DNA of 37,622 nt from a virus. A model generated the notes under the pieces. It did not search any database, was not told the origin of the DNA, and saw only the letters and a program-made list of their open reading frames with translations. This document shows, piece after piece, positions 1 through 37,622 of this stretch (positions within the stretch are counted from its first letter, which is position 1; each line of letters starts with the position of its first letter). The stretch spans positions 1 to 37,622 of IMG/VR virus record IMGVR_UViG_3300047463_000095; one strand, 5' to 3'. Position numbers and translations under genes: made by a program.

Positions 1-127
1 ACCTTGAGTTGATTCAGAAGTGCCTGATTTCAAGGGAAGATCGGATGTCTCAATATGAGACTCTGAGGTCGTACTATTTGTTTGGCGCTGGCCCCGACAC
101 AAAACCCGCCAGTTACAACAAAATTTT
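1..127. repeat. Direct terminal repeat, copy 1 (assembly circle closure)
   Basis: These bases are identical to 37496-37622. Both copies lie inside the portal gene, and joining them restores one uninterrupted reading frame with a proper ATG. The exact length of 127 is a common k-mer size in metagenome assemblers, so this is more likely an overlap left by assembling a circular or circularly permuted molecule than a packaged terminal repeat. Confidence 0.95.
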
Positions 128-1586
128 CCCGCACATCGACACACTGTCGAGTTTTTTATTTGCCGCAGACACGACTCGGTTTTCAATTGTGTTGGGCGCA
201 GGTGTGCAAGCCGAGTTTGAACACAAGAAAACTGGCCCACTGATTCGCAGACTCAACGACAAATGGTCGGACTCTAACGCAGACATTGTGTTTGGCAACT
301 CAGTCAATTGGTCACTTGTCTACAACACCATGCTTATTAAATTGATTCAGCGTGGCAGAGAGACAACCCCGTACTTGGTTGAACCTGCAAACTTTGGCGT
401 GTTGCGTGAAGATGTGACGCAACTTGACAAACAAGAAGCGTTCACTCATACCTACTACACGACCAAATCTCAATTGGAGCGTGATCTACAAAATCATCCC
501 AACAGAAATTTTATTCTTTCTCGCATTTCATTTACCAAAGTTGAAACAACGCAAATGCAAGCAGGTGTGCAACGCATCATAGCTTCAGCGTTTTCACCCA
601 ACATGATTGGTAATGTTCAAGCCCCTCTTGAAGCTACTCTGATGTACCGACCCAAGACGGGAGAAGAATTGGTTGAGATGCAAGAGTTGTATGTGTGGAA
701 CGATGAAGCAAACGACTACCAAATTGTCACGATGACAACTTCTGGCGTTTGTATTTATGACCGACCCAACTTTTTTTATCACGGTGAACACCCGTTCATT
801 CAAGTCTCACCCAACCCTGCGCCAGATTATTTTTGGGGCTACTCAGAAGTTGAGAAATTAATGCGATTGCAAGACTTGAGAACACATCGAATGGATCAAG
901 TGATGAACTTGCTTGATCGTGCAATTGAACCTCCTACTGCTTTGACAGGATGGATGGGGCTTGTTGATGAAAAACAATTTGCACTGAACAAAGTTGGTGG
1001 CGTTTTGTCATCTCAAGACATGGGAGCCAAAGTTGAACAATTTAGACCGCCCGTTCCACCCGACACATTTGCAGAAATCAGAGAAATCGACACCATGTTC
1101 TCCGAGATGTCTGGTATATCCAATGTTCTATCAGGACGAGGAGAGTCGGGTGTCAGATCAAAAGGTCACGCATCAGAGTTGGCTCGACTTGGTTCTTCAC
1201 GACCGAAAAAGAGGGCATTGGTCATTGAGGATGCTTTGGAAATCTTTGCCACCAAATATCTGAAGCTAGATCAGCAACACAACCCTGACCCGCTTCGTAT
1301 GCCTGATGGTACTGAGTTCATCAGTGAACAATTTACCAAAGACTTCATGGTCAAAGTGGATGCTCACTCATCCTCGCCTGTGTTTATGGAGGATTTGAAA
1401 CACGATGCGATTGAGTTGTTCAAAGCCAAGGCCATCAACCGTTCAATGTTTGTCAAGTTAATTCATCCCCCAATGGAACAAGAAATCTTGCAAGAACTTA
1501 AAGAAATTGAGAAAAAAGAAGCCGAACAAGCTAAAGAACAGGCTCAAATGAAAGTGATTCAAGGCGGTCAGCAAAAAAAGGCTTGA
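3..1586 (+). CDS. Portal protein, main part (continues from 37456)
   Basis: The long frame from base 3 to a TGA at 1584-1586 is the body of the portal. Size (about 542 aa when joined to its N-terminus), position two small genes after TerL and before the head genes, an alpha/beta region followed by a long helical segment near residues 280-420, and a charged Glu/Lys/Gln-rich coiled C-terminus all fit the portal family. The text 'MFSEMSGISNVLSGRGESG' near the middle of the C-terminal half resembles the wing/stem region in other podoviral portals. Family assignment rests on sequence feel and gene order, not a search. In the virion it would contact TerL during packaging and the adaptor (6435-7076) afterwards. 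Confidence 0.82.
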   Translation, partial: LELIQKCLISREDRMSQYETLRSYYLFGAGPDTKPASYNKIFPHIDTLSSFLFAADTTRFSIVLGAGVQAEFEHKKTGPLIRRLNDKWSDSNADIVFGNSVNWSLVYNTMLIKLIQRGRETTPYLVEPANFGVLREDVTQLDKQEAFTHTYYTTKSQLERDLQNHPNRNFILSRISFTKVETTQMQAGVQRIIASAFSPNMIGNVQAPLEATLMYRPKTGEELVEMQELYVWNDEANDYQIVTMTTSGVCIYDRPNFFYHGEHPFIQVSPNPAPDYFWGYSEVEKLMRLQDLRTHRMDQVMNLLDRAIEPPTALTGWMGLVDEKQFALNKVGGVLSSQDMGAKVEQFRPPVPPDTFAEIREIDTMFSEMSGISNVLSGRGESGVRSKGHASELARLGSSRPKKRALVIEDALEIFATKYLKLDQQHNPDPLRMPDGTEFISEQFTKDFMVKVDAHSSSPVFMEDLKHDAIELFKAKAINRSMFVKLIHPPMEQEILQELKEIEKKEAEQAKEQAQMKVIQGGQQKKA

Positions 1587-1685
1587 CAACCGCAAAAAAC
1601 CGCAAATAATGTCTAAAAACAGGGGTTGGTGGAACGGGACAGCCAAAAAGTGCCCGGTTGCATTGATGGACAAGGAGAACCTGCC

Positions 1686-1727
1686 ATGCGTAAAGCCAAG
1701 CGTCACAGCCGTAAATCTAAGCGTTAA
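1686..1727 (+). CDS. 13-aa highly basic mini-protein
   Basis: The predicted peptide is MRKAKRHSRKSKR: nine of 13 residues are Arg or Lys, plus one His. A good Shine-Dalgarno sequence, AAGGAG, lies at 1672-1677 with an 8-base spacer. It sits in the late operon directly after the portal. The C-terminal RKSKR is shared with the end of the 46-aa basic protein at 20612-20752. I know of no named family. A role as a nucleic-acid-binding or charge-neutralising peptide is inference by analogy with microvirus J proteins and adenovirus mu. An overlapping alternative frame from ATG 1609 (about 59 aa) has no ribosome binding site. Confidence 0.5.
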   Translation: MRKAKRHSRKSKR

Positions 1728-1788
1728 TTCGCTAGGGATTTACCCTAATTGTCACCCTTCCCCCAACCAACCTTGAAAGGAGCGAAAA

Positions 1789-1824
1789 ATGGCACGTCGT
1801 AAAGGCCGCAAAGGTCGCAAATAA
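1789..1824 (+). CDS. 11-aa highly basic mini-protein
   Basis: The predicted peptide is MARRKGRKGRK, seven Arg/Lys residues out of 11. AAGGAG at 1777-1782 with a 6-base spacer is one of the better ribosome binding sites in the genome. It follows the 13-aa peptide and is followed within 20 bases by an intrinsic terminator hairpin. Two such peptides in tandem, each with its own ribosome binding site, argue against chance. Function is unknown; binding of packaged DNA or capsid-interior nucleic acid is speculation. Confidence 0.5.
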   Translation: MARRKGRKGRK

Positions 1825-1840
1825 TTGCGGCTCATTGCAA

Positions 1841-1866
1841 GAGGTTGGCTAGTCCAGCCTCTTTTT
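1841..1866 (+). terminator. Intrinsic terminator after the mini-protein genes
   Basis: An 8-bp stem (GAGGTTGG 1841-1848 with CCAGCCTC 1854-1861, one G-T wobble) encloses a 5-base loop and is followed by five T residues. It would end or attenuate transcripts coming from terminase and portal. Confidence 0.75.
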
Positions 1867-1898
1867 GTATGAAAATAGGGAATCATGCAAAAAGACAC

Positions 1899-1927
1899 TT
1901 GACGCAAGTACTCACTTCGGTTATTTT
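1899..1927 (+). promoter_or_regulatory. Candidate sigma-70 promoter for head genes
   Basis: TTGACG at 1899-1904, a 17-base spacer and TATTTT at 1922-1927 match the -35/-10 consensus well (5/6 and 4/6). The site lies between the terminator at 1841-1866 and the head gene at 1948, where a fresh promoter would allow separate, stronger expression of capsid genes. The expected start site, about 1934, leaves a short leader. Confidence 0.5.
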
Positions 1928-1947
1928 TCTGCACAAAGGAACAAATC

Positions 1948-2358
1948 ATGGCTGCCACACCTGCATCACCGCCAAAAATTGCCCCATTGACGTATGCCCC
2001 CGCCGCAACCAATACCGACACGGGTATTACTGCTACTGCAGGTGGCGTGCAGTCAAATGCTTATCAATTAACGGCACAATTTAGCAAAATTGCAACCGTT
2101 GCAACAACCAATGATTCTGTGCAGTTGCCTCCAATTGTGAACAACCCTTATAAATTGGGATCAATTGGTTCACAAGTGATTGTGCGTAACGCTGGTGCAA
2201 ACTCTTTGCAAATTTATGGTGCGTACTCAACGAGCGACACCATCAATGATGTTGCCAGTGCAACTGGTGTTGCAATCCCCTCAGGTAAAACCGCTATTTT
2301 TGTGGCGCACACTTACACCAGCACTGGTAGCAACTGGTACATGGTGCTTTCAGCATGA
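1948..2358 (+). CDS. Probable small virion/head decoration protein
   Basis: A 136-aa protein with a disordered Ala/Pro/Thr-rich N-terminus (about residues 1-40) followed by a beta-rich domain with alternating hydrophobic strands ('QVIVRNAGANSLQIYG', 'AIFVAHTYTSTGSNWYMVLSA'). No signal peptide or membrane segment is visible. AAAGGA lies upstream of the ATG. This pattern is typical of head decoration or head-fibre proteins, and the position between portal and scaffold supports a head role. The stop overlaps the next start (ATGA), so the two are probably co-translated. I do not recognise a named family. Confidence 0.55.
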   Translation: MAATPASPPKIAPLTYAPAATNTDTGITATAGGVQSNAYQLTAQFSKIATVATTNDSVQLPPIVNNPYKLGSIGSQVIVRNAGANSLQIYGAYSTSDTINDVASATGVAIPSGKTAIFVAHTYTSTGSNWYMVLSA

Positions 2359-2786
2359 ACCCCGATTTGATGAAATTGATTGCGGGTGGGGCTGGCATGG
2401 ATGCCAAAGAACCCAACCCAATGTCTGCACAGGCCGCAACCAACACGCCGCCTGTCACATCACCAATGGCTACTCCTCAACCGCAAGAGGGTACGCAACA
2501 ATCCGCACTGATCAACATCAACATGGCGATGGACTTGCTTGAGAGTTCACTTGCCGCCTTTGGTTCTGAGACTGAAGAAGGTCAAACTTTGCTCAACACC
2601 TTGTCGGGTTTGTCTCGCAAGTTTGGCGCAAGCAAGAAAAAAACCGAGGGTCTGATTCCCGCAGAAATCATGTCCCTCATGCAGACCCTACCCCAAGCGG
2701 GTGGCGGTTCTCCGCAAGCAAAAGCAATGGCTGGCGCAGGTGCGCCTCCTATGCCTCCCGCAGCACCTCCTCAACCCATGATGTAA
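2355..2786 (+). CDS. Hypothetical head-module protein, Pro/Ala/Met-rich
   Basis: A 143-aa protein with low-complexity ends: an N-terminus rich in Met, Ala, Thr and Pro, and a C-terminus of Ala/Gly/Pro/Met ending in PPQPMM. The central part (about residues 52-100) looks helical and amphipathic ('LLESSLAAFGSETEEGQTLL'), which suggests oligomerisation. It is translationally coupled to the upstream gene. It could help assembly alongside the scaffold-like protein at 3008-3535, but this is inferred only from position and composition. Confidence 0.6.
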   Translation: MNPDLMKLIAGGAGMDAKEPNPMSAQAATNTPPVTSPMATPQPQEGTQQSALININMAMDLLESSLAAFGSETEEGQTLLNTLSGLSRKFGASKKKTEGLIPAEIMSLMQTLPQAGGGSPQAKAMAGAGAPPMPPAAPPQPMM

Positions 2787-2796
2787 GGAAATCACC

Positions 2797-2985
2797 ATGA
2801 CCACCAAATATCTCGAACCTTCGCCCAAAGGTATGCGTCAACCTCTTGACGACAACCGCATGAACGGCCCTGTTGTGAACATTCCACGCATGGCTCATTT
2901 GGGTGGTTTGGACAAAATCAAAGAAACGTATGGTCTGTACAAAAACAACATGACCATCGTCAAGCCCGGTAAATCTTCCAAATAA
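2797..2985 (+). CDS. Small hypothetical head-module protein
   Basis: A 62-aa basic protein starting MTTKYLEPSPKGMRQPL and ending KPGKSSK. AAGGAAA precedes the ATG with good spacing. There is no membrane segment or recognisable motif. It is tightly packed between two head-module genes and probably has a structural or assembly role. Confidence 0.6.
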   Translation: MTTKYLEPSPKGMRQPLDDNRMNGPVVNIPRMAHLGGLDKIKETYGLYKNNMTIVKPGKSSK

Positions 2986-3007
2986 ACTTTGATACAGGGG
3001 AACAATC

Positions 3008-3535
3008 ATGTCTTTGGAAAATTATTCAGTTGATCAGATTCAAGAGTTAGCGGCTCTGGCAGACTCGTTGGCAAAAAATCCCAAAACACGGGAATCTTTT
3101 TTGCGTCTGACCAAAACCGCTTCACCTGACACGCCTATCCCTGAGATCGACCTTAAGGATCAAATCAATTCAATGGCAAAGCCCTTGGTTGACAAAGTGT
3201 CGGACTTGGAAAAGAAACTGATCGAAAAACAAGTCCAAGACAACATTTATGCCAAACGAAATTCTTTGTTTGAGCAGGGATTTAAAAAAGATGAAGTCGA
3301 TTCCATTGAGAAATTGATGGTTGAAAAGCAGATTCCCTCGTATGAAACTGCTGCCGACTTTTTCCGTTTGCAAAAACAAAGCGCACCTCCCACTCCCGCA
3401 TCCATCACGCCTGTGTCGTTGCCCACTGGGGCAATGGACGGAATGAAGCAGGGGCAGTCTGGTTTGAATCAGTGGGCGAGGGGCGAGGCGTACAACATCA
3501 TCAACAGTCTGAAAGCCGGAAAGACGTTGGTATGA
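3008..3535 (+). CDS. Probable capsid scaffolding protein
   Basis: A 175-aa protein directly before the major capsid gene, the usual place for a scaffold. It is mainly helical and charged, with a heptad-like stretch around residues 55-85 ('LVDKVSDLEKKLIEKQVQDN') and a Pro/Thr-rich linker near 125-145, then a short C-terminal helix that could contact the capsid protein. Scaffolds co-assemble inside the procapsid and leave before or during packaging. No protease motif (Ser or His/Asp) is visible here, so it is not a fused protease-scaffold. Confidence 0.65.
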   Translation: MSLENYSVDQIQELAALADSLAKNPKTRESFLRLTKTASPDTPIPEIDLKDQINSMAKPLVDKVSDLEKKLIEKQVQDNIYAKRNSLFEQGFKKDEVDSIEKLMVEKQIPSYETAADFFRLQKQSAPPTPASITPVSLPTGAMDGMKQGQSGLNQWARGEAYNIINSLKAGKTLV

Positions 3536-3544
3536 CACAGAAAA

Positions 3545-3574
3545 AACCCACTCTTGTTGACGGTGAGGTGGGTT
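3545..3574 (+). promoter_or_regulatory. Hairpin between scaffold and capsid genes
   Basis: A 7-bp perfect inverted repeat (AACCCAC 3545-3551, GTGGGTT 3568-3574) with a 16-base loop lies 10 bases after the scaffold stop. A G-rich stretch follows rather than a T-run, so it is not a standard terminator. It could stabilise or process the capsid message, which needs far more translation than the scaffold's. Confidence 0.3.
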
Positions 3575-3633
3575 CCCTGCCACGGGGGGCGGGGGAAAAT
3601 TGCTTCACTGTCGAGTTCTAAGGAGAAAACAAA

Positions 3634-4647
3634 ATGGCCGTTCTCGGTTCTGGCATCATCCCTTCGGGCAGTATTGCCACGGAATTGACTTACGTCACTC
3701 GCCGTGCCTTCGTGCCCAAACTGGTCGTTCAACTGTACAACAGCACCCCGTTGCTGGCTGCATTGATCGGCAATTCTCAACCCGCCGTTGGTGGTGTGTC
3801 CTCTGTGTCGGTTCCCGTCCAAGGCGCACAGTTTGTCAACGGTCAATGGTCGGACTACTCTGGTGCGTTCAACCAACCGACTTCTCAGCAAGGCGCATAC
3901 CTCTCTGAGTTCAACTTGAAACTGTTGATCACCCCCATTCCGTTCCTCGGCATGGAAGGCATCGTTCAATTGGATCACGCTGTTGTGCCCTTGATTGAGG
4001 CTCGCATGAATGATGCGACCAACGTCACGATGGATTTGATGTCCACCGCCTTGTACAACAATTACACCAACACCCAACAGTTCATCGGTCTGCCCGGTGC
4101 TATTGATGACGGTACGAACCTTGTTACCTACGGCAACATTAACCGTACCTCAAACACTTGGTGGAAATCCAAAGTCTATACCGCAGGTAGCGTCAACCCG
4201 ACTCGTCAAAACGTGTTGCAGTACATCTCTGGTACTGTGAAAAACGGTGCTGAGTTGCCCACTTTCGCAGTTTGCGGCTTTGGTACTTGGACACTGCTTG
4301 CTCAAGACTTTGTGGGTCAAGAGACTTACATGATTGATGCAAACAAGCCGAGCGGTTTTGCTTTTGACAGCAACGGCCCCTCGACTGCCTTCCGTGCTTT
4401 GATGGTTGCTGGCATCCCCGTGTTTGCCGACCCGTATTGCCCTGAAGGTACGATGTACTTTGTGAACAGCAACTATGCCAATTTGTATATTCACGAACAG
4501 GCTTCGTTTGCTTTCACTGGATTTGAATCCACTTTGTCCAACTGGCAATTGGGTTATGTTGGTGCTTTGGTCAACGTGGCTGAATTGGTCGTGACCAAAC
4601 CCAAGGCAATGACCCGTGTCACTGGTTTCAACAGCCTGACCATCTAA
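3634..4647 (+). CDS. Major capsid protein (HK97-like fold expected)
   Basis: A 337-aa protein with the strongest ribosome binding site in the head module (TAAGGAG, 10 bases before ATG). The N-terminal helix region (about residues 1-45) precedes a long beta-rich body; the segment 'IEARMNDATNVTMDLMSTAL' (about 112-132) looks like the spine helix seen in HK97-fold capsid proteins, and the C-terminal half has A-domain-like alternation of strands and helices. Length and place right after the scaffold fit. It would form the icosahedral shell; the protein at 4660-5829 probably decorates it. Confidence 0.82.
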   Translation: MAVLGSGIIPSGSIATELTYVTRRAFVPKLVVQLYNSTPLLAALIGNSQPAVGGVSSVSVPVQGAQFVNGQWSDYSGAFNQPTSQQGAYLSEFNLKLLITPIPFLGMEGIVQLDHAVVPLIEARMNDATNVTMDLMSTALYNNYTNTQQFIGLPGAIDDGTNLVTYGNINRTSNTWWKSKVYTAGSVNPTRQNVLQYISGTVKNGAELPTFAVCGFGTWTLLAQDFVGQETYMIDANKPSGFAFDSNGPSTAFRALMVAGIPVFADPYCPEGTMYFVNSNYANLYIHEQASFAFTGFESTLSNWQLGYVGALVNVAELVVTKPKAMTRVTGFNSLTI

Positions 4648-4659
4648 GGAGAAAACAAC

Positions 4660-5829
4660 ATGAGCGTCAATCGTATTGGTTTTGGCCCGAATACTTCCGC
4701 ATGGACGGGTGTTCCAATTACCCTGCACACAGGTCAAACTTATCCCATTCCCTCAGGTCAGTACCTGATTAACTTGGGCGCATACACCGCTGTTCAGTGG
4801 TATGACCCTGTTTCTCAAATTTGGCGTCCTTACCAGACCCCGACCAATAGCGACACTATCACTGTGTCGTCTGACGGCTTTAACTATCGTTTGGTGAACA
4901 TCAGCGGTACTGTTGCTGGCGCTTACGTCACCAACGGCGGTTCTGGCTATCCCAACGGTATCTATCCCGCTTCTAGCACCACTCAAACTCAGAGCAACTA
5001 TGTGATTGCTACGGCTTCGGCTGCTGGCGCACAATCTTCGCTGATTGGTACGATTGCCAAGTTCAACGTGGTTGTTGGTGGCGCAGTTTCTACCACGGTC
5101 ACTGTGACTGCAGGTGGTTCTAACTACACTCGTCCTCCGACATTGATTTTCCAAGACCCTCCCGCTGGCGGTGTTCGTGCTTCGGGCTATGTGTCGGCTT
5201 TGTCCTCTGGTGCTATCAGCACTGTGGTCATTACCAACCAAGGCGCTGGCTACACCACCGCTCCGACCATCACTGTTGTGCCTCACGCTTTGGACACCAC
5301 CGCCGCTGGCGCAGTGTTGACCGCAACCATTGACACCACCAACTTCTCTGGTCGTGTCACTGCAGTGACTTTGGCTGAAGGCGGTTCTGCTTATGCCGCA
5401 GTGCCCACCATTTCGTTTACTTCGTCTGCTGGCTCATCTGCTGCTGCTACCGCAGTGGCTTGTATGTCTTGCACTTCGGTGTCAAGCGTGTCGGGCGGCT
5501 CTGCCAACCAGACCGCCAATACTGGCGCTTTCTGGATTGTCAACTCTGCCCTTGCACCGAGCAAAACCAACGCTCCTTTGAACCCTGCCGTTGAAGGCTC
5601 GTTGTTCACGCCTCGGATTGGTTTTGGTACGTTGCAAGACAACGGTTCAGGCACTTTCACTGGCGCAACTGTCACTGACGGCGGTTTGTTCCAAATGATT
5701 GGCTCGACCACGACCTCAACTCGTTTGGTTGGCCTGAGCCAATGGACGACTGCCGCACCCACTGCTTCGGCTACGGGTACGGTCAACCTTGGCGGTAACA
5801 TTGATACCGCTGTTTTGATTCCCATCTAA
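4660..5829 (+). CDS. Probable capsid-decorating/head fibre protein with GGxxY repeats
   Basis: A 389-aa Thr/Ser/Gly/Ala-rich protein encoded 12 bases after the capsid gene with TAAGGAG upstream. It carries at least four degenerate repeats of the form V-T-x-G-G-S/A-x-Y-x-x-x-P-T-I, seen at about residues 88-103 (GGSGYP), 148-165 (GGSNYTRPPTL), 188-205 (GAGYTTAPTI) and 238-252 (GGSAYAAVPTI). Such repeats are common in secreted beta-rich adhesins and phage fibres. Position and the shell-like stoichiometry implied by a strong ribosome binding site suggest capsid decoration. Similar repeats occur in the nozzle-like protein at 7078-9027. Confidence 0.6.
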   Translation: MSVNRIGFGPNTSAWTGVPITLHTGQTYPIPSGQYLINLGAYTAVQWYDPVSQIWRPYQTPTNSDTITVSSDGFNYRLVNISGTVAGAYVTNGGSGYPNGIYPASSTTQTQSNYVIATASAAGAQSSLIGTIAKFNVVVGGAVSTTVTVTAGGSNYTRPPTLIFQDPPAGGVRASGYVSALSSGAISTVVITNQGAGYTTAPTITVVPHALDTTAAGAVLTATIDTTNFSGRVTAVTLAEGGSAYAAVPTISFTSSAGSSAAATAVACMSCTSVSSVSGGSANQTANTGAFWIVNSALAPSKTNAPLNPAVEGSLFTPRIGFGTLQDNGSGTFTGATVTDGGLFQMIGSTTTSTRLVGLSQWTTAAPTASATGTVNLGGNIDTAVLIPI

Positions 5830-5841
5830 AGAAAGATTGCC

Positions 5842-6048
5842 ATGACTGAAATTCAACAGATCATTGACGGTGTGACGCAAGTCATTGAAACCGCTGAAGG
5901 TGATGTTGTTCGTTTCAGAGCAGGGGATTGGCACAATCTTGTCGCTATTGCAAACCCGGCAACCGCTCAAACGGTTGCTGTGGATGCAGTGCCTCAAGGC
6001 GTTGAATCACCCGCTCCTGAATCCACTAATCCAGTTGCACAGGGGTAA
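5842..6048 (+). CDS. Small hypothetical head-module protein
   Basis: A 68-aa acidic protein starting MTEIQQIIDGVTQVIETAEG with a short predicted amphipathic helix and a Pro/Ala/Glu-rich tail. It lies 12 bases after the preceding gene behind AAAGA-type purines. No family recognised. It is followed three bases later by the next gene, so it belongs to the same transcript. Confidence 0.55.
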   Translation: MTEIQQIIDGVTQVIETAEGDVVRFRAGDWHNLVAIANPATAQTVAVDAVPQGVESPAPESTNPVAQG

Positions 6049-6051
6049 ACG

Positions 6052-6420
6052 ATGCTATTTGTCCGAAATAACAGTGGGTCGGATTTTTCAGATCGTTTCG
6101 ACGGAATCGACTACCATTTTCCCAATGGTGAGTTGGTTGAATGTCCTGAATTGGCTGCAAACCATATTTTTGGGTATGGTGCGCCCGACAAGACTCAACA
6201 CATGATTCGGCTTGGTTGGGCCGCTAACTCAACCACACTTAAAGAGGCTTATGAACGACTCGACAAGTTTGAGTTCCTTCAAGGCCGCATGACGGTGGAC
6301 GAACCCATCGAGGAAAGACCCCCTGTGGTGAAACCCGAGGCCGAGGAGGAGGAAACTTCTTCAGAGCCTCGGGAAGTAGCCTCAAATCTTCTTTCCAAGA
6401 TGGCTCAATTGGCAGGTTAA
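6052..6420 (+). CDS. Hypothetical head/neck-region protein
   Basis: A 122-aa protein with a compact N-terminal half ('MLFVRNNSGSDFSDRFDG', 'NGELVECPELAANHIFGYG') and an acidic, disordered region around residues 83-105 (Glu/Pro-rich), ending in a short helix. It sits between the decoration protein and the head-tail adaptor. Proteins of this size and place often complete the head, but I see no diagnostic motif. Confidence 0.55.
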   Translation: MLFVRNNSGSDFSDRFDGIDYHFPNGELVECPELAANHIFGYGAPDKTQHMIRLGWAANSTTLKEAYERLDKFEFLQGRMTVDEPIEERPPVVKPEAEEEETSSEPREVASNLLSKMAQLAG

Positions 6421-6434
6421 AGTGAGAACTCAAG

Positions 6435-7076
6435 ATGCAACTCTCAGACTATCTGTTGGAGTGTCAACGCTTATTGCATGACGCAAACAACAATTTTTGG
6501 TCAGTTGCAGAACTCACTTCATACATCAATGATGCACGGAATCAAGTTGCCGCAGACACACACTGTTTGCGACAACTTGTGACTGTTTCTTTGTCCTACA
6601 ACGTAGAGACATACCCAATTGCGTCAAACGTGTCGTTATCTGGTGGGCGACAAGTTCTTGATATTTTGAACGTCACAGTTTTGTGGGGTTCGATGCGTAT
6701 TCCACTCATCCAAATGTCTTGGACTGAATTTAACGCCAAGATGAGAGCATGGGTTCTGAACTATTCACGCCCCGCAGCCATGTCACGCTATGGCACATCC
6801 AATGGTACGGTGTATGTCCAACCTATTCCTGACCAGACATACAGTTCTGAGTGGGATGTATGCTATTTGCCTTTGCCTTTGGTCAACACCACGGACGTTG
6901 AAACTGATTTAGCATTTCCGTTCACAAGCCCTGTTGCTTACTACGCTTGTTACAAAGCAAAAGAAAAAGAACAGGCGTATGGTGAAGCCAAACAATTCCA
7001 AGATGAATACAAGCAAAAAGCGATCACGGCGATCAACCAGTCGTTTACTCGCTTGATGCCCAACCCTTACACCTGA
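6435..7076 (+). CDS. Head-tail adaptor protein
   Basis: A 213-aa protein whose N-terminus ('MQLSDYLLECQRLLHD', then 'WSVAELTSYINDARNQV') matches the helical start I associate with podoviral adaptor proteins of the T7 gp11 / P22 gp4 type. It binds under the portal after packaging and forms the platform for the nozzle. The middle is beta-rich and the C-terminus is a charged helix ('CYKAKEKEQAYGEAKQFQDE'). Gene order portal, capsid, adaptor, nozzle is the podovirus order. Confidence 0.68.
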   Translation: MQLSDYLLECQRLLHDANNNFWSVAELTSYINDARNQVAADTHCLRQLVTVSLSYNVETYPIASNVSLSGGRQVLDILNVTVLWGSMRIPLIQMSWTEFNAKMRAWVLNYSRPAAMSRYGTSNGTVYVQPIPDQTYSSEWDVCYLPLPLVNTTDVETDLAFPFTSPVAYYACYKAKEKEQAYGEAKQFQDEYKQKAITAINQSFTRLMPNPYT

Positions 7077-7077
7077 T

Positions 7078-9027
7078 ATGGCAGTACTACCCCGAATCCC
7101 CGGTGAGGACACCAAAAAACACAAGGTTTTCCGGGAGTTCGGAGGGATAAACACGCAAACTTCTCGCACCACAATTGGCGATGAACAGTTTGCTTGGATT
7201 GAGAACGTCATGCCCATTGGGTATGGTATTGCTAAGGTTGTACCTTCTCAAACATCGACCCTTGCAAGTATCACGGGCACTGGATACTATTTCAACCAGT
7301 ACAACATCAATGGAACCTCATACACGTTTGTTGCGACCACATCGGGCGCAGCGTATCAGGTTTTAAATTCAAGCCCATACACGGTCACGCAGATTGCTAC
7401 TGTAGGCACATTGTCAGGTTCTGCCACACAAATTGCTCAATGGAAAAATGAGCGTATTTTGATCATTGACACCAATGGATATTGGAATTGGAACGGCTCA
7501 ACTTTTACGCAAATTAACAACAGCGTGTTGACCGTGACAGTAACCAAAGCGGGAACCAATTTTTCGGGCAGACCGACCGTGGTGTTTTCTTCGGGAACGG
7601 CAACTGCAACGGCTCAAATTGGTGTTGTCAGTGCAACTCTTGGTGCTGGCGGTACAAATTATCAAGTTAACGACGTTCTGACAATCAGTGGTGGCACATT
7701 TGCAACTGCAGCCCAATTGCTTGTCACAGCGGTTAATTCAACGGGTGTAATCACGGGGTTTTCTATTTTCATTCCTGGTGATTACACTGCCATGCCAGCA
7801 AACCCCGCATCAGTCACGGGCGGGTCGGGCACAACGGCAACATTTAATTTGTATTTTGGCGTGATTGCCATCAACGTCACGGCAGGTGGAAATTATGTCA
7901 CTGCTCCCACCATAACGCTTACAGGAGCGGGTGGCAACGGCTACGTTTTGACTGCCAACCTCAGTACGTCACCGACATCGGGAACAAGTATTGCAACTTA
8001 TTCGGGTCGGGTGTGGATTGGTTCAGGTCGGACGCTCAACTATTCCGCTCCATCATCGTATGTTGATTTCAGCGCACCTAGTTATGGTGGAAACGCCATA
8101 CTTTCAGACGAAACATTGATTAGCAACATCAACCAATTGTTGTCTGCCAACAACTTTTTGTATTACTTTGGTGATGCCTCAGTATCAGTAATTGGTGATG
8201 TTCGTGTTTCAACGACTGCAACCATCTTTTCTAACACCAATCTTACGCCATCAGTGGGAACCAACTTGGCGTATGCGATCAGCTCTTACTACCGTGCCAT
8301 TTGGTACGCAAACAAAACTGGCGTGTACGCTTTGTATGGCGCAACGCCTAAGAAAGAGTCAAACGAACTTGATGGAATTTTTGCTTTGATTGACTTTACC
8401 AAGCCCTTCACGATGGGCACGGCAACAATCAACAACATTTTCTGTCTTGCTATTTGTTTTACTTACCTTGACCCAAAAGGTTCAAGACCCATACTTTGCG
8501 TGTACTTTGACAAAAAATGGTTTGTTGCAAGCCAAGGGTCAACACTGAAATATGTTTGGACAGCTACTGTGTCTGGTGTTGATTATTTGTTTGGTTCAGA
8601 TGGAACTAACATTTATCAGTGTTTTGGAAACTCAAGCGGCTCTGTGTCTTGGATGATGCAAAGCAAGTTGTATGACGATTCAGTGCCATACCAAGACAAA
8701 CAAGTTTTGAAGTTTGGTTTGGAAGCTGTGTTGCCAGCAACTACAACAAGCCTTTCTGCATCTATTGATACGGAAACAACTTCTCAAGCATACAGTCTTG
8801 CAAGCACTTCTTTGGCAAACTGGGTTAACAACTCGGGCGCAACAGTTGTATGGCAAAACAATTCATTGCAAGCGGTTGGTTGGCTTGCAACAGGTTACAC
8901 ATGGTTTAGACAAGATGTGTCCATGTTTGGACATTATTTTGGAACCACAGTAACATCAACCACACCAGCGTTTCAAATCCAAACGCTAATGTGGCAATTT
9001 GAAAAACGCTCTTTGTGGGGTTCGTAA
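7078..9027 (+). CDS. Nozzle-like tail protein (podovirus tail tube B type)
   Basis: A 649-aa protein directly after the adaptor. The start ('REFGGINTQTSRTTIGDEQF', then 'AWIENVMPIGYG') has the form typical of podoviral nozzle proteins, in which an N-terminal loop is followed by beta-propeller-like sheets. Strands with Trp/Asn ends ('TNGYWNWNGSTF') fit a propeller. Residues about 135-300 appear to be an insertion carrying GGxNYxxxPTI-type repeats like those of the head fibre at 4660-5829. Function: extends the adaptor ring and forms the channel of the short tail. The stop (TAA) overlaps the next ATG by one base. Confidence 0.65.
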   Translation: MAVLPRIPGEDTKKHKVFREFGGINTQTSRTTIGDEQFAWIENVMPIGYGIAKVVPSQTSTLASITGTGYYFNQYNINGTSYTFVATTSGAAYQVLNSSPYTVTQIATVGTLSGSATQIAQWKNERILIIDTNGYWNWNGSTFTQINNSVLTVTVTKAGTNFSGRPTVVFSSGTATATAQIGVVSATLGAGGTNYQVNDVLTISGGTFATAAQLLVTAVNSTGVITGFSIFIPGDYTAMPANPASVTGGSGTTATFNLYFGVIAINVTAGGNYVTAPTITLTGAGGNGYVLTANLSTSPTSGTSIATYSGRVWIGSGRTLNYSAPSSYVDFSAPSYGGNAILSDETLISNINQLLSANNFLYYFGDASVSVIGDVRVSTTATIFSNTNLTPSVGTNLAYAISSYYRAIWYANKTGVYALYGATPKKESNELDGIFALIDFTKPFTMGTATINNIFCLAICFTYLDPKGSRPILCVYFDKKWFVASQGSTLKYVWTATVSGVDYLFGSDGTNIYQCFGNSSGSVSWMMQSKLYDDSVPYQDKQVLKFGLEAVLPATTTSLSASIDTETTSQAYSLASTSLANWVNNSGATVVWQNNSLQAVGWLATGYTWFRQDVSMFGHYFGTTVTSTTPAFQIQTLMWQFEKRSLWGS

Positions 9028-10943
9028 TGTCAGGCAGTTCACAACTTATTCCAACAAACACATTTGCCACGCAAAGTGGAAATATATTGTTGTCCACTTT
9101 GGACACTAATTTCAACCAAGTTGCGTCTTTTTTAAACAATCCAAACAATTACACCAACTATCTTGTTGATTCTGGTGTGGCAAATGCGTATGTAGTGACG
9201 TTCCCAACAGGTATTGCTCCAACTTCGTACACCGCAGGTCTTGCAGTAACAATGAAAGTTGGAAACGCAAACACTACTGCATCAACAATTAACGTCAACA
9301 GTCTTGGTGTTAAAAGCATTGTAAAAGGCGGTTCAACTGCTTTATCTTCTGGCGATTTGTCTGCAGGTGCTGTTGTCACATTGGTATATGACGGAACCAA
9401 TTTTGTTGTCACAAGTCTTGTTTCAACTAGTTCTGGTGTTCGTTCTGGCATTACCACTGTAACTCTTACATCAGCAGCGCCCAACTTTACACTGACTTCA
9501 GCAAACAATCAATTTGTCAGTATTACCAACGACACAACGGTTGCTGTTGGCGCAAGCATTACTTTGCCTGACATGACCACACTTGTTCAAGGTGCAGGAT
9601 ATTTTATTTTTGCCAACAACAGTATTTACAACGTGGCACTTAAAGATACGGGTGGGACAGTACGTGAATACATTGCACCGGGCGCAAACTACATTCTTGA
9701 TATTAAAAGTATTTCAACATCCACGGGTGTGTGGCAAACTGCCTTTCCAAGCAATGTTGTAAGTTACGATCAGACTTTTTATAAAAATCTTGCAAGTGCT
9801 TACAGAGTCAATTCAACCGCAAACATAGCTGCAGCATACATTGTTTCTCTTGATGCAACTGATTTTGCATTGGTGTGGGTAGAGGTAGCAGCGTCAACAT
9901 ACGTGTACGCAAAATTGTTCACGGTAAATCCGTCAACAAAAGCAATTACCGTTGGCAATCAACTAACAATTTCATCAACAGTTACTGGCGCATTTATTGA
10001 TTTTGTTTATGACACTGACAATGCAAGTCATGCTTTTTGTTTGTTGGCTACTGGTTCAAGCGGTAACAATCAACAAGTCAATTATTGGGGATTATCTGTT
10101 TCAGGTGGAACTTTATATGCGTCAACAGTAAATACTGTGACACAAACCTATATTAGCTGTGCTTGTTCTCCCGCAGTATCAAACAAAATTTTGTTTTGCG
10201 GGTATCTTGGTAGCAATAGTGCTTATGCGTTTGGTTTTACTATGCTTGCGGGTGGAAGTGTTAACACATACATCAGGGGCGCAACAGTAACTGGAACCAC
10301 AACAGTTACGCTGACAAATTCTGCAAGCAATACAAGTTTTGCTGCTGGCGTAATCCAAGTGCTTGGCGCAAGAACAGACCTTACATCTTTTTCTTCTGCC
10401 GTTGCACAAGGTAACACAAGTAACAAATATTATTTATACAACCCTGCTGCAAATACTTTTACAACGGGAAACAGAACCTCAACTGCCTTGTTAGACATAG
10501 AACAAGGCGCAATTGGTCGATACTCGTCTTTTGCTATGGGCGGGTTTATGTATTCAGCAGGTCACGCATTTAGCGGTGCTAATGTGTATGACACCGCTAA
10601 CGTGGGAACTAATACAGTCACCGCTTCATTGTCAACGGGATATTCTTTTAAATACAACCAAAGTGCTGCATTTGAAACAATTTCAAGTTTGCAATCATGG
10701 GCTGGACGATGTTCAATTTATGTCAGCGGGACATCAATTGTTGCAGTTGATGGAAACACTCGTTGGCAATGCGACCCATCTCAAACAACTTTGAATCTAC
10801 AAAAAAGTGGTGGTGTTGGTACGAGTTACAGTTCATCTGCATTGTTGACAACAACACTTCCAATTTATGCTTCAAACAACATTTTGACACAAGGTTTGGT
10901 CAATGCAATCATTGGAGATTGTGCAACTCCAATTACTTTGTAA
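9027..10943 (+). CDS. Probable tail fibre/receptor-binding protein
   Basis: A 638-aa Ser/Thr/Asn-rich beta protein. The start is ATG 9027 in a TAATG junction; an upstream in-frame TTG at 9015 is less likely. The N-terminal ~50 residues include 'ILLSTLDTNFNQVASFLNN', a helix likely to attach to the tail. The next part ('FPTGIAPTSYTAGLAVTMKV', 'LVYDGTNFVVTSL') resembles collar domains common in phage fibres. The C-terminal 350 residues are a repetitive beta region without an obvious enzyme motif or chaperone domain. It should recognise the host surface. Confidence 0.62.
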   Translation: MSGSSQLIPTNTFATQSGNILLSTLDTNFNQVASFLNNPNNYTNYLVDSGVANAYVVTFPTGIAPTSYTAGLAVTMKVGNANTTASTINVNSLGVKSIVKGGSTALSSGDLSAGAVVTLVYDGTNFVVTSLVSTSSGVRSGITTVTLTSAAPNFTLTSANNQFVSITNDTTVAVGASITLPDMTTLVQGAGYFIFANNSIYNVALKDTGGTVREYIAPGANYILDIKSISTSTGVWQTAFPSNVVSYDQTFYKNLASAYRVNSTANIAAAYIVSLDATDFALVWVEVAASTYVYAKLFTVNPSTKAITVGNQLTISSTVTGAFIDFVYDTDNASHAFCLLATGSSGNNQQVNYWGLSVSGGTLYASTVNTVTQTYISCACSPAVSNKILFCGYLGSNSAYAFGFTMLAGGSVNTYIRGATVTGTTTVTLTNSASNTSFAAGVIQVLGARTDLTSFSSAVAQGNTSNKYYLYNPAANTFTTGNRTSTALLDIEQGAIGRYSSFAMGGFMYSAGHAFSGANVYDTANVGTNTVTASLSTGYSFKYNQSAAFETISSLQSWAGRCSIYVSGTSIVAVDGNTRWQCDPSQTTLNLQKSGGVGTSYSSSALLTTTLPIYASNNILTQGLVNAIIGDCATPITL

Positions 10944-10952
10944 GGAAAAATT

Positions 10953-11123
10953 ATGTACGCTTTTGTTGTTAACGGAAATGTGATGTCTTTTGCAGACGAC
11001 CCCTTTTGGTTTCAACCCTTGTTTAACATCTATCCAAATGGTCAAGTTGTTGACAAACTAGTTGCTCCATCAAACCAAGCAACACAACCGCAACCTGTTA
11101 CAACAGGAACTCAAACCTTATGA
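10953..11123 (+). CDS. Small hypothetical tail-module protein
   Basis: A 56-aa protein starting MYAFVVNGNVMSFADDPFW behind AAGGAAA at good spacing. Its stop overlaps the next ATG (ATGA). The N-terminal half is hydrophobic/aromatic and the C-terminal half is Gln/Pro/Thr-rich. Small proteins of this type often follow fibre genes, possibly as fibre assembly helpers, but nothing specific is visible. Confidence 0.6.
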   Translation: MYAFVVNGNVMSFADDPFWFQPLFNIYPNGQVVDKLVAPSNQATQPQPVTTGTQTL

Positions 11124-11401
11124 CCATCAACATTCAACCCAAATTCTCGGTCACTTATGACGGTGCAAGTGTGAACATTTACCATGCTGACAAAGGACAA
11201 GGGTTGCCATCGCACAGTCATGCGTATGCTCATTTAACCATGTGTCATGCGGGTTCGTGCATTGTAAAAAAAGAAGGTCGAGAATTGATCATGAACAAGG
11301 ACACTCAACCTGTCAATTTGACCGAACAAGAATGGCATGAAATTGAAGCATTGGAAGACGGTACGGTGTTTGTAAATATTTTTTCCGAAGGAAAATATTG
11401 A
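11120..11401 (+). CDS. Small cupin-like protein
   Basis: A 93-aa protein with a cupin-type pattern: 'GLPSHSHAYAHLTMCHAGSC' (residues about 28-47, with HSH and further His) and a second beta motif 'EWHEIEALEDGTVFVNIF' near the end. Cupins form small beta-barrels that bind a metal through His residues. Which reaction, if any, is catalysed cannot be told. It sits in the late operon between fibre and lysis genes; it could be a virion or sugar-related protein, or an accessory gene. It is translationally coupled to both neighbours. Confidence 0.6.
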   Translation: MTINIQPKFSVTYDGASVNIYHADKGQGLPSHSHAYAHLTMCHAGSCIVKKEGRELIMNKDTQPVNLTEQEWHEIEALEDGTVFVNIFSEGKY

Positions 11402-11592
11402 TGGAAGCAGATGTCAAAATTGCCGTTCACGAAGCCGTGTGCGCCGAAAGATACAAAGCGATTGAAGAACGACTTGACCGTGGTCAACAAAAAATGGACA
11501 AAATGCAATGGCAACTTTATGCGCTGTTGTTTGCTGTTTTGTTTGGCCCCGGATCAGCAATGGATTTACTCAAACATTTCATACGAGCATGA
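11401..11592 (+). CDS. Small coiled-coil membrane protein, XhlA-like holin-associated candidate
   Basis: A 63-aa protein with a charged helical N-terminus ('ERYKAIEERLDRGQQKMDKM', a heptad pattern) and one C-terminal hydrophobic segment ('QLYALLFAVLFGPGSAMDLL'). This layout matches XhlA-type proteins of phage lysis cassettes. The preferred start is ATG 11401, which overlaps the previous stop; an upstream TTG at 11398 is possible. The gene ends in an ATGA junction with the secreted protein downstream. Confidence 0.6.
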   Translation: MEADVKIAVHEAVCAERYKAIEERLDRGQQKMDKMQWQLYALLFAVLFGPGSAMDLLKHFIRA

Positions 11593-12254
11593 GATGGCTA
11601 CTGTTGCTCCTATTGCCCGTCGCTGCGTTGGCTCAAAATACATCTGGCACTACGGATGTAAACAATCTGTCCACCAATCAGCAGGGAAGCAACATTACCA
11701 ATTCATCGAACAGCAACAACAACTCAAACTCAACAACTTACAACGGAAACGCACCGGGTTCAGCAGCACCGCCCGTTCCAATGGCTCCCGCTTACATGGG
11801 CGTGGGTCAAGACAGTTGTCTGATTGGCGTGTCAGGGGCTGTTACATCAAGCGTAATAGGGATAGCAGGGGGAACATACAGGCGGGACGAGCAATGCGAG
11901 TTGCTCAAGTTGTCCAAGACGTTAAACGATTTTGGACTCAAGGTTGCGGCAGTAGCCGTGTTGTGTCAAGATGCCCGTGTGTATCAGGCTATGGCTATGG
12001 CGGGAACTCCATGTCCTTATCTTGGTGCGATTGGCAAGCAAGCCACGGTGTTGTGGCAACAAAATCCTGAAATGAGGCCCGATTATGGAAATGAACCACT
12101 CAAACCAATTGCTCTCTCCGTTGGCACGCACGCTGATGATTCTGGGAGCCTTTCTGACCGTTACCGTGCAAGCAAACGCACAGTCAACAACGACAGCGAA
12201 CCAAAACGCCCTGAGCCAGAGTCAACAGGCAGTAGTGAACAATCTGCAAAATAG
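11589..12254 (+). CDS. Secreted/periplasmic protein of unknown function
   Basis: A 221-aa protein beginning MRWLLLLLLPVAALAQ, a clear signal peptide with a likely cut after AQ or ALA. Then comes an Asn/Ser/Thr-rich linker (about residues 20-60), a domain with Cys residues at roughly 75, 102, 124 and 140 ('VGQDSCLIGVSGA', 'RRDEQCELLKLSK', 'AGTPCPYLGA'), and a hydrophilic tail. Export to the periplasm suggests a role in lysis control, superinfection or envelope modification; I do not recognise the family. Its last 170 bases overlap the next gene in another frame. The start is chosen for the ATGA overlap and the signal peptide. Confidence 0.65.
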   Translation: MRWLLLLLLPVAALAQNTSGTTDVNNLSTNQQGSNITNSSNSNNNSNSTTYNGNAPGSAAPPVPMAPAYMGVGQDSCLIGVSGAVTSSVIGIAGGTYRRDEQCELLKLSKTLNDFGLKVAAVAVLCQDARVYQAMAMAGTPCPYLGAIGKQATVLWQQNPEMRPDYGNEPLKPIALSVGTHADDSGSLSDRYRASKRTVNNDSEPKRPEPESTGSSEQSAK

Positions 12255-12924
12255 TTCACTTTCCATCAAAAACACGCTTTCCGCAGGGACGGCATTTGTT
12301 GGAGCAATCAACACTGCCGCACATTCCGGCATCATCGTAGACCCAACCGCTTACCAGTCAGTAACGGTATCCACGACCCAACAAAACAATTACAACACAT
12401 CGTTGGCTACATACCAATCGACACCGTTTAGTGGCTCTGCTCAATTCTTTACCAATCAAGCCAATTCCGCATTTGCAAGTATGCAAAATTCAATTGGTCA
12501 ATTGGCAACCGCAGCAGTTGATCTTCAAAAAGCAGTCACTGTCAACCAAATGGTGTCTACTGTGACGGATACCCCGACCGCCAAGGCAACTCAAACCGCT
12601 ATTGCCGCCGCAGGTTTAGATACGCCTATCAGTTCCGCTTCGGTTTCCGCTTACAACACCAGTTTGGCCTCGGTGAACAGTTATGCTTCACAGGCCGCCG
12701 CTTTCATGCAAGCCGCCAACAGCGTGTCGATCACTGGCAACGTGGACAAGTTTGCCGCTCAATACAATTCCAACATTGCTTATGCAAATGCCCAGTTCAG
12801 TTACGCAACGGGTGCTTTGACCGTGGACTTTGGCAACGGCATGGCTCTGACGCAGACTGGCGTGCTGAACTCGTACTTTGAGACTCCCGCACAGTTCTAT
12901 CAGAACACGGTGTTCAAACAGTAA
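12085..12924 (+). CDS. Second secreted protein, overlaps the previous gene
   Basis: A 279-aa protein with signal peptide ('ARTLMILGAFLTVTVQANAQ' near residues 14-33), followed by an Ala/Asn/Gln/Thr-rich mainly helical protein without Cys. ATG 12085 or 12091 are possible starts; ATG 12136 is the latest start that keeps the signal. Any of these lies inside the upstream gene, so the two overlap by 119-170 bases out of frame. The mature part resembles exported repetitive helical proteins; function unknown. The C-terminus ends one base before the next ATG (TAATG). Confidence 0.65.
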   Translation: MEMNHSNQLLSPLARTLMILGAFLTVTVQANAQSTTTANQNALSQSQQAVVNNLQNSSLSIKNTLSAGTAFVGAINTAAHSGIIVDPTAYQSVTVSTTQQNNYNTSLATYQSTPFSGSAQFFTNQANSAFASMQNSIGQLATAAVDLQKAVTVNQMVSTVTDTPTAKATQTAIAAAGLDTPISSASVSAYNTSLASVNSYASQAAAFMQAANSVSITGNVDKFAAQYNSNIAYANAQFSYATGALTVDFGNGMALTQTGVLNSYFETPAQFYQNTVFKQ

Positions 12925-13472
12925 TGGCTGACGAAAACAAGCCCTCAGAGAAGGTTGACCTTGCCAGCACCGAGTTAAAGATCGGTGGGGTCAACCTCAA
13001 GGGTTCGTATATTGTCTGGTTTTTTGCGGTTGTCTCTGCGGTTGGGGGAACGATTTACGCTGCTGGTGGAGAATGGGGCAAGTACCAGAAACTTCAAGAG
13101 GCGGTGTCGGGGTGGAAATCCCCTGACATGACCCCTGTGGTCAAACTGGGCGAGGCCAGTGAAAGCCAAGAGAAGGCTTTGGTCAGTCTGACCAACACGC
13201 TGGCTCAGGCTCAAGGGGACATTGCCGCCCTTCAAAAGGAAGTCCAGACCCTCAAAACCTTGGTTGAGTCCAATGATGTGTCCAAACTTCAAGGCGCTAT
13301 TGCGGCGTTGAAGACCAGCATGGAGGGAGTGTCTGTGTTCACCCGTGATGTGCAAACCTTGAGGGAGCAGATGGTTGCGGCTCAAAAAGACATGGCATCG
13401 CTCAAAAAAGATGTGGACAGCCAATGGAACGCCATTGACTCTATCGGTGCGGGGGCATTGAAAGGGAAATGA
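12924..13472 (+). CDS. Membrane-anchored coiled-coil protein
   Basis: A 182-aa protein with one membrane segment at about residues 28-47 ('GSYIVWFFAVVSAVGGTIYA') and a long predicted coiled coil at about 75-175 ('IAALQKEVQTLKTLVE', 'FTRDVQTLREQMVAAQKD'). Type II topology would place the coil in the periplasm. It could be a lysis accessory such as an additional spanin-like or holin-regulating protein, given its neighbours. Translation is coupled on both sides. Confidence 0.62.
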   Translation: MADENKPSEKVDLASTELKIGGVNLKGSYIVWFFAVVSAVGGTIYAAGGEWGKYQKLQEAVSGWKSPDMTPVVKLGEASESQEKALVSLTNTLAQAQGDIAALQKEVQTLKTLVESNDVSKLQGAIAALKTSMEGVSVFTRDVQTLREQMVAAQKDMASLKKDVDSQWNAIDSIGAGALKGK

Positions 13473-13825
13473 TGAAATATGGCAACTTCAAGGCATGGTG
13501 GGAAAAAACCTACGCAGACGACCCTCATTGGACTTGCAAAGTGTCATACGAGGAAGGCTACGTTCAAGGTTACAAGGAGGCCATGAAAGATGCCAGTTCT
13601 CAATTTATCAAGCGGTTTGCTATCGGTTTGTTGCTTGGCTGCAGCCTGTTTTTGCTTTTTGGTTGTGAAGATCGTTACCGTTATCCGTGCCAGAACCCTG
13701 AGAACTTCTACAAAGAAGAATGTCAAAAGCCCAAGTGTCTCTTTACCCAACAGTGCCCCGAATACTTGGTTGCGCCCATTCTGGAGAAACAAGTTGAACG
13801 ACCAGCCCCAGAACCCCAGAAGTGA
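13469..13825 (+). CDS. Small Cys-rich membrane or lipoprotein-like protein
   Basis: A 118-aa protein. The N-terminal 45 residues are soluble and aromatic ('FKAWWEKTYADDPHW'); a hydrophobic segment at about 49-67 ends in LLFGC, a lipobox-like sequence but far from the N-terminus. Then follows a Cys-rich stretch (six Cys between about residues 67 and 96, 'RYPCQNPENFYKEECQKPKC') that I associate with small proteins of aquatic phages. A single membrane span is more likely than lipidation from this start. ATG 13469 or 13472 are both possible. Confidence 0.6.
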   Translation: MMKYGNFKAWWEKTYADDPHWTCKVSYEEGYVQGYKEAMKDASSQFIKRFAIGLLLGCSLFLLFGCEDRYRYPCQNPENFYKEECQKPKCLFTQQCPEYLVAPILEKQVERPAPEPQK

Positions 13826-13826
13826 G

Positions 13827-14324
13827 ATGACACCAGAGGCCATTGAAGTCCGTATTTGGGGCTTTGTGGTGATCATGGTGACGCTTGTTCTTGTGTTCAT
13901 CGTGGCGATGTTGCTGTACTCGGTGACTTTTGTCACTCAGCCGATCAAATCAATGGCTCCGATTGATCAGGCATACACGAAGATGCTCAATGACATCGTG
14001 CTTCTGATCGTCGGGGGTATTGGTGGAATCATGACCAAGCGAGTTACTAAAGCAACGGCAAATGCGTTTGGAACCACCCCTCAACAACCGCCAATGTTGT
14101 ATTCTGCACAGCCTATGGGGTATGGTCAAACAAGTTATCCACAACCCATGATGCCTACAAACACATGGACACCGCCTGTGGGTTCGCCTATGCCTCAATG
14201 GGTAAATCCCGAATTGGATGAGTCTTGGACACCGGGGCCACCTCCCACCACGCCTCCTGAATATCTTGACCCAAGCCGTGAGGAGATTGCTCAAGAACGA
14301 CTGATGGCAAGGAGTGAGACATGA
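13827..14324 (+). CDS. Holin candidate (two membrane segments, Pro-rich tail)
   Basis: A 165-aa protein with two hydrophobic helices, about residues 10-37 ('WGFVVIMVTLVLVFIVAMLL') and 55-70 ('NDIVLLIVGGIGGIMTKR'), followed by a long Pro/Gln/Tyr/Met-rich soluble tail. Two membrane segments just upstream of spanins and endolysin is the classic holin position. The start at ATG 13827 removes an in-frame upstream extension that overlaps the previous gene. The stop overlaps the Rz-like start (ATGA). Timing of lysis would be set here if this is the holin; the two-span protein at 23604 is an alternative. Confidence 0.62.
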   Translation: MTPEAIEVRIWGFVVIMVTLVLVFIVAMLLYSVTFVTQPIKSMAPIDQAYTKMLNDIVLLIVGGIGGIMTKRVTKATANAFGTTPQQPPMLYSAQPMGYGQTSYPQPMMPTNTWTPPVGSPMPQWVNPELDESWTPGPPPTTPPEYLDPSREEIAQERLMARSET

Positions 14325-14818
14325 GCCTGTTAAATCCCTACGTCATCATTGGAGCAATTTTGCTTTTGTTGGGTACGTATTTTTACGGACACCATTCTGG
14401 TTGGTCTGAGCGAGACATGGAAATGCAGATTGAAATTGCAAAGAAAAACGATGAGGCTCGACAGACTGAACAGAAACTAAACGAACAAATTAGTGCAAGT
14501 GCATCTCAACTAACGGAGGCAAATAATGCCATTTCTCAAAAACAAACTGCTTTGGATCGTGCCATTCGTGCTGGTCGGGTGCGGCTCCCCTCCGCAGGTT
14601 GCGTACAAGCCACCTCAAGTCCCGGCCCTGCCGCCGGAGATCGGAACCAAGCGGGAGGCCAACCTAATGGACAAACTGACCCAGTTGCTGATGCCGAACG
14701 AGCAACCCTCGCAGCCATCGCAGAACTCGTCGCCCAAGGGGACAGAAACACCCAACAATTGAACGCTTGCATTGATGCGTACAACAACATTCGGGAGCAA
14801 TTGAATGGTCAGCGCTAA
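14321..14818 (+). CDS. Rz-like inner-membrane spanin
   Basis: A 165-aa protein with one N-terminal membrane segment (about residues 7-23, 'YVIIGAILLLLGTYFYG') and a periplasmic helical domain with a coiled-coil pattern (about 35-85). A complete Rz1-type lipoprotein gene lies inside it in another frame, the hallmark of the lambda Rz/Rz1 arrangement. Together i- and o-spanin fuse inner and outer membranes in the last step of lysis. The start is coupled to the holin candidate; the end overlaps the endolysin start by 14 bases. Confidence 0.8.
   Translation: MSLLNPYVIIGAILLLLGTYFYGHHSGWSERDMEMQIEIAKKNDEARQTEQKLNEQISASASQLTEANNAISQKQTALDRAIRAGRVRLPSAGCVQATSSPGPAAGDRNQAGGQPNGQTDPVADAERATLAAIAELVAQGDRNTQQLNACIDAYNNIREQLNGQR
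14526..14762 (+). CDS. Rz1-like outer-membrane spanin lipoprotein, fully nested in Rz
   Basis: A 78-aa protein with basic N-terminus, hydrophobic stretch and lipobox: MPFLKNKLLWIVPFVLVGC, predicting lipidation of Cys19 after signal peptidase II. The mature part is Pro-rich ('YKPPQVPALPPEIG'), as in Rz1 proteins. The gene lies wholly inside the Rz-like gene in the +1 frame, behind a GGAGG-type site (AACGGAGGC) about 8 bases before the ATG. It marks the host envelope as having an outer membrane. Confidence 0.8.
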   Translation: MPFLKNKLLWIVPFVLVGCGSPPQVAYKPPQVPALPPEIGTKREANLMDKLTQLLMPNEQPSQPSQNSSPKGTETPNN

Positions 14819-15404
14819 TCAGTTGCAGACGCTTGGAATTGGCAATCAGTGGGTTGATCCATTGAATGAGACATTTGAGCGTTTTGGCATAGCCTCGACC
14901 GTTCAACAAGCGGCTTTTATTGGTCAATGTGGTCATGAGTGCGGTAATTTCAGGATTCTTGAAGAAAATCTCAATTACAAAGCCGCCACGCTAATGCGTT
15001 TGTGGCCTAAGCGTTTTCCAACACAGGAGATTGCTAATGCTTATGCGGGAAATCCGAAAAAAATTGCGAATATGGTCTATGCCTCTCGCATGGGCAATCG
15101 TGATGAGTCTAGCGGCGATGGATTTAGATTCAGGGGCAGAGGGTGTATTCAACTCACTGGTTCAACAAACTATTTCAATGCTGGTAAGGCTCTTGGAGTG
15201 GACTTTTGGGCTGAACCAGACCTAGTATCGACCCCAAAATACGCTGCTTTGACCGCTGGTTGGTTCTGGTCAACGCACAAATGCAACGAATCTGCGGCTC
15301 AACAGGATTGGACTCGGTTGACCAAAATCATCAACGGGGGAACAATTGGACTTGATGAACGCATTGCCCACATCAACCAAGCAATTGCAGTTTTGGGGTC
15401 TTGA
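14805..15404 (+). CDS. Endolysin, glycoside hydrolase family 19 (chitinase-like)
   Basis: A 199-aa enzyme with GH19 motifs: 'QAAFIGQCGHECGNFR' and 'ILEENLNY' (residues about 35-58, with catalytic-acid candidates Glu45 and Glu53/54), then 'GDGFRFRGRGCIQLTGSTNY' (about 104-123), and 'LTKIINGGTIGLDER' near the C-terminus. GH19 endolysins cut the glycan strands of peptidoglycan. There is no N-terminal signal, so it needs a holin for release. Length is normal for single-domain phage GH19 enzymes. It overlaps the spanin gene start-to-stop. Confidence 0.88.
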   Translation: MVSANQLQTLGIGNQWVDPLNETFERFGIASTVQQAAFIGQCGHECGNFRILEENLNYKAATLMRLWPKRFPTQEIANAYAGNPKKIANMVYASRMGNRDESSGDGFRFRGRGCIQLTGSTNYFNAGKALGVDFWAEPDLVSTPKYAALTAGWFWSTHKCNESAAQQDWTRLTKIINGGTIGLDERIAHINQAIAVLGS

Positions 15405-15436
15405 CCGTCCCCCAAATAAAAACCAATCGTTAACAC

Positions 15437-15775
15437 ATGAGCAACATTACAATCTTCAGTGATCTGTATGTCAAAGACAAGACGCAGTTTTCTGAATTTG
15501 CTATGGCTCACGCCATGAGCCATGAGGTCATTTACACCACGATCCTTCAAGCGGGAACCACGATCCCTCATTTTCCCTATTTCGATGTGGTTGATTGGGA
15601 CAAGGACTGGTTACAGAACCACCAACAGGAACACCAAGCGATTTACACATACCTTGGCGCTACGGGTTTACCCGACCTTGCGTCATCGGATTTGACCAAG
15701 GATGAGGAGTTGCAGACATGGATGGAACTTCATGCACAAGTCCACGACTACATCAACCAAGCACTGAACCTTTGA
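15437..15775 (+). CDS. Hypothetical His-rich protein before the ejection proteins
   Basis: A 112-aa protein with two helical, His-containing segments ('FAMAHAMSHEVIYTTILQAG', 'NHQQEHQAIYTYLG', 'MELHAQVHDYINQAL'). It follows the endolysin after a short gap with no good Shine-Dalgarno sequence (TAACAC before the ATG). It probably belongs to the virion-interior module. The stop overlaps a TTG start of the next gene. Confidence 0.6.
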   Translation: MSNITIFSDLYVKDKTQFSEFAMAHAMSHEVIYTTILQAGTTIPHFPYFDVVDWDKDWLQNHQQEHQAIYTYLGATGLPDLASSDLTKDEELQTWMELHAQVHDYINQALNL

Positions 15776-16068
15776 GGATAAAGGTCTACGAGGACGAAAA
15801 CGGGTATGTTTTGGTGGACTATCTGCTCAACAGAACAAAAGTCGCCATTCATTTGACGTTCAAAGACGGTGCGTGGACGCATCAGAAGTTCAAAAAATAT
15901 CAAGTAATTTTTCGCAAAATACTTGATAATCTTGGGAAAGAGGGTTATACAGAGGTATGGGCGACCCCATTCTCAAACAAACCCAAATCAGTCAAATTGG
16001 TGTCCATGTTTGGCTTTCAAAGGCTTTTTGAAAAGCATGGTCTTGTTGTGATGAACAGAAAGGTTTGA
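15772..16068 (+). CDS. Small GNAT-fold-like protein, TTG start
   Basis: A 98-aa protein in the frame that begins with TTG at 15772, overlapping the previous stop (TTGA). No ATG lies at a suitable place. The sequence 'RIKVYEDENGYVLVDYLLN', a central helix ('FKKYQVIFRKILDNLG') and the ending 'LVSMFGFQRLFEKHG' resemble the short acetyltransferase-fold proteins often coded next to podoviral internal virion proteins (compare T7 gp13). Whether it is catalytic is unknown. The start codon is inferred from coupling. Confidence 0.55.
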   Translation: MRIKVYEDENGYVLVDYLLNRTKVAIHLTFKDGAWTHQKFKKYQVIFRKILDNLGKEGYTEVWATPFSNKPKSVKLVSMFGFQRLFEKHGLVVMNRKV

Positions 16069-16069
16069 T

Positions 16070-17125
16070 ATGCCAGAAGAAGCCGCAATACCGCTTGCAG
16101 AAGAAGTCATTGGAGGCGGTGAGGCCGCAGCAGGTGCGGGTGCTTTGGGCGCTGAAGCCGCAGGTGCTGGCGCTTTAGGCTCTGAAGCCGCAGGTGCTGG
16201 CGCTTTAGGTGCGGAGGCATTGGCTCCCGTTCAAGCCGAATATCTTGGCGCATCGACCGCATCAGCCGCCCCTGGATTGACTGCAGGTGTGACACCCGCC
16301 GCCGCTCCTTCATTGCCAAGCATATCAGCTACGGAAGACATTGCCGCACAAGGTTTTGGTCAAGGTGCATCTACCGCATCTACCGTAGGTGGCGCAGCCC
16401 CTGAAGTTGAAACGACAACCGCAGCGCAAAATGCTTCAGACAAGGCTTTGTATGGTTTGAACGCACCATCAGTTGCCCCCGGTGCTGGAAGCATGGATTA
16501 CGCCTTGACCACGCCCGGTTCAACGGGGCAAGGTTTGCAACTCACAAGCCAAACAGGTCTGACTGCACCCGCAAATGCTTTGACAACGACTCCTTCTGTT
16601 CCGGGAACTTTTGACAAAGCAATTTCTGCCATTACCAACAACCCATTGACCGCAGCCTCGCTTGGCATGACGGGATTGAGTGCCTATCAAGGTAAACAAG
16701 CCGCCAAAGCGTTGCAAAACAGTTTGCAACAAGCGGGGGCGCAAACAAGCAACACCGCACAACAGTTGTTAAATCAATACCAAACAGGCACGATCAATCC
16801 CGCACAGGACAAACAAATTACCGACTGGACAAACAACCAGATGGCTCAGATCAAACAACGCTACGCCTCAATGGGCCGTGATCCCAACACCGATTCTGCC
16901 GCTCAAGCAGAAATGGCAAATGCACAGGCTCAAGGCGTGGCAATGCGTGATCAAGCCTTGCAGGGCGTGTTGACGCAAGGGTTAAATGCTGCTGGCATTG
17001 CCGCTGGCCCGACCACTCAAGCAATCATGGCGGGGTACAACGCTAATACCACTGCTCAAAACTCAATGGCTCAAGCTATGCAGACCTTGGCAATGTTGCA
17101 AGCCCTTCAACAAGGTAGACAATAA
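16070..17125 (+). CDS. Internal virion/DNA ejection protein 1
   Basis: A 351-aa Ala/Gln/Gly-rich protein. Residues 21-50 are three tandem copies of a 10-residue unit of the form A-G-A-G-A-L-G-A/S-E-A. The middle is disordered and Thr/Pro-rich. The C-terminal 150 residues are helical ('AYQGKQAAKALQNSLQQAG', 'ITDWTNNQMAQIKQRYASMG'), of the kind seen in the smallest ejection protein of podoviruses (T7 gp14, P22 gp7). These are packaged inside the capsid and injected to build a channel across the envelope. It is first of three such genes in a row with TAATG/ATGA junctions. Confidence 0.6.
   Translation: MPEEAAIPLAEEVIGGGEAAAGAGALGAEAAGAGALGSEAAGAGALGAEALAPVQAEYLGASTASAAPGLTAGVTPAAAPSLPSISATEDIAAQGFGQGASTASTVGGAAPEVETTTAAQNASDKALYGLNAPSVAPGAGSMDYALTTPGSTGQGLQLTSQTGLTAPANALTTTPSVPGTFDKAISAITNNPLTAASLGMTGLSAYQGKQAAKALQNSLQQAGAQTSNTAQQLLNQYQTGTINPAQDKQITDWTNNQMAQIKQRYASMGRDPNTDSAAQAEMANAQAQGVAMRDQALQGVLTQGLNAAGIAAGPTTQAIMAGYNANTTAQNSMAQAMQTLAMLQALQQGRQ
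16130..16219 (+). repeat. Three tandem 30-bp repeats in the ejection protein gene
   Basis: Units 16130-16159, 16160-16189 and 16190-16219 are near-identical and each encodes one 10-residue Ala/Gly unit. The changes are mostly silent or Ala/Ser. Copy number could vary by slippage. Confidence 0.85.
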
Positions 17126-18615
17126 TGCCGGGTCTCGATTTCAGTGGTGCTTTAAGTTCAATCGGTGCAGACATCCCTGCAAATCCGATTGTGCCCAAAG
17201 GAAAATTGCCTGTTGATTACTACATGGGCAAGGCAGAAGAAGCCTTGGGCGGGGCACAAACATCAAGCCAAAAAATTCAAAAAATGGGTCAAGAAAAGTT
17301 GGCTGCTCTTGAACCGATTGAAAAACAACTCATGGGTGCAACCGAGGCATACCGTGAGGATTTGAACAAGCCACGGGATTTCACCAAGATTCCCGAATAC
17401 ACGCCTCACAAGGTTGACCCACAACAGTTCAAAGATGCCATGTCCAACATGATGATCTTTTCATTGGTGGGTTCCGTGTTTTCACGCCGCCCCATGCAAG
17501 GCGCTATGGACAATCTGAATGGTGCAATTCAGGGGTACATGAAAGGCGACAGACAAGCCGCTGAAATGAAATACAAAGAGTTTGAGGCTCAATTCAAGAC
17601 CGCACAGGCCAAACGCCAAAGCGAGATTGAGGAGATGAAAACAACTTTTGAGAAGCACAAGAACGACATTCAGGCTTTGCAGACTGAAATGCAGATTATT
17701 GCCAACAAGCATCAAGATGCAATTGCCTTGGAGATTGCCAAAAAAGGCGATTTCAATGAAATGGCAAAGTATTTCCAGTCGCTTGCAAACACTGAGCGTC
17801 AGGCAGAGCAAACCAGATTGACCGCAGAACGTCAGTTGGCTCAATTGAGGTTGAGTGAACGCAGAGCAAACATTGCCGAACAACGTCTTACTCAACAAGC
17901 CGAAAAAGGCGAGATTGTTTTTGACAAAGAAGGCAAGATGTATCGTGCCGTTGGGAACAAACTCACCCCGATTGAAGTTCCCGAGGGCGTGACGGGTCTG
18001 AGCAAGACTGCACCGAAAGAGGACAAGGGTCGTGTCATGCCTGTGGGCGAAGTGAACAAGTTGGAAGGCAAAGATGCACTTGCCGACAACCTTGACAAAT
18101 TGCTCAAAGATTTCAAGCCTGAATACGCAAGCCTTGGAATCAAAGGTTTTGGTGCTAATTTGTCGTTGGAGGCAAAACGCAGACTCGGCAACGAAAAAGG
18201 CCAACAAGCCGCTGAATGGTGGGCACGTTACGAGCGTTTGCAAGCGCCTGATCGTCACGCCCTGTTTGGTTCCGCACTGACAGCAGGGGAATTGACAAGT
18301 TATCGCAAATACTCTGTTCAACCCTCAGACGATCCCAAGTTTGTGGAAAAGCAGTTGCGTGATCAAGCGGATTTTTCTTTCCAAACCGCCAATTCAAGTC
18401 GCAAATACCTCAAGGATTCAGGCTATCGAGTGCCTAATGCCGCACCTAGAGATTGGGATTCGACTTCTGGTATGCCGGGAACTACCAAACCTGTTGGTAA
18501 ACCCGCACAAGCTCAAGGCAAGTATTCTGTTGGACAAGTCATTGAATCGGGAAACAAAAAATACCGAGTCATTGGCGGTGATATGAATGACCCTGATGTT
18601 GAGGAAATCAAATGA
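17125..18615 (+). CDS. Internal virion/DNA ejection protein 2
   Basis: A 496-aa protein with a small N-terminal globular part that includes 'AMSNMMIFSLVGSVFSRRP' (a hydrophobic helix near residues 110-130), then a very long coiled-coil at about 140-260 rich in Lys/Gln/Glu ('QSEIEEMKTTFEKHKNDIQA', 'RLTAERQLAQLRLSERRANI'). The C-terminal part is compact. Long helical proteins with one hydrophobic patch, encoded between two others of the same kind, match podoviral ejection proteins (T7 gp15-like role). The start is in a TAATG junction with the upstream gene. Confidence 0.6.
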   Translation: MPGLDFSGALSSIGADIPANPIVPKGKLPVDYYMGKAEEALGGAQTSSQKIQKMGQEKLAALEPIEKQLMGATEAYREDLNKPRDFTKIPEYTPHKVDPQQFKDAMSNMMIFSLVGSVFSRRPMQGAMDNLNGAIQGYMKGDRQAAEMKYKEFEAQFKTAQAKRQSEIEEMKTTFEKHKNDIQALQTEMQIIANKHQDAIALEIAKKGDFNEMAKYFQSLANTERQAEQTRLTAERQLAQLRLSERRANIAEQRLTQQAEKGEIVFDKEGKMYRAVGNKLTPIEVPEGVTGLSKTAPKEDKGRVMPVGEVNKLEGKDALADNLDKLLKDFKPEYASLGIKGFGANLSLEAKRRLGNEKGQQAAEWWARYERLQAPDRHALFGSALTAGELTSYRKYSVQPSDDPKFVEKQLRDQADFSFQTANSSRKYLKDSGYRVPNAAPRDWDSTSGMPGTTKPVGKPAQAQGKYSVGQVIESGNKKYRVIGGDMNDPDVEEIK

Positions 18616-20612
18616 AACTCTCCGAGGTCGGTGATTCATCTCAACCCATGAAGTTGTCGCAAGTCTCTGAGACACCTTCGCCAAAACTAGGAATAGGCGA
18701 TGTGGCAAGCGAGATTGTGGGCGGTGGTCTGTCAAACCTTGAGAGCATTTTGCGTGGTACTGTTGCGGGTGTACCTGCTATTGTTGGCATACCGGGCGAG
18801 ATTCAACAAGCCCTCTACCAACGAGCAAATGCCATTGCACAAAAGCGTGGTGAGCCTGTTCCGTACCCCGAGGGCACATCCATGCCTACTGCATCAGGCA
18901 TTTATTCAGGGATGCTTGACATCATGCCCCGCATCACGCCCACTAGACAAGAGACTGAGGGCATGGAAATGCTTGGATCACTGTACAGCCCATCCAAAGC
19001 ACCAGATGCCGCTCTTGGTGCGTTGCGTGTTCTTGGTCGTGGTATCAAAGGCGGTGAAACCATTGGTCGTGAGGTCGGTGGGTTTGTTGGTCGTGCAAGG
19101 GGTACGGAGGCCAATAAACAAGCCGAGGCACTTCGCAAAGAATTGAAAGCAAAAACCGACATTGCTGCTGAAACTGGGTACAAGGGTGTCAAAGAGGCAA
19201 CATCTGAGCAAAAACGCCTTGCCAAGGCCCAACAACAATTGGCGGGTCGGGGTACTGTTGCCGAGCAACGAGCCGCACAACGTGAAGCAGACATTCAAAG
19301 CAGTTTGAAGAATCTCAGCACCCAAACCGCCACTGCTGATGAAAGTGTTGGTCGTGTCATTCAGAAACTTGGGGAGAGTAATGTTGGTCGGATTGAATCA
19401 GCCACCAATATTGAATCCATCATGAATTTGAAAGAACCTGCATTGGTTGATGGTCGTGCCCGTTACGCCCAAAAAGACTTCATCCAAACCAATCCGAACA
19501 GTGCCGATGCTTTTAAGAATGTCATCAGCGTCATTGATCAAGAGATTGCAAAACTGCCTAAAGGCGCTGACCGCAAACCATTGGAAAGTCTTAAAAACGA
19601 GGTTTTGGGTCGTACTGATCAAGGTTTGACTCCTGAGCAAATTTGGGCAAATGAACAACTTGCCAAGACAGGCAAGCCACCTGCATTTGGTGAACCCGCA
19701 GAACCCTTGAGTCTTGACCAAGCGGAATTTTTGCGTAGAAAACTCAACGACAAAGACTGGAAAGCACAGTCTGGTTTTGCCACTTATGGCGGTCGTGTCT
19801 CTGGTGACATTTCAGAGGCATTGCAAAAAGCCATGAACGCATACGAGCCTCGCATGGGTGATTATGTGAGCCGATACAGCAAAGGCATGATGCAAAAAGA
19901 ACGTGCTTTGTTGGGTCGTGGAGAAGCATTGACTGAACGAGAAGCCAACCTGTTCAAAGCAGAACCCAAATCGGTTGCAAATTACTACCTCGATGGCACA
20001 CGGGAGAGGGCCATGCGCCTTGTCCAGTTGTCGGGTGGAAAAACGCCTGAATTGGTCAATGCCATTCGTGCAGACTTCAAGGCAAAGTTAGAAGGCTTAA
20101 ACGCCAAGCAGACAACTGACTTCATCAAACAAAATCAAGGTTTGTTGCAAGTGTTTCCTGAGTTGAAACCTGCATTGGGTCAGGTTGAGATGAGTCGCAC
20201 TGTTGCCGAGCGGTCAATCGAGAAAGCAACGGAAGGTGCGACTGCTGCTGAAAAACGATTGGCTGCGGGTCAAATACAAGCGGGTTCTACATTGACAAAA
20301 AAACAAGCCATGTACAACAAATACGCTCCGTTGTACAACAAAGTGTCAAGTCCTGAAACGACACCCAAAGAGGCTTATCAAATCTCGCAAAGCATTGCAG
20401 ACAAATTGTTTGAAGATGACTTGATAAATAAGAAAACTCATGCTTTGTACACTGATCGCATTAGACGAATTGAGAATTTGTATGGCGATCAGGCAATTGC
20501 CAAACAACAGTTAAAACGACTTGGCTATGTTTCGGGTGGCATGGCATTGACGGGTGCGGGGTCTGCCGCATTAGGTCGTTTTGTTGTTCCAAAAGCATTA
20601 GGAGTAGAGTAA
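18612..20612 (+). CDS. Internal virion/DNA ejection protein 3
   Basis: A 666-aa protein, mostly helical and charged, with two short similar motifs at the N-terminus (MKLSEV, MKLSQV). Residues about 28-60 are hydrophobic and Gly-rich ('DVASEIVGGGLSNLESILRG'), and a Gly-rich hydrophobic stretch occurs at the C-terminal end ('YVSGGMALTGAGSAALGRFV'); both could insert in membranes. There is no lytic transglycosylase motif, unlike T7 gp16, so peptidoglycan opening must come from elsewhere. It is the third of the ejection set and is coupled to both neighbours. Confidence 0.58.
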   Translation: MKLSEVGDSSQPMKLSQVSETPSPKLGIGDVASEIVGGGLSNLESILRGTVAGVPAIVGIPGEIQQALYQRANAIAQKRGEPVPYPEGTSMPTASGIYSGMLDIMPRITPTRQETEGMEMLGSLYSPSKAPDAALGALRVLGRGIKGGETIGREVGGFVGRARGTEANKQAEALRKELKAKTDIAAETGYKGVKEATSEQKRLAKAQQQLAGRGTVAEQRAAQREADIQSSLKNLSTQTATADESVGRVIQKLGESNVGRIESATNIESIMNLKEPALVDGRARYAQKDFIQTNPNSADAFKNVISVIDQEIAKLPKGADRKPLESLKNEVLGRTDQGLTPEQIWANEQLAKTGKPPAFGEPAEPLSLDQAEFLRRKLNDKDWKAQSGFATYGGRVSGDISEALQKAMNAYEPRMGDYVSRYSKGMMQKERALLGRGEALTEREANLFKAEPKSVANYYLDGTRERAMRLVQLSGGKTPELVNAIRADFKAKLEGLNAKQTTDFIKQNQGLLQVFPELKPALGQVEMSRTVAERSIEKATEGATAAEKRLAAGQIQAGSTLTKKQAMYNKYAPLYNKVSSPETTPKEAYQISQSIADKLFEDDLINKKTHALYTDRIRRIENLYGDQAIAKQQLKRLGYVSGGMALTGAGSAALGRFVVPKALGVE

Positions 20613-20752
20613 TGCCTTTATCCACAGGAACCAGTGACCGCATTGTCGGCAAAAACATCAGGAAACTCCGCAAAGAGGGGTATCCTCAACGCCAAGCCGT
20701 TGCCATTGCTCTGAGCAAACAACGCAAATCTAAACGCAAATCAAAGAGGTAA
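20612..20752 (+). CDS. 46-aa basic protein with RKSKR tail
   Basis: A 46-aa protein starting MPLSTGTSDRIVGKNIRKL and ending in an Arg/Lys run (KQRKSKRKSKR). The middle ('EGYPQRQAVAIALSKQRK') matches a small protein type widespread in phages and bacteria, in which a short helix-rich segment precedes a basic tail. Function is not established to my knowledge; DNA or RNA binding is plausible. The TAATG start couples it to ejection protein 3. Its tail shares RKSKR with the 13-aa peptide at 1686-1727. Confidence 0.7.
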   Translation: MPLSTGTSDRIVGKNIRKLRKEGYPQRQAVAIALSKQRKSKRKSKR

Positions 20753-20755
20753 ATC

Positions 20756-23392
20756 ATGGGACTTTTGTCGGCTTTTACAACCACTCCTGATTCAACAGCA
20801 CACCGCAACGATCTGGTTCAGATCGGTATGCGTTCACCTGCATACGATGCAGTGGACAAAATGCGTGTGTCTACTCCACAATCTCTGATTGACACAGACT
20901 TTGAATATGGTCAACAAGCAGTCAAGTGGGAACAGTTGTCCATGCAAAACAACCGTGCCTCTTTGTATTACTTGACCAATGCAGCATTGCCCGTTTCTGC
21001 CATTGCTGGCAACCAAGCGGTTCTGTATCAATTGGCGGTGACTTTCAGTTCTAACGTCACCATTGCAACAGGTGCGCCAATCTTTATTCAAGACGCACTT
21101 GATCCCAATGCAAGCGGTTGGGGCTATGTCTATGCAGGAGTTTCAGGAGGTACAAGCATTACTGTTCAGATGGCTCAACAGGTCACGACTGCAACTTGCT
21201 TTTCTGCTACCCAAACGTATATGTATTTGGGATATACGTATACGGGCGCAGGTATTGCACTGAGTAGCACATCTGCTTTCACCAACGTGGGCGCAGTTAT
21301 TACTTGTACCACGCAATTCCCGCATGGCTTGGGCTATGGTTCACTGATTTACATCACGGGTACGACTGGCCCTTCAACTGCCACTGCGATCAACGGCCCT
21401 CAGATTGTGACCTCTGTTCCGACCGCCAACAGTTTCACGTTCACAAACCCCAACGGTACGCCCTCGGCTTCCGTGGTCAACGCTACGGGTCAAACCAACT
21501 TGTTTGCTCGTCCTTCGGGTTGGGTTGATACTCATGCTTATGATGGCTCGGTCAACTTCACTGCTGGTTCGACTGTCCCCAATCAGATTTTGCAACGTCA
21601 AACCCGCCGTTACTTCCGTTATCAGTCGGGCAAAGGCATCCAGTTCTCCACGGGCACGATTCTCAAGCCTCAATTGCAACAACCTCGCCTGACCTCGGTG
21701 GGCAACGTGGTCACTGTTACAACTCAGTTCCCGCACAACCTGACGCTCAACTGCAACATCACTGTGACAGGTGCAGACCAAAGCGCATACAACGGAACTT
21801 TCCCGATTCTGGCGGTTCCTACTGCCACGACTTTCACCTATCAGATTCCCGCAGGTCAAAGCCCGACCTCAACCGTTGCCACATCAACTCAAGGTTTTAT
21901 TCGTGTGTCGCCTAACAGTTGGTATGGAAGCAGCAACAAGATCGGCTTCTTTGATCAACAAAATGGTTTGTTTTTCCAGTTTGATGGTCAGCAACTGTAT
22001 GCGGTGTACCGCAATTCGATCAATCAGATCGTTGGCACTGTGTCCGTGACCCAAGGTTCGGGTTTGGTGAGCGGTTCAAACACTCAATTTTCGACCCAAT
22101 TGGTTCCGGGCGACATGATTGTCATTCGGGGTCAATCCTATCGTGTCTTGACCATTGCCAACGACACGCTGATGTACATCAGTCCTGAGTACCGTGGCGC
22201 TACGATCAGCAACGCCATTGTGTCTCGCACCATTGATCTGAAAATTCCTCAGTCTCAATGGTTTGATGTGTTGGACGGCTCTGGCTCTACTTCCAACCCC
22301 TCGGGATACAAACTTGACCTGACCAAGGTGCAGATGTTCTACATCGACTATTCTTGGTATGGTGCTGGTGTGGCTCGTTTTGGATTGAGAACCACGGGTG
22401 GAGCAATCACTTATGTGTACACCTTCCAAAACAACAACGTCAACTACACCGCCTATATGCGTTCGGGCAACTTGCCTTCGCACTATGAGCAAAACAACAC
22501 CTTGCCCATTACCACAACCACGGCAAGCATTGGCCCATCAGACACCACCATTTATGTAGCAAACACTGTTGGCTTTAACCCCAATGGTGGCACGATCCGT
22601 GTGACCTATCCGTCCTCTAGTGGGGCGATTGAGTACATGACCTATACAGGATTGACTCCAACGACCATCACTGGTTTGACCCGTGCGGTCACTGGTGGAG
22701 CATCGTCACCCCAAACTTTTGCATATTCAAGTTCAAGCCCCACGGCAGTTGAGTATGCGGCTCCCGACATGGCGGCTATGTTGTCTCACTGGGGTTCGTC
22801 TGTGGTCATGGATGGCGGCTTCAGTTCCGACATTTCGTTGCTGTTCAACTATGGCATGACCTCTGCCATTTCAACCACTTCGGCAACTCCCGTGCCAATT
22901 ATGGCGATCCGTTTGGCTCCTTCTGTGGACAACGGAACGGTGGGGACGTTGGGCGCTAAAGAGATCATCAACCGCCTTCAGATGCAGATGAAGGAATTGG
23001 CTTTGTTGACCACGACCTCGTACTTGGTGCAATTCATTTTGAATGGCGTGACTTCGGGCTTTAGCGCCACTTTTGCCTCGCCAACACAAAACGGAACCAA
23101 CTCCTCGTCCATCGTTCAGGTGGCTACCAACACCTCTACGGGCGCAAGCATTTCAGGTGGCGAGTCGGTTGCAGCTTTCTTTACCAACACTGCTGGTCAG
23201 ACTGTTTTGGACTTGACCTCGATTGCTCCGTTTGGAAACGCAACCTTGGGCGGTGGAATTTCCAACAGTGTGCCTAATAGCCAAGCGGGAACTTATCCTG
23301 ATGGCCCTGACATTCTGTATGTTGTGGTGACGCAGATCGGTGGTAACGGTACGGCACAGGCTCGTATCACTTGGCAAGAAAGTCAGGCGTAA
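20756..23392 (+). CDS. Large virion structural protein (spike-like, FCCH-type repeats)
   Basis: An 878-aa Thr/Ser/Asn-rich beta protein, the largest in the genome. Two repeats of the type T-T-Q-F-P-H-N/G-L ... I-x-V/I-T-G ... F-T-F/Y (about residues 177-230 and 314-363) resemble the small FCCH-like beta-barrels found in many phage tail and baseplate proteins. The N-terminal 100 residues ('AYDAVDKMRVSTPQSLIDTD', 'DFEYGQQAVKWE') look like those of cyanophage-type virion structural proteins I have seen. Role: probably a tail spike, appendage or capsid-exterior protein. It is encoded after the ejection proteins, a second place where adsorption genes are found. Confidence 0.6.
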   Translation: MGLLSAFTTTPDSTAHRNDLVQIGMRSPAYDAVDKMRVSTPQSLIDTDFEYGQQAVKWEQLSMQNNRASLYYLTNAALPVSAIAGNQAVLYQLAVTFSSNVTIATGAPIFIQDALDPNASGWGYVYAGVSGGTSITVQMAQQVTTATCFSATQTYMYLGYTYTGAGIALSSTSAFTNVGAVITCTTQFPHGLGYGSLIYITGTTGPSTATAINGPQIVTSVPTANSFTFTNPNGTPSASVVNATGQTNLFARPSGWVDTHAYDGSVNFTAGSTVPNQILQRQTRRYFRYQSGKGIQFSTGTILKPQLQQPRLTSVGNVVTVTTQFPHNLTLNCNITVTGADQSAYNGTFPILAVPTATTFTYQIPAGQSPTSTVATSTQGFIRVSPNSWYGSSNKIGFFDQQNGLFFQFDGQQLYAVYRNSINQIVGTVSVTQGSGLVSGSNTQFSTQLVPGDMIVIRGQSYRVLTIANDTLMYISPEYRGATISNAIVSRTIDLKIPQSQWFDVLDGSGSTSNPSGYKLDLTKVQMFYIDYSWYGAGVARFGLRTTGGAITYVYTFQNNNVNYTAYMRSGNLPSHYEQNNTLPITTTTASIGPSDTTIYVANTVGFNPNGGTIRVTYPSSSGAIEYMTYTGLTPTTITGLTRAVTGGASSPQTFAYSSSSPTAVEYAAPDMAAMLSHWGSSVVMDGGFSSDISLLFNYGMTSAISTTSATPVPIMAIRLAPSVDNGTVGTLGAKEIINRLQMQMKELALLTTTSYLVQFILNGVTSGFSATFASPTQNGTNSSSIVQVATNTSTGASISGGESVAAFFTNTAGQTVLDLTSIAPFGNATLGGGISNSVPNSQAGTYPDGPDILYVVVTQIGGNGTAQARITWQESQA

Positions 23393-23592
23393 TGGCATCA
23401 AGCAAACCAAAAGGGGTAGACCCGCAACTTGAAAAAGCGATTTCTACCCTGCTCAAACAAGTAATGAGTGACAAAGAGGCAACACTTTCTGATAAGATGA
23501 AAGTGATTGACCGATCTCTCAAACTTGAGCAGGTCAAGCAGAAGTTCGATGACGCAAGTTTCGGGCTAGGTTTTGAAGATGAAGATGAGTGA
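23392..23592 (+). CDS. Small hypothetical helical protein
   Basis: A 66-aa protein starting MASSKPKGVDPQLEKAI and ending in an acidic run (GFEDEDE). The central part is one amphipathic helix ('LSDKMKVIDRSLKLEQVKQK'). The start at ATG 23392 forms a TAATG junction; an earlier in-frame start at 23371 lies inside the spike gene. The size and charge pattern recall small terminase-like or assembly chaperone proteins, but the evidence is weak. Confidence 0.6.
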   Translation: MASSKPKGVDPQLEKAISTLLKQVMSDKEATLSDKMKVIDRSLKLEQVKQKFDDASFGLGFEDEDE

Positions 23593-23603
23593 CGGGGGTC
23601 ATC

Positions 23604-23846
23604 ATGGATGCACAGGTTCTTGCCGCACTGGTGCGGTATGTGAAGGTTGGTCTTGTAATTCTGAACACAAGGATTATGATTCTAATCGGGATGCTTTTGT
23701 GTGCGGGTTCAACCGCATGGACGCTATTTGATCCGACATGGGAGAGGGTGGTGTCCACGGCCTTATTTGCAATGTTGGTTTTTTGGCCTGTAATCAGGCT
23801 TGAAAGGGTGAAAAATGACAGTCCATTGGTTACAGAAACAGATTGA
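23604..23846 (+). CDS. Two-span membrane protein, alternative holin candidate
   Basis: An 80-aa protein with two hydrophobic helices at about residues 14-40 ('LVILNTRIMILIGMLLCAG') and 51-68 ('VVSTALFAMLVFWPVI'), a short positively charged loop and a charged tail. Size and topology match class II holins. ATG 23604 follows a G-rich GGGGGTC stretch; GTG 23589 is another in-frame choice that overlaps the upstream stop. It is far from the endolysin, so the protein at 13827-14324 competes for the holin role; one could be an antiholin. Confidence 0.6.
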   Translation: MDAQVLAALVRYVKVGLVILNTRIMILIGMLLCAGSTAWTLFDPTWERVVSTALFAMLVFWPVIRLERVKNDSPLVTETD

Positions 23847-24024
23847 CCATGCCATGAACAACGTCCACTGCCATGAGGAACGTGGTCAGTGGAGCCGTGA
23901 CCATCAAGGCAACATGAGTTATGAAGTGGTCAAGCGTCCTCGAATCAATCCTCGGTTCTCGTTTGACTTTGACACGGCTCACAACAACCGTGTTGAACCT
24001 CCTGCACAAGCCAAACACAAATGA
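23815..24024 (+). CDS. Small hypothetical protein, last gene of the late operon
   Basis: A 69-aa His/Asn/Arg-rich protein starting MTVHWLQKQIDHAMNNVHC. It overlaps the upstream membrane protein by 32 bases in another frame; AAAGGG lies shortly before the ATG. No known domain. The strong terminator begins four bases after its stop. Confidence 0.6.
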   Translation: MTVHWLQKQIDHAMNNVHCHEERGQWSRDHQGNMSYEVVKRPRINPRFSFDFDTAHNNRVEPPAQAKHK

Positions 24025-24027
24025 TAA

Positions 24028-24049
24028 GGGGGCATCACGCCCCCTTTTT
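24028..24049 (+). terminator. Strong intrinsic terminator of the late operon
   Basis: A 6-bp GC stem GGGGGC (24028-24033) / GCCCCC (24039-24044) with loop ATCAC is followed by TTTTT (24045-24049); flanking AA/TT can extend the stem to 8 bp. It separates the plus-strand late genes from the convergent minus-strand operon, whose last stop codon it touches. Confidence 0.9.
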
Positions 24050-24294
24050 CAATCTCCTCTGTAAGCCCGTTCAATCTCACGGGCAAATTCAATTGGGTCA
24101 GGGTACTTGGCATGAAGTATTCTGATCCTTTTGTTTGGAACGGGCTTGAGTTCCTCCAATTGATCTTTTCTTCCCTCTGCGTAAGCGTCCCACTTCATTT
24201 TATTGATGTCCTCGTCTGCTGAGTAAGCCTCGCACACACGGATACCGTCAAGCTCCTCTGTGGTTTCAACCAATTTGACGTATCGTATTTCCAT
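24049..24294 (-). CDS. Hypothetical protein, last gene of the leftward recombination operon
   Basis: An 81-aa charged protein starting MEIRYVKLVETTEELDG. ATG 24294 is chosen because GAGGTG lies at the right distance; a GTG at 24300 would add two residues. There is no membrane segment. The ending 'YPDPIEFAREIERAYRGD' looks helical. It follows the HNH gene after a few bases. Function unknown. Confidence 0.6.
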   Translation of the reverse strand: MEIRYVKLVETTEELDGIRVCEAYSADEDINKMKWDAYAEGRKDQLEELKPVPNKRIRILHAKYPDPIEFAREIERAYRGD

Positions 24295-24301
24295 GTTCAC
24301 C

Positions 24302-24739
24302 TCAGATCATTCCGTTGATTTCTTTGTGTCGTTGCTTGTGGCAAGGTTGACAGAGCCAAGTAACTTCAAGAGGCTTGTCGTAGTCCTCGTGGTGTGCAAG
24401 GCTTTTTGAATCACCGCATCTTTCACAGTTGGCTCTAACAATAGAACCTTTTTTAATTGCTCTAGCAACCGCAGAATGTGCTCTGCCTCTGAGTTTATCC
24501 TCCTGTCTCCAATACTTTGTGACCTCGATAGACGATCTAATTCGATCAGGTTGTTTTGATCTTGCTCTATCGTATTCTCTGATTCGATCAAGGTTTTTGA
24601 GTCGATGTTCATTTGCGTCTTTCTTTGTGCAGTCTTTGCATTTGTTGAGATGACCATCTCCCATCATTGCGTGTTTGTAAAAATCACTTAATGGTTTGAT
24701 GGTCTTGCACTTAAAACATTCTTTTTTAAAACGAGTCAT
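24302..24739 (-). CDS. HNH endonuclease-like protein with two zinc sites
   Basis: A 145-aa protein. The N-terminus carries a CxxC...CxxC pair ('ECFKCKTIKPLSDFYKH', 'NKCKDC'), a zinc-ribbon often found in homing-type proteins. The C-terminus has 'NCERCGDSKSLAHHEDYDK', followed by 'LEVTWLCQPCHKQRH', a typical HNH/treble-clef site with the His-His pair and two CxxC/CxxCH motifs. The middle is basic and helical. It could be a free-standing homing nuclease (a moron) or a recombination nuclease. A perfect TATAAT on the minus strand (24770-24775) 30 bases upstream could give it its own promoter. Confidence 0.75.
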   Translation of the reverse strand: MTRFKKECFKCKTIKPLSDFYKHAMMGDGHLNKCKDCTKKDANEHRLKNLDRIREYDRARSKQPDRIRSSIEVTKYWRQEDKLRGRAHSAVARAIKKGSIVRANCERCGDSKSLAHHEDYDKPLEVTWLCQPCHKQRHKEINGMI

Positions 24740-24783
24740 GCCGTACTTCCGTGCGATGATGGTGCGACCATTATAGACCCGTT

Positions 24784-25071
24784 TTAATTAAAAGGGATAT
24801 CATCATCAAACTCAGGCTCACTGCGGCGTGAAGTGAGGGCGGCTTTTTGTTGCTTGGGCTTGAACCTGAAGGACATGAATTTGCCTTTCTTGCCCTCTTT
24901 GATGTACCCGTCCATGAAATACTCGACCCCATCAATGGTGGCATTGCCTTTGTAGTCGGCTGCGGTCACTTCTTTGCCGGGGTAGCGTTTCTCTAATTGA
25001 ATCTGATCTTCCTCTTTATCGAGGTTTCGGAACACGATTCCCGAATTGTTGTAATTGGTGGTGGTTCTCAT
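24784..25071 (-). CDS. Single-stranded DNA-binding protein-like, with SSB-type acidic tail
   Basis: A 95-aa protein ending in EFDDDIPFN. The Asp-Asp-Asp-Ile-Pro-Phe tail is the docking peptide that bacterial SSB uses to recruit repair and replication proteins. The body ('VTAADYKGNATIDGVEYFMD', 'GKFMSFRFKPKQ') has strands consistent with a small OB-like fold but is shorter than usual SSB (about 170 aa). It lies three genes after an ERF annealing protein, where SSB partners are expected. Role: coat ssDNA during recombination and replication and recruit host factors through the tail. Confidence 0.72.
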   Translation of the reverse strand: MRTTTNYNNSGIVFRNLDKEEDQIQLEKRYPGKEVTAADYKGNATIDGVEYFMDGYIKEGKKGKFMSFRFKPKQQKAALTSRRSEPEFDDDIPFN

Positions 25072-25253
25072 TACTCTATTCCCATCAGTTTAAGAATTGC
25101 ATCGACTGTTGATTTGTCATAAGTGCCGTGGCACTCCAACTTTCGTGCTGGTGTTTGTGATGTATTGACAACTTTTACATTGATCAAATACTTTGCGTTT
25201 TTTTGTTTGGTTGGGTCAGGCACATCCATCATCAAACCTGTTGCCTTGCTCAT
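25071..25253 (-). CDS. Small hypothetical protein of the recombination operon
   Basis: A 60-aa protein starting MSKATGLMMDVPDPTKQKN. It is beta-rich in the middle ('KYLINVKVVNTSQTPARKLE') and ends in a short helix. It is coupled to the SSB-like gene (TAATG) and overlaps the upstream gene by four bases. No motif recognised. Confidence 0.6.
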   Translation of the reverse strand: MSKATGLMMDVPDPTKQKNAKYLINVKVVNTSQTPARKLECHGTYDKSTVDAILKLMGIE

Positions 25254-25465
25254 TTTTTCTCCTTGTTTAGTAACTTAATTTCATCTTCAACCATTTCATT
25301 CAAGATGACTTGTTGATCTTCAAAACGCATATCAGCGTATGTTTCAAAGTGGTTTTCACCACAACACCCAATCCAGCGCTTGACCTCACCGCAATAGCAA
25401 CAATATTCTGTACTGTCACGCATCAAATCCTCTCTGATCTGGTCACGAAGAAGGTCGATGTTCAT
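25250..25465 (-). CDS. Small putative zinc-binding protein
   Basis: A 71-aa acidic protein with a Cys cluster at about residues 22-35 ('YCCYCGEVKRWIGCCGENHF': CC, C, CC and a His), which could hold one zinc ion. The rest is helical and acidic. It is coupled by ATGA junctions to the ERF gene upstream and the 60-aa gene downstream. Function unknown. Confidence 0.6.
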   Translation of the reverse strand: MNIDLLRDQIREDLMRDSTEYCCYCGEVKRWIGCCGENHFETYADMRFEDQQVILNEMVEDEIKLLNKEKK

Positions 25466-26076
25466 TTCTTGGACTCCTTAATGGCACGGCGCACGGGGGC
25501 GCTGAGTTGATTCCAAAGGTAGGTGTATTGCTCGTCATCGAGTTCGTCTTTCTTGACCAATTCATGCACCTCCCCTGCTTTTCCATCGTTCACCAAGTCG
25601 GTGATTTCGATTGCCTTGTCTGCAAGGTAGTTCTTTACCTCATCATCCAAAGAATCTCCCATGTTGCCACGGGGAGTGACCACAGGGCCATCACCTTTCT
25701 TTCCAGTCGTGGCATCCAAGGCATCGTGTTCAACAATCTCAAGGGCAGCAACCCAAAGGTAGCGGCGCAAATACGTTTGCACTGCACCAAGGTTTTGCAC
25801 CTCATGGCAACCCTTCAAAGCGGCGGTGGACATGGGGGATTCAATGACAATCTTGTCCTCTGGTTTGTCCACATCCACTATGGTCATGGTTGCCATATCT
25901 TTGCCAAACGAAATGATGGCAGACAGGCCATGCGCCTTGAAGATGTTGAGTGCAGGGATAACAAAATCGCCAAGTTCAAAATACTTGTACCCTGCAAATT
26001 TGTTTTGCCCTGATTTTTTGAGTTCAGACTTGTGAAATGAATCACGGGCATCGTTGAGTTTTTGATAGATGTTCAT
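25462..26076 (-). CDS. ERF-family single-strand annealing recombinase
   Basis: A 204-aa protein with the ERF pattern: an N-terminal helix, 'KFAGYKYFELGDFVIPAL' (about residues 26-43), and the core 'GAVQTYLRRYLWVAALEI', then 'VEHDALD' (about 97-121), corresponding to the G-S-A-x-T-Y-x-R-R-Y motif of ERF proteins. ERF proteins anneal complementary ssDNA and support phage recombination and circularisation. The C-terminal 70 residues are acidic. AAGGAAA lies before the ATG. Together with the SSB-like, RusA and NinB-like genes it forms a lambdoid-style recombination set, but no 5'-3' exonuclease partner is visible. Confidence 0.85.
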   Translation of the reverse strand: MNIYQKLNDARDSFHKSELKKSGQNKFAGYKYFELGDFVIPALNIFKAHGLSAIISFGKDMATMTIVDVDKPEDKIVIESPMSTAALKGCHEVQNLGAVQTYLRRYLWVAALEIVEHDALDATTGKKGDGPVVTPRGNMGDSLDDEVKNYLADKAIEITDLVNDGKAGEVHELVKKDELDDEQYTYLWNQLSAPVRRAIKESKK

Positions 26077-26087
26077 TCGGATTTTCC

Positions 26088-26174
26088 TTAAAAGAGTTTG
26101 TCAAACAGGCTCAAAATTGTGTCCAAGGTGGACGTTATAGCCATGAGCCACAGGGCTATATCAGTTTTTTCCAT
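26088..26174 (-). CDS. 28-aa hydrophobic mini-protein
   Basis: The frame from ATG 26174 gives MEKTDIALWLMAITSTLDTI followed by LSLFDKLF. It is one hydrophobic, possibly amphipathic helix. GGAGAAG precedes the ATG with a 5-base spacer. It overlaps the end of the upstream gene by 14 bases and ends 11 bases before the ERF ATG. A membrane peptide is likely; function unknown. It fills what would otherwise be an 84-base gap. Confidence 0.55.
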   Translation of the reverse strand: MEKTDIALWLMAITSTLDTILSLFDKLF

Positions 26175-26520
26175 TGATCTTCTCCAATATTTCTTGCTCG
26201 GCAGCGGTCAGAATCCGAGCGTCGATCAGGTTGGTGACATTCTGCCCACAGATGTAAACTGCAATCACTTTGACATAGGCTGCAAAGGGTGGTGCAACAG
26301 GCGAGGCTTTTTGTTCTGGCGTGTGCTCAAAAAAGACTCGCATTGGCACATGGTCAAACTCAATGTCGATGTATGCGCCCACCGAGGGCTGCCTGTACTT
26401 GTCCATATCAATGCACAGACGCTGAATCATGGCCCGTAGAGCCATGTTTTCGTACAGTTGGCGGTCGGGCTTGGTAGCGGCATCCCGCTCGATCTTTTTG
26501 ATAATGTCAATGTGATTCAT
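26161..26520 (-). CDS. Hypothetical protein of the leftward operon
   Basis: A 119-aa protein, N-terminal helix ('DIIKKIERDAATKPDRQLYE', then helix 'ALRAMIQRLCIDMDKYR') and a beta-rich middle, ending 'ILTAAEQEILEKINGKN'. No motif recognised. It is coupled to the preceding gene by an ATGA-like overlap and overlaps the 28-aa gene downstream. Confidence 0.65.
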   Translation of the reverse strand: MNHIDIIKKIERDAATKPDRQLYENMALRAMIQRLCIDMDKYRQPSVGAYIDIEFDHVPMRVFFEHTPEQKASPVAPPFAAYVKVIAVYICGQNVTNLIDARILTAAEQEILEKINGKN

Positions 26521-26717
26521 ACCACCACCAAATCACCGAAGTCATCTACAACAGCGTCAGCGACCACGGCCTGATGACCGATCTGCTTGAAGTGTTTTTG
26601 GATGGAAGGTCTGATGCACAGAACCAAGCAATACACGTTGGGTCTGTAATGTTTGACAACACCGAGGAAGCCAATGTTGTCCTCATGTGCGTGGCCTAAA
26701 CTGTCTACATATCTCAT
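26517..26717 (-). CDS. Hypothetical protein, first gene of the leftward operon
   Basis: A 66-aa protein starting MRYVDSLGHAHEDNIGFLG with one moderately hydrophobic segment ('VYCLVLCIRPS') and a hydrophobic Val-rich C-terminus. AAGGAAA lies at suitable distance. As the first gene after the divergent control region it would be among the earliest products; such genes often encode host-takeover proteins, but nothing specific can be said. Confidence 0.55.
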   Translation of the reverse strand: MRYVDSLGHAHEDNIGFLGVVKHYRPNVYCLVLCIRPSIQKHFKQIGHQAVVADAVVDDFGDLVVV

Positions 26718-26931
26718 TCATTTTCCTTGTCGGCATTTGTCCGTGCCTTGCGGTTTGTGGAAATCCACGCAGAGATGTTAACTTTAAAACAACCATTTAC
26801 GCAACACCCAAGGTAAAGTTTTGTAAAGTTGTTGTGTTTCCCCCCATACAAGAAAAATCAAAAGGTTAACTGTGTGCTAACATTCGTGCAAGTGTGAAAT
26901 TTGTCTTATTCGCACGAAACAGGAGAAAATC
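26718..26931. promoter_or_regulatory. Divergent early control region
   Basis: This 214-base region separates the leftward recombination operon from the rightward operon, so it should hold promoters for both. It contains two GTAAAG repeats 10 bp apart, a reverse-oriented TTTACGC (26798-26804), runs of A/T, and a 7-bp perfect inverted repeat TTCGTGC (26883-26889) / GCACGAA (26912-26918) just before the first rightward gene, placed like an operator. I could not fit a convincing -35/-10 pair for either direction. TGTGCTAACAT (26873-26883) recurs in similar form at 28403-28413. Confidence 0.5.
26813..26828 (+). repeat. Two GTAAAG repeats, 10-bp phase
   Basis: GTAAAG occurs at 26813-26818 and 26823-26828, exactly one helical turn apart. 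The same hexamer occurs three times at 10-bp spacing at 33796-33821. Repeated phased hexamers in two divergent control regions suggest binding sites for one regulator. Confidence 0.5.
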
Positions 26932-27201
26932 ATGGAAACAGTAGGACTTGCAAGAAACACAGACCCTGATACATCGAAGGCTGCAGCCGAGGGTGTGCCC
27001 AATTTGGAGGGGGTTGTATATGAGGCTATTCGGACGCTAGGGCGTTGCATTGCAGACGATGTGGTGGAACACCTTGGGATGCGATGGGATAGCGTCACGC
27101 CCCGTTTTTCGAGCCTGATTCGCAAGGGTTTGGTTCGTGACACGGGGGAGCGTAGAAAAGGCCGATCTGGTCGATCACAAAGGGTAATGGAGGCGATATG
27201 A
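26932..27201 (+). CDS. Winged-helix DNA-binding protein, first gene of rightward operon
   Basis: An 89-aa protein with a short N-terminal segment ('NTDPDTSKAAAEGVPNLEG') and a winged helix-turn-helix (about residues 28-75): helix 'VVYEAIRTLGRCIADDVVEH', turn, recognition helix 'WDSVTPRFSSLIRKGLV' and a basic wing ('GERRKGRSGRSQR'). The DPDTSKAA start is widespread in phage proteins of this type. AGGAG precedes ATG at 7 bases. It probably acts as a transcription regulator or replication-origin protein; it may bind the neighbouring inverted repeat. Confidence 0.7.
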   Translation: METVGLARNTDPDTSKAAAEGVPNLEGVVYEAIRTLGRCIADDVVEHLGMRWDSVTPRFSSLIRKGLVRDTGERRKGRSGRSQRVMEAI

Positions 27202-27365
27202 GAGAAGTTTTTGAAGCAATCATGCAGAGCAAGGGTCACACCGATTTTTCAAAAAGACAATCTGGCGTTTATAGCAATCCAAGTTTGCAGACACGGTGGG
27301 TGTATTTTCAACTTGGTTGGAATATGCGGGGTGTTGAGGAATCAATCAAAAGGGGGCGGTCATGA
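27198..27365 (+). CDS. Small conserved-type phage protein
   Basis: A 55-aa protein in ATGA junctions with both neighbours. The text 'KGHTDFSKRQSGVYSNPSLQ' and 'TRWVYFQLGWNMR' matches a recurrent small protein in phage early regions that I cannot name. No membrane segment or catalytic motif. Confidence 0.6.
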   Translation: MREVFEAIMQSKGHTDFSKRQSGVYSNPSLQTRWVYFQLGWNMRGVEESIKRGRS

Positions 27366-27550
27366 TGTTTGATGACAACAAATTGATTTTTTGTACTGAG
27401 TGCAAACAAGAATGTCATGTGGTCTATGAAGATGAAGGAATTGGCGCTTATGAATATTGGGGCGCTACTGGCGTAGACACAAACATGGTTGGTCATTCCC
27501 TTTGTTGTGAAGCTGATGTGACTGAGGAGTACCCAGAAGATGACTGCTGA
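27362..27550 (+). CDS. Small zinc-ribbon-like protein
   Basis: A 62-aa acidic protein with CTECKQEC (residues about 11-18) and a second Cys pair 'HSLCCEADV' (about 45-53), arranged as a short zinc ribbon. Start ATG 27362 overlaps the previous stop. It could bind DNA, RNA or a host protein; function unknown. Confidence 0.6.
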   Translation: MMFDDNKLIFCTECKQECHVVYEDEGIGAYEYWGATGVDTNMVGHSLCCEADVTEEYPEDDC

Positions 27551-27647
27551 AATTGTGATGATCTTTTTGATGTGTGTTTACGCACCAGTGACCATATTGT
27601 TTGTTTTTTTTGGAACGATGATTGTTTTGGGGTGGCTAAATGATTGA
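27540..27647 (+). CDS. 35-aa single-span membrane mini-protein
   Basis: The frame ATG 27540 to TGA 27647 gives a protein that is nearly all hydrophobic ('IVMIFLMCVYAPVTILFVFF', then 'GTMIVLGWLND'). It overlaps both neighbours (11 and 8 bases), as the other real genes here do, with AGAAG upstream. Membrane location is clear; function unknown. Confidence 0.55.
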   Translation: MTAEIVMIFLMCVYAPVTILFVFFGTMIVLGWLND

Positions 27648-27939
27648 AGCACTAAAACAGGCGCTGGAAGCGTTGGAAGAAGTGCGTGGTTGGCAATGGG
27701 CTGGCCCTATGCGGGTCATGGATGAAGTTGACGATGCAATCACTGCCCTACGCCAAGCCATTGAAGAAGCAGAGCATGAGCCTGTGGGCTGGATAGATTC
27801 CAAGCTAAACCCTATTAAGCGTGAATGGGTTGGGCTGACGGATGAATTAAAAGTAATCCTGATTAAAAAGACTCCCAATTGGACTGCGATTCAATTGATT
27901 GAGGAAACTGAACTATTGCTCAAGGAGAAGAACACATGA
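27640..27939 (+). CDS. Hypothetical phage early protein (helical, ea22-like start)
   Basis: A 99-aa acidic helical protein starting MIEALKQALEALEEVRG, followed by 'DAITALRQAIEEAEHEPVGW'. This start pattern is common in early-region proteins of lambdoid and Burkholderiales phages. The C-terminus is helical and acidic. No enzyme motif. Coupled to neighbours by overlaps. Confidence 0.62.
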   Translation: MIEALKQALEALEEVRGWQWAGPMRVMDEVDDAITALRQAIEEAEHEPVGWIDSKLNPIKREWVGLTDELKVILIKKTPNWTAIQLIEETELLLKEKNT

Positions 27940-28301
27940 ATCCATCTTTTGAGTCTTTTTGGAATGTATGGCCTCGCTCACCTCGAAAAGAGGCAAAGAG
28001 CAAGTGTTTGGAAAAGTGGGAGAAACTCAAACTTGATTTTCAGGCTACACAGATCATTCGTCATGTGACATGGCTGAAAACCACCGAACAATGGCAAAAA
28101 TCCAATGGTTCGTTTATTCCTGCGCCTTTGGTTTACTTGAACCAGATGAGATGGGATGGGGCAGACATACCTGATGATTTTGACAAGCCCAAACAAGAAA
28201 AAGACCCGATTTTGGTCAAACTTGAGCAAGACAGGGCTACCGCAATCCCTATGCCAGAGGAGATCAGGCGCAAATTGGCTGAGTTGAGGGCAAGACGATG
28301 A
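27936..28301 (+). CDS. Replication-protein C-terminal-like domain (possible helicase-loader partner)
   Basis: A 121-aa protein: 'FESFWNVWPRSPRKEAKSK' at the start, then a helix, and 'FIPAPLVYLNQMRWDGADIP' (about residues 62-81). This F-W-x-x-W/Y-P-R ... F-I-P-x-P-x-x-Y/W-L-N-x-x-R-W order is the C-terminal module of many phage replication initiator/organiser proteins, which contacts the helicase machinery. Here it stands alone, without the usual N-terminal winged helix; that part might be supplied by the 89-aa protein at 26932. Basic C-terminus. Confidence 0.62.
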   Translation: MNPSFESFWNVWPRSPRKEAKSKCLEKWEKLKLDFQATQIIRHVTWLKTTEQWQKSNGSFIPAPLVYLNQMRWDGADIPDDFDKPKQEKDPILVKLEQDRATAIPMPEEIRRKLAELRARR

Positions 28302-28402
28302 AGTTTCTGATTTTTGGGTTGCTTTGTTTTTTCATAGGAGGAATGTTAGGGTTTTTACCCGGTGCAATTTTTGTGCTTGCGGTTGTTGCATTGATGCAAT
28401 AA
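28298..28402 (+). CDS. 34-aa membrane mini-protein
   Basis: ATG 28298 overlaps the upstream stop. The product is MKFLIFGLLCFFIGGMLGFL then PGAIFVLAVVALMQ: one or two closely spaced hydrophobic helices. No other candidate frame fits this space. Membrane peptide of unknown function. Confidence 0.55.
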   Translation: MKFLIFGLLCFFIGGMLGFLPGAIFVLAVVALMQ

Positions 28403-28413
28403 TGTGATAACAT
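28386..28413 (+). promoter_or_regulatory. Palindrome and possible promoter upstream of the structured RNA
   Basis: TTGCAT (28386-28391) and ATGCAA (28394-28399) form a 6+6 palindrome with a 2-base centre. Nine bases further, TAACAT (28408-28413) preceded by TGTGA could serve as an extended -10; TTGCAT itself is a poor -35 at 16-base spacing. A transcription start near 28420 would begin the structured RNA below. A similar TTGCAT...ATGCA pair occurs at 33732-33748. Confidence 0.35.
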
Positions 28414-28778
28414 GGGAACTGTTGTCGTGGAAGTCAACAAATCAAAGCCGTTTACTCATGCGTCTGGCCCTTTTGGGGGCACTTCCACCGGGCGCAGTAG
28501 TAAGCGGCTTTTTTGTTTCTCTTACGGCATCCGTACCCCACACGATAGCAAGCATTACAAGTCTGATGGCGTGGGAGGAAAGGGCTACACGGTATGCCGA
28601 GAGGCTAGGGGGCAGTTCCCGAACAATCCGTGCGACTGGTCGTATCACGAAGTCGAGGGGCACAACCCGGTGGGTTGGCATCGTGATCCCTGTAAAGGGG
28701 GTGAAGCACCTGAACCTTCTTACTCCATGCTTGGGGTAGGGGGGTCTTTGGGTGAAATGGCGCAACAAGGGGGAATCT
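28403..28778 (+). other. 376-base region without a convincing protein gene
   Basis: Two long plus-strand frames cross this stretch, 28412-28816 (134 aa) and 28458-28739 (about 93 aa), but neither has a ribosome binding site and both would read through a 21-bp hairpin and a run of six T. The second begins with a hydrophobic run ('LALLGALPPGAVVSGFFVSL') and ends basic. ATG 28566 in the same frame would give a 57-aa basic protein. I treat the first 100 bases as an RNA element and the remainder as undecided. Confidence 0.4.
28420..28514 (+). ncRNA. Candidate structured RNA with terminator, two hairpins and kissing loops
   Basis: Hairpin 1: TGTTG (28420-28424) with CAACA (28435-28439), 10-base loop. 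Hairpin 2: a 10-bp helix 28447-28456 with 28499-28508, a 2x2 internal loop, then a 9-bp helix 28459-28467 with 28488-28496. It is followed by six T (28509-28514). Loop 1 contains GTGGAAGT (28427-28434); loop 2 contains its exact complement ACTTCCAC (28481-28488), which could form an 8-bp kissing interaction. Hairpin 2 with the T-run is also a good terminator. Could be a small RNA, an attenuator or a terminator with regulatory loop pairing. Confidence 0.55.
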
Positions 28779-28988
28779 ATGAAGCAAGGGACATATCTGG
28801 GGTATCCATTGACTGATTGGTATTTGCCAACACAAAAGCCCGTCCGAAAGGGTTTATACATTGTTGGGAGTAACCAATTGAGCGTGTTGCTTGAATGGAA
28901 TGGAAAAAAATGGGTGAATGGATACAAACAGCCGTTTAAATACCAAAATTTAAGTTGGCGTGGGGTGCAGGGGGAACATCATGTTTGA
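28779..28988 (+). CDS. Small hypothetical phage protein
   Basis: A 69-aa protein starting MKQGTYLGYPLTDWYLPTQK; it contains 'YIVGSNQLSVLLEWNGKKWV' and 'NLSWRGVQ'. The W-Y-x-P...W-N-G-K-x-W...W-R-G pattern recurs in small phage early proteins and looks like a small beta-barrel. AAGGGGG precedes the ATG. It overlaps the methyltransferase start by eight bases. Confidence 0.6.
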   Translation: MKQGTYLGYPLTDWYLPTQKPVRKGLYIVGSNQLSVLLEWNGKKWVNGYKQPFKYQNLSWRGVQGEHHV

Positions 28989-29706
28989 TAAGGTTGTGAT
29001 TGGAGATTCAACCTTGTATTGCGGAGATTGTTTAGAAGTGCTGCCTACACTTGAAAAAGTGGATGCAGTGATTACAGACCCGCCTTACAAACATGGTTCC
29101 ATGAATGGTTCAGGTTTTGCGGGTGAATGTGAGTTTTACGCTGATGGAAAAATTGACTTCATTAGTGATTTTGATTTAAATCTTTACAAAACTTTACTTT
29201 CTGGTGTTTCTGACCAGATTGTTGCTTTTTGTTCCCGTGATTTGGTTCCTGAATGGCTTGATTTTGCGAAAAGTGAATTTGGGGGATTTGATGTTCATTT
29301 TTGGCACAAAACAAATGCCATACCATTTACCCACAATGTATGGAAAAGCGACATTGAGTATTTGATACTTGGATGGCGCAAAAAAACACACCAGCCCGTC
29401 CATCAGTCGATGAAAAGCAAGGCTTACATATCGCCAATATGCACAGACGATTACCATCCTACTGCCAAACCTGTTAATTTGATGGCAAAGTATGTCCAAG
29501 TTTTATTGCCCCCAAATGGGGTTTGTTTAGACCCGTTTATGGGGTCTGGTACAACTGGTGTGGCTGCAGCACAATTAGGTCGCAGATTTATTGGGGTTGA
29601 GCGTGAGAGGAAATATTTTGACATTGCTTGTCAAAGGATTGAATTGGCATCAAAACAGGTGCAAATGTTCCCGCCTAAAACCATGAAACAGGTTGATTTG
29701 CTATGA
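28981..29706 (+). CDS. DNA methyltransferase (N6-adenine/N4-cytosine type, beta-group order)
   Basis: A 241-aa enzyme with catalytic motif IV DPPY at residues 33-36 and the SAM-binding motif 'DPFMGSGTT' at 184-192, followed by 'RFIGVERERKYFDIACQRI'. Catalytic motif first and SAM motif last is the beta-group order. ATG 28981 follows AGGGGGA; an upstream TTG at 28960 is rejected. No restriction endonuclease is next to it, so it is an orphan phage methyltransferase, probably protecting phage DNA or altering regulation. Recognition sequence cannot be told. Confidence 0.88.
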   Translation: MFDKVVIGDSTLYCGDCLEVLPTLEKVDAVITDPPYKHGSMNGSGFAGECEFYADGKIDFISDFDLNLYKTLLSGVSDQIVAFCSRDLVPEWLDFAKSEFGGFDVHFWHKTNAIPFTHNVWKSDIEYLILGWRKKTHQPVHQSMKSKAYISPICTDDYHPTAKPVNLMAKYVQVLLPPNGVCLDPFMGSGTTGVAAAQLGRRFIGVERERKYFDIACQRIELASKQVQMFPPKTMKQVDLL

Positions 29707-29954
29707 ACACGCACCAAGCAAGAAAGATACTAGATGCACACAAAGAGGGAAACTACTACAACGCAAAATCAGTGGATGCAGCCCTTCAATTGCTTGGAGA
29801 TTTACAAGAGGGACTTGGCAGACCTGATCAGGCTTGCAAAAAAGCCGGGTTGGAAGCAATGGGCATGGGGGGAAGCCAAATGGATGGACGCAGACCCATC
29901 GGGGCTATGGAAGGGGATCAAAAAAGACTTGGTGGAGGCCATGAATGGGACTGA
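29703..29954 (+). CDS. Small hypothetical protein overlapping the next frame
   Basis: An 83-aa frame in ATGA junction with the methyltransferase. The first ~34 residues ('MNTHQARKILDAHKEGNYYN', then 'AKSVDAALQLLGDL') match a small phage protein type; the following residues look like out-of-frame reading of the next gene (Gly/Met-rich). Either the protein really has this tail, or its functional part is only the N-terminal third. Confidence 0.5.
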   Translation: MNTHQARKILDAHKEGNYYNAKSVDAALQLLGDLQEGLGRPDQACKKAGLEAMGMGGSQMDGRRPIGAMEGDQKRLGGGHEWD

Positions 29955-29973
29955 TGGTGACTTTCCGGGTTGA
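29776..29973 (+). CDS. Small hypothetical protein encoded in overlapping frame
   Basis: A 65-aa frame from ATG 29776: 'LEIYKRDLADLIRLAKKPGW' and 'KQWAWGEAKWMDADPSGLW', then 'KGIKKDLVEAM'. The pattern R-D-L-A-D-L-x-R-L-A...P-G-W-K...A-W...D-x-S-G-L-W is one I associate with short proteins next to RusA or other recombination genes. It overlaps the previous frame almost entirely and the RusA start by 29 bases. A TTG at 29794 is an alternative start. Confidence 0.55.
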   Translation: MQPFNCLEIYKRDLADLIRLAKKPGWKQWAWGEAKWMDADPSGLWKGIKKDLVEAMNGTDGDFPG

Positions 29974-30367
29974 TGGCATCCCTGTGCCCAAGGGTCGCCC
30001 CAGATTTGCCCGTATGGGGTCGTTTGTGCGAACCTACACGGATGCCAAGACTGCCAACTTTGAAACCCATGTCCAATTGGCGGCAAAGGTCGCTATGGGT
30101 TCATCAGAACCTTGGGAGTGCCCTCTTGATGCGTTCATTTACTTTGGTATGCCCATACCCGCTAGTTCATCTAAAAAGGCAAAAGGGGCAATGGCTGATG
30201 GGACTACACGACACACAAAAAAGCCCGATTTGGACAATTTGATCAAATCAGTGTTGGATGGCCTCAAAGGGACTGTTTTCAAGGATGATGGGCAAATTGT
30301 TTCCATACACGCAACAAAAGTGTATTCCGAAACGCCCCATACCCACATAATGATAATGGAGTGTTAA
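29945..30367 (+). CDS. rusA: RusA-family Holliday junction resolvase
   Basis: A 140-aa enzyme with the RusA signature: 'GIPVPKGRPRF' near the start and 'KKPDLDNLIKSVLDGL' (about residues 92-107) with the catalytic Asp residues (Asp95, Asp97, and Asp114/115 in 'FKDDGQIV'). RusA cuts four-way junctions symmetrically and resolves recombination or packaging intermediates. GGAGG at 29934-29938 supports ATG 29945; ATG 29954 is another option. It forms part of the recombination set. Confidence 0.88.
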   Translation: MGLMVTFRVDGIPVPKGRPRFARMGSFVRTYTDAKTANFETHVQLAAKVAMGSSEPWECPLDAFIYFGMPIPASSSKKAKGAMADGTTRHTKKPDLDNLIKSVLDGLKGTVFKDDGQIVSIHATKVYSETPHTHIMIMEC

Positions 30368-30369
30368 CC

Positions 30370-30780
30370 ATGCACATCGAATTGTGGTCGGTCGATCAAG
30401 GCACTGAAGCCATGCGAGCCATTTGGCCCAAGGTCAAAGAGCAATTGCAAGCGGGTAAAAAACTCACTGTGGACATCAGAGAATGGTCAAAAAGCAGGGA
30501 ACAGGAAAAACATTACCATGCCATCATTAACCATATCGCACGAGAGGCCACCCATTTAGGGGCTAAGTGGTCAACGGACGATTGGAAGCGTTTTTTGGTC
30601 GATCAGTTCAGTCGGGAACACCCAAACCCTGACAAAAATGGGCGCATCGTGCCCAACTTGGACGGGTCGGGGATAGTTCAGTTAGGCGAGCAAACATCCC
30701 AATTTACCCTTACCCGAGCGAGTGAGTTTATATCGTGGCTTGAAGCATGGGCATCAGATAAGGGGATACCAATTGCATAG
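30370..30780 (+). CDS. ninB: NinB/Orf-family recombination mediator
   Basis: A 136-aa protein with the NinB pattern: 'LTVDIREWSKSREQEKHYHA', 'IINHIAREATHLGAKWSTDD', 'WKRFLVDQFSRE', and a C-terminal 'SEFISWLEAWASDKGI'. In lambda this protein (Orf) replaces RecFOR in loading recombinases and binds SSB and ssDNA, which fits with the phage SSB-like protein at 24784. ATG 30370 follows GGAG at 30358-30361; GTG 30361 would overlap the RusA stop. Confidence 0.82.
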   Translation: MHIELWSVDQGTEAMRAIWPKVKEQLQAGKKLTVDIREWSKSREQEKHYHAIINHIAREATHLGAKWSTDDWKRFLVDQFSREHPNPDKNGRIVPNLDGSGIVQLGEQTSQFTLTRASEFISWLEAWASDKGIPIA

Positions 30781-31054
30781 TAAAAACAAACCTCGAATGA
30801 CCAAACCCGAGCGTGCATGGGTTGAGAGAATCAAGGCGATGGATTGCATCGTCTGTGGGCATCATGGGCCATCGGAGGCGCATGAGATGGAACAGGGGCT
30901 ATGGTATTTGTCGATCCCCTTGTGTGCTGACTGTCACAGGGGCGGTTTTAATGGACTGCACGGACAAGCCCGTATCTGGTCAACCCTTAAGTTAACCGAG
31001 ATACGAGCCTTACAACTTACACTGCAAAAAATAATGACAGACACAGAAAAATGA
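30773..31054 (+). CDS. HNH nuclease, Ref/DUF968-like
   Basis: About 93 aa if the start is TTG 30773 (AGGGGA upstream, overlap with NinB stop); ATG 30798 would give a shorter protein. The core is 'AMDCIVCGHHGPSEAHEMEQ', then 'GLWYLSIPLCADCHRGGF': a CxxC...CxxCH zinc site with the HNH-like His. Usual family members have AHH; here it is AHE, so the second His is replaced by Glu. Ref-type nucleases act with RecA at D-loops. The 3' end is overlapped by a minus-strand gene (31017-31184). Confidence 0.7.
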   Translation: MHSKNKPRMTKPERAWVERIKAMDCIVCGHHGPSEAHEMEQGLWYLSIPLCADCHRGGFNGLHGQARIWSTLKLTEIRALQLTLQKIMTDTEK

Positions 31055-31184
31055 CAAACCCCCAAATTGCCCAATAATTGAGCCTATGCGGGTTTGTGTA
31101 TCGGGTGATTGCGTGGGCATAATCCGCATCATAAGGGAAAGCCTCATGCAGCGTTCTAGGATATTTTCGGGTGGTGTCATTCAT
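31017..31184 (-). CDS. 55-aa protein with C-terminal membrane anchor
   Basis: The frame from ATG 31184 gives MNDTTRKYPRTLHEAFPYDA, a short soluble part, and a C-terminal hydrophobic helix 'YWAIWGFVIFLCLSLFFAV'. GAGGTGA lies seven bases before the ATG. The 'RKYPRTLHEAFPY' text is a pattern I associate with small membrane proteins of Burkholderiales phages. It is the last gene of the second leftward operon and overlaps the convergent HNH gene by 38 bases. Confidence 0.65.
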   Translation of the reverse strand: MNDTTRKYPRTLHEAFPYDADYAHAITRYTNPHRLNYWAIWGFVIFLCLSLFFAV

Positions 31185-31188
31185 TGTT

Positions 31189-31284
31189 TCACCTCGTCAA
31201 AATGTCAAAGTAAGACAACCCAAGCAAAAACAGAGCAAGGGCAACAAGCAGGGCGCAAGAAATGTCGAGAATTGTTTGTTTCAT
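31189..31284 (-). CDS. 31-aa single-span membrane mini-protein
   Basis: ATG 31284 to TGA 31189: MKQTILDISCALLVALALFL then LGLSYFDILTR. GAGGTGA precedes the ATG and overlaps the stop region of the upstream gene. One clear membrane helix. Its GAGGTGA leader matches those of four neighbouring genes, which supports that it is real. Confidence 0.62.
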   Translation of the reverse strand: MKQTILDISCALLVALALFLLGLSYFDILTR

Positions 31285-31293
31285 TTTGTCACC

Positions 31294-31548
31294 TCAAATT
31301 GCATTGTTAAAACGGCCTGCCCAATTGATGCCCTTGTCAGTGGCATAGTAAACGTCATCGGAAAACGTCAAAAAGCCTGATCGAACTAGAGTTCCCATAA
31401 TGTCATTGAAGCCGGGTAACTTCATCCCGTATTCAGTGGATAGGCAAGCATAAATCGGCCCTGCTGGTGCGCCCTTGTTATCGTTTGCAATTTCAATAAT
31501 GGCTTTTGCAATGCTCATAATGATGCGTTTGTTTTGTGCTGTTAACAT
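31294..31548 (-). CDS. Small hypothetical protein, possibly winged-helix
   Basis: An 84-aa protein starting MLTAQNKRIIMSIAKAIIEI. Helical N-terminus, then 'GPIYACLSTEYGMKLPGFND', 'IMGTLVRSGFLTFSDDVYYA' and 'TDKGINW', an order consistent with a small winged helix (helix, recognition helix, wing). The leader has GAGGTGAAACT. DNA binding is possible but not shown. Confidence 0.6.
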   Translation of the reverse strand: MLTAQNKRIIMSIAKAIIEIANDNKGAPAGPIYACLSTEYGMKLPGFNDIMGTLVRSGFLTFSDDVYYATDKGINWAGRFNNAI

Positions 31549-31557
31549 AGTTTCACC

Positions 31558-31803
31558 TCAATAATTTGATGCGTGTTGAAAAGTGTAGGTAAGGCAATTG
31601 CAGGGCAGGGCGTAATCAATTGCATCATGCCAATTATTAAATTCAGGGTTATCGGACACTTCGATACAGTGGCCCGGCGTGTTATCGTCCAGCCATTGTG
31701 TTAACTCTGATTCTTCATCGTCCGATAGGCCCGTGTAATCGTCATTAACTAGGGCGCCGGCCCAGTGTTCAGGCAGGGTATAGGTTTGCGTTTTGATAAA
31801 CAT
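31558..31803 (-). CDS. DUF6926-like small protein
   Basis: An 81-aa acidic protein: 'YTLPEHWAGALVNDDYTGLS', 'DDEESELTQWLDDNTPGHCI', ending 'ALPCNCLTYTFQHASNY'. The T-L-P-E-H-W...D-x-T/Y-G-L-x-D-E-E pattern is one I recall from small proteins on Burkholderiales plasmids and phages (DUF6926, from memory). Function unknown; neighbours include the ArdC-like protein. The leader has GAGGTAAAACA. Confidence 0.65.
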   Translation of the reverse strand: MFIKTQTYTLPEHWAGALVNDDYTGLSDDEESELTQWLDDNTPGHCIEVSDNPEFNNWHDAIDYALPCNCLTYTFQHASNY

Positions 31804-31812
31804 TGTTTTACC

Positions 31813-31992
31813 TCATGCGTTTTTTGCAATTGATGTAAATGCCCGATAATAATCAAGGGCAGCATGGTAATCGTCGCACCTGATTTTGTCGTGTAATTCT
31901 GTGCCAATGTAGCACTGCACCAGATACATACCAGATGGGAACAAACGCTCAAACGTGGCATATCCATTGGTAAATACTTTAATTTTGCTCAT
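31813..31992 (-). CDS. Small hypothetical protein
   Basis: A 59-aa protein from ATG 31992: 'MSKIKVFTNGYATFERLFPS', 'GMYLVQCYIGTELHDKIRCD', 'DYHAALDYYRAFTSIAKNA'. Beta strands followed by a helix. The ATG follows GAGGTGAAAC, the typical leader in this operon. No motif recognised. Confidence 0.65.
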   Translation of the reverse strand: MSKIKVFTNGYATFERLFPSGMYLVQCYIGTELHDKIRCDDYHAALDYYRAFTSIAKNA

Positions 31993-32081
31993 GTTTCACC
32001 TCATTAGGGCATAACGGCCCATGTCGTGTGATGCTGGATCGCATCCAATAGGCCACTGGCGACAATGGCCTATTAGCACAA
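31993..32081 (-). ncRNA. Three-hairpin intergenic element, copy 1
   Basis: Written on the plus strand: GGGC/GCCC hairpin 32007-32020, GGAT/ATCC hairpin 32036-32046, and a 9-bp AATAGGCCA/TGGCCTATT hairpin 32047-32074. The same three-part order recurs at 32718-32782. It fills the spacer between the clamp-like gene and the 59-aa gene. No T-run follows the hairpins on either strand, so simple termination is unlikely; RNA stability, processing or regulation is possible. Confidence 0.55.
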
Positions 32082-32702
32082 TCAAGCAGCCTTTAATTGC
32101 ACTTGAAAATAATCCCTGTTGATCCCTTGATAGGTCAATTCATTTACCCGCATCGGCATTACCACCACCACTGCATCGTATGCACCATTGTGCATCACAC
32201 TGCAACCCTTGCCATCAAGCCCGGTTTGTTGAATCGGATAATCGGATTTTTTGTCGTGATAAAAAACCCGTAAAGCATCACGGCCCCGGATCAATAAATC
32301 GGGGTCAATATAGGCCCGGTTTTCACCCTTGTAAACTTGATCAGGCCGGGGTATGACACGGGCAACATCGGGAAACCTACCATCAAGGGCAGTAAATCGC
32401 ACATTGTCTAGCAAATAAGACCCATCGGGCAGTGATTCAAGGGTTACATTTTCGGCCTTGGTTTTCACGGCCTTGATCGCATCCAGTGGCACAATAATGT
32501 CGAAACCGGGGTTAAATTGATCGCCTAAATTCTCATAATGAACAAAACATGAAAACAAGATGTGACCATCGGTCGAATGAACCATCATTACGCTTTCATG
32601 GTTGAATGACAAACAAACCCCATTAAGATAATGGCGTAAATCTTTTTTAGCACTACAGTGTAATGCGGCCTTGATAGCGCTGGTTTGAATCGAGAATTTC
32701 AT
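32082..32702 (-). CDS. Short sliding-clamp-like (DnaN-like) protein
   Basis: A 206-aa protein. 'MKFSIQTSAIKAALHCSAKK', then 'YLNGVCLSF...VMMVHSTDGHILFS' resembles the first beta-clamp domain (strand-helix, then a T-D-G-H strand), and 'TALDGRFPDVARVIP' matches the clamp motif D-G-x-F-P-D-Y-x-R-V-I-P. Bacterial clamps have about 366 residues in three such domains; this has room for two, like T4 gp45. No phage DNA polymerase is present, so it would act with, or against, the host replisome. ATG 32702 is chosen as homology starts there; a longer frame to 32759 would enter the intergenic element. The ribosome binding site is weak. Confidence 0.65.
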   Translation of the reverse strand: MKFSIQTSAIKAALHCSAKKDLRHYLNGVCLSFNHESVMMVHSTDGHILFSCFVHYENLGDQFNPGFDIIVPLDAIKAVKTKAENVTLESLPDGSYLLDNVRFTALDGRFPDVARVIPRPDQVYKGENRAYIDPDLLIRGRDALRVFYHDKKSDYPIQQTGLDGKGCSVMHNGAYDAVVVVMPMRVNELTYQGINRDYFQVQLKAA

Positions 32703-32793
32703 TTTTTGACTTTCGTCAGGGCATAGCGGCCCGTGGCGCTGGTGCAATATACACCCCAAGGGCCACTGTAAACAATGGCCTAAGGGCTGGATA
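32703..32793 (-). ncRNA. Three-hairpin intergenic element, copy 2
   Basis: The block AGGGCATAGCGGCCC (32718-32732) matches copy 1 (32006-32020) at 14 of 15 bases, and GGCCACTG...ACAATGGCCTA (32761-32782) matches 32051-32072 at 19 of 22. Between them GGTG/CACC (32741-32744, 32752-32755) replaces the GGAT/ATCC hairpin of copy 1, so pairing is kept while sequence changes. It begins 12 bases after the ArdC-like stop. Confidence 0.55.
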
Positions 32794-33576
32794 TTAGATT
32801 GACAATTGACCTGCTTTCAAAATCTTATCGGCTGTACTGAAAATCTGGTGCGCCGTTTTCTCTTGAACATCGGCCCCTGATAACCAGCCCTGAATATAAC
32901 CCCGGCTTTCATCAAGGCCGGGTAAGCCTAAAATCGAGCAAAGTATGTAGGCCACTGATTCGGCTTGCACTTCGCGCACATCGCGGGGGGTTTGTTCGCT
33001 GTCTGTCATCATGTGCTCTTTGGTATGACCTAGAACAACATGGGCCAATTCGTGAAACCGGGTTTTGTGCGGGAAAGCAGCGACAGGGTTTATAGCGATA
33101 GATTGATCAATCGCATATCCCTGACAATTCCCGTTTGTTTCACTGAATGACACTTGATTGATGCCCAAATTTTGAAGTGCTGTATCGGCGCACCATGCCG
33201 GGGTTTTTACTTCGTGCTGGTAATCCTGGCCATCGGTTTGAGACAAAACAAACCAATTATTGCGCCACATAAAGCGATTGAATGAGTGTATTTCATCTTG
33301 GCCTGTTTGTTCGTTTTTACGGGTTGTTTTCATGGTAACAGGCATACATAGTGTCAATGCTTTCTGGCCCTTAGTAACGCAGCGGCCTAAGTCCTGCCAA
33401 GCCTTGAATGTTGCAATGGGGCCAATATCAAGGCCACGGGCCATGCACTGACCAATTGCGGCCTGTTGATTGCCAATACTGAAATTGTGAAAAGCGCTAT
33501 ATGCCTTGGAAATGATGCCGGGCATCGTGATAGCTTGTTTCAGTAGATCAGAGAATTGAATTGTAGGCGTATTCAT
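32794..33576 (-). CDS. ArdC-like antirestriction protein / zinc metallopeptidase
   Basis: A 260-aa protein. Residues about 10-115 resemble the ArdC N-terminal ssDNA-binding domain ('FKAWQDLGRCVTKGQKALTL', later 'FNRFMWRNNWFVLSQTDG'). The C-terminal domain has the metallopeptidase motif HELAH (175-179) and a likely third ligand Glu206 in 'REVQAESVAYIL'. ArdC proteins of plasmids protect incoming DNA from restriction. Length is slightly short of plasmid ArdC (about 300). GAGGTG precedes ATG 33576, which overlaps the stop of the 39-aa gene. It pairs logically with the orphan methyltransferase as counter-defence. Confidence 0.8.
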   Translation of the reverse strand: MNTPTIQFSDLLKQAITMPGIISKAYSAFHNFSIGNQQAAIGQCMARGLDIGPIATFKAWQDLGRCVTKGQKALTLCMPVTMKTTRKNEQTGQDEIHSFNRFMWRNNWFVLSQTDGQDYQHEVKTPAWCADTALQNLGINQVSFSETNGNCQGYAIDQSIAINPVAAFPHKTRFHELAHVVLGHTKEHMMTDSEQTPRDVREVQAESVAYILCSILGLPGLDESRGYIQGWLSGADVQEKTAHQIFSTADKILKAGQLSI

Positions 33577-33692
33577 TTTTGCACCTCTGTAATTGCAACA
33601 ACAACACCCGTTTTCTTGAAAATGCGGTTAGCGTGCGCCATAGCATCGTCAAGGGATATAAAAACCCGTTTTTCTACTCTATAAAATTTCAT
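33573..33692 (-). CDS. 39-aa protein, first gene of the second leftward operon
   Basis: The frame from ATG 33692: MKFYRVEKRVFISLDDAMAH then ANRIFKKTGVVVAITEVQK. Two strands and a helix in a compact alpha/beta order. Its stop overlaps the ArdC-like ATG (ATGA), so the two are probably co-translated. Function unknown. Confidence 0.6.
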   Translation of the reverse strand: MKFYRVEKRVFISLDDAMAHANRIFKKTGVVVAITEVQK

Positions 33693-33795
33693 CGTTTTCT
33701 TTCATTCGCCTATTGAACCCCGGCTTATGGGTTGCATCGTTTGATGCATTGATGGTAATTGTAATTGATAATTGGCGGTTATCCTATTTTTGATT

Positions 33796-33821
33796 GTAAA
33801 GTAGAGTAAAGAATTGTAAAG
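33796..33821 (+). repeat. Three GTAAAG repeats, exact 10-bp phase
   Basis: GTAAAG starts at 33796, 33806 and 33816, all on one DNA face. The same hexamer is repeated with the same spacing in the early control region (26813, 26823). Confidence 0.6.
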
Positions 33822-33837
33822 ATCGGGCATGGTTTGC

Positions 33838-34024
33838 GGGCATCAATCAAAGCCCTGATCAACCCATTATAAGAGAGAGAATACAGGCATCAATCAACCC
33901 TCCAACATACACCGGGCAAAGTGACAATCACGGGTTGTCGGCATACATCAATTGAACCCCTGACAAACACATAAAGAGACAATGATCCATTGTGGCAACT
34001 ACACCACATGGGGCATACAATCAA
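33838..34024 (+). repeat. Four iteron-like direct repeats
   Basis: GGGCATCAATCAA (33838-33850), AGGCATCAATCAA (33885-33897), CGGCATACATCAA (33939-33951) and GGGCATACAATCAA (34011-34024) share GGCAT and ATCAA. Spacings are 47, 54 and 72 bases, which is less regular than classical iterons. Confidence 0.55.
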
Positions 34025-34263
34025 ACATAGTCAAAATTTAAGGGGTGAGCCTACCCCATTTCCCCCCATCGCCCCTGAATGGGTTTTCATCACTGCCCCT
34101 ACAATTTCCCCTTATAAATCAACCACTTGTCCGCATGGGTCGGGTCAGAATCGGATGGGATTCGCTTCAATTCTGTAGCGATGTGAGCGTTCACTTCGAT
34201 GGGTCGAGGCCCCCTCTTGGGCGGGGACTCCACCGATTTTCCCCCCAAAAAAAAATCAAAAAC

Positions 34264-34293
34264 TTGACAAATGGATAACATCTGGCGAACAAT
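34264..34293 (+). promoter_or_regulatory. Candidate late promoter
   Basis: TTGACA at 34264-34269 is a perfect -35. AACAAT at 34288-34293 (18-base spacer) matches four of six -10 positions. It precedes the first late gene by about 120 bases. The -10 is weak, so an activator may be needed. Confidence 0.4.
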
Positions 34294-34416
34294 TGAGGTG
34301 AATCCAACGTGCCGACAGGGTGAAATTGAGGACTTTGGGGTTAGTTGCCAAGGTTTTTTAGGGGAAAGCCTATTCATGGGGGGTGGGTGAGTACCCTGTT
34401 TTTTGGGGGATTTGGT

Positions 34417-34677
34417 ATGGAGCAGGGAAAAAAGCCGCCGATTTGGTCGCTTCGGGCGTTAGGTGCGCCTGAATTTCGGTTGATTTGGTGGATGTTGCAT
34501 CACTGTAATGGTGAGGCGATTTTGGAGGCGGGGTGGCGGCAAAAGGCTGAGGCTGATTTGAGGTGGACGAGGGTTCACTTGTTTAAGACAGTGAGGAAGT
34601 TACAACGGCAAGAGGTCGTGTTTCGGGAGTTGTACTCTCGGGCGATCAAACTCAACATGAAGGCGTTTGACCTATGA
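34417..34677 (+). CDS. Winged-helix-like protein, first late gene (small terminase or late regulator candidate)
   Basis: An 86-aa basic protein starting MEQGKKPPIWSLRALGAPEF. It has a helix-turn-helix-like core ('WRQKAEADLRWTRVHLFKTV', then 'RKLQRQEVVFREL'), which looks like a winged helix with a basic recognition helix. ATG 34417 follows GGGGGA; the in-frame upstream ATG 34345 adds a Phe/Gly-rich unlikely extension. Position just before TerL suggests a small terminase that binds pac, or a late activator. The HTH protein at 36597 competes for the small-terminase role. Confidence 0.55.
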   Translation: MEQGKKPPIWSLRALGAPEFRLIWWMLHHCNGEAILEAGWRQKAEADLRWTRVHLFKTVRKLQRQEVVFRELYSRAIKLNMKAFDL

Positions 34678-34853
34678 GCGGATTTAGCGTACCTGATATG
34701 GTGGAGGAGGACTACAAGACCTGCGCCATTCGTGCGCTACTTGAAATGTTCGCTGAGGCCAGAAATGTTCCCGTAACCTGTGTTGGGTTAGTGTTCACTC
34801 ACATTGAGGGTGAACATGATCAAACACTGATTCAACCTGTTGTACTTCAATGA
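34674..34853 (+). CDS. Small hypothetical protein between winged-helix gene and TerL
   Basis: A 59-aa protein in ATGA junctions on both sides: 'MSGFSVPDMVEEDYKTCAIR', 'ALLEMFAEARNVPVTCVGLV', 'FTHIEGEHDQTLIQPVVLQ'. It has one helix and a beta-rich end. No motif recognised. Confidence 0.6.
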   Translation: MSGFSVPDMVEEDYKTCAIRALLEMFAEARNVPVTCVGLVFTHIEGEHDQTLIQPVVLQ

Positions 34854-36613
34854 AATTCCCGCTTTCCAATTTTTACAAGTTTTGCGCTGCCCTTCGGGTC
34901 GAAACCAAAGAACATGGTTTGGTCAATCTTGGCTCTCAATTGCTTGGGACTCAGACCTACCTGATGGAAGAAATTGCCAAGGGCTTGGAAGATGACGTTC
35001 ATTACTTTGTCATCCTCAAAGGTCGCCAGTTGGGGATTACCACTATCTCGTTGGCCCTTGATCTGTATTGGCATTACAAATACGGGGGCGTTCAAGGAAC
35101 GCTTGTCACGGACACCGAGGACAACCGAGATATGTTCCGATCAACCTTATCCATGTACATGGACGGGCTACCTGCTGAATTTAAGATTCCGTCTGAATCC
35201 CATAATCGGACTCAACTGGTTTTGAAAAACCGCTCCCGCATGGTTTATCAGGTGGCGGGGACGAGAAAGAAAGGCGGTTTGGGTCGGGGAAAAGCCATTA
35301 TGTTCATGCACGCCACCGAAACCTCCTCTTGGGGGGATGAAGAAGGAATTGCCTCGTTGGAAGCGTCCCTTGCCGAACACAACCCCAAACGACTGTATTT
35401 GTGGGAATCCACCGCACGGGGATTTAACGCTTTTCACGATATGTGGCAAACCGCCAAAGCCGCAAAATCTCAACGTGCCATTTTTGTGGGTTGGTGGAGA
35501 AACCAGTTTTATTCAATCAAAAAAGAATCACCTATTTTCAAAACCTATTGGGATGGGCGACTCACCACAGAAGAAAAAACTTGGACTCGTGAGGTCAAGG
35601 CCTTATACGATTACGACATTACCCCAGAGCAAATTGCTTGGTGGCGTTGGAAAATGAATGAGGTCATCAAAGATGAAGTGATGATGTACCAAGAATTTCC
35701 CCCCACTGAGGATTACGCCTTTGTGATGAGCGGGTCACAATTCTTTTCAAGTCAAACCATTACCGACCGCTACAAACAAGCCCGTCAGTTTAAACCTGAT
35801 TACTACCGCTTTTTGCTTGGTGAGAATTTCAAAGACACCGAGTTGGTGGATTCCAAACCATCGGTGGCTACATTGAAGATTTGGGAACCCCCCGCTGCAG
35901 GTGGACACTACGTCATCGGAGCCGACCCTGCCTATGGATCGTCCGAGTGGGCTGACCGATTTGCCATTGTGGTTCTCAGATGCTTTGCCGACAAAGTGTA
36001 CCAAGTCGCAGAGTTCTGCACCGCAGAATGTAATACCTACCAATATGCGTGGGTGCTTTGCTACCTTGCAGGGGCGTATGGCCCCAACGTCATGGTGAAT
36101 TTGGAAATCAACGGCCCCGGTCAAGCCGTGTGGTCAGAAATGCAAAACTTGAAACGCATCGCAGCAATGGAGGCCAACATCTCCAAGAACACTGGACTCT
36201 TTAATGTTTTGTCCAACATCCAAAACTACTTGTACAAACGCACCGACACCATCAGTTCCGCACCCGGCGCATACCATTGGAAAACCACTTTTGACACCAA
36301 AGAACGAATGTTCAACGGCATGAAAGACTGCTTCGAGCGAGGACTCCTACAAATCAAATCGCTTGAGTGCTTTGACGAAATGAAAAATGTGGTCAGAGAA
36401 GGCGGTATGCTCGGTGTCCCCGGTCGGGGTAAAGACGACCGAGTGGTTGCCATGTGCCTTGCCGTAATTGCTTGGATTGATTTCATCCGTCTGCGCCTCG
36501 TCCAAGCAGGTGTCACTGAGATGACCCAAAAAAGAGATGGTCAGGCCGACCCTGTTGGCACATCGGTCGCCTCTTACCTCAAAAGGATAGGCATTGATGC
36601 TGTCCAAAGATGA
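34850..36613 (+). CDS. Terminase large subunit (TerL)
   Basis: A 587-aa packaging motor. N-terminal ATPase: Walker A 'LKGRQLGITT' (about residues 57-65), Walker B-like 'AIMFMHATE' (149-157) and coupling motif 'WESTARGF' (185-192). C-terminal RNase H-like nuclease: 'VIGADPAYG' (Asp359), 'VNLEINGPG' (Glu419) and 'GKDDRVVAM' (Asp529/530) supply the three acidic metal ligands. It cuts concatemers and pumps DNA through the portal. Length is at the upper end of the usual 450-600. The start at ATG 34850 overlaps the upstream stop. The packaging type (headful or defined ends) cannot be read from the sequence. Confidence 0.93.
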   Translation: MKFPLSNFYKFCAALRVETKEHGLVNLGSQLLGTQTYLMEEIAKGLEDDVHYFVILKGRQLGITTISLALDLYWHYKYGGVQGTLVTDTEDNRDMFRSTLSMYMDGLPAEFKIPSESHNRTQLVLKNRSRMVYQVAGTRKKGGLGRGKAIMFMHATETSSWGDEEGIASLEASLAEHNPKRLYLWESTARGFNAFHDMWQTAKAAKSQRAIFVGWWRNQFYSIKKESPIFKTYWDGRLTTEEKTWTREVKALYDYDITPEQIAWWRWKMNEVIKDEVMMYQEFPPTEDYAFVMSGSQFFSSQTITDRYKQARQFKPDYYRFLLGENFKDTELVDSKPSVATLKIWEPPAAGGHYVIGADPAYGSSEWADRFAIVVLRCFADKVYQVAEFCTAECNTYQYAWVLCYLAGAYGPNVMVNLEINGPGQAVWSEMQNLKRIAAMEANISKNTGLFNVLSNIQNYLYKRTDTISSAPGAYHWKTTFDTKERMFNGMKDCFERGLLQIKSLECFDEMKNVVREGGMLGVPGRGKDDRVVAMCLAVIAWIDFIRLRLVQAGVTEMTQKRDGQADPVGTSVASYLKRIGIDAVQR

Positions 36614-37001
36614 ACTTCGCAAATGGCTTGACCGCACCGTCATCAAAGTTCATGGTTCCATGCGTGACAAAGGAAAAGTCAGAAGTGAGCACCGACTAAC
36701 CATGTACGCCATTGCCCGTCATTTGGACTTGGATGTGGGCAATTTGTGGAACATGATTCGAGGAAACAGGGATTTTCCCGAATACCACAAACGAATGTTG
36801 GCCCGATTTATTGAAGAATGGGAGGCAGGAGAATGGGAAATTGTGGTTGAAAAACGAACAAAAATTCTGAAAAAATGCCCAAATCCTCGTCCAAAAACCA
36901 GTTTCAAGGTCGTTTTTAACGAAAAAACGTCAATAACTGAGCAAAACACCCTTTATCAACCCTCACTTGGTCAAATGCCAAGAAAACTGTGGAGAGAATG
37001 A
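36597..37001 (+). CDS. HTH DNA-binding protein between TerL and portal
   Basis: A 134-aa basic protein. ATG 36597 (AAAGGAT upstream) overlaps TerL by 17 bases; a TTG one codon earlier is unlikely. 'RLTMYAIARHLDLDVGNLWN', then 'MIRGNRDFPEYHKRMLARFI' (about residues 35-75) is an XRE/Cro-like helix-turn-helix. The C-terminal 60 residues are Lys-rich and probably disordered. It could be the small terminase subunit coded after TerL, or a late-gene regulator. Confidence 0.6.
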   Translation: MLSKDELRKWLDRTVIKVHGSMRDKGKVRSEHRLTMYAIARHLDLDVGNLWNMIRGNRDFPEYHKRMLARFIEEWEAGEWEIVVEKRTKILKKCPNPRPKTSFKVVFNEKTSITEQNTLYQPSLGQMPRKLWRE

Positions 37002-37459
37002 TGTCAATCAAAAAAGAATGGATGTGCATGGCTCATGGAGCCTTTGAATCTGCCAAACCGCAGTGTCCAAGGGGCTGTACAACTGTGGAAAGGCGGTTTT
37101 TTACCCCAACGAGCATCAAAACAACCGATAGAACCCGAAATATCGACAAAACCCTTGAAACATTGGCAAAAGACTACGGTTTGAGCGACATCAACAACCA
37201 AAACGGCACTTCCTCAGTCAAACGACCCAATTCTTCCGCTGTCAACCAGATGGAAGCCATGAATGATGCAATAAAACAACGGTTTGGCGTGGGAATGGGC
37301 GGTGGATGGGGTGGTATGCCTGATGGAGGCGCAACCGCAGCCGCTCAAGGTTTAAACGCACAATCAACAGTCACAATGAGCGAAGTCAAACAGAATTTGC
37401 CCGATTGGAAGAAGAATGTTATTGTTCACGCAGCCGACAATAGCAAAATACCAACATGA
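37001..37459 (+). CDS. Small zinc-binding protein upstream of portal
   Basis: About 152 aa. The N-terminus 'MSIKKEWMCMAHGAFESAKP' followed by 'QCPRGCTTVERRF' has C-x2-H...C-x3-C, a zinc-ribbon-like site (about residues 9-26). The middle ('RTRNIDKTLETLAKDYGLSD') is a helix; the C-terminal half has a Gly/Met-rich stretch ('RFGVGMGGGWGGMPDGG') and a helix near the end. This arrangement is one I associate with proteins next to terminase/portal in aquatic phages. ATG 37001 overlaps the upstream stop; ATG 36998 is another in-frame option. The stop overlaps the portal start (ATGA). Confidence 0.62.
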   Translation: MSIKKEWMCMAHGAFESAKPQCPRGCTTVERRFFTPTSIKTTDRTRNIDKTLETLAKDYGLSDINNQNGTSSVKRPNSSAVNQMEAMNDAIKQRFGVGMGGGWGGMPDGGATAAAQGLNAQSTVTMSEVKQNLPDWKKNVIVHAADNSKIPT

Positions 37460-37622
37460 AAATACCTTCAAATCCTGTTGAGCGGGAACAGCTCTACCTT
37501 GAGTTGATTCAGAAGTGCCTGATTTCAAGGGAAGATCGGATGTCTCAATATGAGACTCTGAGGTCGTACTATTTGTTTGGCGCTGGCCCCGACACAAAAC
37601 CCGCCAGTTACAACAAAATTTT
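37456..37622 (+). CDS. Portal protein, N-terminal part (gene crosses the record boundary)
   Basis: This ATG begins the portal gene. It overlaps the stop of the upstream gene in an ATGA junction, so translation is probably coupled. The encoded start (MKIPSNPVEREQLYLEL...) runs in frame through the terminal repeat into the long frame at the left end of the window; joined, the protein is about 542 residues. The internal TTG at base 9, which a simple ORF caller would use, is therefore not the true start. Portal proteins form the dodecameric ring at the capsid vertex through which DNA is packaged and ejected, and they sit next to the terminase genes, as here. Confidence 0.85.
   Translation, partial: MKIPSNPVEREQLYLELIQKCLISREDRMSQYETLRSYYLFGAGPDTKPASYNKI
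37496..37622. repeat. Direct terminal repeat, copy 2 (assembly circle closure)
   Basis: This is an exact duplicate of bases 1-127. It should be collapsed when the genome is circularised, giving 37,495 bp. No tRNA, integrase or att-like core is present, so it is not read as an attachment site. Confidence 0.95.

Follow-up and report, generated by a model that had tools for sequence, protein, structure and literature searches.

The window, i.e. the whole 37,622-base viral record analyzed here, carries genes with Pfam or PHROGs matches to portal, head, tail-fibre, and terminase proteins, an Erf annealing protein, RusA, and NinB; its terminase large subunit belongs to phrog_2, and a replication initiation protein is also encoded. 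A homologue of an anti-restriction protein (phrog_7245) lies at 32794–33576 on the minus strand. Between the ORF at 28298–28402 and the genes at 28960–29706, approximately 350–380 bases hold no credible coding sequence, and 2 putative structured RNAs, here called RNA1 and RNA2, lie one behind the other in this interval. The features of the locus are:

27936–28301: replication-initiation-like gene, the upstream flank of the RNA1 region
28298–28402: 34-codon ORF that overlaps the −35 region; the palindrome at 28386–28399 is its end
28386–28413, plus strand: putative sigma70-like promoter, with a −35-like TTGCAT (28386–28391), a 16-nt spacer, and a −10 TAACAT (28408–28413)
28420–28514, plus strand: RNA1, a candidate small RNA of 95 nt, from the 5′ hairpin through the T-run (sequence, fold, covariance model)
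28420–28439, plus strand: P1, the 5′ hairpin, with stem 28420–28424 pairing with 28435–28439
28427–28434, plus strand: loop word GTGGAAGT, the 5′ half of the pseudoknot, which covaries with 28481–28488
28444–28511, plus strand: P2, the terminator stem, whose lower part pairs 28444–28456 with 28499–28511
28459–28466 with 28489–28496, plus strand: upper part of P2
28457–28458 opposite 28497–28498, plus strand: conserved CA/GU internal loop (2×2) in P2
28467–28480, plus strand: P3, a small inner hairpin seated on P2, in the MFE fold common to 8 of 8 members folded
28481–28488, plus strand: bulge word ACTTCCAC, 8 nt between P3 and upper P2, the exact complement of the P1 loop
28509–28514, plus strand: T-run (6 T) of the intrinsic terminator, seen in the sequence and also in aligned members
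28531–28752, plus strand: RNA2 type A, the other structured RNA, whose pseudoknot shows covariation; the evidence is comparative, without ORF support
28960–29706: small ORF and DNA methyltransferase, the downstream flank of the RNA1/RNA2 region

A preliminary description of this locus had reported a palindrome, a possible −10, and a compact RNA with 2 hairpins, complementary loops, and a terminator, and the observation of a compact, self-complementary, terminated 2-hairpin element is confirmed. The palindrome (TTGCATTGATGCAA, 28386–28399), the possible −10 (TGTGATAACAT, 28403–28413, of which TAACAT is 28408–28413), the 5′ hairpin that exposes GTGGAAGT (28420–28439), and the 6 T that follow the long hairpin (28509–28514) are all present. 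The long hairpin (28444–28511) also contains the perfect complement ACTTCCAC as described, but presents it as an 8-nt bulge and not as a hairpin loop. The palindrome was considered as part of the element and left out, because the upstream consensus of the relatives contains no such palindrome.

The fold is unusually stable, with z-scores of −4.7 for 28404–28518 and −5.2 for 28420–28513, and in neither case did any shuffled sequence reach the same stability. It ends in a T-proximal stem of 12–13 bp followed by 6 T, i.e. the form of an intrinsic terminator, which a simple terminator scanner that allows only loops of 3–8 overlooks.

Searches with the neighboring methyltransferase for homologous loci, and for near-identical phages with the window, returned nothing, and it was a weak BLAST match that led to a relative, the uncultured podovirus MW202484.1 from Manatee Spring, USA. 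There, the gene 5′ of RNA1 is a replication gene homologous to that of the window (56% identity across 95% of the length), and the loop (GTAACGGT) and its partner (ACCGTTAC) are altered on both sides with the pairing retained. Pattern scans of IMG/VR extend the family to at least about 190 members of what we call class I, from which 150 distinct elements were parsed; RNA1 lengths among members range from 87 to 103 nt. The pattern for the P2 core (TTACTCATGC...GCAGTAGTAA) matched at least 120 stretches, and an independent 5′-hairpin pattern gave 119 matches, many with other P2 cores, with chance matches recognized by the lack of the remaining structure and excluded. Since members were sampled by exact patterns, conservation at the pattern bases is inflated, and this holds in part for the TTACWCATGC/GCAGYWGTAA core conserved in RNA1 members; the comparison of loop and bulge is independent of the pattern bases, and the second pattern left the P2 core free.

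The loop and bulge words vary widely (31–38 distinct words) and their complementarity is retained. Among the first-scan matches listed, a Watson–Crick run of at least 7 joins the loop to the P2 interior in 104 of 105 distinct elements, the remaining one having a run of 6, or 8 counting G–U, while mismatched loop/interior partners mostly give 4–5 Watson–Crick pairs; the 8-bp complementarity first noticed in the window is, at the level of the family, beyond chance. By position, 97.7% of the cells are paired across 31 distinct words, compared with 69% (maximum 77%) after column shuffling, in a test run without a global alignment because MAFFT displaces the bulge word by 1 or more columns between rows. 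Elsewhere in P2, a T–A pair is replaced by A–T in 37 of 150 members, and the CA/GU-type internal loop is unpaired (C·U or C·C plus A·G mismatches) in 149 of 150. RNAalifold detects changes on both sides in 10 of 25 nested pairs, 8 divergent members share a single MFE architecture (z from −5.2 to −6.6), and RNA1 of the window scores 95.6 bits (E = 1.6e-18) in a covariance model of 53 members that includes it. Compensatory changes, proposed as the check on this structure in homologous contigs, are found both in the loop/bulge pairing and in P2. These comparisons show that the 7–8-bp pairing is under selection, which would lock the 2 helices into one compact body, and they place RNA1 in what appears to be an undescribed family of phage RNAs.

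Protein conservation of the frames crossing the region, which would have spoken for a coding role, is not found: the ORFs at 28404–28739 and 28412–28816 have no significant match in Pfam or PHROGs, and RNA1 lengths are spread over all 3 classes modulo 3, which argues against a conserved reading frame. In MW202484.1 (33533–33892), an annotated hypothetical protein (UOF77725.1) spans RNA1 and RNA2, and this annotation is very likely spurious.

The complementarity between the 5′ loop and the terminator hairpin had also suggested an attenuator, in which the loop invades the hairpin and weakens it. The loop is exactly complementary to one strand of that hairpin; however, all members folded have the partner in a bulge outside and above the T-proximal stem of 12–13 bp, where the terminator fold leaves it unpaired, so that pairing disrupts no terminator pair. 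We consider this reading very improbable.

Upstream of P1, 142 of 145 distinct members have their best −10-like hexamer ending 5–7 nt from the hairpin (6 or 7 nt in 139), and the mean promoter score is 9.9 in relatives vs 6.8 in shuffled sequences. A strict-consensus promoter scan of the window does not find the promoter of its RNA1, a weak match, which is nevertheless credible because a −10 stands at the matching distance throughout the family. Given this fixed distance, the transcript is expected to run from P1 to the terminator. The family-wide promoter position and the terminator agree with the earlier proposal of a dedicated small RNA.

Two stem-loops at the start of a phage transcript, as presumed for RNA1, are also seen in HK022 putL, and putRNA (∼70 nt) suppresses termination and pausing and binds the zinc-binding domain of the RNA polymerase β′ subunit (PMC9378689). 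By analogy, RNA1 could act as a nascent antiterminator, altering the polymerase so that it continues into RNA2 and the genes downstream. Unlike putRNA, which promotes read-through and does not end in a terminator, RNA1 carries a T-run on its second hairpin and its fold is complete only once the terminator has been made, and we give this possibility hardly any weight.

The sequence 3′ of RNA1 is itself informative. In the window, RNA2 starts 16 nt past the T-run and is not in Rfam. Its single-sequence fold is unremarkable (z = −1.3) and the support for it is comparative. In an alignment of 16 type-A sequences, 98.0% of cells are paired, both sides change in 16 of 29 pairs, and the covariation score is 0.397 compared with 0.116 after shuffling (0 of 500 shuffles as high; slid controls at most 0.063), values that are favored to some degree because the structure was drawn from the same alignment. 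Most RNA1 members are likewise followed, 3′ of the T-run, by another noncoding, structured-looking sequence. Among the 141 class-I members with enough downstream sequence, 96 have a recurrent RNA2 5′ motif (type A in 44, type B in 32, and type C in 20), and most of the others have further recurrent kinds of RNA2. In 5 phage loci, the RNA2 directly 3′ of RNA1 is the Rfam family Betaproteobacteria-1 (RF02932; L082:5600-5717, L024:6892-7009, L039:3482-3599, L270:4146-4263, and L008:3442-3558). This family shares its phage context with RNA1 as one kind of RNA2, but it is the second RNA and not RNA1, and neither RNA1 nor RNA2 of the window matches it. A few RNA1 copies have a protein gene directly 3′ or no recognizable RNA2 (L040, L205, and probably also L066/L087 and L096).

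The linkage also holds when the loci are approached from RNA2. An RNA1-like hairpin with a T-run is found just 5′ in 31 of 31 IMG/VR loci that contain an exact 30-base word of RNA2 type A; by eye, and with one locus truncated upstream, 18 of these belong to class I and close variants, 4 to class II, and 9 to class III. Class II shares the architecture of class I, and its core (TTAAGTCAGA...TCTGTCTTAA) has no sequence relationship to that class. A scan for it gives 36 loci, and nearly all real ones, judged where upstream sequence is available, have a 5′ loop whose complement is a strand within the terminator hairpin; the loop words vary less here (often GTGGAA), which makes the cross-control less sharp. 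Class II likewise precedes kinds of RNA2 that are seen after class I. Class III elements (L240–L243, L247, L250–L252, and L258) have a larger hairpin and a T-run at the equivalent position 5′ of RNA2, with internal complementarity read by eye alone. Taken together, the loci show one architecture, realized in at least 2 unrelated sequence classes, that precedes exchangeable RNA2 sequences, mostly by ∼15–40 nt. As judged from this arrangement, RNA1 is evolutionarily tied to RNA2, which lies beyond the point where the preliminary description stops.

Our favored reading, to which we give about an even chance, is that RNA1 is a promoter-driven, pseudoknotted, terminated leader that sets the amount of RNA2. 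Host RNA polymerase would start at the promoter just 5′ of P1 and make RNA1, usually halting at its terminator and releasing a stable, end-protected small RNA. RNA2 would be made only on readthrough, either from the RNA1 promoter or from a phage operon, since in most members the gap between RNA1 and RNA2 is too short for a second promoter. As such, RNA1 would gate how much RNA2 is produced, and the pseudoknot would hold the RNA1 fold and thereby favor termination and nuclease resistance. A similar arrangement is found in the lambda pR′-tR′ late leader (lambda 6S RNA), where a promoter makes a short terminated phage RNA before a longer unit, as RNA1 is predicted to do. Lambda 6S RNA is not known for a conserved pseudoknot, and where it would be followed by a fixed set of late genes, RNA1 is followed by RNA2 and by genes that vary.

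Other phage small RNAs, such as C4 and the P4 CI antisense RNAs, have single-stranded segments complementary to nearby RNA, and in the case of C4 the paired target lies in the mRNA downstream. In RNA1, by contrast, the partner lies inside the molecule, no target is found in RNA2 (next 260 nt), and there is no Rfam C4 match. Over the same 260 nt, RNA1 loop and bulge words are no more complementary to their own RNA2 than to the RNA2 of other phages, so no switch between the two RNAs is visible.

Control of RNA2 is not the whole story, given that some RNA1 copies lack a recognizable RNA2 or stand directly before a protein gene, and the leader model does not explain the conserved CA/GU internal loop, which suggests a protein or tertiary contact. 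RNA1 could instead be an independent trans-acting small RNA, e.g. by serving a host protein as ligand or decoy through the CA/GU loop or the terminator tail, with RNA2 a separate element brought together with it by a common insertion hot spot and ordinary operon transcription. The promoter position and terminator of its own, the invariant internal loop and the conserved core (partly inflated by the search) fit this alternative; copies with a protein gene directly 3′ in place of RNA2 (L040 and L205) keep it alive, and gene contexts vary, 20 of the 69 sampled loci having terL as neighbor and others having replication genes nearby. However, an RNA1-like element stands 5′ of all 31 type-A loci, even with unrelated classes, as would not be expected from a mere hot spot, and we regard an independent small RNA as rather unlikely, although a serious contender.

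Upstream neighbors in the 69 sampled loci include the terminase large subunit (20), RusA-like resolvase (7), DNA primase (5), and methyltransferase (5), and replication initiation proteins are downstream in 12 of 68; no gene among these sampled neighbors is a universal partner of RNA1. Terminase large subunits, at about a third of the upstream neighbors, bring to mind phi29 pRNA, a small phage RNA with 2 mutually complementary single-stranded regions whose loops pair between molecules in the packaging ring. RNA1 is also small and has 2 complementary single-stranded segments that change together as contacts within an oligomer would, and these could pair between molecules to form dimers or rings. 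In contrast to pRNA, most sampled RNA1 copies are not beside packaging genes, many being far from terL, and the window phage, with its Erf, RusA, NinB, replication initiation protein, and phrog_2 terminase large subunit, is not phi29-like. Linker and helix lengths also appear compatible with pairing in one molecule, and the covariation fits intra- and intermolecular pairing alike. Intermolecular kissing loops that covary are known from GOLLD and ROOL, phage-borne structured RNAs of unknown function that are often near tRNAs (PMC12286853). RNA1 is at times near tRNA genes as well (upstream in L023, L025, and L068), but it is 87–103 nt long where GOLLD and ROOL have several hundred, and their Rfam models have no match in the window or in 36 related loci. 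Overall, we consider an oligomeric RNA1 improbable.

An Rfam 15 search of the entire window gives no match at the gathering threshold, with all hits up to E = 10 far below it, and 2 further RNA1 members have no credible match; we ascribe to chance the matches to mir-210, trpB, and snoRNA that appear when E-values are permissive. With putRNA, C4-type targeting of RNA2, and GOLLD/ROOL also differing from what we find, the earlier impression that no named RNA family has this layout holds. No earlier description was found in the open-access literature by content or sequence string, and a sighting under another name is possible.

BLAST of 3 class-I variants against GenBank phages (50,697 records) has MW202484.1, a sequence-only genome, as the sole real match, and a plasmid BLAST with RNA1 gives none. 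Of 84,980 species genomes scanned with an exact pattern, 9 match and 2 of the matches are real (L127 and L129); in the other 7 the remainder of the element is absent, and these were set aside as chance. The 2 real copies are on short contigs binned as beta proteobacterium and Comamonadaceae, and a covariance-model search of 399 genomes from the order of the Comamonadaceae MAG finds only that MAG's own contig. On these thin data, the carrier hosts are probably betaproteobacteria, and carriers would rarely be prophages within sequenced genomes.

The covariation establishes an RNA family, well above 100 distinct members in size, for which Rfam has no entry and of which sequenced isolates contain hardly any copies (1 of 50,697 phage records, itself uncultured, and 2 real copies in 84,980 species genomes under a strict pattern). 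The orphan RNA Betaproteobacteria-1 also gains a phage context, since it is among the several partners that can be exchanged behind RNA1. We tentatively entertain, while leaning against it, a broader view in which RNA1 forms the constant front end of a modular and mobile phage cassette, i.e. one promoter, a pseudoknotted gatekeeper with its terminator, and interchangeable structured RNAs behind (types A, B, C, Betaproteobacteria-1, and others), as an RNA-only toolkit among uncultivated phages. If the gate model is true, the RNA cassettes that phages carry are modular and share a control element; what is new here is the RNA family and the cassette layout, rather than a demonstrated mechanism.

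Several smaller observations concern the surroundings of RNA1. Genes for tRNAs lie just 5′ of it at L023:1689-1763, L025:11338-11412, and L068:2624-3042 (Met in 2 of these), and a tRNA-like sequence lies just 3′ at L034:5790-5855. RNA2 types A and B have distinct 5′ modules (CGTACTCC.. vs CGTCAGGGCG..) and sometimes a common 3′ part (window from 28531 onward, L029, and L002), which suggests possible module swapping within RNA2. In 7 loci (L132, L134, L151, L155, L158, L184, and L191), an extra module of ∼90–100 nt with ends like GGAACTAGG...CCTAGTTCC lies between RNA1 and RNA2, and other inserts are found 3′ of RNA1 in L005, L018, and L138; these inserts and extra modules look like arrays of RNA modules.
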